A model generated the notes under the pieces. The model saw only the letters and a program-made list of their open reading frames with translations, was not told the origin of the DNA and made no database searches. A stretch of DNA of 40,785 nucleotides from contig JACRLJ010000100.1 of NCBI GenBank assembly GCA_016215105.1, positions 1 to 40,785 of the forward strand, given 5' to 3'. Source of the stretch: Candidatus Hydrogenedentota bacterium. Lineage in GTDB: Bacteria; Hydrogenedentota; Hydrogenedentia; Hydrogenedentales; SLHB01. Shown piece after piece: positions 1 through 40,785 of the stretch; position 1 is the stretch's first letter, and each line of letters starts with the position of its first letter. Both the position numbers and the translations under genes were made by a program.

Positions 1-213
1 TGTCCTACGAGCGTGGTGGACGCGAAATGGACTCTCACAACGCTTCAGACTCGTCCTAGTGGCGCATGAAGCGTACTTGTGAAAAAAACACGCGCCGATA
101 ACGGACGCTGGAAAAGAGCCGGGTTTTTCAACGGCTCCACGGGCCCCAATTATTCGATCTTCGTCAAGCGGTTGCGGTTGTCATGCGCGTACGCGGCCGT
201 CATGCCGTGTCCT

Positions 214-359
214 CGATCCCAAGTTGTACTTGGGATCGCACTTGTCCTCGGAAGCTGCGCTTCACACGGACCCGGCAATCCCGTTGACACCCCGTACGTG
301 GCTCCAAAATACAAAGCACAGCTTTTCACACACGCGCATTCCCAAGTACAACTTGGGAA
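214..359. repeat. Twin-palindrome element, copy 1
   Basis: There are two perfect palindromes about 100 bases apart. The first (214-238) has 11-base arms, CGATCCCAAGT and ACTTGGGATCG, around TGT. The second (339-359) has 9-base arms, TTCCCAAGT and ACTTGGGAA, around ACA. The same paired design recurs at 25048-25130 and, with one degenerate half, at 33499-33549. The outer sequence is CTCG-like on the left and ACGAG on the right. It looks like a REP- or MITE-like intergenic element; any activity is unknown. Confidence 0.8.
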
Positions 360-410
360 CGAGAGATCCACGGGGCAAAGCGGTCACTCGAACGCGGCGC
401 TCGGAGCCTG

Positions 411-429
411 CCCTGAGCCTGCCGAAGGG
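411..429. repeat. Short CCCTGAGCC...GAAGGG repeat
   Basis: A 19-base stretch begins CCCTGAGCC and ends GAAGGG, preceded by a second copy of GAGCCTGCC at 404-412. Sequences of this type are, from general knowledge, common dispersed intergenic repeats in environmental genomes. Only one copy is visible in this window. Confidence 0.4.
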
Positions 430-523
430 TCGCTCTCCAGCGTGGCCCTATCCTCAGCAAAGGCGTGGAGAACTCTACCATGACTGGTTAAGAATACGCC
501 AAAACGGGGAGGCGCCAGACCTG

Positions 524-549
524 ATAATAGGTGGCTGTCCCCATTATTT
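524..549. repeat. GGTGGCTGTCCCC motif flanked by AT-rich ends
   Basis: The core GGTGGCTGTCCCC is flanked by ATAATA on the left and ATTATTT on the right. On the minus strand it reads GGGGACAGCCACC. Similar GGGGACAG(A/C/T)CACC tags are, from memory, often seen beside REP-associated (Y1) transposases and their remnants; no transposase gene is visible here. Only one copy was noticed. Confidence 0.3.
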
Positions 550-586
550 GCTGATATTCCCTGGTACTCCCTCTGTTCCCGAACGG

Positions 587-1108
587 CTATTTCTCTTCAT
601 CCCATTTCACGACGTCCTGAATGCAGTACTTGGGATTGTAGTAGGAACTCAAGCTCTTTTCCTCGCCATAGGGCCCCACCGAGAACATATATGTATTCTG
701 ATTTTCAAAGGTAACAATAAACCGGTGGTGGTCGGCGAACTGCCAGCCATATTCCATTTGCCGAATCTTAGGTATCGGCCGGGAAAAGAACTCCTGAATA
801 TCGTGACTCTGAACAGCCGTCGAGATAGGGCTAATCTTGAGTTGGGCGTCCCCCGTCAGAACTGCAACGAGGTACTCGTTCGCAGCCGCCTTCAGCCATG
901 CATATCGTGCGCCCCCCTCGATACCTAGAAGCGTCATCAGCAAGAGCACACATGAAACTCCGAGCAATAACGCGCGTCTCTTGCGAAAGCGAGGTATCCA
1001 GGCCATGGATAGCATGACAGATGCGCCAAGGCCAAGACTTCCAAGAACCGCGAGGAAGCGATAGCTTTGCGCCATTTCTTGTATGACTTGCTCTGCGCGT
1101 GTTAGCAC
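587..1108 (-). CDS. Membrane protein of unknown family (173 aa)
   Basis: I do not recognise this protein. It has two hydrophobic segments near the N-terminus (about residues 17-35 and 44-62), separated by a short basic loop (FRKRR). A soluble C-terminal region of about 110 residues follows, rich in aromatic residues and probably outside the cytoplasm. The start is GTG; GAGGA sits about 5 bases upstream, better than any ribosome site before the internal ATG at 1075. It lies 7 bases after the next gene upstream, so the two are probably co-transcribed. Its base composition is lower in GC than the genes to the right, which hints at acquired DNA. The size and solid open frame make it likely real; the function is unknown. 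Confidence 0.6.
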   Translation of the reverse strand: MLTRAEQVIQEMAQSYRFLAVLGSLGLGASVMLSMAWIPRFRKRRALLLGVSCVLLLMTLLGIEGGARYAWLKAAANEYLVAVLTGDAQLKISPISTAVQSHDIQEFFSRPIPKIRQMEYGWQFADHHRFIVTFENQNTYMFSVGPYGEEKSLSSYYNPKYCIQDVVKWDEEK

Positions 1109-1115
1109 TTGTTCC

Positions 1116-1592
1116 TCACGATTGCGTGTTGTCTACTTGTTCTTCGCCGAGTTGAACCCCGTCGTCAAAGTACAAAAAGCAGAATCCAGCCCAGAAGCCT
1201 ACAACCGATGCGCCAAGACTCAGGACGGCGCCAGGGTTGCCTGTTAACGCGGCAGGAAGCGCAAGGAGCAGGGTTCCGCCGCAGAGATACACAGCCGCTT
1301 TCCAAAGAGGGAAACGCCGAAGGGGCCAGAATGCGAGCAGTCCGCAAATGCCCCCAACTGCGCCACCCATAGCTATTCCGAAACCAGAAGTGAACTCCAG
1401 GGACATGTAGGTTTGTGATTGCCCCCAGAGGATGCCGCTGTTGAACGCCACATGCGCGATAACGCATCCGATTGCGGCGCCAGTCAATGGAGAGAAAAGG
1501 AGAGTCCTCGCCAACAGGGCCAGAACCGGCCGCGCCATTGTGCGCCGTTCAGCGCTGCAAGACACCCTCACGTTCGTCCTCACCAGTTTCAT
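1116..1592 (-). CDS. Small multi-span membrane protein, unknown (about 159 aa)
   Basis: The translation is almost entirely hydrophobic and glycine/alanine-rich, with about four membrane spans (for example around LLFSPLTGAAIGCVIAHVAF and AVGGICGLLAFWPL) and an acidic C-terminal tail (GEEQVDN). The start is uncertain. ATG at 1592 has a GGAAG about 12 bases upstream, GTG at 1601 is in the same frame, and ATG at 1538 would give a protein beginning MARPVLALLA. I do not recognise a family. It sits between two other unrecognised membrane proteins on the same strand, with only 7 bases to the downstream gene. Confidence 0.55.
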   Translation of the reverse strand: MKLVRTNVRVSCSAERRTMARPVLALLARTLLFSPLTGAAIGCVIAHVAFNSGILWGQSQTYMSLEFTSGFGIAMGGAVGGICGLLAFWPLRRFPLWKAAVYLCGGTLLLALPAALTGNPGAVLSLGASVVGFWAGFCFLYFDDGVQLGEEQVDNTQS

Positions 1593-1727
1593 GGAACGCA
1601 CCGGCTTCCTATACTCTATCGGCTACAGAGAATGGCGGTAGAATAGCAGAAAGTGAGTACAAATTGCCTCTTTTCGACGCTTCCTCGGCAGGGCCGGCGG
1701 TGGCGATTCTTGGACAATTGCAGACGT

Positions 1728-2345
1728 CTAGGCCGTACCGACATGCTCACCGCCCTCATTCTCGTTGTCGTGTCTCCTACCCCGTCGGCCAACCAGGCTC
1801 CACAGGGCAAGTAGTGCTCCGATGCAGCCGAGACCGCACATCTGACCCAACACGAGCCATCCGTAGGCTTCTAAGCCAACGCGATCTCGCAAGCAGTCGT
1901 ACTGTAACCGCAGCTCAAGTGCGAATACTGGATACTTCGTTGCGATCCTGCGGACGGTAGCGTCCACATCGATACCGCCACCGGGAACCTTCACTGTAAG
2001 TCCTGTAGGTTCCTGCGAATCGGCTGATAAGAATTCTTGAAACTTTCCCTCGGCATGGCTTCCGATATAAGATAGCGAATGCAAGACTACCCCAGGGATC
2101 GCGACAAACGTAAACCCTATCATCCACGCTCGATGCAGCGTCTTCGGAATACGCGGTCTCATCCAAGCCATAACCCAGTATGGCATGCAAACAAAGACTA
2201 CCAGCGGTAGGACGAAGATCAAGAACCCGATATGGCTGGCGCTGAACTCGGAGGAAAACACCGATATAATGGACGTTCCGCCACCTACGAGCAACAGCCC
2301 TACTGTATAGACGTTGAAGCAACTTCTATTCTGATCGTCTGGCAT
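1728..2345 (-). CDS. Membrane protein, unknown (205 aa)
   Basis: This protein starts at ATG with GAGG about 11 bases upstream. It has roughly four membrane spans: two near the N-terminus (about residues 13-30 and 38-60), one around 73-92, and one near the C-terminus (about 165-185). Between the last two lies a soluble loop of about 70 residues. The C-terminal tail is highly charged (RRGRRHDNENEGGE). No family is recognised. It is the first gene of the three-gene minus-strand membrane cluster and is separated by about 130 bases from the downstream gene. Codon and base use are more AT-rich than in the enzyme genes to the right. Confidence 0.6.
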   Translation of the reverse strand: MPDDQNRSCFNVYTVGLLLVGGGTSIISVFSSEFSASHIGFLIFVLPLVVFVCMPYWVMAWMRPRIPKTLHRAWMIGFTFVAIPGVVLHSLSYIGSHAEGKFQEFLSADSQEPTGLTVKVPGGGIDVDATVRRIATKYPVFALELRLQYDCLRDRVGLEAYGWLVLGQMCGLGCIGALLALWSLVGRRGRRHDNENEGGEHVGTA

Positions 2346-2478
2346 TAAGACTTACCTCAAAATGAACGTATTAAGTCGAAATCGGCGACCACAATTGCAC
2401 GCTGCATTCGCAAACTAACTTGGCAAAGTAATTTCGATCAAAGTCCTAAGCGCCATTCTAGTCTGTTTTTCTTTTGTG

Positions 2479-3561
2479 CTATTCGAGGGCCGCTACGCCG
2501 CCTTTCAGTGAATACACCTGCTGCAGCCCATTGCGCCGCAGGGCCAGGGCCAGGTTGCGGCTGCGGACGCCGTGCGCACAGCACAGGAGATACTTGACCT
2601 TCCCGTCGTCGGCCAAGGTGTCCGCCGCGAATTGACTCATGGGGATCTCGCGGCACGGCAGCTCCGTCAACGGCCGCGCCTGGGTCTCGAACGCTTCGCG
2701 GATATCGATTACGCTGAACTCGCGCAGCGCGTCCGGGGTGAGTGCGGCGATTTCCACTTCCAGTTCAGTCACGGGATCGTTGGGCACGGGGGTTCTCCGA
2801 ACGGGTTGTGGCGCGTTCCCGCAAACCGGACACGCCGGATTTTTGGGAAACGCCATGCGATGCACTCGGTAGTTTAGAAGGTTGATCAAGAGCATGGCCC
2901 CTCGTAATACGCCAGGGAGACCAAGAATGAGTTTCACGGTCTCCGTCGCTTGCATTGTGCCTAATAGTCCCGGAACCATCCCGAGCACACCCACTTCCGC
3001 GCAGGAGCCTACACTCCCTTCCTCTGGCGTCTCGGGCCACAGACACCGCAGACATCCGGTTCCTTCCGCCGGATCGCAGACGTGAATCTGCCCCTCGAAC
3101 TTGTACACCCCCGCTTGTACCAGCGGCGTATTCGTCTGCACCGCCGTATCGTTCAACAAGTATTTCGACTCGAAATTGTCGGTACAATCCAAGACCACAT
3201 CGTACTGATCGAAATACGCCCGCGCGTTGTCCGCGTGTACGCGCTCCGTATAGGCGGTCACAGTGATAAACGGGTTCAGTTCGCGTATACGCTGCGCCGC
3301 CAGCTCGGCCTTGGGTTCGCCAATATCGCGGTAGTGATACAGCACCTGACGATGCAAGTTGCTCGCGTCCAACCGATCCGCGTCGCAGATTCCGATCGTC
3401 CCGACACCGGCCGCAGCCAGGAATTGAAGCGCTGGACACCCCAGTCCGCCCGCCCCGACCACCAGAACACGGCTCTTCTTCAGTTTCTGTTGCCCATCAA
3501 TTCCGACTTCCGGCAACACTGTTTGCCGCGAGTAATACGTAGCTTCATCGCGCGGCGTCAT
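2479..3561 (-). CDS. moeB: MoeB/ThiF-type adenylyltransferase with C-terminal rhodanese domain
   Basis: This E1-like enzyme adenylates the C-terminal glycine of a ubiquitin-like sulfur carrier (MoaD or ThiS) for molybdopterin, thiamine or thiocarboxylate chemistry. The Rossmann loop GAGGLG is at 36-41, followed by ICDADRLDASNLHRQ with the expected Asp, Asn and Arg, and K84. The CTDN motif is at 126-129. Zinc cysteine pairs lie at C170/C173 and C244/C247, and a conserved Cys at 187 (GSCAEVGVLG). Residues about 265-360 form a rhodanese domain whose loop C328-AHGVRS matches the CxxGxRS active site, so the protein can probably supply the sulfur itself. The length (360 aa) fits the MoeB-rhodanese (MoeZ/MOCS3-like) class. 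GAGG lies 5 bases before the ATG. No other molybdopterin or thiamine gene is nearby, so the physiological partner is open; thiF-like function is the main alternative. Confidence 0.9.
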   Translation of the reverse strand: MTPRDEATYYSRQTVLPEVGIDGQQKLKKSRVLVVGAGGLGCPALQFLAAAGVGTIGICDADRLDASNLHRQVLYHYRDIGEPKAELAAQRIRELNPFITVTAYTERVHADNARAYFDQYDVVLDCTDNFESKYLLNDTAVQTNTPLVQAGVYKFEGQIHVCDPAEGTGCLRCLWPETPEEGSVGSCAEVGVLGMVPGLLGTMQATETVKLILGLPGVLRGAMLLINLLNYRVHRMAFPKNPACPVCGNAPQPVRRTPVPNDPVTELEVEIAALTPDALREFSVIDIREAFETQARPLTELPCREIPMSQFAADTLADDGKVKYLLCCAHGVRSRNLALALRRNGLQQVYSLKGGVAALE

Positions 3562-3715
3562 CGCGGCCTCGCTGATGTGAATTGCATGATCACGTGATCT
3601 ACCTCTTTGGTTTTGGAGGTCATCTGATTGCCCGATGCCTCGACTAAGCCGCCTCGACTGAATTCTCCCGCGTTTTGCCGCCGGGAGTCAAGCGCCAGCC
3701 GCTCATGCCCCGCTC

Positions 3716-3745
3716 TTGCGCGTCGTGCCGGACTAATCTCATAAT
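3716..3745 (+). promoter_or_regulatory. Possible sigma-70-type promoter for the repeat protein
   Basis: TTGCGC (3716-3721) and CATAAT (3740-3745) are 18 bases apart. Transcription would begin about 8 bases before the ATG at 3760. That would favour translation from the in-frame ATG at 3778, which has GGAG 12 bases upstream. This is a pattern match only. Confidence 0.35.
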
Positions 3746-3759
3746 GAACTCGAAGAACG

Positions 3760-6456
3760 ATGGAGACCGCGCGCGCCATGCCCAAACGCATGTATACGAT
3801 CTCGGCGACTCTAGTATGCGTCGTGGCGGCCGTGATATTCGTGTGGACCCTCCGTACTCAGCCCACTTCGGATCTGCCCAGCGCAGTGACTTCCAACCCG
3901 TCCGCAGTCACCCCGCCATCTCCCGTTCCATCGGCCCTCTCCCCCACTATTGCGGCAGCCCTGCCGGCCGCCGGCGAAGCCGCCATCGGCGTTGCGCGCG
4001 GGCAAGTGCTCGATGGTAAGGGACAGCCGGTCGCGGGAGCCGCCGTTTCCGCAAATCGCGTCTGCCTCAACGCCAGCGCCGAGAGGGACGTTGCACTGTC
4101 TACATCCTCCGACAAGAACGGGGTCTTCTCTCTCCCCGCCCTGCCGGTGCTCGTACAACCCGGCCGAACTGGCGAACGATGCTATTGGCGTATTGAAGCG
4201 CGCCACGACGGTCAAATCGGCTGCGTCGAATTCGATCCATCGATCTCTGTGCGGGAGGCGTTCATCTATATCGCGATGCAGTCCGAGGCCTCGTTGAAGG
4301 GAGTCGTAACAGACGAAAGGGCCTCCCCAATACCCGGCGCGATAGTCCGTATTGACGGGCGCGCCGCCAATCCCGTCCAGCGAGAGACCTTGACCTCCAG
4401 TTCAGGAAGTTTCTCTCACGAACACCTTCCCCCAGGCCGCTATCTCCTGAACGTAATTGCGGCCGGATTCGCCCCGCTCGAACTCGAAGTCACGACCTTG
4501 TCCCGAGATCCAATATCCCTTCGCCTTAGCACTGGCAGCGCCATCACCGGACGTGTGGTGAACCGCCAAGGCCAAGGGGTTCCAAATGTCGTTCTGAAAG
4601 CGGCGCGCAACGCCCTCAACAAACTTCATGAAACTTCTTCGATTTCGGGAAGCAGCGGAGTATTCCGCTTTGCCGATCTCACCCCCGGAAGCTACCGTAT
4701 TGTTCTGGACGCCGAGTCCAAGGAGTTCGTGCTGGCCGCGCCACCGGGAATGCTTGACGTGCCGCCAAATCAAACCGTTGAGAAGGTAACGGTCGTCGTA
4801 GACGCCGCGGCGGCCATCGCCGGAACACTCGTGGACCGTTCCACCGGGAAAGGCGTAGCCCATGTCCGCATCCGCGCCGAAAGCCACGAGGCGTTTCCGC
4901 ACGGCGATTTGGCGTGGACCGACGCTACGGGCGACTTTGTCATTGGGGGCTTAGGGGCCGGTTCTTACGCGGTCGATCCGCTTCATGCGTGCGCAAGCGG
5001 GTATCTTCTCGCGGTAACGACGCGCTATGGAGAGACCACCAAGGGCATTCGGCTCGAATTGAATCTCGTCCGCGCCATACGCGGGATTGTTCACGACAAG
5101 AAGGGAACGCCTGTCGCCCATGCGTCCGTGGCGGCGCAGGACGCGACGACCGCCAAGAGCATCTTCGTGCTTACCGATGACGCTGGCGCCTTCATGCTCT
5201 ATCCCACTCGCGAGATGGCGAGCGTATACCTTCAAGCTACCAACGGACACGCGCTCAGCCAGCGGCAAGGTCCCATCGACATTCCGGAGGTTGGACTAGG
5301 CGGACAGGATCTGACGCTCGTCGAAACCGCTGAAGTAGAGGGCGTTGTCCAAGCGGCTGGTCATGGCCTGTCGCAACGCGACATCCTAGTCGAGCCAGTG
5401 GGTCAGGCGCTCCCCTCGCTGTTCGAACTCGCCGGTACCATGAAGTCACACCTCGAGGGCGTCTATGCGTCACGAAGCGCGCCGGGCGGACATTTTCGAC
5501 TCACGCTCCCCGCGCCAGGCGCATACGATGTGTACGCTCAGGACAAGGAAAAGCGATCTGAGAAACACCGCGTTGAGTTGAACCCAGGCACGCTTGAATC
5601 CGGCGTGATACTTGTCTTGAACGATCCGCCAGGCGCGCTCACCGGAACCGTACTGCTTGGCGGACGGCCCGTCGCCGATGCGCTAGTCTCGGCGGGCGCG
5701 ACCGATCAAACCGTAACCGACGCGGCGGGGGCTTTCCACTTCGACAGCCTCGAACCGGGCGAAGCGACGCTGACCGTGGTTTGGCGTCCGAACGCCGCGC
5801 AGGCCACTCCCAATTACACGCATACGGAACGCGTAACGATTGTCTCCGGCGAGACCGGCAAGGTGATTATCGATTTAGGGTCCGGAGTCGGCGCTATTGA
5901 AGGGCGAGTTACCGACGCGGGCACGCCAGTGGCCGGGGCCCGCGTCAGCATCGTGGACGATGACTTTGAAGCAGGCGCCATTTCGACCGCCGCCGACGGT
6001 TCGTTTCATTTGGAAGGCATCCCGGCGGGTACCCACAACATCGTAGCGGCGGGCGCCGATGGGGATTCCCGGTCCGAAGAAGTCGAGGTCGTCCGATCTC
6101 AAACGGCCCGCGTAGGCCTTGATCTTGCCAGCGGTGTCCTGGAGGGCGCGGTCAGCGGCCTGCAACCAAATGAGCAAGGAGGACTAATATTGCTTCCCGG
6201 CCAGGTTTCCGCGACCGAGGCCACGCCCGATCAGATAACGCGCTGGCTCGCCGCCGCGGCCGGATCGGCTGAAGTTGATGCGGAAAACAACTCGTTCCGT
6301 ATTGAGAGCGTCAAACCAGGAACCTACACCCTGCTCTGGGCCGTGCTACCGGGCGCGGGGCGCAATCAGGAAATCCCGACCGGCCCTATTCCGGTCAACA
6401 CGCGGCCGGTAGAAATCACCGCCAACGAGCCAACCCGCGCCGACCTTCAGCGCTAA
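3760..6456 (+). CDS. Membrane-anchored carboxypeptidase-regulatory-like repeat protein (898 aa)
   Basis: An N-terminal membrane anchor (about residues 12-31) precedes a Pro/Ser/Ala-rich linker (about 35-75). A series of about eight beta-sandwich repeats of the carboxypeptidase regulatory-like (CarboxypepD_reg/MSCRAMM) type follows, with units starting near residues 76, 177, 260, 352, 437, 525, 625 and 710. Each shows the signature GxVxDxxGxPVxGAxV and then LxPGxYxL. The last ~95 residues form a different module with LLPGQV at 811-816 and a late FRIESVKPGTYTLL; the same module closes the sigma-fusion protein at 27947-31447. It is probably anchored in the inner membrane and exposed to the periplasm. 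No enzyme motif is visible. Starts at 3760, 3778 and 3790 are all possible. It is divergent from moeB, and its stop lies 19 bases from the end of the convergent ABC gene. Confidence 0.85.
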   Translation: METARAMPKRMYTISATLVCVVAAVIFVWTLRTQPTSDLPSAVTSNPSAVTPPSPVPSALSPTIAAALPAAGEAAIGVARGQVLDGKGQPVAGAAVSANRVCLNASAERDVALSTSSDKNGVFSLPALPVLVQPGRTGERCYWRIEARHDGQIGCVEFDPSISVREAFIYIAMQSEASLKGVVTDERASPIPGAIVRIDGRAANPVQRETLTSSSGSFSHEHLPPGRYLLNVIAAGFAPLELEVTTLSRDPISLRLSTGSAITGRVVNRQGQGVPNVVLKAARNALNKLHETSSISGSSGVFRFADLTPGSYRIVLDAESKEFVLAAPPGMLDVPPNQTVEKVTVVVDAAAAIAGTLVDRSTGKGVAHVRIRAESHEAFPHGDLAWTDATGDFVIGGLGAGSYAVDPLHACASGYLLAVTTRYGETTKGIRLELNLVRAIRGIVHDKKGTPVAHASVAAQDATTAKSIFVLTDDAGAFMLYPTREMASVYLQATNGHALSQRQGPIDIPEVGLGGQDLTLVETAEVEGVVQAAGHGLSQRDILVEPVGQALPSLFELAGTMKSHLEGVYASRSAPGGHFRLTLPAPGAYDVYAQDKEKRSEKHRVELNPGTLESGVILVLNDPPGALTGTVLLGGRPVADALVSAGATDQTVTDAAGAFHFDSLEPGEATLTVVWRPNAAQATPNYTHTERVTIVSGETGKVIIDLGSGVGAIEGRVTDAGTPVAGARVSIVDDDFEAGAISTAADGSFHLEGIPAGTHNIVAAGADGDSRSEEVEVVRSQTARVGLDLASGVLEGAVSGLQPNEQGGLILLPGQVSATEATPDQITRWLAAAAGSAEVDAENNSFRIESVKPGTYTLLWAVLPGAGRNQEIPTGPIPVNTRPVEITANEPTRADLQR

Positions 6457-6475
6457 ACCCAGGCGCGGCGCGCTC

Positions 6476-7255
6476 TCAGGTGTTCAGCCGAAGCCGATAC
6501 ATGTCACCGTCCGCTTCGACCAGGCACGGATAGTCAAATATCCGGCTGAGCACAACGGTGGTCAACATATCCTCCTTGACTCCCTGCCCGATAACGCGTC
6601 CGTCCTTTAGCGCCATGATTCCGGTAATCCACGGAGCGATCTCTTCGATATGGTGCGTTACGAAGATGATCGAAGGGGCGTCCTTGCGCGTGGCGAGCTT
6701 ACCCAGATCATCGAGGAACAGACGCCGCGTCGCCGGGTCCAAACCTGCGCAGGGTTCGTCCAGTATGAGCAGCGCGGGCCGATGGATAAGCGCGCGCGCT
6801 ATCAACACGCGCTGTTGTTCTCCTTGCGACAACGTGTGGTAAGGCTGATACGCGATGCGTTCGCCGCCGGTTAGACACAACGTCTCCCAGGCGTAGCGCC
6901 GTTCCTCCTCGGTGAACTCGCGAAACAACCCCAGCGACGCTTCGAGCCCCGACAGGACCACATCCACCGCGCGATCACGGCCCGGCAGGCGATGTTCAAG
7001 CGATGAGCTCACCCAGCCGATGTGTCTGCGCAGTTCCGGGATGTTCGAGTCTCCGAACACGCGTCCCAGGACCGTCACGCTTCCTTGCGTAACCCACTCG
7101 TACCCGGTGAGGATCTTCAGAAGCGTGGTCTTGCCCGAGCCATTGGCGCCCAACAACGCCCAATGCTCGCCTTTGGCAATTCGCCACGACACGTCAGAGA
7201 GAATCTCGCGTCCTTCGCGGCGAAACATGACATTGTCAATCTCAATAACATTCAT
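6476..7255 (-). CDS. ABC transporter ATP-binding protein (ModF/YlmA-like, orphan)
   Basis: This is a single ABC ATPase of 259 residues. Counting from the ATG at 7255, Walker A GANGSGKT is at 36-43, the signature LSQGEQ at 142-147, Walker B LLILDE at 162-167, the D-loop AGLDP just after, and the switch histidine at 201 in VTHH. The sequence style (GEHWALLGANGSGKTTLLK, IGWVSSSLE) resembles the YlmA/ModF group of stand-alone ATPases. No permease gene is adjacent, so the substrate cannot be inferred. A TTG at 7264 is in frame, but ATG at 7255 is preferred, with AGGA about 10 bases upstream. It follows pcm on the same strand after 74 bases and may share that transcript. Confidence 0.85.
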   Translation of the reverse strand: MNVIEIDNVMFRREGREILSDVSWRIAKGEHWALLGANGSGKTTLLKILTGYEWVTQGSVTVLGRVFGDSNIPELRRHIGWVSSSLEHRLPGRDRAVDVVLSGLEASLGLFREFTEEERRYAWETLCLTGGERIAYQPYHTLSQGEQQRVLIARALIHRPALLILDEPCAGLDPATRRLFLDDLGKLATRKDAPSIIFVTHHIEEIAPWITGIMALKDGRVIGQGVKEDMLTTVVLSRIFDYPCLVEADGDMYRLRLNT

Positions 7256-7329
7256 TGAAAGCAAATCCTAGAAAGGGAGACGGCTCTTGCGCAAGACGCG
7301 CGGATACGATCAAGAAGGGAGTCATCCGA

Positions 7330-7980
7330 TTAGTTTGGCCAACCTTCGCTGCCAATGAGCGGCACAAAGACGCAACCGACGCCGGGCTCTTCCGCGTACC
7401 CTTCCGGCGTACGCGTAATTAGCGACAGCCGCTGCCCATCCCGCGGACCAACCGGGCACAGCAACCGTCCTCCGATGCACAGCTGGCGCCTCAGCGCTTC
7501 AGGCGCCTCCGGTCCCCCTGCGGTCACGATGATGGCGTCGAAGGGGGCCTTCTCCGGGCAGCCCAGCGTGCCGTCGCCGTTCAGCACGGTAACGTTATTG
7601 ATCTCGAGCGAGCGCAATTTGGCGTCCGCGCCCGCCGCCAGTTCCGAGATGCGTTCGATTGAAATTACTTTCGCCACCAGCAGCGATAGAATTGCGGCCT
7701 GATATCCGGAACCGGTTCCGACTTCGAGCACGCGATCCCCCGGTGTCAGCTTTAGCGCTTCGGTCATCACGCCCACCATGTACGGTTGCGAAATGGTTTG
7801 ACCGTAACCGATGGGCAATGGACGATCCTCGTACGCGTGCGCGCGCTCAATTTCGGGCACGAACTCATGCCTCGGTATCCGCCGCATCGCGTCCAATACG
7901 CGCGGGTCACGCACCCCGCGCCCTTCGATCTGACGGGCCACCATGTCCGCGCGATCACGTTCATAGTCCGAATCGATCAT
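7330..7980 (-). CDS. pcm: Protein-L-isoaspartate O-methyltransferase
   Basis: This cytosolic repair enzyme transfers methyl from S-adenosylmethionine to L-isoaspartyl residues in aged proteins. From the ATG at 7980 the protein is 216 residues, close to the usual 205-215. The family marker GQTISQPYMV lies near 60-69, the SAM-binding LEVGTGSGYQAA near 85-96, and FDAIIVTAGGPEAP follows. The C-terminus ends in the typical VFVPLIGSEGW. A GTG start at 8007 is in frame and would add nine residues; neither start has a strong ribosome site. The gene lies in the minus-strand run nnrE-thpR-yggT-pcm, which looks like a housekeeping and damage-repair operon. Confidence 0.93.
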   Translation of the reverse strand: MIDSDYERDRADMVARQIEGRGVRDPRVLDAMRRIPRHEFVPEIERAHAYEDRPLPIGYGQTISQPYMVGVMTEALKLTPGDRVLEVGTGSGYQAAILSLLVAKVISIERISELAAGADAKLRSLEINNVTVLNGDGTLGCPEKAPFDAIIVTAGGPEAPEALRRQLCIGGRLLCPVGPRDGQRLSLITRTPEGYAEEPGVGCVFVPLIGSEGWPN

Positions 7981-8014
7981 GATGGGATTCCGCCCAGAAG
8001 CGCTCACAGCGGCG

Positions 8015-8290
8015 CTAGAGCTGATTGTGTACGCCTATGATGATACTGACGGAGATCTCACGAATGACCCATACTCCGAGCAGCAGGGCCCACGGCGCAA
8101 AATCGAAAGGGCCCATCGACGGTAACCGCCGCCGCACCAAATCAAATACGGGATCCGTCAATTGACCAATCCAGCGCAGCTTGCGGTTCCGTAGGTCAAT
8201 CTGCAACCACGGCGCCGACCAACGCACGAGAATCAGCAGCATGTACAGGGTGAACCCGCTGTACACGGCGTGCATCAGAATGGGTATCAA
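8015..8290 (-). CDS. YggT family membrane protein
   Basis: This 91-residue protein has one YGGT unit: a first span (about residues 8-25), the RWSAPWLQ loop, a conserved amphipathic stretch (LTDPVFDLVRRRLPSMGPFDFAPW), and a second span (about 66-85). E. coli YggT carries two such units. The start is TTG at 8290; AAGGAG inside the end of thpR sits about 8 bases upstream, and the start overlaps the thpR TGA by a TTGA of four bases. This translational coupling favours TTG over the internal ATG at 8275. The role is poorly defined in the family and has been linked to osmotic or envelope functions. Confidence 0.85.
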   Translation of the reverse strand: MIPILMHAVYSGFTLYMLLILVRWSAPWLQIDLRNRKLRWIGQLTDPVFDLVRRRLPSMGPFDFAPWALLLGVWVIREISVSIIIGVHNQL

Positions 8291-8865
8291 AAAGGAAACT
8301 CCTTTACTAAGCGGTGTATCGGGCCGTTCGGGGTGAGCTCGCTTGAGAATAATGCCACATGCTCGACCGGGAAATCACCCCCGCAGAAGCCTCTTTCGTT
8401 CTCCAGGTAGGCCATAAGGTCACCGGGCTGTTTCGGATCCTTAACGCGTCCCAAGGTCAGGTGCGGGTGGAACGTTTTCGTTTCCTTCGGCAACCGAATG
8501 GCTAGCGCGGCGTCCTCCGCCACACGCCACACATCGAGCAGTTCCACGGGGGCCGTCTTCTCGTTCGACTCCCGCTCGGAACTTACGCCCGCCCAAACCA
8601 CAGCGGGCCGCCGCGCATTCGGAAACACGCCCACGCTCGAGACCTCCAGCCCGAACGGACACATTCCCGCGTAGCGCGCCTCGAGAATCGCGCCCAGGCG
8701 CTCCGCTTCGTTATCTCCCACTTCGCCGAGAAAGCGAAGTGTCAGGTGCATATTCTCCTGACGTACCCACGCGGCCTTCGTCCCGCACGGCTGGAGCCGC
8801 CGAACCAAATCCCCCAACGCTTGTTTCACAGAGTCACTCAATTCAATTGCCACAAACAGTCGCAC
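8287..8865 (-). CDS. thpR: RNA 2',3'-cyclic phosphodiesterase (2H family)
   Basis: This is a 2H phosphoesterase, historically called 2'-5' RNA ligase. It opens 2',3'-cyclic phosphate ends of RNA in the cytosol. The two catalytic HxTx motifs are H40-LTL and H135-LTL, about 95 residues apart as expected. The N-terminus MRLFVAIELSD is typical and the length is 192 residues. The start is GTG with a strong GGAGG eight bases upstream. It overlaps yggT by four bases and follows nnrE by 53 bases. Confidence 0.92.
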   Translation of the reverse strand: MRLFVAIELSDSVKQALGDLVRRLQPCGTKAAWVRQENMHLTLRFLGEVGDNEAERLGAILEARYAGMCPFGLEVSSVGVFPNARRPAVVWAGVSSERESNEKTAPVELLDVWRVAEDAALAIRLPKETKTFHPHLTLGRVKDPKQPGDLMAYLENERGFCGGDFPVEHVALFSSELTPNGPIHRLVKEFPF

Positions 8866-8918
8866 TCGTCAATCCTCCCCCGAGTAACGCGGTCCCGCGC
8901 GCGTTACTTGGTCATCCC

Positions 8919-9593
8919 CTATACTCTAACCCCAAAGCCTGGCGCCGCGCACATTTCTGGAATCCCGATGTCGGCTACTACCAGGCGCCCGATGTACTCG
9001 CGCGCGGCGCGATTCTCGAAACCCCTTTTCGGGAATTGGAAGGTCACCGTCACGTCCGCGCGCACACAACACCCGCAGGGCTCACCGGTGTCCGCGTCAA
9101 GACCTGATGGCAAGTCCACGGCTACGGTGTGAACCTTTGGCCAAGCGAGTATCGCCGCACGCATCGGATCTCGCACGGCGCCTTTCGTGCCCGTGCCCAA
9201 CAGCGCATCCACCAGAACCGAACAGTCCTTTAGCGAATCGACGGCAATCGCTACGGCTTTCGGCTCCTGGACGTCTAGAATCCGGCCTCCAAGGTTCTCA
9301 TACACGCGCATGTACACGGCGGCGTCGCCGGTCACTGCCTGAGGATCTCCTACCAAGACCACGCGAGTCTCAAGCCCCGCGAGCAAGGCCAGCCGCGCCA
9401 CTACAAACCCATCTCCCCCGTTATTGCCCTTCCCGCACACAATCCCCACGGGCCCGCGCCTGATCTCCCGGAACACCGCGATCCCCGCGTTGTTCATCAA
9501 CACCGCACCAGGAATTCCGATCTCCTCGATACAGCGCCGGTCCGCCTCGCGCATTTGCGCGGCGGTGAGCGTCTTACCAATTTGACTTTCCAT
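8919..9593 (-). CDS. nnrE: NAD(P)H-hydrate epimerase (YjeF N-terminal domain only)
   Basis: This enzyme epimerises damaged (R)-NAD(P)HX so that the matching dehydratase can repair it. Counting from the ATG at 9593 (224 aa), GKGNNGGDG is at 54-62, DALLGTG at 129-135, and DLPSGLDADTG at 160-170. These are the Rossmann-like nucleotide and catalytic segments of the YjeF_N family. The ATP/ADP-dependent dehydratase (NnrD) domain that is often fused at the C-terminus is absent and not encoded in this window. The ATG at 9593 has GAGGAAG directly upstream; the longer in-frame start at 9635 does not. The gene heads the nnrE-thpR-yggT-pcm run. Confidence 0.9.
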   Translation of the reverse strand: MESQIGKTLTAAQMREADRRCIEEIGIPGAVLMNNAGIAVFREIRRGPVGIVCGKGNNGGDGFVVARLALLAGLETRVVLVGDPQAVTGDAAVYMRVYENLGGRILDVQEPKAVAIAVDSLKDCSVLVDALLGTGTKGAVRDPMRAAILAWPKVHTVAVDLPSGLDADTGEPCGCCVRADVTVTFQFPKRGFENRAAREYIGRLVVADIGIPEMCAAPGFGVRV

Positions 9594-9694
9594 TCTTCCT
9601 CTTCCATTGGATAACACGAGCCACGTACGACGCAATCAGTCCTTCGCATGGGCGCGTAATCGCGCCGCAGTAACTTTGTTCAGGCCCGTACGAT

Positions 9695-10252
9695 CTATTC
9701 CCGCAAAGTCGAATCGGGCTTACGGCGCGCTCTCGAAAGCTGGGTCTGCATGGCGCTGAATATCGCCTTGGCGCCAAGGAACATGCCGGTAGTGAGCCAC
9801 CCCAAAACTCCGCCAAGAGCACTGAAAACTGGGATTCCGTACATTATGAAAAGCCCGCCTTCGTGCTGTTCGCTGAAGCCAAGGAAATAGTCAAGCGAGA
9901 CGGCAAGAAGCATACCCAGTAAAGCTCCGACGGCGAAGGTCCTCAACAGCGTAACCGACATTGGCGCGTGCCGGGAATCGTCAAGCCGCATTCCCGGGCT
10001 TCCTTCTTCAGAAAGAAACTTCCAAACTCCTGAGAAGAATCCATGAGTGGCTCCGACGATCGCGACGAACGGCACCGCTAGTAAGAGTACTGCGAACGCG
10101 TAGTATTCAAATACAACCAGAAGAAAACTCATCAGCAGCAAAGGAAGCGAGACCGCTACCAACGTACTCGAAATAGATCCAGCCACGATTCGCGCGAGGA
10201 TCGCACCACAGCCGTGCAATCGCTGTGCAAGACTCTTCCCCAGAGCAACCAT
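9695..10252 (-). CDS. Membrane protein, unknown (185 aa)
   Basis: Four hydrophobic segments are visible. The first pair forms a long stretch (about residues 25-70, SISSTLVAVSLPLLLMSF then YYAFAVLLLAVPFVAIVG). A soluble loop with EEGSPGMRLDDSRH separates them from a second pair (about 100-165). The C-terminal tail is basic. The ATG at 10252 is preferred because GGAGG lies nine bases upstream; an in-frame ATG at 10285 lacks one. No family is recognised. It lies about 100 bases before nnrE on the same strand, with looser spacing than the genes after it. Confidence 0.6.
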   Translation of the reverse strand: MVALGKSLAQRLHGCGAILARIVAGSISSTLVAVSLPLLLMSFLLVVFEYYAFAVLLLAVPFVAIVGATHGFFSGVWKFLSEEGSPGMRLDDSRHAPMSVTLLRTFAVGALLGMLLAVSLDYFLGFSEQHEGGLFIMYGIPVFSALGGVLGWLTTGMFLGAKAIFSAMQTQLSRARRKPDSTLRE

Positions 10253-10472
10253 ACAGCCCCGCCTCCAGACTACATCGCTGATCATAGCCGAATAGCGCGG
10301 AAACCGCCAACACAGTACGAACGGCCCACGTCTTTCAAGACTGATCCTCCTTCACTTGCGTCTATTAGCGGTTCATCCCGGAGAGATTCGGTCCCAGCGC
10401 CGGTCTCGCTGAGACCACAACAACGTCGGCGACGCCAAGTTCCGCCCGAGTGACAAGCAGTGAGGAATGGGA

Positions 10473-11261
10473 CTAAAACCGTGGCGGACGCTTCTCCAAA
10501 AAGGCGGTCACCCCTTCGACATGCTCACGACCCAACATAGCTAAGGCCTGCGACGTGGCTTCGCTTTCGAGCGTATCGTGCAGGGTCGCCGTGGCGCCCA
10601 GACGGAGTCCGCGTTTGATCATGGCGACTGCATTGGGCGGGGCTTGCGCATAGCGCGTAGTGAGGGCTTCGGTTTCGGCGAGCAGTTCGCCGTGAGGAAC
10701 CACCTGATTCACCAGCCCGATTCGGAGCGCTTCGTGCGCATCAACCGTATCGCCAAGGGTCAGCAACTCGAACGCCTTCGCGGCGCCAACGAGCCGTGGC
10801 AGCAGGTAGGTTGATCCCGCGTCCGAGGTTAGACCGCGATGCACGAAGGCCTCGGAAAACTTCGCTTGGTCCGATGCGATACGCACGTCACACACCAGCG
10901 CGAGATTGCACCCCGCGCCCATCGCGGGACCGTTCACCGCGGCAATCACCGGTTTCTCGCACTCGTAGATGGTCTCGATCATGCGATGGAATTCGCGCAC
11001 CATGTCGCGTATCGCGCCAGGGTCCGGCTTTTGCCCAGCCAGGGCTTTGGCCATCTCCTTGACATCGCCGCCGGCGCAGAACGAACTGCCACGTCCGGTG
11101 ATGACGACTGAGCGCACGTCATGGTCCGCCGACGCGTCGGCGATGGCCGCTATGACGAGCTTGGTGGTGCCGCCCAGACGGATGGCGTTGCGCGCTTCCG
11201 GTCGATTCAACTCGATCCATAGCGCTCGGCCTTTCCTGGTTACAATGACTTCCGCGTCCAT
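10473..11261 (-). CDS. Enoyl-CoA hydratase/isomerase (crotonase) family protein, PaaG-like
   Basis: This 262-residue crotonase-fold acyl-CoA enzyme has the oxyanion-hole segments FCAGGD (61-66) and GPAMGAGC (111-118). Both glutamates used by classical enoyl-CoA hydratase are missing: Asn119 stands where the first would be (GAGCN) and Phe139 where the second would be. Asp147 in GLTSDAG falls where PaaG-type isomerases keep their catalytic Asp (GLxPDxG). A double-bond or epoxide isomerase-like reaction is therefore more likely than hydration; the substrate is unknown. AAGGAG lies nine bases before the ATG. Neighbours give no pathway context. Confidence 0.85.
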   Translation of the reverse strand: MDAEVIVTRKGRALWIELNRPEARNAIRLGGTTKLVIAAIADASADHDVRSVVITGRGSSFCAGGDVKEMAKALAGQKPDPGAIRDMVREFHRMIETIYECEKPVIAAVNGPAMGAGCNLALVCDVRIASDQAKFSEAFVHRGLTSDAGSTYLLPRLVGAAKAFELLTLGDTVDAHEALRIGLVNQVVPHGELLAETEALTTRYAQAPPNAVAMIKRGLRLGATATLHDTLESEATSQALAMLGREHVEGVTAFLEKRPPRF

Positions 11262-11308
11262 ACTTGGATCTCCTTGTCGGGGGAACTGGGGGTTGCGATA
11301 CGTCTTGG

Positions 11309-12055
11309 CTACAACGCGACGAGCAGATAGGCCACTAACCCAAGCTCGATCGCCAAGTGAACACCGAACGGCAGCAGAATGTTCTTACGACTCATGGTCC
11401 ATCGGCACGCGAGCACGGAAAACACTACCATTCCAAGCGCCTCGAGCGGCGGCTTTTGGAGATGATACAGACCCTCTGCAAGTGGAACCAACAGCCAGCC
11501 AAAACGAGGCCAAGCCGCTGCAACTGATCGAAGAAGCGCGTAGCGGTGAAGGAATTCCCAACCCAAAAGCCAGGAGAGAGTCCACAGGAGCTGGATTTGA
11601 GCATATTGCCACTTCTGAGTGGCGGAAAGATATCCCATACCGTGATAGGTAGAGCGCAAACTCGGAATGTGCGGAATTAACGTCAACGAAAGTAGTCCAA
11701 CCGCCAGGAAAACCGGAAACAGTATGCGGTCTACTCTTTTCCAACGTCCCAGACCAAAGTACCGCCAATCCAGCGAAGGCAGACTCCACAGGAACGGAAT
11801 CAGAAACCAAAACAGAAACTTGAAGAGATCGAATCCGTTTGGGAATTGCCAGCGGAAGACAACGAAAAAGTGCGGAATCGGAACGCCGCGAATCGGTCTC
11901 CCCGACGCGGCAAACGCCGCCAAGGTGTCCACGAGAAGAATGACGGCGGCGTACGTCAGGACAAGAACGGCCTTGGTCTTCAGGCGCGCATGCGGCGGAG
12001 CAACAACACCAAGCCCCTCGCCGGCGCGCTCTTCTGGATTCGGGTTATCAGCCAA
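11309..12055 (-). CDS. CPBP-like intramembrane protease homologue
   Basis: This 248-residue protein has about six to seven membrane spans. Its second half follows the CPBP/Abi (Rce1-like) layout: GWEFLHR (E167, R171), then H198 followed by KP and E205, then H233 in FGVHLAIE. CPBP proteins normally show EExxxR, FxxxH and HxxxN/D. Here a single Glu and a final Glu replace the usual residues, so activity is uncertain. The start is TTG directly after an in-frame stop, with GAGG about ten bases upstream; no in-frame ATG exists until far inside. It lies 47 bases upstream of the crotonase gene. Possible roles include prenyl-protein or peptide processing; this is inferred only. Confidence 0.65.
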   Translation of the reverse strand: MADNPNPEERAGEGLGVVAPPHARLKTKAVLVLTYAAVILLVDTLAAFAASGRPIRGVPIPHFFVVFRWQFPNGFDLFKFLFWFLIPFLWSLPSLDWRYFGLGRWKRVDRILFPVFLAVGLLSLTLIPHIPSLRSTYHGMGYLSATQKWQYAQIQLLWTLSWLLGWEFLHRYALLRSVAAAWPRFGWLLVPLAEGLYHLQKPPLEALGMVVFSVLACRWTMSRKNILLPFGVHLAIELGLVAYLLVAL

Positions 12056-12160
12056 TCAAAACACGCCTCGCGCCGCGCCGCAAGACACGACGGCTTCACG
12101 ATGACCACGGCTCACTTAGGCCTACGCATTCCGCGTTGTCCGCCTATCGCACGGGATCGT

Positions 12161-13321
12161 TTAGGTGTACCGCCCGTAGCGCTTGTTGGTCTCATACATG
12201 GTCCACAGATTGTCCAGCGAAATTCCCGGCGCGAGATTGTTTCCTTCACGCAAAACAAACCGTCCCCCATTCCGGATTCCGCTGTCGAGAACACGGCGCA
12301 CTTCCGCCGCTGTCGTCTCGGGCGTCGCATCGATGAGAAACGGCACGGACGGTCCTCCAAAGATCTCTACGTCAGGGCCCACGTCCTCGCGCAACTGAGG
12401 GAAGTCCACAGGAAAGCCGGTGTCAAACGACTGAATGTTGAGATGGTCTCTTAGGAAGGGAAAATGCCGCGTCGCATCTCCGCACAAATGAATACTGTTC
12501 GGTCCGCCTTCGGAAAATGTGTCGACCAGCCTCTTGTGAAAGGGATAGACCATTTCCTGGTATAGGTCCGTCGAAATGAGTTGGATTGAGTCGTCAGCAA
12601 AGCCCCAACCCGGCGTTTTCAACGGCTGTCCCAGCTTCTTGCGGTACGCCGTGATGCGGACGATAGCGGCCTCGGTCACGAAGTCCAGAAGCCGGCGGGC
12701 GTAATCCGGTTCCGCGAGGAGGTCCGTCAAGAACTCGGTTGCGCCCCGCAAATTGCACGCCACGGTCATCGGACCATCGGTCCCCAGGCCGGTCGCGCCA
12801 ACAGTGTCGATCGGCAAACCTTTGTAGGTAAATCCTTTGGTTTTCTGCTCCTGGAAGTAGTCGTAATACTCCCAGCCGCGTTTCATCATCCCCCCCCTGA
12901 ATGGATCGGGAATGCCCTGGTCAAACAACTGATTCTTGCGAGACTCTTCGGATAGGATCGGCTCGGTATCCGGAACCTGGTTATCGTAGAAGCGCACTTC
13001 GCTCCCCAGCCAAGCCGCCTCGACCGTATTCTGAAAATCGACATACACGGGCCAGCCGGCCTTCGGTATACCCATTTCCGCGTCCTGCGGAACGTTGAGC
13101 CGAATCCATTCGCAGTGCTCCAATTGGCGCTCGAGCATCAACTGAGGATTATAGAGGTACTGCTGGAACGATATCTTCCGCGGATTGACCGCAGGGTCAA
13201 ACATGGTGAATCGGGGATTAATCCCAAAGACCATAGGCGGGCGAATCGGCTTTCGTTCGCGATACGCGTCCCAAACTTCCTTCACTTCGGCGTTGTGCGC
13301 CTCGTAGTCAATCGTTCGCAT
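12161..13321 (-). CDS. Uroporphyrinogen decarboxylase (URO-D) family protein, methyltransferase-like
   Basis: This 386-residue protein has the URO-D/MtaA TIM-barrel pattern rather than true HemE sequence. The HxC pair H278-L-C280 in SIHLCGD matches the zinc site of corrinoid methyltransferases (MtaA, CmuA). The third zinc ligand, a late cysteine in those proteins, is not seen; the corresponding region reads REGNNLAPG. Such divergent URO-D paralogues are numerous in PVC and related phyla, and most have no known substrate. Methyl transfer or an O-demethylation-like role is a guess. GGGAGAG sits six bases before the ATG. No corrinoid protein gene is adjacent. Confidence 0.75.
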   Translation of the reverse strand: MRTIDYEAHNAEVKEVWDAYRERKPIRPPMVFGINPRFTMFDPAVNPRKISFQQYLYNPQLMLERQLEHCEWIRLNVPQDAEMGIPKAGWPVYVDFQNTVEAAWLGSEVRFYDNQVPDTEPILSEESRKNQLFDQGIPDPFRGGMMKRGWEYYDYFQEQKTKGFTYKGLPIDTVGATGLGTDGPMTVACNLRGATEFLTDLLAEPDYARRLLDFVTEAAIVRITAYRKKLGQPLKTPGWGFADDSIQLISTDLYQEMVYPFHKRLVDTFSEGGPNSIHLCGDATRHFPFLRDHLNIQSFDTGFPVDFPQLREDVGPDVEIFGGPSVPFLIDATPETTAAEVRRVLDSGIRNGGRFVLREGNNLAPGISLDNLWTMYETNKRYGRYT

Positions 13322-13659
13322 GAATCTCTCCCCGTAAAGTTCTATTGGGCGTTTCCCACCACCCGGACCTACGCCAACTTCAAGGCGCCGATTCCGTCCA
13401 TGCTATCCACGCGCGTTCCAGGAATCAATCCTCAGGACCGGCGGGCCTGACCGCGTTGCGACAAAACAACAGGTCTCTTCGTGTAAAATACTTGCGGCTC
13501 CGTCAATCACCATGCGATAATGCCGCAACAATACTACCTTGAATTCCATCCTGATACCCCGCGACGCGCGGACTCCTCCGGCCAGAACCGGACCGATCCA
13601 CCTTCCGGAGACAGGATGTACAACATAGACTGGCCGATACAGGCCGGGGGAAGTTCGTC
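13322..13659. other. Divergent intergenic region between URO-D-like and transporter genes
   Basis: This 338-base space between divergent genes must hold both promoters. On the plus strand, TTGCGG (13492-13497) and GATAAT (13516-13521) are 18 bases apart and could drive the transporter gene, leaving a leader of about 130 bases. No RNA gene, riboswitch fold or repeat was recognised. Confidence 0.4.
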
Positions 13660-15330
13660 ATGCCTTGGTTACTCGAATTGATCCACGGAGAATCTGTCGC
13701 TACCGCAGTACTAATGTTGGGACTCGTCGCCGCGTCTGGTCTGGCGCTGGGTTCCGTTCGCGTGTTCGGAATCTCGCTCGGCATCGCCGGGGTATTGTTC
13801 TCGGGCCTCCTCTTTGGTCACTTCAAGTTCACGGTGAACAAGGAGGTCTTGGAATTCGCACGCGAGTTCGGTCTTATCCTCTTCGTATATACCATTGGAG
13901 TTCAGGTTGGCCCTGGAATCCTGTCGTCGTTGCGCCGGGAAGGTCTTCCGATGAATCTGCTGGCCGCGGGTTCCGTGTTGGCGGGCGTGCTGGTGACGGT
14001 CCTCATCGTGTTCGTTGGCAAGGTGGACGTCCCGGTAGCCGTGGGCATGTTTTCCGGCGCGACAACCAATACACCCAGCCTTGCCGCCGCTCAATCGGCG
14101 TTGCGCCAGGTGGACGGCTATACGGAAGAAATGAGCAAGCTACCCGGACTCGGATACGCCGTCGCCTATCCGTTCGGCATCATCGGTATCATTCTCACGA
14201 TGCTGTTGACGCGCATTGTTTTCCGGATCAACCCCAAGCGCGAAGGCGAAGTCCTGAAGCAGCAAATGGAGCGCGAGATTGTGCCGCTCACGCGCGCAAA
14301 TTTCGAAATTGCGAACACCAACCTCGATGGCATCTTAATCAAGGATCTTCCGGGGCTGAAGAATTCCGGGATCGTTGTATCTCGTGTCATGCACCAAAAC
14401 CAGGTCGCGGTGGCCCAGGCCGATACGCGGCTCGCGCTCGGTGACGTACTGCTCGCCGTCGGGACTAAGGACGCCCTGGACACGTTCCGGCTAATCGTCG
14501 GCAAAGAAACTCCGGTCGATCTGGTCCGTATTGCCAGTAAGATCACCACCAAGCGCCTCATCGTGACCAAGAAGAGTGTGATCGGAAAGACGCTCGAAGA
14601 ATTGGCGATCGGTGAACGATTCGAGGTGCGCATTACGCGTTTGATGCGCGCCAGTTTTGAGCTGACCGCCAGTCCCGGAGTCAAGCTTCAGTTCGGCGAT
14701 ACCGTGCTGGCGGTCGGCGATCCCGATGACATTGAGGAAGTGGCGAAAGAACTGGGAAACTCGCTGAAACGGCTCAACCACCCGGAAATAGTGCCGATTT
14801 TCGTGGGCATCGCCTTGGGCGTCATTGTGGGCAGCTATCCCATCTCCGTCCCGGGAATTCCCTCCGCAGTCAAATTGGGACTGGCGGGCGGCCCGTTGCT
14901 GGTGGCCATTGTCCTGAGCCGAATCGGCCGCATTGGGCCTCTGGTGTGGTATATGCCGGAGAGCGCAATCTTCTTGATGCGCGAGATAGGCATCGCTCTG
15001 TTCCTGGCGTGCGTCGGACTGAAATCGGGTGACCGTTTCGTGGAGACCCTCGTTCAGGGCAGCGGACTCTATTGGATGGCTTTGGCGGTACTAATAACAA
15101 TCGTGCCACTGCTCCTCACCGCTTTGGTCGCGCGAATGTTTATGAAGGTGAATTACCTGTCGATTTGCGGATTGTTGGCCGGAAGTATGACGGACCCGCC
15201 GGCATTAGCCTTTGCGTGTACCGCCAACGACTCCGAAGCGCCGATGGTGGCTTATGCGACGGTCTACCCGCTGACGATGATCCTGCGTGTAATTTCCGCG
15301 CAAATCATGGTTCTGCTACTCATGCGCTGA
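13660..15330 (+). CDS. YidE/AspT-type putative transporter with two RCK-C domains
   Basis: This 556-residue inner-membrane protein belongs to the aspartate:alanine exchanger (AAE/AspT) family and has E. coli YidE's size and order. An N-terminal five- to six-span half carries GATTNTPSLAAAQ (133-145). Two cytoplasmic TrkA-C (RCK-C) domains follow at about 205-285 and 295-375, then a C-terminal half with GSMTDPPALAFA (508-519). The paired GA/STxxP re-entrant motifs in each half are the hallmark of the family. The transported ion is unknown; YidE itself is uncharacterised and AspT exchanges aspartate for alanine. It is transcribed alone, converging with the glycosyltransferase nine bases beyond its stop. 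Confidence 0.88.
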   Translation: MPWLLELIHGESVATAVLMLGLVAASGLALGSVRVFGISLGIAGVLFSGLLFGHFKFTVNKEVLEFAREFGLILFVYTIGVQVGPGILSSLRREGLPMNLLAAGSVLAGVLVTVLIVFVGKVDVPVAVGMFSGATTNTPSLAAAQSALRQVDGYTEEMSKLPGLGYAVAYPFGIIGIILTMLLTRIVFRINPKREGEVLKQQMEREIVPLTRANFEIANTNLDGILIKDLPGLKNSGIVVSRVMHQNQVAVAQADTRLALGDVLLAVGTKDALDTFRLIVGKETPVDLVRIASKITTKRLIVTKKSVIGKTLEELAIGERFEVRITRLMRASFELTASPGVKLQFGDTVLAVGDPDDIEEVAKELGNSLKRLNHPEIVPIFVGIALGVIVGSYPISVPGIPSAVKLGLAGGPLLVAIVLSRIGRIGPLVWYMPESAIFLMREIGIALFLACVGLKSGDRFVETLVQGSGLYWMALAVLITIVPLLLTALVARMFMKVNYLSICGLLAGSMTDPPALAFACTANDSEAPMVAYATVYPLTMILRVISAQIMVLLLMR

Positions 15331-15338
15331 CCCGGCGG

Positions 15339-16496
15339 TCAACCGGATTGGACAAACCGCGCGATCTGCTCGGCGCGGTGACGATGGGTATGTTGCTCTA
15401 GGACTCGTTTTCGGGCCGAATCGCCTAGGCTCTTGCGCAATTCCGCGTCCCCAAGCAGACGCCGGTATGCGCTGATCGCTTCTTCCTCCGAGTTCACCAC
15501 GATCAACTCTTTGTCCGGATCGAACCAACGGTCCATCCCGGCGCAGGGGTTGCTCACAATGCAGCACTCCAGCGCGGCCAACTCGAAGAGCCGCGTCGAG
15601 GAAGATGCGAACACGCCGGCATGGGCTTCGCGCGCGATATTGAGATTGATGCGGCTACGGGCGCATTCGACGCGAAGCCGGTTGGACGGAATCTCCCCTA
15701 TCGACTTGACCCCGCCCATTCCCTCATCGAGTCCTTTTCCGCCGGAGACGAATGATACGTCCGGCATTGTTCGGCTCGGATTCACCAGCATGGTCTCGAT
15801 CCAGGTCTTCCGGTACTCCTTACCCAGGCCATAGAAGAATACGTCCCGATCGGGCTCGAGCGGCAAAGCCCGGTACAGATCGGGGTCCACACCCCAGAAG
15901 ACGGTCTCGACCCTCTTCGCGCCCATTGCCAGAAGTTCCTTCGCGCCGCCCTCGGAGTTGCACAGCACGCCGTCGTATTCGGACAGGTCGCCGCCCTCGT
16001 AAATCTTGAACCCGGACGCGTATCCGCCGAAACGCGGCAAACTCGCGGGAACATCGCCGTCGTAGTAGAAGAACGGGGTGTGAAATCGGTCCCGCAGGCG
16101 AGTGGGAATTCCGCTGAAATGGTTGAGCGGAATCGTGAAGACGATTACGGCGGCTACGTCGCGCTCTTTATCAAGGATAGTGGAAATATGGCTCTCCCAG
16201 CGCGGCCGAATCCACGACTCAATCGCGGTCTTCGTGATGGAGCCGCCTATGCCTTCCGCAGTCGAGGTGGCGCGCCCGCTTAGAAAGCTCTTGACCTTGC
16301 TAAACGCGTTGCCTTCCAGTTCGCACGGGTTCGGATACACCCGCCACCAGGGCGACTCGATCGCCTTTCCCTGATAGGGGACGGCGATCACGTCGTGTCC
16401 GAGTTCGTATAAACCCTTGAAGAACTGCCACCACGACGGCGTGCAGCCGTAGCGGTACGTCAGGTCGAGCGTGCTACATAGACATAGCAGTTTCAT
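15339..16496 (-). CDS. Glycosyltransferase family 1-like (CgeB-type, GT-B fold)
   Basis: This 385-residue protein begins with a GT-B-like N-terminal half (MKLLCLCSTLDLTYRYG, a glycine-containing first strand). The C-terminal half carries the pattern of the Glycos_transf_1_2/CgeB group: RSRINLNIAREAH, then SSTRLFELAALECCIVSNP, then ELIVVNSEEEAISAYRRLL and the closing helix. A sugar-nucleotide donor is expected from the family; the acceptor is unknown, with cell-surface glycan likely. GAGAGGA lies seven bases before the ATG. It is the only glycosyltransferase in this part of the window. Confidence 0.82.
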   Translation of the reverse strand: MKLLCLCSTLDLTYRYGCTPSWWQFFKGLYELGHDVIAVPYQGKAIESPWWRVYPNPCELEGNAFSKVKSFLSGRATSTAEGIGGSITKTAIESWIRPRWESHISTILDKERDVAAVIVFTIPLNHFSGIPTRLRDRFHTPFFYYDGDVPASLPRFGGYASGFKIYEGGDLSEYDGVLCNSEGGAKELLAMGAKRVETVFWGVDPDLYRALPLEPDRDVFFYGLGKEYRKTWIETMLVNPSRTMPDVSFVSGGKGLDEGMGGVKSIGEIPSNRLRVECARSRINLNIAREAHAGVFASSSTRLFELAALECCIVSNPCAGMDRWFDPDKELIVVNSEEEAISAYRRLLGDAELRKSLGDSARKRVLEQHTHRHRAEQIARFVQSG

Positions 16497-16514
16497 GCGT
16501 TTTCCTCTCCCACT

Positions 16515-16565
16515 CCGTCGGACCCGCCGGACTTGTCAGACTGGTCGAACCTGTCAGACGTGTCC
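16515..16565. repeat. 9-base GTCNGAC tandem array, degenerate copy
   Basis: There are five full units and one partial unit of 9 bases with the pattern NNGTCNGAC: CCGTCGGAC, CCGCCGGAC, TTGTCAGAC, TGGTCGAAC and CTGTCAGAC. The 7-base core GTCNGAC is itself palindromic. A longer and cleaner array of the same unit is at 31702-31800. It lies just upstream of the glycosyltransferase start and of the EF-G promoter. Confidence 0.65.
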
Positions 16566-16577
16566 CCAAAAGGCCGC

Positions 16578-16607
16578 TTGAGGGACATCCCATAGCGAGA
16601 GTATACT
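16578..16607 (+). promoter_or_regulatory. Likely sigma-70-type promoter of the EF-G gene
   Basis: TTGAGG (16578-16583) and TATACT (16602-16607) are separated by 18 bases, about 100 bases before the preferred ATG. This is a pattern match, but the position and the strong terminator after the gene support a single-gene transcript. Confidence 0.45.
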
Positions 16608-16705
16608 CGAATTTTCGCGCTTCACGAGTTTTCATCGTCACCGCGCGGCTTCATGGAGAAACCGTGCGAGCGGTTGGGCCAATAGACGGGGCGGAGAGTA
16701 TAGCC

Positions 16706-18742
16706 ATGGGAACAGTAGATGCTGGAAAGGTGCGCAATGTTGGGATTGTAGGTCACGGCGGTGTGGGTAAGACGATGTTCATCGAACACGTCCTTCATGC
16801 CGCTGGGAAAACGACTCGATTAGGCAGCATTGCGGACTCCAATACCGTTGGCGACTATTTGGAGGAAGAGAAACAACGCAAGCAGACCATCGCCATGAAG
16901 TTGATGCACGTGGACTGGAAGGGGGTTCGGGTTCATCTCGTGGACCATCCGGGCTACGCGGATTTCCTGGGGGAAGTCGCCGCTTCCACGCCCTTGCTTG
17001 ACGCGCTGATTATCATGGTCGACGCGACCACCGGCATCCAGGTCGGCACCGACCACGCCATCAAATACGCGAACCTTCACAAGATTCCTCACGCCTTCTT
17101 CGTCAACAAGCTCGACCGTGAGCACACCAGTTTCACCGCAATTGTAGAACAGCTCCGCGAGGCCTATGGGTCGCACTGCATTCCCTTGGACGTGCCCGTT
17201 GGAAGCGCCGCGAATCTCAAAGGCGTCGCCAATATTCTCAAAGACCAGAGCGCCGAGTTGGCCGATGAGATCGAGGCGCTCAAGAACAGCCTGGTCGATG
17301 CCGTCGCGGAATCGGACGACGCGTTGCTCGAGAAGTTCCTGGAAACGGGCGCGCTGTCGCAGGATGAGATTGCCCACGGTATCCATCACGGCATCGAGAT
17401 GGACGAACTCATGCCCATCTTCGCGGGAAGCGTCGAGAAGAATATCGGCGTGAACGAGTTGATGGACTTCATCGTCGAATATTTCCCGACGCCGCTCGAA
17501 CGCCACGTCATCGCCAAGAACGGCAAGGAAGAGGACATCGAGGTCAAGGTCTCGGTCGATGGGCCGTTCCTGGGCCAGGTGTTCCGCAGCGTGGTCGACC
17601 CCTATGTCGGCCACCTCACCTATTTTCGCGTGTTGAGCGGAACCTTGCGCGAAGACACCGACTTCCTGAACGTGTCCAACGGGTCTAAAGAGCGCACCGG
17701 CAAACTCTTCATGATGTGCGGCAAAGAACAAGTCGCCGTTCCGGCCGTGGGACCGGGCGATCTCGCCGCCATGACCAAGCTCAAGCACACCCATTTTGGC
17801 GACACCATCGCAGCCCCGGGAACAGCGATCACGCTGCCGCGGCATCCGCTGCCCGAGTCCATGGTGAAATTGGCCATTTTCCCGAAATCGCGCGCCGACG
17901 AAGACAAGATTGGCGAGGCGTTGCACCACTTGGCGGAAGAAGATCCGACCTTCTCCCATTACCGCGATCCGGCCACGCATGAACATATCGTCAAGGGCAT
18001 GGGCGACCTGCAACTCGATATTCTGCTCGACCGCATGAAACGCAAGTTTCACATCGAAGCCACCACGCAGCCGCCCAAGGTGGCCCTCAAGGAAACCATC
18101 AAAGGCAAGTCGGACGTGCAGGGCAAACACAAGAAACAGTCCGGCGGACACGGCCAGTACGGCGACGTGCATATCCGCTTCTCGCCGAACGAACGTGGCG
18201 GCGGCTACAAGTTTGTCGACAGCGTAGTCGGCGGCGTCGTGCCGAGACAATTCATCCCCCACGTTGATAAAGGCTGCCAGGATTCCCTCGAGCGCGGCGT
18301 CATCGCGGGCTACCCGGTCGTGGACGTGGTCGTCGATCTCTACTACGGCTCCTACCACGACGTAGACTCCTCGGAAATGGCGTTCAAGATCGCGGCGTCG
18401 CTGGCGGTCCAAAAGGGCATCCGCGAAGCGCGGCCCTGCTTGCTGGAGCCCATCATGGAGATCAGCGTCACGATTCCCGACGAGTGCATGGGCGACATCA
18501 ACGGCGACCTGAACGGCCGCCGCGGACGTATCCTCGGCATGGAGCCCGCCGGTCCTGGCCGTCAGACCATCCGCGCCCTCGTCCCCGAGTCCGAAATCCT
18601 CCGCTACTCGACCGACCTTCGCAGCAAGACCGGCGGCCGCGGCAGCTACGAACTCAAGTTCGACCACTACGAAGAAGTCCCCGAACACGTAGCCTCCGGC
18701 ATCATCGCCGAATACGAGAAGCGCCGCGCCGCCGGCGAATAG
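16706..18742 (+). CDS. fusA: Elongation factor G, EF-G-2 type
   Basis: This translational GTPase has the full EF-G domain order (G domain, II, III, IV, V) in 678 residues, counting from the ATG at 16706. G1 is GHGGVGKT (16-23), where canonical EF-G has GHIDAGKT. G3 is DHPGYADF (80-87), where Tyr replaces the usual GTPase histidine of DTPGHVDF. G4 is NKLD (134-137). The domain IV tip reads SGGHGQYGDVHI. These are features of the EF-G-2 paralogue group rather than the main elongation factor. The ATG has GGAG about ten bases upstream; an in-frame GTG at 16664 would add 14 residues. No rpsL, rpsG or tuf genes are adjacent, as expected for a paralogue. Its role may be ribosome-linked GTP hydrolysis under stress; this is inference. 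Confidence 0.9.
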   Translation: MGTVDAGKVRNVGIVGHGGVGKTMFIEHVLHAAGKTTRLGSIADSNTVGDYLEEEKQRKQTIAMKLMHVDWKGVRVHLVDHPGYADFLGEVAASTPLLDALIIMVDATTGIQVGTDHAIKYANLHKIPHAFFVNKLDREHTSFTAIVEQLREAYGSHCIPLDVPVGSAANLKGVANILKDQSAELADEIEALKNSLVDAVAESDDALLEKFLETGALSQDEIAHGIHHGIEMDELMPIFAGSVEKNIGVNELMDFIVEYFPTPLERHVIAKNGKEEDIEVKVSVDGPFLGQVFRSVVDPYVGHLTYFRVLSGTLREDTDFLNVSNGSKERTGKLFMMCGKEQVAVPAVGPGDLAAMTKLKHTHFGDTIAAPGTAITLPRHPLPESMVKLAIFPKSRADEDKIGEALHHLAEEDPTFSHYRDPATHEHIVKGMGDLQLDILLDRMKRKFHIEATTQPPKVALKETIKGKSDVQGKHKKQSGGHGQYGDVHIRFSPNERGGGYKFVDSVVGGVVPRQFIPHVDKGCQDSLERGVIAGYPVVDVVVDLYYGSYHDVDSSEMAFKIAASLAVQKGIREARPCLLEPIMEISVTIPDECMGDINGDLNGRRGRILGMEPAGPGRQTIRALVPESEILRYSTDLRSKTGGRGSYELKFDHYEEVPEHVASGIIAEYEKRRAAGE

Positions 18743-18763
18743 CCGACGCACAGCACTAGTGAC

Positions 18764-18805
18764 CGCGCCTCCCTTGGGTAGACCTCAGGGAGGCGCGACG
18801 TTTTT
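18764..18805 (+). terminator. Rho-independent terminator after EF-G
   Basis: A perfect 11-base stem, CGCGCCTCCCT (18764-18774) with AGGGAGGCGCG (18787-18797), encloses a 12-base loop. It is followed by ACG and five Ts (18801-18805). It lies 22 bases after the EF-G stop codon and separates that gene from the blaI promoter. Confidence 0.88.
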
Positions 18806-18878
18806 CTGCTCGGACACCCTGGAGTTATGTAGTCTGGCCGCAGTTCTCGACAGATGGGGCGATGTTCGTCGGAGGGGG

Positions 18879-18925
18879 TTGACAGCATCGCACATCTGTG
18901 CGATAATATCTCACAAGTGTACGAT
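18879..18925 (+). promoter_or_regulatory. Promoter with twin operators for the BlaI-type repressor
   Basis: TTGACA (18879-18884) and GATAAT (18902-18907) are 17 bases apart. Operator 1 (18887-18904) is ATCGCACATCTGTGCGAT, with perfect 8-base arms around two bases; it fills the spacer and overlaps the -10 box. Operator 2 (18908-18925) is ATCTCACAAGTGTACGAT, matching in six of eight arm positions. The two start 21 bases apart, two helical turns, so both face the same side of DNA. The shared pattern is ATCNCACANNTGTNCGAT. A ribosome site AAGGAG (18929-18934) precedes the ATG. BlaI/MecI proteins bind ACA/TGT-type dyads, so autorepression is the natural reading. Confidence 0.8.
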
Positions 18926-18941
18926 ACTAAGGAGTGCGGTC

Positions 18942-19340
18942 ATGGATAAGCGACCCGGCATATCGGCGGCGGAGTGGACGGTGATGCAGGTGTTGTGGCG
19001 TGAATCTCCGCTTTCCGTACTTGAAGTATTCGAGGCGTTGCAGGGCCGCTCGGAGTGGCATCCGAAAACCATACGTACCCTGATTGGACGCCTGCTGGCA
19101 AAGGGTATTGTGGCCAGAGAGAAGCGCGCGGGCGTGTACCGTTTTTCCCCACGGTACACCGAAGTAGAGTGCGTGCGTGAGGAAAGTCAGTCGTTCTTGG
19201 AGCGGTGCTTCGCAGGAAAGGCGCAGCCGATGCTCGCGCACTTTATCGAACACGAGAACTTAACGCAGGAAGATGTGGCCTCGCTTCGGGCGATGTTGGA
19301 CGCGAAGATCCGCCGGGAGCACGACGATGACAGTCGCTAG
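18942..19340 (+). CDS. BlaI/MecI/CopY family transcriptional repressor
   Basis: This 132-residue winged-helix repressor begins with ISAAEWTVMQVLW, the classic BlaI/MecI first helix, followed by a recognition region near HPKTIRTLIGRLLAKGIVARE and the wing YRFSPRY. The C-terminal dimerisation helices end in an acidic-basic tail. In the family, a partner M56 membrane peptidase triggers cleavage or release of the repressor and derepresses target genes. The ATG at 18942 has AAGGAG seven bases upstream. The gene overlaps the M56 gene by 14 bases, the standard blaI-blaR order. No beta-lactamase gene is in the window, so the regulated target is unknown. Confidence 0.92.
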   Translation: MDKRPGISAAEWTVMQVLWRESPLSVLEVFEALQGRSEWHPKTIRTLIGRLLAKGIVAREKRAGVYRFSPRYTEVECVREESQSFLERCFAGKAQPMLAHFIEHENLTQEDVASLRAMLDAKIRREHDDDSR

Positions 19341-21252
19341 CGGCATTGTCGAGCCGGCTGTCGGGGCGATCACGCGGCTTTCGGCGCAAGCGGCGGTGTT
19401 GGTAATCCTCGTCGCCGCGGCGCAGTGGGCGTTGGGGAACCGTATAAGTGCAAAATGGCGATACATATTGTGGAGTCTGCCGTTTCTTCGCCTGGTAATC
19501 CCTTGGAGCATTCCGGCGCCGTTCAGCGTTTACACCACGCTTCGGATTGCAGGCGCCCGTGCCCCACTCCACTGTCCGTATCAGCGTTTGACAGAGTTGG
19601 TCTCCGTCGAGCCAGCCAACGTAGCCGGAAGCGTGGCGTCCGGGCATAATGGGTCACCGTGGTTGTGGGTCGCTGTGATTTGGCTGATGGGACTGGCCGT
19701 GCTGCTCGGATTCTCGCTATTGCAGGTGTTTCGCGTCAGGCGCCAGACTCGGCGCTACGAAGTGATAGCGGATGCGTCCATTCTCGCCTTGCTCGCGCGG
19801 TGCAAGCGGCGTCTGACAATTCACACGCCGGTGACCCTGCTGGCGGCATCGGACGCTGCGGGACCGGCTCTATTGGGCTACTTTCGTCCGCGGGTGTTGT
19901 TGCCGCGACGAACACTGTTGCCCGCATCGCGATCCCATTTGCGCTTCGTGCTGTTGCACGAGCTGGCGCACCTAAAGCGGCGCGACATTCTTACCGGATG
20001 GGCAATCCACGTTCTTCTGTCAGTACATTGGTTCAATCCGATTCTATGGTGGGCGAAACGGCGTTGTACTGCCGATCGAGAATTGGCATGCGACGCGGAG
20101 GTCCTGTCGGTATTGGGGCGTGACGAACGGCGCGCGTACGGTCATGCCTTGCTGGACCAAGTTATGTCCGGACCGTTCGCGGCCCGGAGTCCGGGGCTGG
20201 CGGGAGTCTTGGAAGGGACTACGACGGTCGAGCGGCGCATCGCGATGATTGCAGAATTTCGCGCGCCCTCCCTGGGAAGCGCCCTCGCGGGGCTGGCGCT
20301 ATTGACAGTTCTCGGCGCGACGGCCCTGACGGACGCGCAAGTGGGCTCGACGGACGCAGGGAGCATTTCCTCGGTGGCGCGTGATGTGAAACCGTTCCCG
20401 AAATCTGCCCGCGAGCTTTGGCCAGGAGCGGAACCTGTGACTCGACCAGTAGGCGCACAGCAAGTGGCGTCGCTGAGTACGACAACGAGACCGGATGCGT
20501 CCTTGGAGATTGATTGGCTAAGGATAACGGAAGACGCGGGCGCCGCCAGTCAAACGGACATCGCTTCTGACGCGACCAATGCGCGGAAACCGCCGAAAAC
20601 TGCCGAGGCGCCGAGTACTGTATCGCGATCGGACTCGGGCGCAAAGCCTGTTAGCACGGCGCCGGCCATTAGACAGGCGCAGCGCGGCGAGGAACAAAAC
20701 ACCAGCAAGCCCGATTCGGGTTCGACAGATCTTGCGTTGGACCAAGGGGCAATCCTTTTCGCGAGCCATCGTGACTTCGGGCAATCGCCACCGAGCCGGA
20801 TTCGTCAGAGATTGGAGTCCACATTGGCACAGCGTCAACGTGCGCCGGCGGGTGAAGGAGTCGTTTCCAACGCTGTCACCGTAACACCGGTGATACCTGA
20901 GAACGCCGTGCGCACGTACAACCGCGCTGAGCATGAAGTGAAGAGCGGCGCCACCTCGATTCGACCGAAGAAGATTAGGAACAAGATAGGAGCTACATGG
21001 CGGTCGGTGCGGGGTGTCTTTGGCTCGGATGGAACACAGTCCACGGTTGAACGGGGCGATCGCTTTGATCCTGCGTTTGCGCGCAGTATCGTCGGGCCGG
21101 CCGCCAACGGAGGGAACAGCAGCGTGATGCCCACGGATGAACCAGCGCAGGGTGTCGCAGTGACAATGTCGTTTACACAGGCATCATTTCGGTCACTACC
21201 GAAACTGGAGTGGGGATTTGCCAACGGATCGGGGGCACGGTCCTCGTCATAA
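19327..21252 (+). CDS. M56 family (BlaR1-like) membrane metallopeptidase with long disordered tail
   Basis: This 641-residue membrane zinc peptidase is paired with the BlaI-type repressor. Spans lie at about residues 7-36, 44-62 and 112-135. The zinc motif H211-E-L-A-H215 follows, and E252 in ADRELACDAEVL is the likely third ligand. A further span is at about 315-334. In BlaR1 the part after the last span is a penicillin-binding sensor domain. Here it is about 305 residues rich in Ser, Thr, Ala, Pro and charged residues, with no SxxK or KTG pattern, so the signal is probably not a beta-lactam. The ATG at 19327 has GGGAG seven bases upstream and lies inside blaI; earlier in-frame starts lack one. 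OmpH follows after 127 bases. Confidence 0.88.
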   Translation: MTVASGIVEPAVGAITRLSAQAAVLVILVAAAQWALGNRISAKWRYILWSLPFLRLVIPWSIPAPFSVYTTLRIAGARAPLHCPYQRLTELVSVEPANVAGSVASGHNGSPWLWVAVIWLMGLAVLLGFSLLQVFRVRRQTRRYEVIADASILALLARCKRRLTIHTPVTLLAASDAAGPALLGYFRPRVLLPRRTLLPASRSHLRFVLLHELAHLKRRDILTGWAIHVLLSVHWFNPILWWAKRRCTADRELACDAEVLSVLGRDERRAYGHALLDQVMSGPFAARSPGLAGVLEGTTTVERRIAMIAEFRAPSLGSALAGLALLTVLGATALTDAQVGSTDAGSISSVARDVKPFPKSARELWPGAEPVTRPVGAQQVASLSTTTRPDASLEIDWLRITEDAGAASQTDIASDATNARKPPKTAEAPSTVSRSDSGAKPVSTAPAIRQAQRGEEQNTSKPDSGSTDLALDQGAILFASHRDFGQSPPSRIRQRLESTLAQRQRAPAGEGVVSNAVTVTPVIPENAVRTYNRAEHEVKSGATSIRPKKIRNKIGATWRSVRGVFGSDGTQSTVERGDRFDPAFARSIVGPAANGGNSSVMPTDEPAQGVAVTMSFTQASFRSLPKLEWGFANGSGARSSS

Positions 21253-21379
21253 TCGCCACGCACGGGTGTTGGCGCGCTCGGCAGGTATTCGGCATAAGGC
21301 AATTGTAGCTAGGTGGAAATGTATCTGCTGCTAGTCTATGGATGAGGCGTAACTGTTTCTCGGAAAGGGGATCACAACG

Positions 21380-22033
21380 ATGCGAGTTCGTGTATCAGTG
21401 TTGTCAATCGTAGTTGGGGCGATGATTCCGGCGCTGCTGTTTGCGGGACCGGCGATTTGGGCACAGGACAACGCGGCGACGGCGCTTGTGTCAGGCGGCT
21501 ACAAGATCGGTGTCGTTGACCGGGTCAAGGCATTGACAGATTACACCAAGCAGAAAGAAGAAACGGCCAAGCTGGACGCGGAATACAAGAGACTTCAGGC
21601 GCCAATAGACGCACTCTCGAAAGAAATCGAGGCTGCAAAAAAGAAGTACGACGAAACGAAGGCGAATATGTCGGAGGACGAGCAGAAGCGGTTCGAAGAC
21701 AACGTCCAAGAGAAGTTTCGAGCGTATAAAGCAGAATTGGCCAAAGGCGACGGCGCGATGGACACAATGCGCAAACGGTCGATGGAAGTCCTTGCGAGGG
21801 ATTATATCGACGCGGTGAAGCAGGTTGCTCAGACGGGTAATTACCACATAGTGTTAGAAGCCGATCCGAACAGTCCCGGACGCACGGTTCTGTACGCGAG
21901 CGATACCGTAGACATTACGCCGCAGGTGATTACGTACCTGAACAGCCATACCTCCGCGCGACCTCCGAAAGCCGCGCCAAAAGCCACAGCGGACGTACGG
22001 AACACGGCAAAGACCGCGAAGACGGGGAAATAG
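21380..22033 (+). CDS. OmpH/Skp family periplasmic chaperone
   Basis: This 217-residue exported protein has a signal peptide of about 28 residues ending in AIWA. A mature N-terminus YKIGVVDRVKAL, typical of OmpH/Skp, is followed by a long charged coiled coil (about residues 55-150). The core then closes with YHIVLEADPNSPGRTVLYAS and DITPQVITYLN. A Lys/Ala-rich tail of about 25 residues follows. Skp-type proteins hold unfolded outer-membrane proteins in the periplasm as trimers. GAAAGGGG lies about ten bases before the ATG. It is usually found beside bamA or lpxD; here it follows the M56 gene instead and may be co-expressed with it. Confidence 0.85.
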   Translation: MRVRVSVLSIVVGAMIPALLFAGPAIWAQDNAATALVSGGYKIGVVDRVKALTDYTKQKEETAKLDAEYKRLQAPIDALSKEIEAAKKKYDETKANMSEDEQKRFEDNVQEKFRAYKAELAKGDGAMDTMRKRSMEVLARDYIDAVKQVAQTGNYHIVLEADPNSPGRTVLYASDTVDITPQVITYLNSHTSARPPKAAPKATADVRNTAKTAKTGK

Positions 22034-22207
22034 GGCTTTCCGACAATTCTGACGTTTATTCACGTTCATTCACGGTTGAAATCAGGAGAAGGAAATGCTG
22101 TTGACGGCGTGTCTGCGGAATCCGCCTGTATCGGCGACGGTCGCAGGCGCCAGAGAAGACACGAGGTATCCCGATGGGCGGCCTGCACGTGGTCGAAGAA
22201 GCGCATC

Positions 22208-22345
22208 GGCATGCCCTCGGTGATTCCCGTCGGTAAACGCTTGGCTGTTTTCTACGACGCGCCCGGTGGCGACAGCACGAGCCACATGGGACGGGACATC
22301 GGCTTGGCGTGGCTGGAGTTGCCGCTGACGCCGCCTCGCGAATAA
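22208..22345 (+). pseudogene. C-terminal fragment of a glycosidase-like protein
   Basis: The frame from 22208 reads GMPSVIPVGKRLAVFYDAP, continues through SHMGRDIGLAWLELPL, and ends PPRE before a stop. This looks like the last beta-propeller blade of a GH43/GH130-like glycosidase or related five-bladed propeller protein. The sequence upstream in the same frame is Arg-rich and not protein-like, and no continuation was found in the other two frames. It is most likely a remnant left by deletion between ompH and the DUF4139 gene. The family call is from memory of similar C-termini. The rest of 22034-22421 holds nothing else recognisable. Confidence 0.4.
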
Positions 22346-22421
22346 GTCTATGCGCTCCGACCGGCGGCTGGGGACAGACGCCCCCCCCGGCAGCCGCGAC
22401 CACGAGGAATCGCTTCGGGCT

Positions 22422-23939
22422 TCACCATGTATAGTGGACTTGGTACGTCACTTTCTTTTCTTCGCCGGGATTGGGTTTCACCCGGAATTCGATGGTCTGG
22501 CTGTCCATTTTGACGAAGGGGTCAGACGGCTGGCGGATTTCCCAGTTTTTCCCCCGGTAGAGGCGCTCGACGACGCGGATCTCGGCGGGTTCTTCCTTTC
22601 GGTTGCGCAGCGTTATTTCGAACGTTTCGTCCACCCAATGCTGGTCGTTGCTGATATTGAACTGCGTCCGTTTGCGGTCGCCGACGAGGTCGAAGGCGTC
22701 GCCGGTGTAGACGCGCACGGTTTCGTCCCGCGGAGTGTGGTTGATGGTGTTCTCTCCCGTAAACTCGAGGTGACCGTCGTCGTCACGCTGGTAAAACCGT
22801 GTGCGGCCCGCGGGCAACGGGATACCCAGCCCGCTTTCCTTGGTGTTCTTAATCTCGCGCATCACCCAGACCTGAGTCTTCGACTGCGTGCCGTATTCGC
22901 GCTGCTGCATCAATTGGTCGGCGGGATATCCGCGGTATTGGTCCTTGTTGAGGAGCACGCCGTCGTACACGTAGAACCGCGCGGCCTTCACACCGTTTGC
23001 GCGAATGAACTCGACCTGCTTGGTCTCCCGGTCGCGCAGTGTGGACGGGTTCTGTAACGTGTAAAGATGGTATTCGTCAAACGCCTTCTCGGTGACAGCC
23101 GGCGGACGGCCATCCATGTCGCCCCCGTACGCTAATCGCATCGCCATTTCATTTCGCGCGCCGGCGCGCGTCAACTTGCTGACACTTCCCGCCATAAGCT
23201 TAATGTGCGCGTTTTGAAACGTCTTGCCAGTCTGGTTGTCCATCGTCACCCACCCCACGATGTCCAGCGTGTCGCCGCCCTTCGGCGCAATGAGGTTGTA
23301 GCTGGCTTCCCAACTCATACCGCCTGTGACGTAGCCCAGTTCCGCGTTGAGCGGACCAGCGCTGTCGCTGTTCAGCACCCACGTCAGTGTGGGTTTGAGA
23401 ATGGTATCGTCCGGCAGGGCAGGAAAGAGCGGTTGACCCGGCAATCCAAAACGAAGTTTCCCATCAACTTCAATGATCGATTCTCCCGCAGGGCCTTGAG
23501 CATAGGCGCTCTGCGCCATCATGTATTCAGGTCCGTACTGACGTTGAGCGGCGTAATGGGGAACGTAGCCGCTACGGATTATCCTGCCCTGGACAACGAC
23601 TTGTTGATCGCCCCGCGTCGTAACGAAGTCGATCGTCTTGCCCTCATTCAGCGAAAGGAGCAATAGCTGCGAGACCGGGTCAGCCCTATAGTTCTGCTCC
23701 AGGATTTGCAGTTGGCGTTTGCCCATGGGGTCGCGCAGGATGACGGAGTCCGGCTCGATGTGCGCCGAGCCGCCTGAATAGCTGAGTTGGTTTACGCCCT
23801 GCTTCAGGTCGAGAGGGATGGTCTCCCGGACCACTCCGAAGTTCTGGTTGTAGATGGTAACAGAGGGATCGTCTCCCCACGCAGCGCCCGCTGAGAGCAT
23901 CCCAAACCCCACGACCATACACCACACGATCTTCTGCAT
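22422..23939 (-). CDS. DUF4139 domain-containing exported protein
   Basis: This 505-residue protein has a signal peptide of about 22 residues ending in GAAWG. DUF4139-type sequence follows: an early beta-rich domain (VTIYNQNFGVVRETIPLDL), the central YVTGGMSWEASYNLIAPKGG typical of the family, and a C-terminal segment with ENTINHTPRDETVRVYTGDAFDLVGDR (given here only as a landmark) and a final KVTYQVHYTW. The family is widespread and exported, with no defined activity. AGGAGGG lies seven bases before the ATG. It sits downstream of the broken DUF1570-like gene on the same strand, 145 bases away. Confidence 0.85.
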   Translation of the reverse strand: MQKIVWCMVVGFGMLSAGAAWGDDPSVTIYNQNFGVVRETIPLDLKQGVNQLSYSGGSAHIEPDSVILRDPMGKRQLQILEQNYRADPVSQLLLLSLNEGKTIDFVTTRGDQQVVVQGRIIRSGYVPHYAAQRQYGPEYMMAQSAYAQGPAGESIIEVDGKLRFGLPGQPLFPALPDDTILKPTLTWVLNSDSAGPLNAELGYVTGGMSWEASYNLIAPKGGDTLDIVGWVTMDNQTGKTFQNAHIKLMAGSVSKLTRAGARNEMAMRLAYGGDMDGRPPAVTEKAFDEYHLYTLQNPSTLRDRETKQVEFIRANGVKAARFYVYDGVLLNKDQYRGYPADQLMQQREYGTQSKTQVWVMREIKNTKESGLGIPLPAGRTRFYQRDDDGHLEFTGENTINHTPRDETVRVYTGDAFDLVGDRKRTQFNISNDQHWVDETFEITLRNRKEEPAEIRVVERLYRGKNWEIRQPSDPFVKMDSQTIEFRVKPNPGEEKKVTYQVHYTW

Positions 23940-24084
23940 CGATGTTCCCTCCTGTTGGATGGCGCCAGTCCGCGCACCCGCTCAGAACGGCGGATGAGGA
24001 CGTCCGGCCTCCCGATCACGCGCCCAGCTTGGCGCCGTGACACGGTGGTCTTTTCATAGACTACGCTCCTGCAGCGCGATTTGT

Positions 24085-24913
24085 TTACTCCGGGAAATGC
24101 AGGCCCAGCACATAGCGCTCCCACTTGGCCTGGAAGGCGGTCATATCCTCTTCCGCGAGGACGCGTTTCAGGGTGTTGTAGCCGGTGGGGTCGGTCTTGG
24201 CGTTCGTCGCTGTAGTTCGATGCGTCCCGGGCTATGCCGTAGAACTCGTCGTTACTCGTGGCGGTGAGTTTCTCGAACGAAAGCGTTTTGCCGTCGCGGA
24301 TCGCGTCTTTCAGCGAAGGCAGGCGCCAATTTGTGAGGCCGCGGATATGGCCGTTCTTTTCGTTGCAGCCCTCGTAGAGCGAGGCGAGCCCTTCATTGAA
24401 CCACGCGGGACATTCCGGGAAGTTCGCGTGCATGTAGGGATGCACAATCTCGTGTACCAGTGTGCCGCCGCCGGTGGCGATGTTCATGATGAGCGCGTGG
24501 TGTTCGGACGAATAGTAGCCGAACGGCGTGGACGGCGTATCGTTGAACAACCGCTTAGCGTGGGCGGTGTAACTCGCCTCGTCGCGGAACAGCCAGATAT
24601 CGATGATCTCCTGCGGGTCGCGGCTGAAGTAATCCTGCTTAAGCTTGTCCACCGCCCATTTCACGGTATCGGCCGCGCGCTGCCGAACCATTTCCGGCGA
24701 TTCGTCGCCGATTACCACAAAGGGAGGTTGCTCGACTACAGTGAAGCCGTTGGGAGCCTGCTTCCGCACTTTCGCCAAGTGTTCAACAAAGGCAGTGTCA
24801 GTAGACGGGCGGCTCTCCGTGGCGGCGTCATCGTGCGACAGTGACACGGTGCAGCCAACGAGTGTGAGCAGCATGCCGGCAGGCCAGGTCTGAAGAACAA
24901 TTCGCAGGTCCAT
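24085..24913 (-). pseudogene. Broken lipoprotein peptidase, DUF1570/peptidase MA-like
   Basis: The first 234 residues read as an intact lipoprotein zinc peptidase. There is a signal peptide with lipobox LVGC (Cys21), the gluzincin motif H154-EIVH158, and E174 in WFNEGLASLYEG. Around 24205-24215 the frame breaks. The original frame continues as Arg-rich nonsense into the DUF4139 gene. Another frame resumes a family-like C-terminus beginning TNAKTDPTGYNTLKRVL and ending YVLGLHFPE with a stop at 24085-24087. The stretch expected between them in homologues (a YLCYYLQEK-type segment of roughly 20 residues) is missing, so this is a frameshifting deletion, not only a one-base error. The ATG at 24913 has GGAG ten bases upstream. 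Confidence 0.7.
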
Positions 24914-25047
24914 TTCGTAAGTACTCCAACGCTCCCGGTGTTTCGTAGACTGTATTGCCGCCATCGGCAGCAGCCCGGGAGAAAGGCCACCGTACTATAG
25001 TCAAAGATGCGGGCCTGTTGGGGACATCCGGGCTGGCCCCATCTTCT

Positions 25048-25130
25048 CGTTCCCAAATTGTATTTGGGAACGCACTTGGCCGCGGCAAAGTCCTCCGCAC
25101 ACGTCCGTTCCCAAGTGCAACTTGGGAACG
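25048..25130. repeat. Twin-palindrome element, copy 2
   Basis: This is the cleanest copy. The palindrome at 25048-25072 has 11-base arms CGTTCCCAAAT and ATTTGGGAACG around TGT. The one at 25106-25130 has arms CGTTCCCAAGT and ACTTGGGAACG around GCA. They are separated by 33 bases, with CT before and AGAG after. It lies upstream of the broken peptidase gene, between two minus-strand genes. Confidence 0.85.
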
Positions 25131-25205
25131 AGAGCGCAAACAAGCGCAACGTGACCCTGGCGCTTGAGGACAACCGCCCTCCCGTTCGCCCCGACGCGGG
25201 TTTCG

Positions 25206-25592
25206 TTAGGGCCTCTTAGGGGCAAGTTGCTGGTACGCGAGGTAGAAAAGCACGCCGAAGGCCAAATCCAGGACGGCGAACGGTTTCCACATGCCGGGGA
25301 TACCCTGGGCAACCCAGTAGCCGAAGGCGTTGCCGCAGTAGCATACCTTGAGAAGAATGCCGTAGGGTATCAGTTGCCGATTTTCGGCAGGCTTCCTGGC
25401 CACCGCGATGAACATCAGCGCAAAAACAATCAGCAACCCAGCCGGGAATCGGACGTACGCGAAGTGATTCGGCGGCGGGACTGAGAACCAGGTGAACGGG
25501 GCGTCCGGGAATAGCAAAAACGCCACGCCCAGAATGCCGTCGTAGGCCGCCGCGATCCAGAACAGGACGGGAATGAACTTCTCGGCTTTCAT
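25206..25592 (-). CDS. Small four-span membrane protein (128 aa), unknown
   Basis: From the ATG at 25592 the protein has about four hydrophobic helices (around residues 8-27, 40-60, 72-90 and 98-118), short loops and a basic C-terminus (APKRP). The loop after the first helix reads LFPDAPFTWFSVPPP. No family is firmly recognised. The start overlaps the radical SAM stop by four bases (ATGA), which argues for coupled translation and a linked role. An in-frame start at 25628 exists but lies inside the radical SAM gene and is less likely. Confidence 0.7.
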   Translation of the reverse strand: MKAEKFIPVLFWIAAAYDGILGVAFLLFPDAPFTWFSVPPPNHFAYVRFPAGLLIVFALMFIAVARKPAENRQLIPYGILLKVCYCGNAFGYWVAQGIPGMWKPFAVLDLAFGVLFYLAYQQLAPKRP

Positions 25593-26917
25593 GGCAGTGC
25601 CCTTTCCGCGTGAATGCGGTCGCGCCACCGTTTTTTGAACGTGGACCGCCGCCAGTTGGTGAGTTCGTCGCTATAGAGCTTGACGCCTAATTCACGGAAG
25701 CCCCGGGCCAGTTCCTCGATGCTCATTCGCTTGGGTTGGTAGGTGATGTCAAACAGGGTACACCGCTTCCAGAGGTCCTTTTCCAAGAGCCGGCCTTCGC
25801 GCTCCAGGCGTTCGTGGAGCGGGGTGCCTGGAAACGGGGTCTGAATGGTGATCTGGACGTCGTAGAGTTCGGTGTCCATGGCGAACTCGAGCACCGCGTT
25901 GAAAATATCGGGGCCTTGCGTATCCATGCCCAGTACGAAGCAGCCGTTCACGGCAATCCCATGGGACTGAATCTTTCGTATCGCCTCTCGGTAGTTGGTC
26001 CACTGCCCCATTTTCCAGTTGTTATTCATCTCGACGCCGTCCAGGTCCGCCTCCAGGGGGCTCTCGAGGCCGATCAGGACTTGGGCGCAACCGGAGGCGC
26101 GCATCTGACTCAGTAGTTCGTCACCCCGGCTCACGGAGATATCCGTCTCGGCAAACCATCGGATGTTGCGCTTCCTCAGTTCCGGCATGAGAGCCCGCCA
26201 ATAGTTGAGGTCGACGATGGCGTTGTCGTCGGCGAATTCGATGAAGGGGCGATCCCAAAGGGTGAGTATCTTGTCGAGTTCGGCCAGGACCTTTCCCAAC
26301 GGTTTCTGCTTGTACTTTTGCGCGAGAATCACCGAGCTCGCGCAGAACTCGCAATGGTGCGGACAGCCCCGGCTGGTTTGAACTGTCAGGCGGTTGTATT
26401 TCGAGATGTCCAACAGTTCGTAGGCGGGCATCGGGGCGTCGTTGAAATCGAGGTCGCCGTCGCGGACGCCGTAGAAGGTCTGCATATTGCCGGCGGCGCG
26501 ATCGTGCAGCACGGCAGGCCAGCTCGACTCCCCTTCACCAATGACGACGGCGTCGGCGTAGCGGGCGGCCTCCTCGGGCACACAACTGACGTGCGGACCG
26601 CCGAGCACCGTCTTCACGCCCAAGGCCCGGTAGCGTTGGGCGAGTTCATAGCCTTCTTCCATCTGCGCGGTGTAGCTCGAAATGCCGACGAGGTCAAACC
26701 CGTTGGGGAGTGTTCGCATGGTGCGGATGTCATCTACTTCGATGTAGGTGATCTCGTGTTCCTTCGGGGTCATGCCGGCCAGGGTGAGCAGCCCCAGGCT
26801 GGGCAGCGACGCAACGGTCTTGCTGCGTTCAACGAACCCGGGCAGCGTCAGCCCGAGCCGGAGCAGTTCCTCGTCGTACGCGCGAATACCACTCATGGCA
26901 ATGAGACCGATTCTCAT
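25589..26917 (-). CDS. B12-binding-domain radical SAM protein (DUF4070-type C-terminus)
   Basis: From the ATG at 26917 the protein has 442 residues. The N-terminal ~150 residues form a cobalamin-binding-like domain (FDLVGISSYTAQ, then VLGGPHVSCVPEEAARYAD and VIGEGE). The radical SAM cluster motif CxxxCxxC is C185, C189 and C192, after TSRG. A typical barrel follows, with FADDNAIVD and FVLGMD, and the C-terminal part carries TPFPGTPLHERL and ITYQPKRMSIEEL, as in DUF4070 proteins. These enzymes methylate or rearrange unactivated carbons, often in lipids or natural products; the substrate here is unknown. The gene overlaps both small membrane-protein genes by four bases each, so the product or substrate may be membrane-linked. 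Confidence 0.88.
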   Translation of the reverse strand: MRIGLIAMSGIRAYDEELLRLGLTLPGFVERSKTVASLPSLGLLTLAGMTPKEHEITYIEVDDIRTMRTLPNGFDLVGISSYTAQMEEGYELAQRYRALGVKTVLGGPHVSCVPEEAARYADAVVIGEGESSWPAVLHDRAAGNMQTFYGVRDGDLDFNDAPMPAYELLDISKYNRLTVQTSRGCPHHCEFCASSVILAQKYKQKPLGKVLAELDKILTLWDRPFIEFADDNAIVDLNYWRALMPELRKRNIRWFAETDISVSRGDELLSQMRASGCAQVLIGLESPLEADLDGVEMNNNWKMGQWTNYREAIRKIQSHGIAVNGCFVLGMDTQGPDIFNAVLEFAMDTELYDVQITIQTPFPGTPLHERLEREGRLLEKDLWKRCTLFDITYQPKRMSIEELARGFRELGVKLYSDELTNWRRSTFKKRWRDRIHAERALP

Positions 26918-27126
26918 TTGAACAGCACTCCTATGATTAGGAAAGCCACGGCCAGGATCAGACTCGTCACGGGAATGAAGAACAGGTGTCGAAAAGGCTT
27001 GATGAACGCCGATAGATAGCAGACGAGCGGCATCGTGATGGCGCCGAGAATCAAGAGGTGTGAACTCCACTGCGCCGCGTGACGCGTCTCGGGACGGTCA
27101 AAGCTGACGTAGAAATGCCTATCCAA
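26914..27126 (-). CDS. Small membrane protein, probably N-terminally truncated
   Basis: A TTG-initiated frame of 70 residues has two hydrophobic segments (about residues 22-40 and 48-68) with the conserved-looking SSHLLILGAITMPLVCYLSA and FRHLFFIPV. The stop overlaps the radical SAM ATG by four bases. Upstream, an ATG at 27152 in a different frame reads MAVVNVYAAWIG, which looks like the N-terminus of the same kind of protein. From memory, homologues run from such a start through a middle region of about 45 residues into this C-terminus. The gene therefore appears to have lost its middle with a frame change. It may still be translated from the TTG, or may be a pseudogene. Confidence 0.5.
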   Translation of the reverse strand: MDRHFYVSFDRPETRHAAQWSSHLLILGAITMPLVCYLSAFIKPFRHLFFIPVTSLILAVAFLIIGVLFK

Positions 27127-27152
27127 GCGGCATAGACATTCACCACGGCCAT

Positions 27153-27946
27153 GGCCCCACCTCCCCCGCTCTCAAGCGGTATCGTTTTCGACGATACTAC
27201 GTTTCTGGCTCAGCCCCGATCCCCACAATCAATCCAGACGGCGCCGAAGGTCCCACACGCGGCGATATCCGGTTTTGGAAAAACCGGACTACCTGACCGG
27301 ACTTCCTAATATGAGACTATCACTCGATGGAGCAAATGAGCAATAGAAACTTCGGACTCGGGCCCAAATCCGCGGTCCAGAGGTCTGCGCCTCGCAAATA
27401 CCCCTCTATATGTATAGGTCATCTGTTTCGGCTTTCGGACGCCGAGGCGGGGTCGGAGGGGCTGTCAAGGACGCTACTTTCCGCCTGGCGCGAGGGGGCG
27501 AAGGTTCGGCGGAACGAGGGTCGGTCGGGGTCGGGGCGCTCTGGACGGTGGGGCCGACGGGTAGGCATTTTACGCGAGACGAGGGTCATTTGGTTGACGT
27601 AGAGCATGTGCGGTGTCAGTTATCGCAGTTCGAGCGGCCTTGGAGGTGGCCAGGAAAGGCGAAACGAGGGTGAATTAGTTGTCGTATTATGATTATTCTG
27701 ATAATATTATACTAAGTACCTAAGTAGTCAGCGTCACGGGTCTTTGTTAAGAAAACCGGACATCATAGATGATTAGAGTCGATCTATGCAGTTTGGGTTT
27801 GATACTCACTTCCCACTGTCTGCGGACCACGCCGAAGACCCGCGACAAATTGTACATGCTGGGGCTGCAATTGGGCGAAAGCATGCGGTGGTGGCTCTTG
27901 CTGGGCTTCGCAGTTCGCGGCGGGTGTTTGGGCATCCATTTGAGAA
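27153..27946. other. Long intergenic region, no recognisable gene
   Basis: This stretch of 794 bases has only weak open frames in both directions. It contains two perfect hairpins: 27179-27197 (arms GTATCGT/ACGATAC) and 27269-27287 (arms CCGGTTTT/AAAACCGG around GGA, without a T-tract). A G-rich segment lies at about 27430-27570 and a strongly AT-rich segment at 27675-27720. Frames at 27747-27950 give basic, low-complexity peptides that I do not recognise. No tRNA or known RNA fold was seen. It may be the grave of a deleted gene. Confidence 0.5.
27509..27686. repeat. Imperfect direct repeats with GCGRRACGAGGGT core
   Basis: The core occurs at 27509-27521, 27574-27586 and 27659-27671. The second and third extend to 28-base copies (27574-27601 and 27659-27686) with 23 of 28 identical bases by hand alignment. 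The starts are 65 and 85 bases apart. The copies are irregularly spaced and diverged, so this is not a CRISPR array. The function is unknown. Confidence 0.45.
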
Positions 27947-30900
27947 TCACTTGATTTCCAGATCGGTGGTGGTTGACTGATTGTCGCTCAGCGCCAGTGT
28001 GGCGCAGGCGAAACGTGCGACGGCGTAGCGATCAGGGACTTGGACTGATACTGGCGGCGCGGCTACTACGGCGACTGTGTAGTCTCCGGCGTCGAGGCCA
28101 CGAAAGGCATAGTCACGGTCTTGGATGATATTGTCTATCAAACGGAGTAGGCGCGGTTTGAGGCTTTCGACCAGTTCACGAGTAAGTTCTTTGATCTCGA
28201 CTTGGCCCGGTAGCAGAACCAGGATGGCGCGCTCTTCCTTTGCCATTCCTTTCAGCTTGACGGTGATTGAAGCGCCACCCACATCCATATCCTGATATGT
28301 TGGCCCATCGGCTTTCACATCTACCGTCAAGGATGCGAATGGGGCCAATTCATCGCCGTCCACAATCGCAGTCAGTTGATATTGTCCTGGATCGACTCCC
28401 GCGATTTGGTAGTAACCGTGTTCATCCGTTGACGCTGCCGGATATTCGGAATTGAGTGGAAGCGTTCTTGGCTCAAGGCGAATTAGCGCACCGGATTTGG
28501 GCTGTCCGGATATGCGAAATGTTCCTTCCAACACACCGGCGCCTGCGGCGAGGTCGAATCGCACGGTCGTTACCTTTCCAGCCTCGACGACGGCATGCTG
28601 CTGTCCGGCCATTCCGCTGCCGGGTAGTGACACCATCATATTGATGAGCGGCGCAGGGGAAATGTGGTCAAGGTAGAAATGTCCGTCTGGCCCGGTGCAG
28701 ATCTGCCTCTGGCTTCCTTCGCCGAATGCGCCAGCGTAGTTGTTGTGAGCAACGACCGTCGCGCCGGTCACCGGATTTGATCCCTTTGTAACCCAGCCCT
28801 CGATGGCGCCAGTGGATCGTGAACTCGCCACCAGTTTCACCTCGCGGAGCGGCTCACCAGCCTGCACGTCTATTGCCTTGGACACCGCAGGCGAATCAAG
28901 AGACCATCCGTCAAAATAGGCTTCAAGGTTGTACTTTCCGGGCAAGACGTATGAGAACGAGAAGGCGCCCCACCATGTCATCATTCCCTGCGCGCCAGGG
29001 TGGCTGCCTGACCGTCCTCCGAGACCTGACGCGGGCAGAACGATTGCGAGGCCCGGGTCCAGAGGCCGGAGAACCACGATAGCATCCTGCAATCTCTTTC
29101 CCTGTTCGTCAACGACATCCCCTTCGATTTGCCCGACCGGTTCGATTCTTACGACGAGCCCTTGCAGCCCTTCATCTCCAAGATCAAAGGGTCCTATACA
29201 CCGGCTGACACCCTTATCGTGGACAGCCTGTATACGCAGACCTTGCGTAGGGCCTGGAGTGAAGAGCACGAATCGGCCCAAATCGTCCGTTACGCTTCCG
29301 ATAGGGGTCACCGACTTCAAGGCGAAAGCAAGACGGTTGTCCTTGTCAGAAGCCGCGAGGCACACCGCCGCGGACACGAGGGGCTTTCCGTCCGAGTCCT
29401 GAACTACCCCGGATATCCGGAAACGCTTCTCAAGCACCAGGTCAACGGCGTCGTACGCTTGTCCGGGATTCACGGTAATGGCTGCCGAGCATGGAGGAAG
29501 CGCTTGGTGGGAACTCAGCGTAACTGTGCTTTCACCCTTCAGTCCGGCTATCCGAAACGTCCCCGCGGCGTCGGTCCTCTCTCCGCCCACCAAAACGCCT
29601 GGCAAGCCCGCTCCCGTGCCCGCATCAATCACACGTCCGGCCACCGTGCCACCGTCTATTAGTAGAAGCGTAACCGGGTTTGGCGCGAGATCATTATCAG
29701 ACAACTCGATCTTGACGGGCCCGTCTTTCAGGCATAGGCTACCGCGCGATCTCGGCGATATCGTGATGGTACATTCAGATTCTGGCTTGTCCACTGCAAG
29801 ATTGAATGAGCCATCCGTGCCAGACGTCGCGACCCCAAGGGACATCCCGTTGCTTGACCATGCGGTGACTTCCAGATTGGGTACGGGATCATTGGTGGAA
29901 GCATGGATAGTTTTCCCGCGCACAATATGTTGTGGGTCGGGTTTCGCGAGTTGAATTTGGATTCCTTTCGTACCGGCTTGCACCCCCGGCACGCGGTTCC
30001 GTGAATAGCCTTCGGCGGAAGCCGTGAGTAGGTAGGGACCTGTGAATAGAAAGTCCGTTGCGAAGTGTCCGTTGGAGTCCGACGACACTCTCATATAATC
30101 AACGTCCGAGTGATGCCGGCCTGCGCCATCGACGAAATCAAACATGAGGTCAACGCGAGCGCCTGAAATTGGAGATCCGGATCGATCTGTCACACGACCT
30201 TCGATCTTCTTAGCGGGGGACAGGACAAGATTGGTGAAATACTCGCGAACCAACGGGTCACCCCGAAAGATTGACTTGCCATACATTTCACCCAGCGCGG
30301 CGTGCAGGCAAAGTCTGTTGTCGGCGATGTAGTTGGCGCTGTCGACCAGCAGCGGAACATCGGTGATTTCGTAGTCTCCGTGTTCGCCGGTGACTGTCGT
30401 CCGATGATAGCTGCCAAGCTTCTTGACGCCATCGACATCTGCGAGCCGCTCCAGCACGACTTCGACGCCGGGCTGCGGCACTCCCTGTGAATCCAGAACG
30501 CTGCCGCGGACTACTCCCACGTCCAAAGTGGGTGTCCTGGGCGGGTCCGGGAATGATCCCACTGCGCCAGATGCCGACTTAATCTCGGGCAGAACCGAGG
30601 CGCTCGGTACCTGGGGTTTCTCGATCACACTCTGGGCCGACGTAGCTGCCCTTGCGACAACTTGAGGCCTTGGCTCGCGGGTGAAATAGGCGTATCCGGC
30701 GGCTGCCAAGAGGGCGCTTATCAGCAGTCCGGACGCTGTGGCCTTTATCGCGAACAGAACGGGCGACGATACCGCAGCCGACGAAGCGAGAGCGCCGGAC
30801 GCAGCAGGAATGGTTTTGAAGCTTGTCAGCGCAAGCCTGCCCAACGAGGCGAGCAGTCCGGCCGGGGCCGCCTCGGCAGTGCGAGCCGCCAGGAGCGCGC

Positions 30901-31447
30901 TGAACGCCGCGGCGGTCACCATGACACCCCTCCGGTTCAGGACTACCCTCACCTGCTCAATTCCGTTGGCGATACGTTGGGTGACGGCGGAGCGGCTTAG
31001 TCCGAGGTCGCGGGCGATTTCGTCGTGGGTTTCGCGTTGGAGGAAGTGGCGGATTAGCGGGTCGCGGAAGCGTTCGGGGAGTTGGGCGATGGCTTCGTCG
31101 ATGTGGAGTTGGATGTCGTCCCAGGTGGGTTCGACGGTTTTGGGCGCGGCGGTTGCGGCGGCGTGTTCGCGTTTGTGGCGGCGGATGTCTTGTCGGATAC
31201 GGTTTAGGGCGAGCGAGGTCGCGGCGCTGTGGAGCCAGCCGCCGAGCGAGGTGCGGATGCGTGCGCGGCCTGAAGCGAGTTGGAGAAAGCAGTCTTGGGT
31301 GACCTCCTCGGCGTCCGACGGGTTTCCGAGCACGCGTTTGCAGGTGGCGAAGACCATGCCGGCGTAGCGCGTTACGAGGTCGTTGAACGCTTCAGCGTCG
31401 CGGTGGTCGGTCCATCGTTTAAGTAGCGCGGCATCGACTGGGCTCAT
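27947..31447 (-). CDS. ECF sigma factor fused through a membrane helix to an exported repeat array (1166 aa)
   Basis: Residues 1-170 are a sigma-70 ECF factor: region 2 with DAEEVTQDCFLQL (45-57) and region 4 with LPERFRDPLIRHFLQRE then THDEIARDLGLSRSAVTQRI (about 123-159). A hydrophobic Ala-rich helix (176-205) and a clear membrane span (231-253, LFAIKATASGLLISALLAAA) follow, then a Pro/Ala/Ser linker. From about 310 to 1050 there are about eight carboxypeptidase-regulatory-like units (starts near 311, 413, 505, 600, 675, 765, 872 and 965). The last module holds LLPGQV (1078-1083). The sigma half should be cytoplasmic and the array periplasmic, making this a one-piece envelope sensor and transcription factor. 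No anti-sigma gene is adjacent. GGGAGG lies before the ATG. ECF factors with C-terminal membrane extensions are known from planctomycetes; this domain pairing is less familiar. The frame is uninterrupted. Confidence 0.9.
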   Translation of the reverse strand: MSPVDAALLKRWTDHRDAEAFNDLVTRYAGMVFATCKRVLGNPSDAEEVTQDCFLQLASGRARIRTSLGGWLHSAATSLALNRIRQDIRRHKREHAAATAAPKTVEPTWDDIQLHIDEAIAQLPERFRDPLIRHFLQRETHDEIARDLGLSRSAVTQRIANGIEQVRVVLNRRGVMVTAAAFSALLAARTAEAAPAGLLASLGRLALTSFKTIPAASGALASSAAVSSPVLFAIKATASGLLISALLAAAGYAYFTREPRPQVVARAATSAQSVIEKPQVPSASVLPEIKSASGAVGSFPDPPRTPTLDVGVVRGSVLDSQGVPQPGVEVVLERLADVDGVKKLGSYHRTTVTGEHGDYEITDVPLLVDSANYIADNRLCLHAALGEMYGKSIFRGDPLVREYFTNLVLSPAKKIEGRVTDRSGSPISGARVDLMFDFVDGAGRHHSDVDYMRVSSDSNGHFATDFLFTGPYLLTASAEGYSRNRVPGVQAGTKGIQIQLAKPDPQHIVRGKTIHASTNDPVPNLEVTAWSSNGMSLGVATSGTDGSFNLAVDKPESECTITISPRSRGSLCLKDGPVKIELSDNDLAPNPVTLLLIDGGTVAGRVIDAGTGAGLPGVLVGGERTDAAGTFRIAGLKGESTVTLSSHQALPPCSAAITVNPGQAYDAVDLVLEKRFRISGVVQDSDGKPLVSAAVCLAASDKDNRLAFALKSVTPIGSVTDDLGRFVLFTPGPTQGLRIQAVHDKGVSRCIGPFDLGDEGLQGLVVRIEPVGQIEGDVVDEQGKRLQDAIVVLRPLDPGLAIVLPASGLGGRSGSHPGAQGMMTWWGAFSFSYVLPGKYNLEAYFDGWSLDSPAVSKAIDVQAGEPLREVKLVASSRSTGAIEGWVTKGSNPVTGATVVAHNNYAGAFGEGSQRQICTGPDGHFYLDHISPAPLINMMVSLPGSGMAGQQHAVVEAGKVTTVRFDLAAGAGVLEGTFRISGQPKSGALIRLEPRTLPLNSEYPAASTDEHGYYQIAGVDPGQYQLTAIVDGDELAPFASLTVDVKADGPTYQDMDVGGASITVKLKGMAKEERAILVLLPGQVEIKELTRELVESLKPRLLRLIDNIIQDRDYAFRGLDAGDYTVAVVAAPPVSVQVPDRYAVARFACATLALSDNQSTTTDLEIK

Positions 31448-31494
31448 GTTTTCCTCCCCCGTAGCTGTTAAGGATGAACGGGTATTGGTTAAGA

Positions 31495-31579
31495 GGACGT
31501 TTTGGCAAAACGTCCCTACCCCGGTGGCCGAAGGGTTTAGGGATAGACGTTTTGGAGAAATGTCCCTAACCGGTGGCCG
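31495..31579. repeat. Hairpin-bearing direct repeat in the sigma-gene leader
   Basis: The first copy (31495-31530) begins with a perfect hairpin, GGACGTTTTG and CAAAACGTCC around one G (31495-31515), then CCTA and CCGGTGGCCG. The second copy (31545-31579) repeats AGACGTTTTGG...ATGTCCCTAA and CCGGTGGCCG with a weaker hairpin. About 29 of 35 bases agree by hand alignment. Both lie 48-132 bases before the sigma-fusion start, within its probable leader. Confidence 0.6.
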
Positions 31580-31701
31580 GTGTTGGCTACGGATTCTACC
31601 CCTATGTCACCGCCGGGGCGAGTTTGGTAAGTCTTGGAGGGCTTGGGGGGCAAGATGCGGGGACCCGCGCTCGGCGAGCGCGGGGGTACTGGGGGCGTTC
31701 G

Positions 31702-31800
31702 GACAGAGTGGACAAGTCGGACAAGTCGGACAAGTCGGACAGGTCGGACAGGTCAGACAGGTCAGACGGGGCGGACGGGGCGGACGGGCCGGACGAGGAC
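31702..31800. repeat. 9-base GTCNGAC tandem array, long copy
   Basis: Eleven consecutive 9-base units occupy exactly 99 bases. Read as GAC-first units they run GACAGAGTG, GACAAGTCG three times, GACAGGTCG, GACAGGTCA twice, GACGGGGCG twice, GACGGGCCG and GACGAGGAC. The units change stepwise from AAGTCGGAC to GGGGCGGAC, as expected for expansion by slippage and local duplication. It lies between the GT39 gene and the sigma-fusion gene. The rest of 31448-31853 holds no gene. Confidence 0.85.
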
Positions 31801-31853
31801 ACGGCAACTTAACGGCGGTCATTTCACAGGGAATCCAGCACAGGGTTCCCGGC

Positions 31854-33425
31854 CTAAAATGTCAGGTGGCTTTGGTTACCGTTGGGGGAGAAGACGGCTC
31901 GGAGGTTGTCGCGGGATATCCAGAGGCCGTAGGTCCAGATTGCCGCGAAGAGTCCCACTAGAACGAGGGCGGCTATCGCGCGGCGGCGGAGAGTCCGTTT
32001 GGCGGAAGGATTGCTGGAGCGCCAGCGGGCGCGGATCGTGGGGAGCAGGATCATACCGTTGGCGGCGAGCAGGGCTAGACAGGGGATGATGACGAAGTGG
32101 AAGCGGGCTTCGCCGAAGGTGAGGCTGTGCAGGGCAGTGTAGAAAAGGATGGGCAGGAGGAGAAGGACGAGTTTCTTGTCGTAGCGGTCGGCAAAGAGGG
32201 CGCCGACGACCGAGAATAGCGTTAGAAGCACAAAGGGGCTAAGTAGGAGGAGCAAGCATAAGGTCAGGACGAGCGGCGGCAGGTGTCCGATGAAGTTGTA
32301 GGAGTAGGCGAAAAGAAAGAGGCGGTGTTCGAGGCCCCAGAAGTGGGCAAACTTGGGCGCGATAAGGCCAATCGATTTCCAGGGGTGTTCGCGCATAAAC
32401 GCGAGGGCGCGTTCCTTGCCCCAGTTGTGCATGACCACGTCGCTCTCCGCGGCGTCCAGGTTGTAACGCCGCCGTAGTTCATCGGAATCGCTGACGGGGT
32501 TCTTGTAGGAGAGCAGTTCCTGATAGAGCAAGCGCCTTACGTCAGCGTCGGTCAATCGGACCTTCGACGATTGGGAGAGCCTGGCGAGATTGTCCTTGAT
32601 GAATTCGTTGACGAGATCCTGCGCCGCATCCATATTGAATGTGCCGTCCGCTCCGTCGCGGTAGCCGATGTACAGGTTGTAGCCGGTACGCGTGTCGAGG
32701 TAGACGAACTGTCCGGTGAGGCGGGTGTTGCGGACGGACCACGGCGTGACCACCGCCGCGACAATGACGAAGATGATCGCGATGTTGATCGCGGGACCTT
32801 TCCAGGTCCGTGGCGGCCACAGCATCCACAGAAAGATCAGCGGCAACGCGTACGTAATCTCCGGACGAATCAAAATGCTCGCGGCAAGGCACAGACCGGC
32901 GCAGGCGGAGTTGAGGCGGGACCGGCGCTCGTCCGCCTTGAGCAAGAAGAGAATCGCCAGCAGGAGAAGCGGGATGAAGATGTTTTCCGTGAGCAGGCCA
33001 ACCGAATACAGGATCAACGGAATGTACAGCGCGACGAAGAGGCCGCCGAGGCGTCCGGCCCGCTCACCAAACACGCGCTGGCCGATGAGATACGTAAATA
33101 CCGGCGCTGACGCCGCAATGACAGTTTGGATGATTCGGGCAACGAAATAGCTCGGACCGAAAAGGTAGTACACCCCGGCTAGAAAGAACGGGTAGCCCGG
33201 TGGACGAAACGACGACAGCAACCCGAAGTACCAGCGATAGCCGTTTCCGGCGGCTAGGTTGCGCGCCAAGAGATGGTATTCAATTTCGTCAAGACTGAGG
33301 TCGGCGCGGCCCGCAGCCAGCACGAAGATCAGACGCGGCACAAGCGCGAGCGCGTAGAGGAGGAGCGCGTATTGCAGGGGGCTGGGTGTTTGCAGCCATC
33401 GGTCGTACGCGCGTCGAGAGGTCAT
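31854..33425 (-). CDS. GT39/PMT-like membrane glycosyltransferase (ArnT-type)
   Basis: This 523-residue polytopic protein has about 11-12 spans and the signature of the dolichyl/undecaprenyl-phosphate-sugar-dependent GT-C group. An acidic loop after the first span, LSLDEIEYHLLARNL, contains the catalytic-type Asp and Glu. FRPPGYPFFLAGVYYLFG follows, and later SILIRPEITYALPL and VVTPWSVRNTRLTG. The C-terminal half has a soluble loop (about 265-350) and a final set of spans. Such enzymes move a sugar from a lipid carrier to lipid A, protein or glycan on the periplasmic side. The acceptor is unknown. The ribosome site before the ATG is weak. Confidence 0.82.
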   Translation of the reverse strand: MTSRRAYDRWLQTPSPLQYALLLYALALVPRLIFVLAAGRADLSLDEIEYHLLARNLAAGNGYRWYFGLLSSFRPPGYPFFLAGVYYLFGPSYFVARIIQTVIAASAPVFTYLIGQRVFGERAGRLGGLFVALYIPLILYSVGLLTENIFIPLLLLAILFLLKADERRSRLNSACAGLCLAASILIRPEITYALPLIFLWMLWPPRTWKGPAINIAIIFVIVAAVVTPWSVRNTRLTGQFVYLDTRTGYNLYIGYRDGADGTFNMDAAQDLVNEFIKDNLARLSQSSKVRLTDADVRRLLYQELLSYKNPVSDSDELRRRYNLDAAESDVVMHNWGKERALAFMREHPWKSIGLIAPKFAHFWGLEHRLFLFAYSYNFIGHLPPLVLTLCLLLLLSPFVLLTLFSVVGALFADRYDKKLVLLLLPILFYTALHSLTFGEARFHFVIIPCLALLAANGMILLPTIRARWRSSNPSAKRTLRRRAIAALVLVGLFAAIWTYGLWISRDNLRAVFSPNGNQSHLTF

Positions 33426-33498
33426 CCGTGAAGCTCAATCCTTGTGTCGTGCCTGTTTCGCGGGGAAGTGTATCACACGGCAAACTTCGAGCAGACTC

Positions 33499-33549
33499 GT
33501 TCCCAATGTAGTTCTTGGTGGGTGCGTTCCCAAGTGCAACTTGGGAACG
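33499..33549. repeat. Twin-palindrome element, copy 3 (half degenerate)
   Basis: The right half (33525-33549) is a perfect palindrome with arms CGTTCCCAAGT and ACTTGGGAACG around GCA, identical to the right half of copy 2 and followed by AGGG. The left half (33499-33523) begins CGTTCCCAA but its second arm has decayed. The halves are adjacent, with one base between them, so the spacer differs in every copy (about 100, 33 and 1 bases). Confidence 0.75.
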
Positions 33550-33664
33550 AGGGCTCTTGGCGAGTTTTTTTTGGGCGTGCTGGGCGGGTTATCGGGTGCG
33601 GCGAGGACGCCGCATCTACTTTGGGGCCAATTTCGTATTCGGCGATTCAAAAAACTCTTCGTCA

Positions 33665-33716
33665 TTGAAAACGCGTTTGGGCTATGGTACAGTTAAGTCC
33701 CGTTAGAGAACGGGAC
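33665..33716 (+). promoter_or_regulatory. Promoter and leader hairpin of the kdsB operon
   Basis: TTGAAA (33665-33670) and TACAGT (33688-33693) are 17 bases apart. A perfect hairpin with arms GTCCCGTT and AACGGGAC around AGAG (33697-33716) begins where transcription should start. It could stabilise the 5' end or act as an operator. The leader before kdsB would be about 115 bases. No T-tract follows, so it is not a simple terminator. Confidence 0.5.
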
Positions 33717-33816
33717 ATTCCCTCGACAGCCTCTAACCCGTGAATTGTCAATAGGTTACCGGCTCTTCTTTTCAGGGAACGGCGCGCGGGTCCGTCCGTT
33801 CCGCAGTGGGTGCGCA

Positions 33817-34593
33817 ATGGCTGCAGTAGCGCGACAAAAAGTCCTCGCGGTGATCCCCGCTCGTTTCGCCTCCACTCGATTCCCCGGTAAAGTGCTTGCG
33901 CCGTTGGCTGGGAAGCCACTCGTCGCGCACACCTACGCAAAGGCGAGCCAGGCCTCATTGGTTTCGGATGTCGTTGTCGCCACAGACGATTCGCGCGTCG
34001 TGGAAGCGCTCACTCCCCTGGCGCTCCCCGTGCTCATGACTCGCAACGATCATCCGTCCGGCACGGACCGCATCGCGGAAGTCGCGCGAAGTTCCGACGC
34101 GGAAATCATCGTCAATGTGCAAGGCGATGAGCCGCTGATCGATCCGGCGACTATCGACAATGCGATACGTCCGCTGCTGGAGTCTCCCGACGTTCCGATG
34201 TCCACGGCGCGCCGACGATTGACGAGCATGGACGATGTGCAAAATCCTAATATTGTAAAGGTGGTGTGCGGATGTGACGGACGAGCGATCTACTTTTCGC
34301 GGTGTCCCATCCCATTCATTCGTGACGCGGCGGACGCATCCGCCGCGGCGGCGTGCTACTGGCAACACATCGGCATCTATGTTTATCGGCGGGAGTTCCT
34401 GCTGCGGTACGCGCAAATGCCGCCGACGCCGTTGGAACGTTTAGAAAAACTGGAGCAATTGCGCGTGTTGGAAAACGGGTTTCCGATCGCGGTGGTGGAT
34501 ACAGAGTATCTGAGTCTTGGGGTGGATACTCCGGAAGATTTGGAACGGGTCCGCGCTCATTTTGAGGGCGCACGGAAGGAAGCGCTGGTCTGA
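33817..34593 (+). CDS. kdsB: 3-deoxy-manno-octulosonate cytidylyltransferase
   Basis: KdsB activates Kdo as CMP-Kdo for the inner core of lipopolysaccharide, using CTP, in the cytosol. The 258-residue product has VIPARFASTRFPGKVLAPL at its N-terminus (nucleotide loop), NVQGDEPLID (metal and base binding), and the C-terminal family stretch HIGIYVYRREFLLRYAQMP with LERLEKLEQLRVLENG. The length is as expected (about 250). The ATG at 33817 is preferred; the longer in-frame TTG start at 33745 adds residues unlike the family. The stop overlaps the pyrG ATG by one base, which couples the CTP user to the CTP maker. Confidence 0.94.
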   Translation: MAAVARQKVLAVIPARFASTRFPGKVLAPLAGKPLVAHTYAKASQASLVSDVVVATDDSRVVEALTPLALPVLMTRNDHPSGTDRIAEVARSSDAEIIVNVQGDEPLIDPATIDNAIRPLLESPDVPMSTARRRLTSMDDVQNPNIVKVVCGCDGRAIYFSRCPIPFIRDAADASAAAACYWQHIGIYVYRREFLLRYAQMPPTPLERLEKLEQLRVLENGFPIAVVDTEYLSLGVDTPEDLERVRAHFEGARKEALV

Positions 34594-36230
34594 TGCCTAA
34601 GTACGTGTTTGTAACGGGAGGTGTAGTTTCGTCGGTTGGCAAGGGCATCGTTGCTGCGAGCCTGGGGATGTTGCTGGAGTCGCGCGGGTTCAAGGTGGCC
34701 ATGATGAAGCTCGACCCGTATATCAACGTGGACCCTGGCACGATGAACCCGTATGAACACGGCGAGGTCTTCGTTACGGACGACGGCGCGGAGACGGACT
34801 TGGACCTGGGGCATTACCAGCGTTTCACCCACGCGAAACTTTCGCAAAAGAGCAACGTGACCACCGGGGGTATATACAACGCCGTGATCCAGAAGGAGCG
34901 GCGGGGCGAATATCTCGGCAAGACCGTCCAGGTGATCCCGCACATCACGGACGAGATCAAATCGCGCATCCGCATGCTGACCACCGAATCCGAGAGTGAT
35001 ACGGACGTGGCCATTATCGAAATCGGCGGGACGGTGGGCGACATCGAGAGTCTTCCGTTCCTCGAAGCCATCCGCCAATTCCGCTTGGAGCTCTATCCAA
35101 CGCCGTGCTGCACCATTCATGTCACGCTGCTTCCTTACATTGACGCGGCGGGGGAACTGAAGACGAAACCCACCCAGCACAGCGTCCGCGCCTTGCGCGA
35201 CATTGGTATTCAGCCGGACATCATCATCTGCCGCACGGGTCCGCATAACCTGGGGCCGGATCAGCGCCGGAAGATCGCCATGTTCTGCAACGTCACCGAG
35301 GACGCCATCATCGGCGCGAAGGACGTCTCCCCCATTTACGCGATACCGCTGAATCTGAACACACAGGGCCTGGACACGATGGCGATGCGCGTGCTGGGCA
35401 TCGAAGGCCAACCGCAGGACCTCACGGAATGGCGCGCGATTGTCGAGAAGATTCTCAAACCGGAACACGAAATCCGTATCGCAGCGGTGGGGAAATACGT
35501 CGGGCACGACGACGCCTACAAGAGCATCAATGAGGCCATCACGCATGCGGCGCTCGCGAACCGGTGCAAGGTACACTATGAGTGGATTGACTCTGAGCAG
35601 TTCGAGAACGGCGCGACTCCCGAGGAAAAGCTGAAGGACTACGACGGGGTACTCATTGGCCCCGGATTCGGCTCACGTGGAATTGAAGGGAAGATCAAAG
35701 CGGCGCGCTACGTTCGGCAGAGCGGAAAGCCATTTCTGGGGGTGTGTTTGGGGATGCAGATTGCCGTGATCGAGATGACCCGCAATTGTCTGAATCTGCC
35801 GCAGGCGAATTCGACCGAATTCGATCCGGCGACGCCCGATCCGGTGATTTCGCTGCTGTCCGAGCAACGGGGTATTCAGGACATGGGCGGCACGATGCGC
35901 TTGGGCGCTTACCGCTGCCAGTTGACCCCAGACACGAAGACGCGCGAGGCGTACGGCGAGGACATCATTTACGAACGGCACCGGCACCGCTACGAATTCA
36001 ACAACGCGTACCGGGAACGCCTCGAAAAGGAAGCCGGCCTCGTCATCAGCGGCATACACCCGCGTGGTGACCATGAACTGGTCGAAATCGTTGAACTGAA
36101 GGGCCACCCGTGGTTTTGCGCGTCTCAATTTCATCCGGAGTTTACCAGCACGCCGTTGCGGCCTCAGCCCTTGTTCCGCGATTTTGTAAAGGCTGCGCTC
36201 GCGGGCCGGATGCGTGAAAAGCATGGCTAA
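34593..36230 (+). CDS. pyrG: CTP synthase
   Basis: PyrG makes CTP from UTP, ATP and glutamine. The 545-residue product has the synthetase domain first (VTGGVVSSVGKGI near residues 7-19, KLDPYINVDPGTM, then EIGGTVGDIES) and a class I glutamine amidotransferase domain after about residue 290. The catalytic triad is Cys385 (GVCLGMQ), His514 and Glu516 (FHPEF). The length is standard. It begins one base inside the kdsB stop and overlaps the next gene by eight bases, so all three are read as one operon. Pairing kdsB with pyrG is a known arrangement in Gram-negative genomes. Confidence 0.96.
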   Translation: MPKYVFVTGGVVSSVGKGIVAASLGMLLESRGFKVAMMKLDPYINVDPGTMNPYEHGEVFVTDDGAETDLDLGHYQRFTHAKLSQKSNVTTGGIYNAVIQKERRGEYLGKTVQVIPHITDEIKSRIRMLTTESESDTDVAIIEIGGTVGDIESLPFLEAIRQFRLELYPTPCCTIHVTLLPYIDAAGELKTKPTQHSVRALRDIGIQPDIIICRTGPHNLGPDQRRKIAMFCNVTEDAIIGAKDVSPIYAIPLNLNTQGLDTMAMRVLGIEGQPQDLTEWRAIVEKILKPEHEIRIAAVGKYVGHDDAYKSINEAITHAALANRCKVHYEWIDSEQFENGATPEEKLKDYDGVLIGPGFGSRGIEGKIKAARYVRQSGKPFLGVCLGMQIAVIEMTRNCLNLPQANSTEFDPATPDPVISLLSEQRGIQDMGGTMRLGAYRCQLTPDTKTREAYGEDIIYERHRHRYEFNNAYRERLEKEAGLVISGIHPRGDHELVEIVELKGHPWFCASQFHPEFTSTPLRPQPLFRDFVKAALAGRMREKHG

Positions 36231-37983
36231 CACGGAACCGAGACTGCGGCTGCGCGCCGCATTGTCACACCGTGATAAAGCTAAACTCTCGATACAGGAA
36301 TGCGCGCAGGCCCTCGCAAGCGGGGCCATCAACAAGGCGCGCCACGATTCGCTCTACGAGTTCTACAGCGGCCACCTCCGCGCCGCGGAACAGGAAGTCG
36401 CCACCGCTCGGGCGGAGCAGCGCCGCCATTTGGATACGCTGCAAAGCAAACTCTCGGCCGCGCTCGACAGCCAGTTTGGCATCAGCGAACGCGCGACCTC
36501 CGGCATTTTGTCAGCCACTAAAGCGAACGCGCGAAACCGCGAGCTTGCCGCTGATATCGAACGGTACCGCGCGGCCATCACGGAGTGCGCCAGTCTAATC
36601 TCGGCCAACTCGGCCGCCGAACTGGGCGGATTCATTGACCTTCCGCTGGATCAATATGCGCGCCCCACTCTCGGCGAACCCGCGCCCGTTTCCCGATTTC
36701 AAATCGCAGCCACCTATCTGCTGCCGGTGGTCATGCTGTTCTCCGCATTTCTTCCGTGGCTGAAACTGGGAAACGATGTCCGCGCACTGCTCGACATTGT
36801 GCCGCTATTGAGTTCCGCGGGCGCCGCGCCCGACGCGCCGTCCGACCTGTTACGCTTCGTGTGGCTGCCGTTTGTCCTCATTCCGTTGCTTGCGTATCCC
36901 ATATCGTTGCTGCGCGATCATCAGAACGCGGGTTGGGGGCTAATTCTTACCGGATTAGGGGCGGTGAGCGCCGTATTGGTCCCTCTTGGCGCGCTGAGCG
37001 TAAACCCCGGCAACCCGGTTTCCATCGTGGAATTCATCGTTGGTCTGCAATTCGGCGCATTCGCGTACCTCGTGAGCGGCGCCGCACTCGCGCTGCTGGG
37101 GGCCTTTCGGCTTCGGCTGCGTTCCATGCCAGGCGAACAAACCAACCGCGGAGTCCTGCTTCTTGCAGCATCGGGTTTGCTGATACTACTTGCGGGGGGA
37201 GTGGTATTGCTTTTCACGCCCAAGCCCAGCGCCGTGGTTTTCGAGGCGCGGCCGCCCGACCCGGCGACAGGCCAAATCGTGTTCTCGTGCAACAATCGGG
37301 CGCCTGCGCCGATCGAGCTGTATGTGCCGTGGCCGGAACAAGGCAATCGCGGAATGACCGGGTTGCAGGCGACCTACGGTGTATCCGTGTACGTTCAGCT
37401 CGATAATTCGAGTGAGTTCAAGTTGTTCCCGCTTTCGCAGGACTACTGGGTTCGACGCGGAATACCGTTCCCGGAAAATCGCGCGTTGCGGGTCGATCCT
37501 CAGCACACTCTCGACCTCGCGCTGGATACCAGACGCCTCCAGGACACGACACCAGCCGTTCAGCGAATCCGTCTGGTCGTTGCGCGGGCAGATGGCCGGA
37601 CCGCCTACAGCTTCGATTCCGATCCTCTTCCAAGTCGCGGCGCGGGCGCTTCCTCCTCCCGCGCGCCGGACGGATTGGACGCCGACGCTCCATCATCACC
37701 GGGTGGCGCGGCGCCGGGTTCCGCACGCGGGGCCGCCGCAGGCACGATTGTACGCTACCTTGGTCTAGTGGGCGAAAAGATCGCGTTGTCCGTTACACCG
37801 CAAGGGTCCGACCGTTCGAAGAATGTCTCGGTCAGCGCGGGCGACACCGTTGATGACGGTTGGACGCTGAAAGAGGTCGTTTCTCAGTCGTCGTCCATCG
37901 TGCTGATCGAGGAGCGGACAGGAAAGACGATCAGCATCAGCCGCGGCAGTTCGGAAACGCTGGTTCGGGGCCGCCGGCCGTAG
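36223..37983 (+). CDS. Coiled-coil and multi-span membrane protein with periplasmic C-terminal domain
   Basis: This 586-residue protein begins at an ATG inside the end of pyrG. Residues 1-140 are a charged, Ala-rich helical region with coiled-coil character. About five spans follow (around 165-185, 210-235, 240-262, 275-300 and 312-335). The remaining 250 residues are probably periplasmic: a beta-rich part, a Ser/Gly/Ala-rich linker (about 485-515), and a closing small domain with GDTVDDGWTLKEVVSQSS and IVLIEERTGKTISI. That last part resembles the homology-region fold of PilP/GspC-type secretion proteins, but this is a weak impression. No family is firmly recognised. The tight overlap suggests an envelope role linked to kdsB-pyrG. 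Confidence 0.75.
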   Translation: MANTEPRLRLRAALSHRDKAKLSIQECAQALASGAINKARHDSLYEFYSGHLRAAEQEVATARAEQRRHLDTLQSKLSAALDSQFGISERATSGILSATKANARNRELAADIERYRAAITECASLISANSAAELGGFIDLPLDQYARPTLGEPAPVSRFQIAATYLLPVVMLFSAFLPWLKLGNDVRALLDIVPLLSSAGAAPDAPSDLLRFVWLPFVLIPLLAYPISLLRDHQNAGWGLILTGLGAVSAVLVPLGALSVNPGNPVSIVEFIVGLQFGAFAYLVSGAALALLGAFRLRLRSMPGEQTNRGVLLLAASGLLILLAGGVVLLFTPKPSAVVFEARPPDPATGQIVFSCNNRAPAPIELYVPWPEQGNRGMTGLQATYGVSVYVQLDNSSEFKLFPLSQDYWVRRGIPFPENRALRVDPQHTLDLALDTRRLQDTTPAVQRIRLVVARADGRTAYSFDSDPLPSRGAGASSSRAPDGLDADAPSSPGGAAPGSARGAAAGTIVRYLGLVGEKIALSVTPQGSDRSKNVSVSAGDTVDDGWTLKEVVSQSSSIVLIEERTGKTISISRGSSETLVRGRRP

Positions 37984-38039
37984 CGGCCCGGCAGAGGCCG
38001 TTCATTTCATCCCGAAGAGGTCCGCATTCAGAAAACCCT

Positions 38040-38068
38040 TTCAGACTGCGGGTGCTGTCATGTATTAT
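38040..38068 (+). promoter_or_regulatory. Possible promoter of the sugar kinase operon
   Basis: TTCAGA (38040-38045) and TATTAT (38063-38068) are 17 bases apart, about 90 bases before the ROK kinase ATG. This is a pattern match only. Confidence 0.3.
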
Positions 38069-38160
38069 CACGAATGAGTTGTTGTCTTGGAATCACAGTT
38101 GATAGGCGCGGGCGCGGCCCGTCCTGTTTCACGCCACCACAGGGACAGAGGAGAAATGAG

Positions 38161-39147
38161 ATGGGCAATCCGTTAGGGCCAAACGACAGGATCGTTGGAC
38201 TGGACATCGGAGGCACCAAGATGATGGCGGTGGTGCTGAATAACAAGTTCAAAGTGCTGGGACGTTGCCGCAAGAAGAGCCGGTCCGAAGACAACGCGAA
38301 CGAGAAACCCGAAGACCGGATCTGCCGGATTGTGCGTTTGGCGATGGAAGACGCGAAGGTGGACACCATTCGGGGCATCGGGGTTGGATCTCCCGGACCG
38401 CTCGACCCGAACACGGGGGTCATCATTGACACTCCGAATCTTGGCTGGAAGAACTTTCCGCTGGGACGCATGCTGTCGAAAACGTTCGGCGTTCCGACGG
38501 TCGTGAACAACGATGTCAACCTGGGCACCTATGGCGAGTGGCGCTTCGGCAAGATCAAAGACGCAAAGAACGTTATCGGCGTATTTCCGGGCACCGGTAT
38601 TGGGGGCGGCCTTATTCTCAACGGCTCGCTGTTTCACGGGTTCTCGGGGGCAGCCGGTGAAGTCGGGCATATGACCATCGAAGTGGACGGTCCCTACTGC
38701 GGCTGCGGGAAGCGCGGGTGCCTCGAAGCTGTCGCGTCACGCCTCGCGATTGCGTCACAGGTCGCGGCGATGGCGGCGCGCGGCGACGCCCCGTATATCC
38801 TCGCGAATTGTGGAACGGATATGGCGAATATCCGCAGCGGTAGCCTCGCCAAGGCTATCGAAGCCGGCGACGCGATGGTCGAAGGCGTGGTGCGCAAAGC
38901 CGCGTACTACGTCGGAATTGGCGTCGCCAATCTCATCAACATCATGAGTCCGGAGGCGGTGGTGCTGGGTGGCGGGCTGGTCGAAGCGATGCCGAAGATC
39001 TATCTGGACGAATGCCAGCGCGCCGTCAAGTATCACGCAATGCCTTTCCTTCGTAAGGGCGTGAAGATTGTAGCCGCGAGACTTGGCGACGACGCGGTCG
39101 CTCTGGGCGCAGGCAAATTACTGGTGGAGCATCTGGCTACGCTATGA
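38161..39147 (+). CDS. ROK family sugar kinase (glucokinase-like)
   Basis: This 328-residue cytosolic kinase has DIGGTK (15-20) for phosphate binding, PNLGW (92-96), and NNDVN (116-120) with the likely catalytic Asp118. GTGIGGG (144-150) and GEVGH (166-170) follow. The zinc site is His170 with the cysteines of CGCGKRGC (180-187). ROK members phosphorylate glucose, N-acetylglucosamine, N-acetylmannosamine or related sugars; the absence of a DNA-binding N-terminus rules out a ROK repressor. GAGGAG sits just upstream of the ATG at 38161. The stop overlaps the next ATG by four bases (ATGA), which links it to the GH109-like gene and hints at amino-sugar use. Confidence 0.9.
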   Translation: MGNPLGPNDRIVGLDIGGTKMMAVVLNNKFKVLGRCRKKSRSEDNANEKPEDRICRIVRLAMEDAKVDTIRGIGVGSPGPLDPNTGVIIDTPNLGWKNFPLGRMLSKTFGVPTVVNNDVNLGTYGEWRFGKIKDAKNVIGVFPGTGIGGGLILNGSLFHGFSGAAGEVGHMTIEVDGPYCGCGKRGCLEAVASRLAIASQVAAMAARGDAPYILANCGTDMANIRSGSLAKAIEAGDAMVEGVVRKAAYYVGIGVANLINIMSPEAVVLGGGLVEAMPKIYLDECQRAVKYHAMPFLRKGVKIVAARLGDDAVALGAGKLLVEHLATL

Positions 39148-40301
39148 CGCTTCGACTTGGCATTGCCGGCTGCAATCGCGGCCGTTCGTTCTTGAGCGTT
39201 CTCGACGCGGCGGGATTCAAAGCCGTCGCCGCGGTAGACCCCGACCCGGAGAGCCTGAACCGGCTCAGCGATATGGCGGGTATTTCGAATGAGGCGCGCT
39301 TTTCCCATTATGAGGCGATGCTGGCGCACGGCGTGGATGCGGTGATCCTGGGCACTCCAATGCCGTACCACGCGCCCCAGGCCATCATGGCCCTCGAAAA
39401 CAACGTCCACGTCTTGTCCGAGGTCACTGCTGCGATATCGTTTGACCAGAGCCTTCGGCTCCGCAACGCCGCACGGAAATCCAAGGCGGCGTATATGATG
39501 GCGGAGAATTACACGTACGGCAAGCAGTGCCAGATCGTAAAAGCAATGGCGAAGGCGGGGCTGTTTGGGGACCTCTACTACGCCGAAGGCCAGTACATTC
39601 ATGACGTGCGCTCGATGGTGGCGATGCCAGATGGGACGTTTACCTGGCGCAAGGCGTGGCAGATGGACCGGCGCGGTCTTACGTATCCGACGCATTCGAT
39701 TGGTCCCGTGCTGCAATGGATGGACGACCGAATTGTGTCACTCAGCGCCCGCGGATCTGGAAGTCACGCCGACCCAAATTACACGGGCGACGATTCCGCC
39801 GTCATGCTCTGCCAAACGTCACGCGGCCGCTTGGTGCAGATCCGCACCGACATTCGGTCACCCAGGCCCCATGTGATGGACTACTATCAGTTACAGGGAA
39901 CCCAGGGCTGTTACGAGTCGCCACGGGGGTTTGGTGATGAACACAAAGTGTACATCGCAGGCAGGCACGGGGAAACCGAGTGGCATTCGTTGTGGGAGTT
40001 TGAGGAGGAGTTTCTGCCAGAAGATTGGCGTGTCCACCGCGAGGCGGCGGCGAAGGCGGGACATGGAGGCGGGGATTACTTGCAGATATTGGATTTTGCG
40101 CGCGCGTGCAGCGGCGAGCCCCCGGTAATCGACGTGTATACCGCGCTGGATTGGACCCTGACGGGGCTGGTGTCCGAACTGAGTGTCGAACAGGGTGGAG
40201 TCCCGTTGCCGGCGCCCGACCCGCGCACCGACGAACTGGATAGCGCAGCAGAACAGGAACGCGCTTCGGGGCGGTTTAGCGGGTACGTCGAAAGCGTCTG
40301 A
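39144..40301 (+). CDS. Gfo/Idh/MocA family protein, GH109-like
   Basis: This 385-residue NAD(P)-dependent protein has an N-terminal Rossmann fold (LRLGIAGCNRGRSF, residues 3-16; LGTPMPYHAPQAI near 69-81). Where most relatives have EKP it has SEVTAA (92-97), as in the GH109 branch (EVxAA). The next conserved part reads MMAENYTYG, then YIHDVR (151-156) and YPTHSIGP (181-188). These match, from memory, the YxHDLR and YPTHGLGP segments of GH109 N-acetylgalactosaminidases, which cleave by an NAD-assisted elimination mechanism. There is no signal peptide, so it would act in the cytosol. It may be a glycosidase or a sugar dehydrogenase. It is translationally coupled to the ROK kinase. Confidence 0.85.
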   Translation: MTLRLGIAGCNRGRSFLSVLDAAGFKAVAAVDPDPESLNRLSDMAGISNEARFSHYEAMLAHGVDAVILGTPMPYHAPQAIMALENNVHVLSEVTAAISFDQSLRLRNAARKSKAAYMMAENYTYGKQCQIVKAMAKAGLFGDLYYAEGQYIHDVRSMVAMPDGTFTWRKAWQMDRRGLTYPTHSIGPVLQWMDDRIVSLSARGSGSHADPNYTGDDSAVMLCQTSRGRLVQIRTDIRSPRPHVMDYYQLQGTQGCYESPRGFGDEHKVYIAGRHGETEWHSLWEFEEEFLPEDWRVHREAAAKAGHGGGDYLQILDFARACSGEPPVIDVYTALDWTLTGLVSELSVEQGGVPLPAPDPRTDELDSAAEQERASGRFSGYVESV

Positions 40302-40321
40302 TGCCGGACACGAAAGTCGAC

Positions 40322-40756
40322 CTAGAACGACTTGAACGCTTTGATGACCCGTACGCGGACTTCGGCGTTGTCACTCGAAACGGTGAGCATGAACATCCCT
40401 CTGCGGGTGGCGTCTGTCTTGATGGGTGAAACGGGCGCCGCTCCGAGCGCCTCCCTTAGTCCGGACGCTTCGACAATAGCCTGACCGGGATCCGGTTGTT
40501 GATAGGTCAATTGCGTTGCGACTTTTCCCTCGTCGTCGTACTGGTAGATTTCGACCGTAGCGCCGTCAATCGTCATGGAGAGTTGCGCCACGGCCTCTAG
40601 CGAGGGCGACGATTCGTGGACGTTCTCCAATGTCAGCCCTTGCGCTTTGAGTCCGGCCTGAATTCGTTCGTAGGTTAGCGGTTTGGGCCACAGGCGCACA
40701 AGTAAGGGGGCCAGGACGACAATCGCGACAATCCAGATGATAATCTTAGTGTTCAC
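40322..40756 (-). CDS. Small membrane-anchored protein, unknown (144 aa)
   Basis: A single N-terminal hydrophobic helix (residues 4-22) is followed by a soluble alpha/beta domain of about 120 residues, probably periplasmic. The start is GTG with GGAG seven bases upstream. Features include YERIQAGLKAQGLTLENV near the start and a late beta-rich part (GMFMLTVSSDNAEVRVRVI). No family is recognised. It converges with the GH109-like gene, 20 bases apart. Confidence 0.65.
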   Translation of the reverse strand: MNTKIIIWIVAIVVLAPLLVRLWPKPLTYERIQAGLKAQGLTLENVHESSPSLEAVAQLSMTIDGATVEIYQYDDEGKVATQLTYQQPDPGQAIVEASGLREALGAAPVSPIKTDATRRGMFMLTVSSDNAEVRVRVIKAFKSF

Positions 40757-40785
40757 GCTGCGACTCCACGGGGCCGGGCGGCGCC

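Follow-up and report, generated by a model that had tools for sequence, protein, structure and literature searches.

A predicted one-piece transmembrane ECF sigma factor with an exported beta-sandwich array belongs to a large paralogous family in Candidatus Hydrogenedentota

The window analysed in this study, a complete contig (C54) of 40,785 nucleotides from a draft genome of 6.68 Mb, encodes on its minus strand a protein of 1166 residues in which an ECF sigma factor, a predicted transmembrane helix and a long chain of exported repeats are combined in a single polypeptide. We consider it somewhat more probable than any other outcome, with a probability of roughly 0.55, that this protein acts as a one-piece transmembrane ECF signal transducer, whose tethered and self-inhibited sigma part would be released by regulated proteolysis. 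This reading builds on the domain architecture, the predicted topology, the expansion of the family, a conserved segment behind the sigma domain, a shared upstream motif and the lack of a partner anti-sigma gene, each of which is either evident from or strongly supported by computation. That the segment inhibits, that proteolysis frees the sigma part, what kind of signal is received and that the motif serves autoregulation are inferences. The gene is a member of a large paralogous family rather than one odd case, a point that was absent from the earlier note on this DNA.

Results

Architecture and topology

The features of the gene and its upstream region are as follows:

27947..31447, minus strand: complete gene, 1166 amino acids, composed of ECF sigma domain, juxtamembrane segment, transmembrane helix and exported repeats
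31592..31630, minus strand: promoter-like motif TTACCAAACTCGCCCCGGCGGTGACATAGGGGTAGAATC, candidate autoregulatory ECF promoter (de novo EM, genome scan)
31452..31460, minus strand: ribosome-binding site GGGGGAGGA, graded good to strong from its sequence
31187..31378, minus strand: Sigma-70 region 2, residues 24-87 (Pfam PF04542, Sigma70_r2, 2e-10)
30947..31102, minus strand: Sigma-70 region 4, residues 116-167 (Pfam PF04545 / PF08281, Sigma70_r4 matched at 119-167, 2e-9)
30821..30937, minus strand: conserved two-helix segment, residues 171-209, candidate on-board inhibitor (conservation in 97 relatives, AlphaFold2 helices)
30683..30745, minus strand: predicted single transmembrane helix, N-in, residues 235-255 (conservation, AlphaFold2, charge bias)
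30524..30682, minus strand: Pro/Ala/Ser-rich linker, residues 256-308, predicted to be disordered (pLDDT of about 30 from residue 262 on)
27950..30523, minus strand: predicted exported beta-sandwich array, residues 309-1166, with eight carboxypeptidase-regulatory-like repeats and a terminal module (Pfam, models)
27950..28252, minus strand: divergent terminal beta module with short helices, residues 1066-1166, in common with the protein encoded at 3760-6456

The frame is open throughout from an ATG at 31447. The source organism belongs to the Hydrogenedentota and is no planctomycete, and the nearest relatives are Candidatus Hydrogenedentota. Its neighbours on the minus strand encode, as judged by Pfam, a PMT_2-type glycosyltransferase (31854-33425, minus strand) and a B12-binding radical SAM protein (25589-27070, minus strand), separated from it by about 0.4 and 0.9 kb, respectively, and no anti-sigma gene adjoins it among the neighbouring frames searched with Pfam. 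The uninterrupted frame and the missing anti-sigma neighbour, both of which had been described in the earlier note, are thus confirmed. A search of Rfam gave no match.

The two sigma regions proposed in the same note were both recovered in the domain search, with matches in Pfam and, above cut-off, to TIGR02937, and in fold searches. They are connected by a short linker without a region 3, which is the arrangement of ECF sigma factors (sigma-70 group 4). With residues 1-300 as query, profile and fold searches retrieved the ECF sigma factors SigW, SigE and RpoE in alignments that are confined to the sigma part, with SigW and SigE as matches in the PDB. The domain was modelled at high confidence by AlphaFold2 with 97 relatives in the alignment, throughout which R38, Q51 and L72 are invariant. 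By its domains and fold, the protein is an ECF sigma factor, and the fused group to which it belongs may already carry a number in the ECF group classification.

The transmembrane helix was modelled at residues 238-255 and has a conserved hydrophobic core at 237-253, close to the span of 231-253 claimed before. All 97 relatives possess it. Its inner flank is rich in lysine, the commonest residue at positions 235 and 236, and position 252 is most often occupied by W, Y or F. The best 19-residue stretch past region 4 shows a mean hydropathy of 2.18, with values of at least 1.4 in every relative. The median distance between region 4 and the start of this stretch is 58 residues, and in 90% of the 97 relatives the helix begins 46-67 residues past region 4. 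The net charge of the N-terminal flank exceeds that of the C-terminal flank in 57 of these proteins and the reverse holds for 18, which supports the prediction, also contained in the earlier reading of sigma, membrane span and repeats as one polypeptide, that the sigma part resides in the cytoplasm and that the repeats are exported. The predicted protein thus contains a single helix behind region 4 followed by an extracytoplasmic domain, as found in IutY- and ECF52-like proteins.

In the exported part, Pfam identifies six significant stretches of CarboxypepD_reg (1e-50), and inspection reveals eight carboxypeptidase-regulatory-like repeats and one divergent terminal module, hence about nine units, in line with the about eight beta-sandwiches counted previously. 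A second model covering residues 262-1166 is all-beta with a mean pLDDT of 76, its first 46 residues (262-307) being disordered. Its fold matches are arrays of extracellular beta-sandwiches, among them pilins, SdrD and macroglobulins. Their TM-scores over the whole chain are low, so that they indicate a class of fold and no particular function. Repeats of this fold are widespread structural elements and may have no sensory role.

An orphan protein of 898 residues, encoded at 3760-6456 on the plus strand of the window, combines an N-terminal hydrophobic segment with repeats of the same kind without a sigma domain. In an alignment with the sigma protein it covers residues 241-1125 of the latter, and the terminal LLPGQV module is common to both, which bears out the C-terminal module that had been noted as shared.

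A conserved segment between sigma domain and membrane

Residues 171-209, located between region 4 and the transmembrane helix and followed by a variable spacer, form a segment whose conservation is comparable to that of region 4 positions. Its pattern, RRG.....L...L.....AEAAP..L...LG[KR]LAL.G, is reflected in the number of the 97 relatives that retain G174 (89), L182 (87), P195 (90) and L198 (84) and, in the second half, L202 (82), K/R204 (92), A206 (86) and G209 (73), and it also occurs in Armatimonadota and several Planctomycetota, as for example in AEAAPATLVAALGKLALAG. AlphaFold2 predicts helices at 179-190 and 196-208, the second of which is placed without confidence (pLDDT 55-59). In 1.37 Mb of related loci, the segment occurs on sigma frames and on no separate anti-sigma-like protein, with the sole exception of the frameshifted relative L105. 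Its size and the predicted pair of helices would suit a small anti-sigma element, and on the basis of sequence and model the segment may act as an on-board inhibitor of the sigma part.

Three relatives with a split layout were considered as a Rosetta stone for the mechanism, and none of them decides it. In L099 (202-3500), the sigma gene overlaps by 4 nucleotides with a frame for a protein containing a transmembrane helix and exported repeats and the segment has been lost, which implies that it is not indispensable; in L105, a frameshift in the metagenome-assembled genome places the segment in the next frame; and in L131 the frame stops right behind it.

Among the anti-sigma factors of the genome, the five zf-HC2 domains found are all encoded directly next to short stand-alone ECF genes (C92, C50, C85, C87, C47) and none beside a fused one. 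Zinc-finger partners and fused transmembrane extensions are hence mutually exclusive in this genome, a statement that applies to the zf-HC2 type and is less exhaustive for other types, and this distribution fits an extension that replaces the partner. Two FecR matches exceed the cut-off, one of them in the same frame as the zf-HC2 domain of C50. As candidate proteases, the genome encodes M50 site-2 proteases, one a frame of 621 residues, and one S41 protease, which constitute weak evidence since they are housekeeping enzymes of most bacteria.

A family of paralogs with diversified exported parts

The genome contains 47 Sigma70_r2 loci, 17 of which show a hydrophobic helix behind region 4. Sixteen of these fused genes encode exactly one such helix and, except for C25 with its 322 residues, all of the sixteen are long enough for a large exported part. 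In a tree of the sigma domains, the fused genes fall into three groups of 8, 4 and 5, equivalent to three changes on the tree, although they may have a single origin. The group of eight, termed family A, includes the window gene and is found in 36 of the 68 genomes of the Hydrogenedentota phylum with 1-14 copies each and amounts to at least 163 members in these 36 genomes if the tabulated counts are added. More distant members are found in Planctomycetota, Armatimonadota and Kiritimatiellota, and tandem copies at L063, L065 and L086 point to local duplication.

Between the eight family A paralogs, the mean identity is 49% for the sigma domain, 44% for the juxtamembrane segment and 27% for the exported part, the latter being about the level of shuffled sequences (26%). 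A conserved sigma domain attached to an exported part whose similarity is near random is what one would predict for paralogs with common outputs and different inputs. Most fused paralogs contain CarboxypepD_reg repeats according to Pfam, and CarboxypepD_reg matches were obtained for 62 of the 89 exported parts across the family, as against three for PD40/WD40.

Other combinations were encountered on the way. In one family A paralog (L010:4912-7140), CarboxypepD_reg is replaced in the exported part by matches to STN, the secretin/TonB short domain, which has a signalling role in FecA-type receptors. In the same genome and in Pirellulaceae/Schlesneria metagenome-assembled genomes, ECF sigma domains are fused to about 6-8 transmembrane helices (L018:4588-6312, L074:554-2425, L107:1468-3177), and a protein of 541 residues in the same genome unites an ECF sigma domain with a protein kinase and a FliG_C-like domain (L028:2966-4591).

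A promoter-like motif shared by the family

About 80% of the family genes are preceded by the common motif TTTgcCcAatt-N8-GCGGCGTCaTTtgaGTaGAA. De novo EM on 99 upstream regions yielded one strong ungapped motif, with a log-likelihood ratio of 440 compared to 118 for one shuffled control, and anchoring on it revealed a second conserved block, TTTGCCcAA, about 16 nucleotides upstream of the GTCATT part. In our own reading, the blocks would correspond to a -35 element, a spacer and a -10 element with a start near GTAGAA. The motif is located at a median of 36 nucleotides upstream of the sigma frame, and at about 145 nucleotides in case of the window gene. Scores above 12 were obtained for 70 of 82 regions in Hydrogenedentota, four of ten in Planctomycetota, none of five in Armatimonadota and for the Kiritimatiellota member.

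When trained without this genome, the motif, scanned over 806,752 positions, places six of the genome's eight family A genes at ranks 1-6 and the remaining two no lower than rank 30. The other sigma genes score at or near background, and three fused genes outside of family A reach 11.5-12.4, just over the 99th percentile of random stretches. In a search of the whole genome, the best five matches all precede family A genes, the first with an E-value of 0.003; since the model used there included sites of this genome, the leave-genome-out ranking is the fair test. Its top ranks for six of the eight genes suggest autoregulation, which, with possible cross-activation among paralogs, would be the simplest reading of the motif. 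The whole-genome search revealed no confident target beyond sigma genes, a weak candidate being C41:50398 (E 0.32), 44 nucleotides before a frame of 411 residues with an N-terminal hydrophobic stretch and no Pfam match.

Between the promoter-like motif and the start codon of the window gene, at 31494-31516, lies the perfect palindrome GACGTTTTGGCAAAACGTC. It is found at ten loci genome-wide at up to one mismatch and at none for the reversed control. One of the copies precedes a further fused sigma gene (C136:22339), and a degenerate version is present ahead of the nearest paralog (L009).

Discussion

In the proposed mechanism, the N-terminal ECF sigma domain would reside in the cytoplasm, where the two-helix segment behind region 4 and the transmembrane anchor would hold it at the membrane in an inactive state. 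The outer chain of beta-sandwiches would receive a signal, which would differ between paralogs, and its arrival would lead to the trimming of the exported part and a subsequent cut within the membrane by a site-2 protease. Once free, the sigma part would associate with RNA polymerase and direct transcription from the shared promoter, that of its own gene and perhaps also those of other family members.

A precedent for a tethered and subsequently released sigma factor is provided by the hybrid IutY of Pseudomonas putida (ECF243), which Prc trims and RseP cuts (PMC5411451). Demonstrated release is rare among one-piece sigma sensors, IutY being the sole case according to a review on extended ECF factors (PMC8999054). 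Both proteins consist of one polypeptide with a cytosolic ECF sigma domain, a single transmembrane helix and a large periplasmic part, without a separate anti-sigma gene. In IutY, however, the periplasmic part is the anti-sigma domain of a cell-surface signalling system that works with a TonB-dependent receptor, whereas the window protein, in which Pfam detects no FecR-like domain (the FecR matches of the genome being located elsewhere), contains a long carboxypeptidase-regulatory-like array behind a conserved cytosolic segment and belongs to large paralogous families. Cleavage, which has been demonstrated for IutY, is proposed from sequence for the window protein.

A C-terminal transmembrane helix with an extracytoplasmic extension and predicted proteolytic release is also described for ECF48, ECF52 and ECF53 of Actinobacteria, such as SCO4117 (PMC8999054). 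These carry a zinc-finger anti-sigma domain and, in case of SCO4117, a carbohydrate-binding domain; the Pfam search detected neither in the window protein, zf-HC2 giving no match. The WD40-type factors of planctomycetes (ECF57) are equally C-terminally extended and expanded in planctomycete-like lineages, but their extension is a WD40 propeller in place of carboxypeptidase-regulatory-like sandwiches, and Pfam finds no WD40/PD40 match in the window protein. In Bacillus subtilis, pro-sigmaK stays bound to the membrane until a site-2 protease releases it, in resemblance to our proposal, although it is not an ECF factor and has a short pro-sequence and no sensor domain. No carboxypeptidase-regulatory-like extension is named in the accessible text of the review (PMC8999054), and the literature searched contained no paper that combines a sigma factor with such repeats and no relevant one on sigma factors of Hydrogenedentota. 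Family A thus appears to be undescribed in the papers searched, while the extended or tethered type of ECF factor as such is already known.

Several alternatives have to be weighed against this mechanism. That the gene is an assembly or annotation fusion, a concern raised by the earlier note, is next to inconceivable, since the fused layout recurs in 17 genes of the genome and is identical in 97 distinct relatives from many genomes and several phyla, with the helix at a similar distance past region 4 in 90% of them; these paralogs and relatives rule out the artefact. It is a more serious, if unlikely, proposition that the sigma factor works while tethered, with RNA polymerase bound at the membrane and activity switched by a conformational change or clustering via the transmembrane helix without any cleavage. 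The nearly fixed distance between region 4 and the helix (46-67 residues) would agree with such a mode, as would the recovery of some planctomycete ECF sigma factors from detergent-soluble fractions (PMC8567305), but the literature searched yielded no characterised sigma factor with activity in the tethered state, and IutY, the closest characterised protein, requires cleavage (PMC5411451).

Decidedly unlikely is the view that residues 171-195 form an internal, membrane-inserted element resembling a signal peptide, where a cut by signal peptidase would start release or remodelling. Positive residues at 171-173 (RRG), a hydrophobic stretch at 175-186 and the ensuing A-E-A-A-P have this character, the AxA-AP-like site is retained in many of the 97 relatives (A193 in 78, P195 in 90), and the anti-sigma factor RsiP is cut at site 1 by signal peptidase (PMC8844934). 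Yet L182, L198, L202 and K/R204 are conserved in the manner of a packing interface that extends past the supposed cut, and the lysines directly ahead of the main transmembrane helix imply a cytoplasmic location for the loop, at odds with a crossing helix at 175-186. With respect to the upstream motif, it is somewhat unlikely that it serves as the site of another regulator or as a lineage-specific housekeeping promoter. TAGAAT resembles a housekeeping -10 box, the link of the motif to the sigma protein is a prediction from sequence, and the assignment of its elements is ours; however, a housekeeping promoter would occur everywhere, whereas the motif is nearly confined to family A. This alternative touches one step and is compatible with the tethered-sigma explanation.

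On a broader scale, we tentatively propose, as a possibility of somewhat less than even weight, that in Hydrogenedentota and some of their relatives a large set of one-component transmembrane sigma factors stands in for many sigma/anti-sigma gene pairs. Every member would have a separate outer receptor and an integral two-helix anti-sigma element, and all would activate themselves from a common type of promoter. If true, the self-restraint of a sigma factor could be tested directly in a laboratory host on a family for which a promoter is predicted, whose control segment is conserved and whose outer parts have diversified; such a family would also supply natural modules for coupling external signals to promoters. 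A membrane sensor of another kind is encoded in the same window at 18759-21252 (plus strand), where a BlaI-type repressor (Penicillinase_R) is followed by an M56 BlaR1-like sensor of 659 residues.
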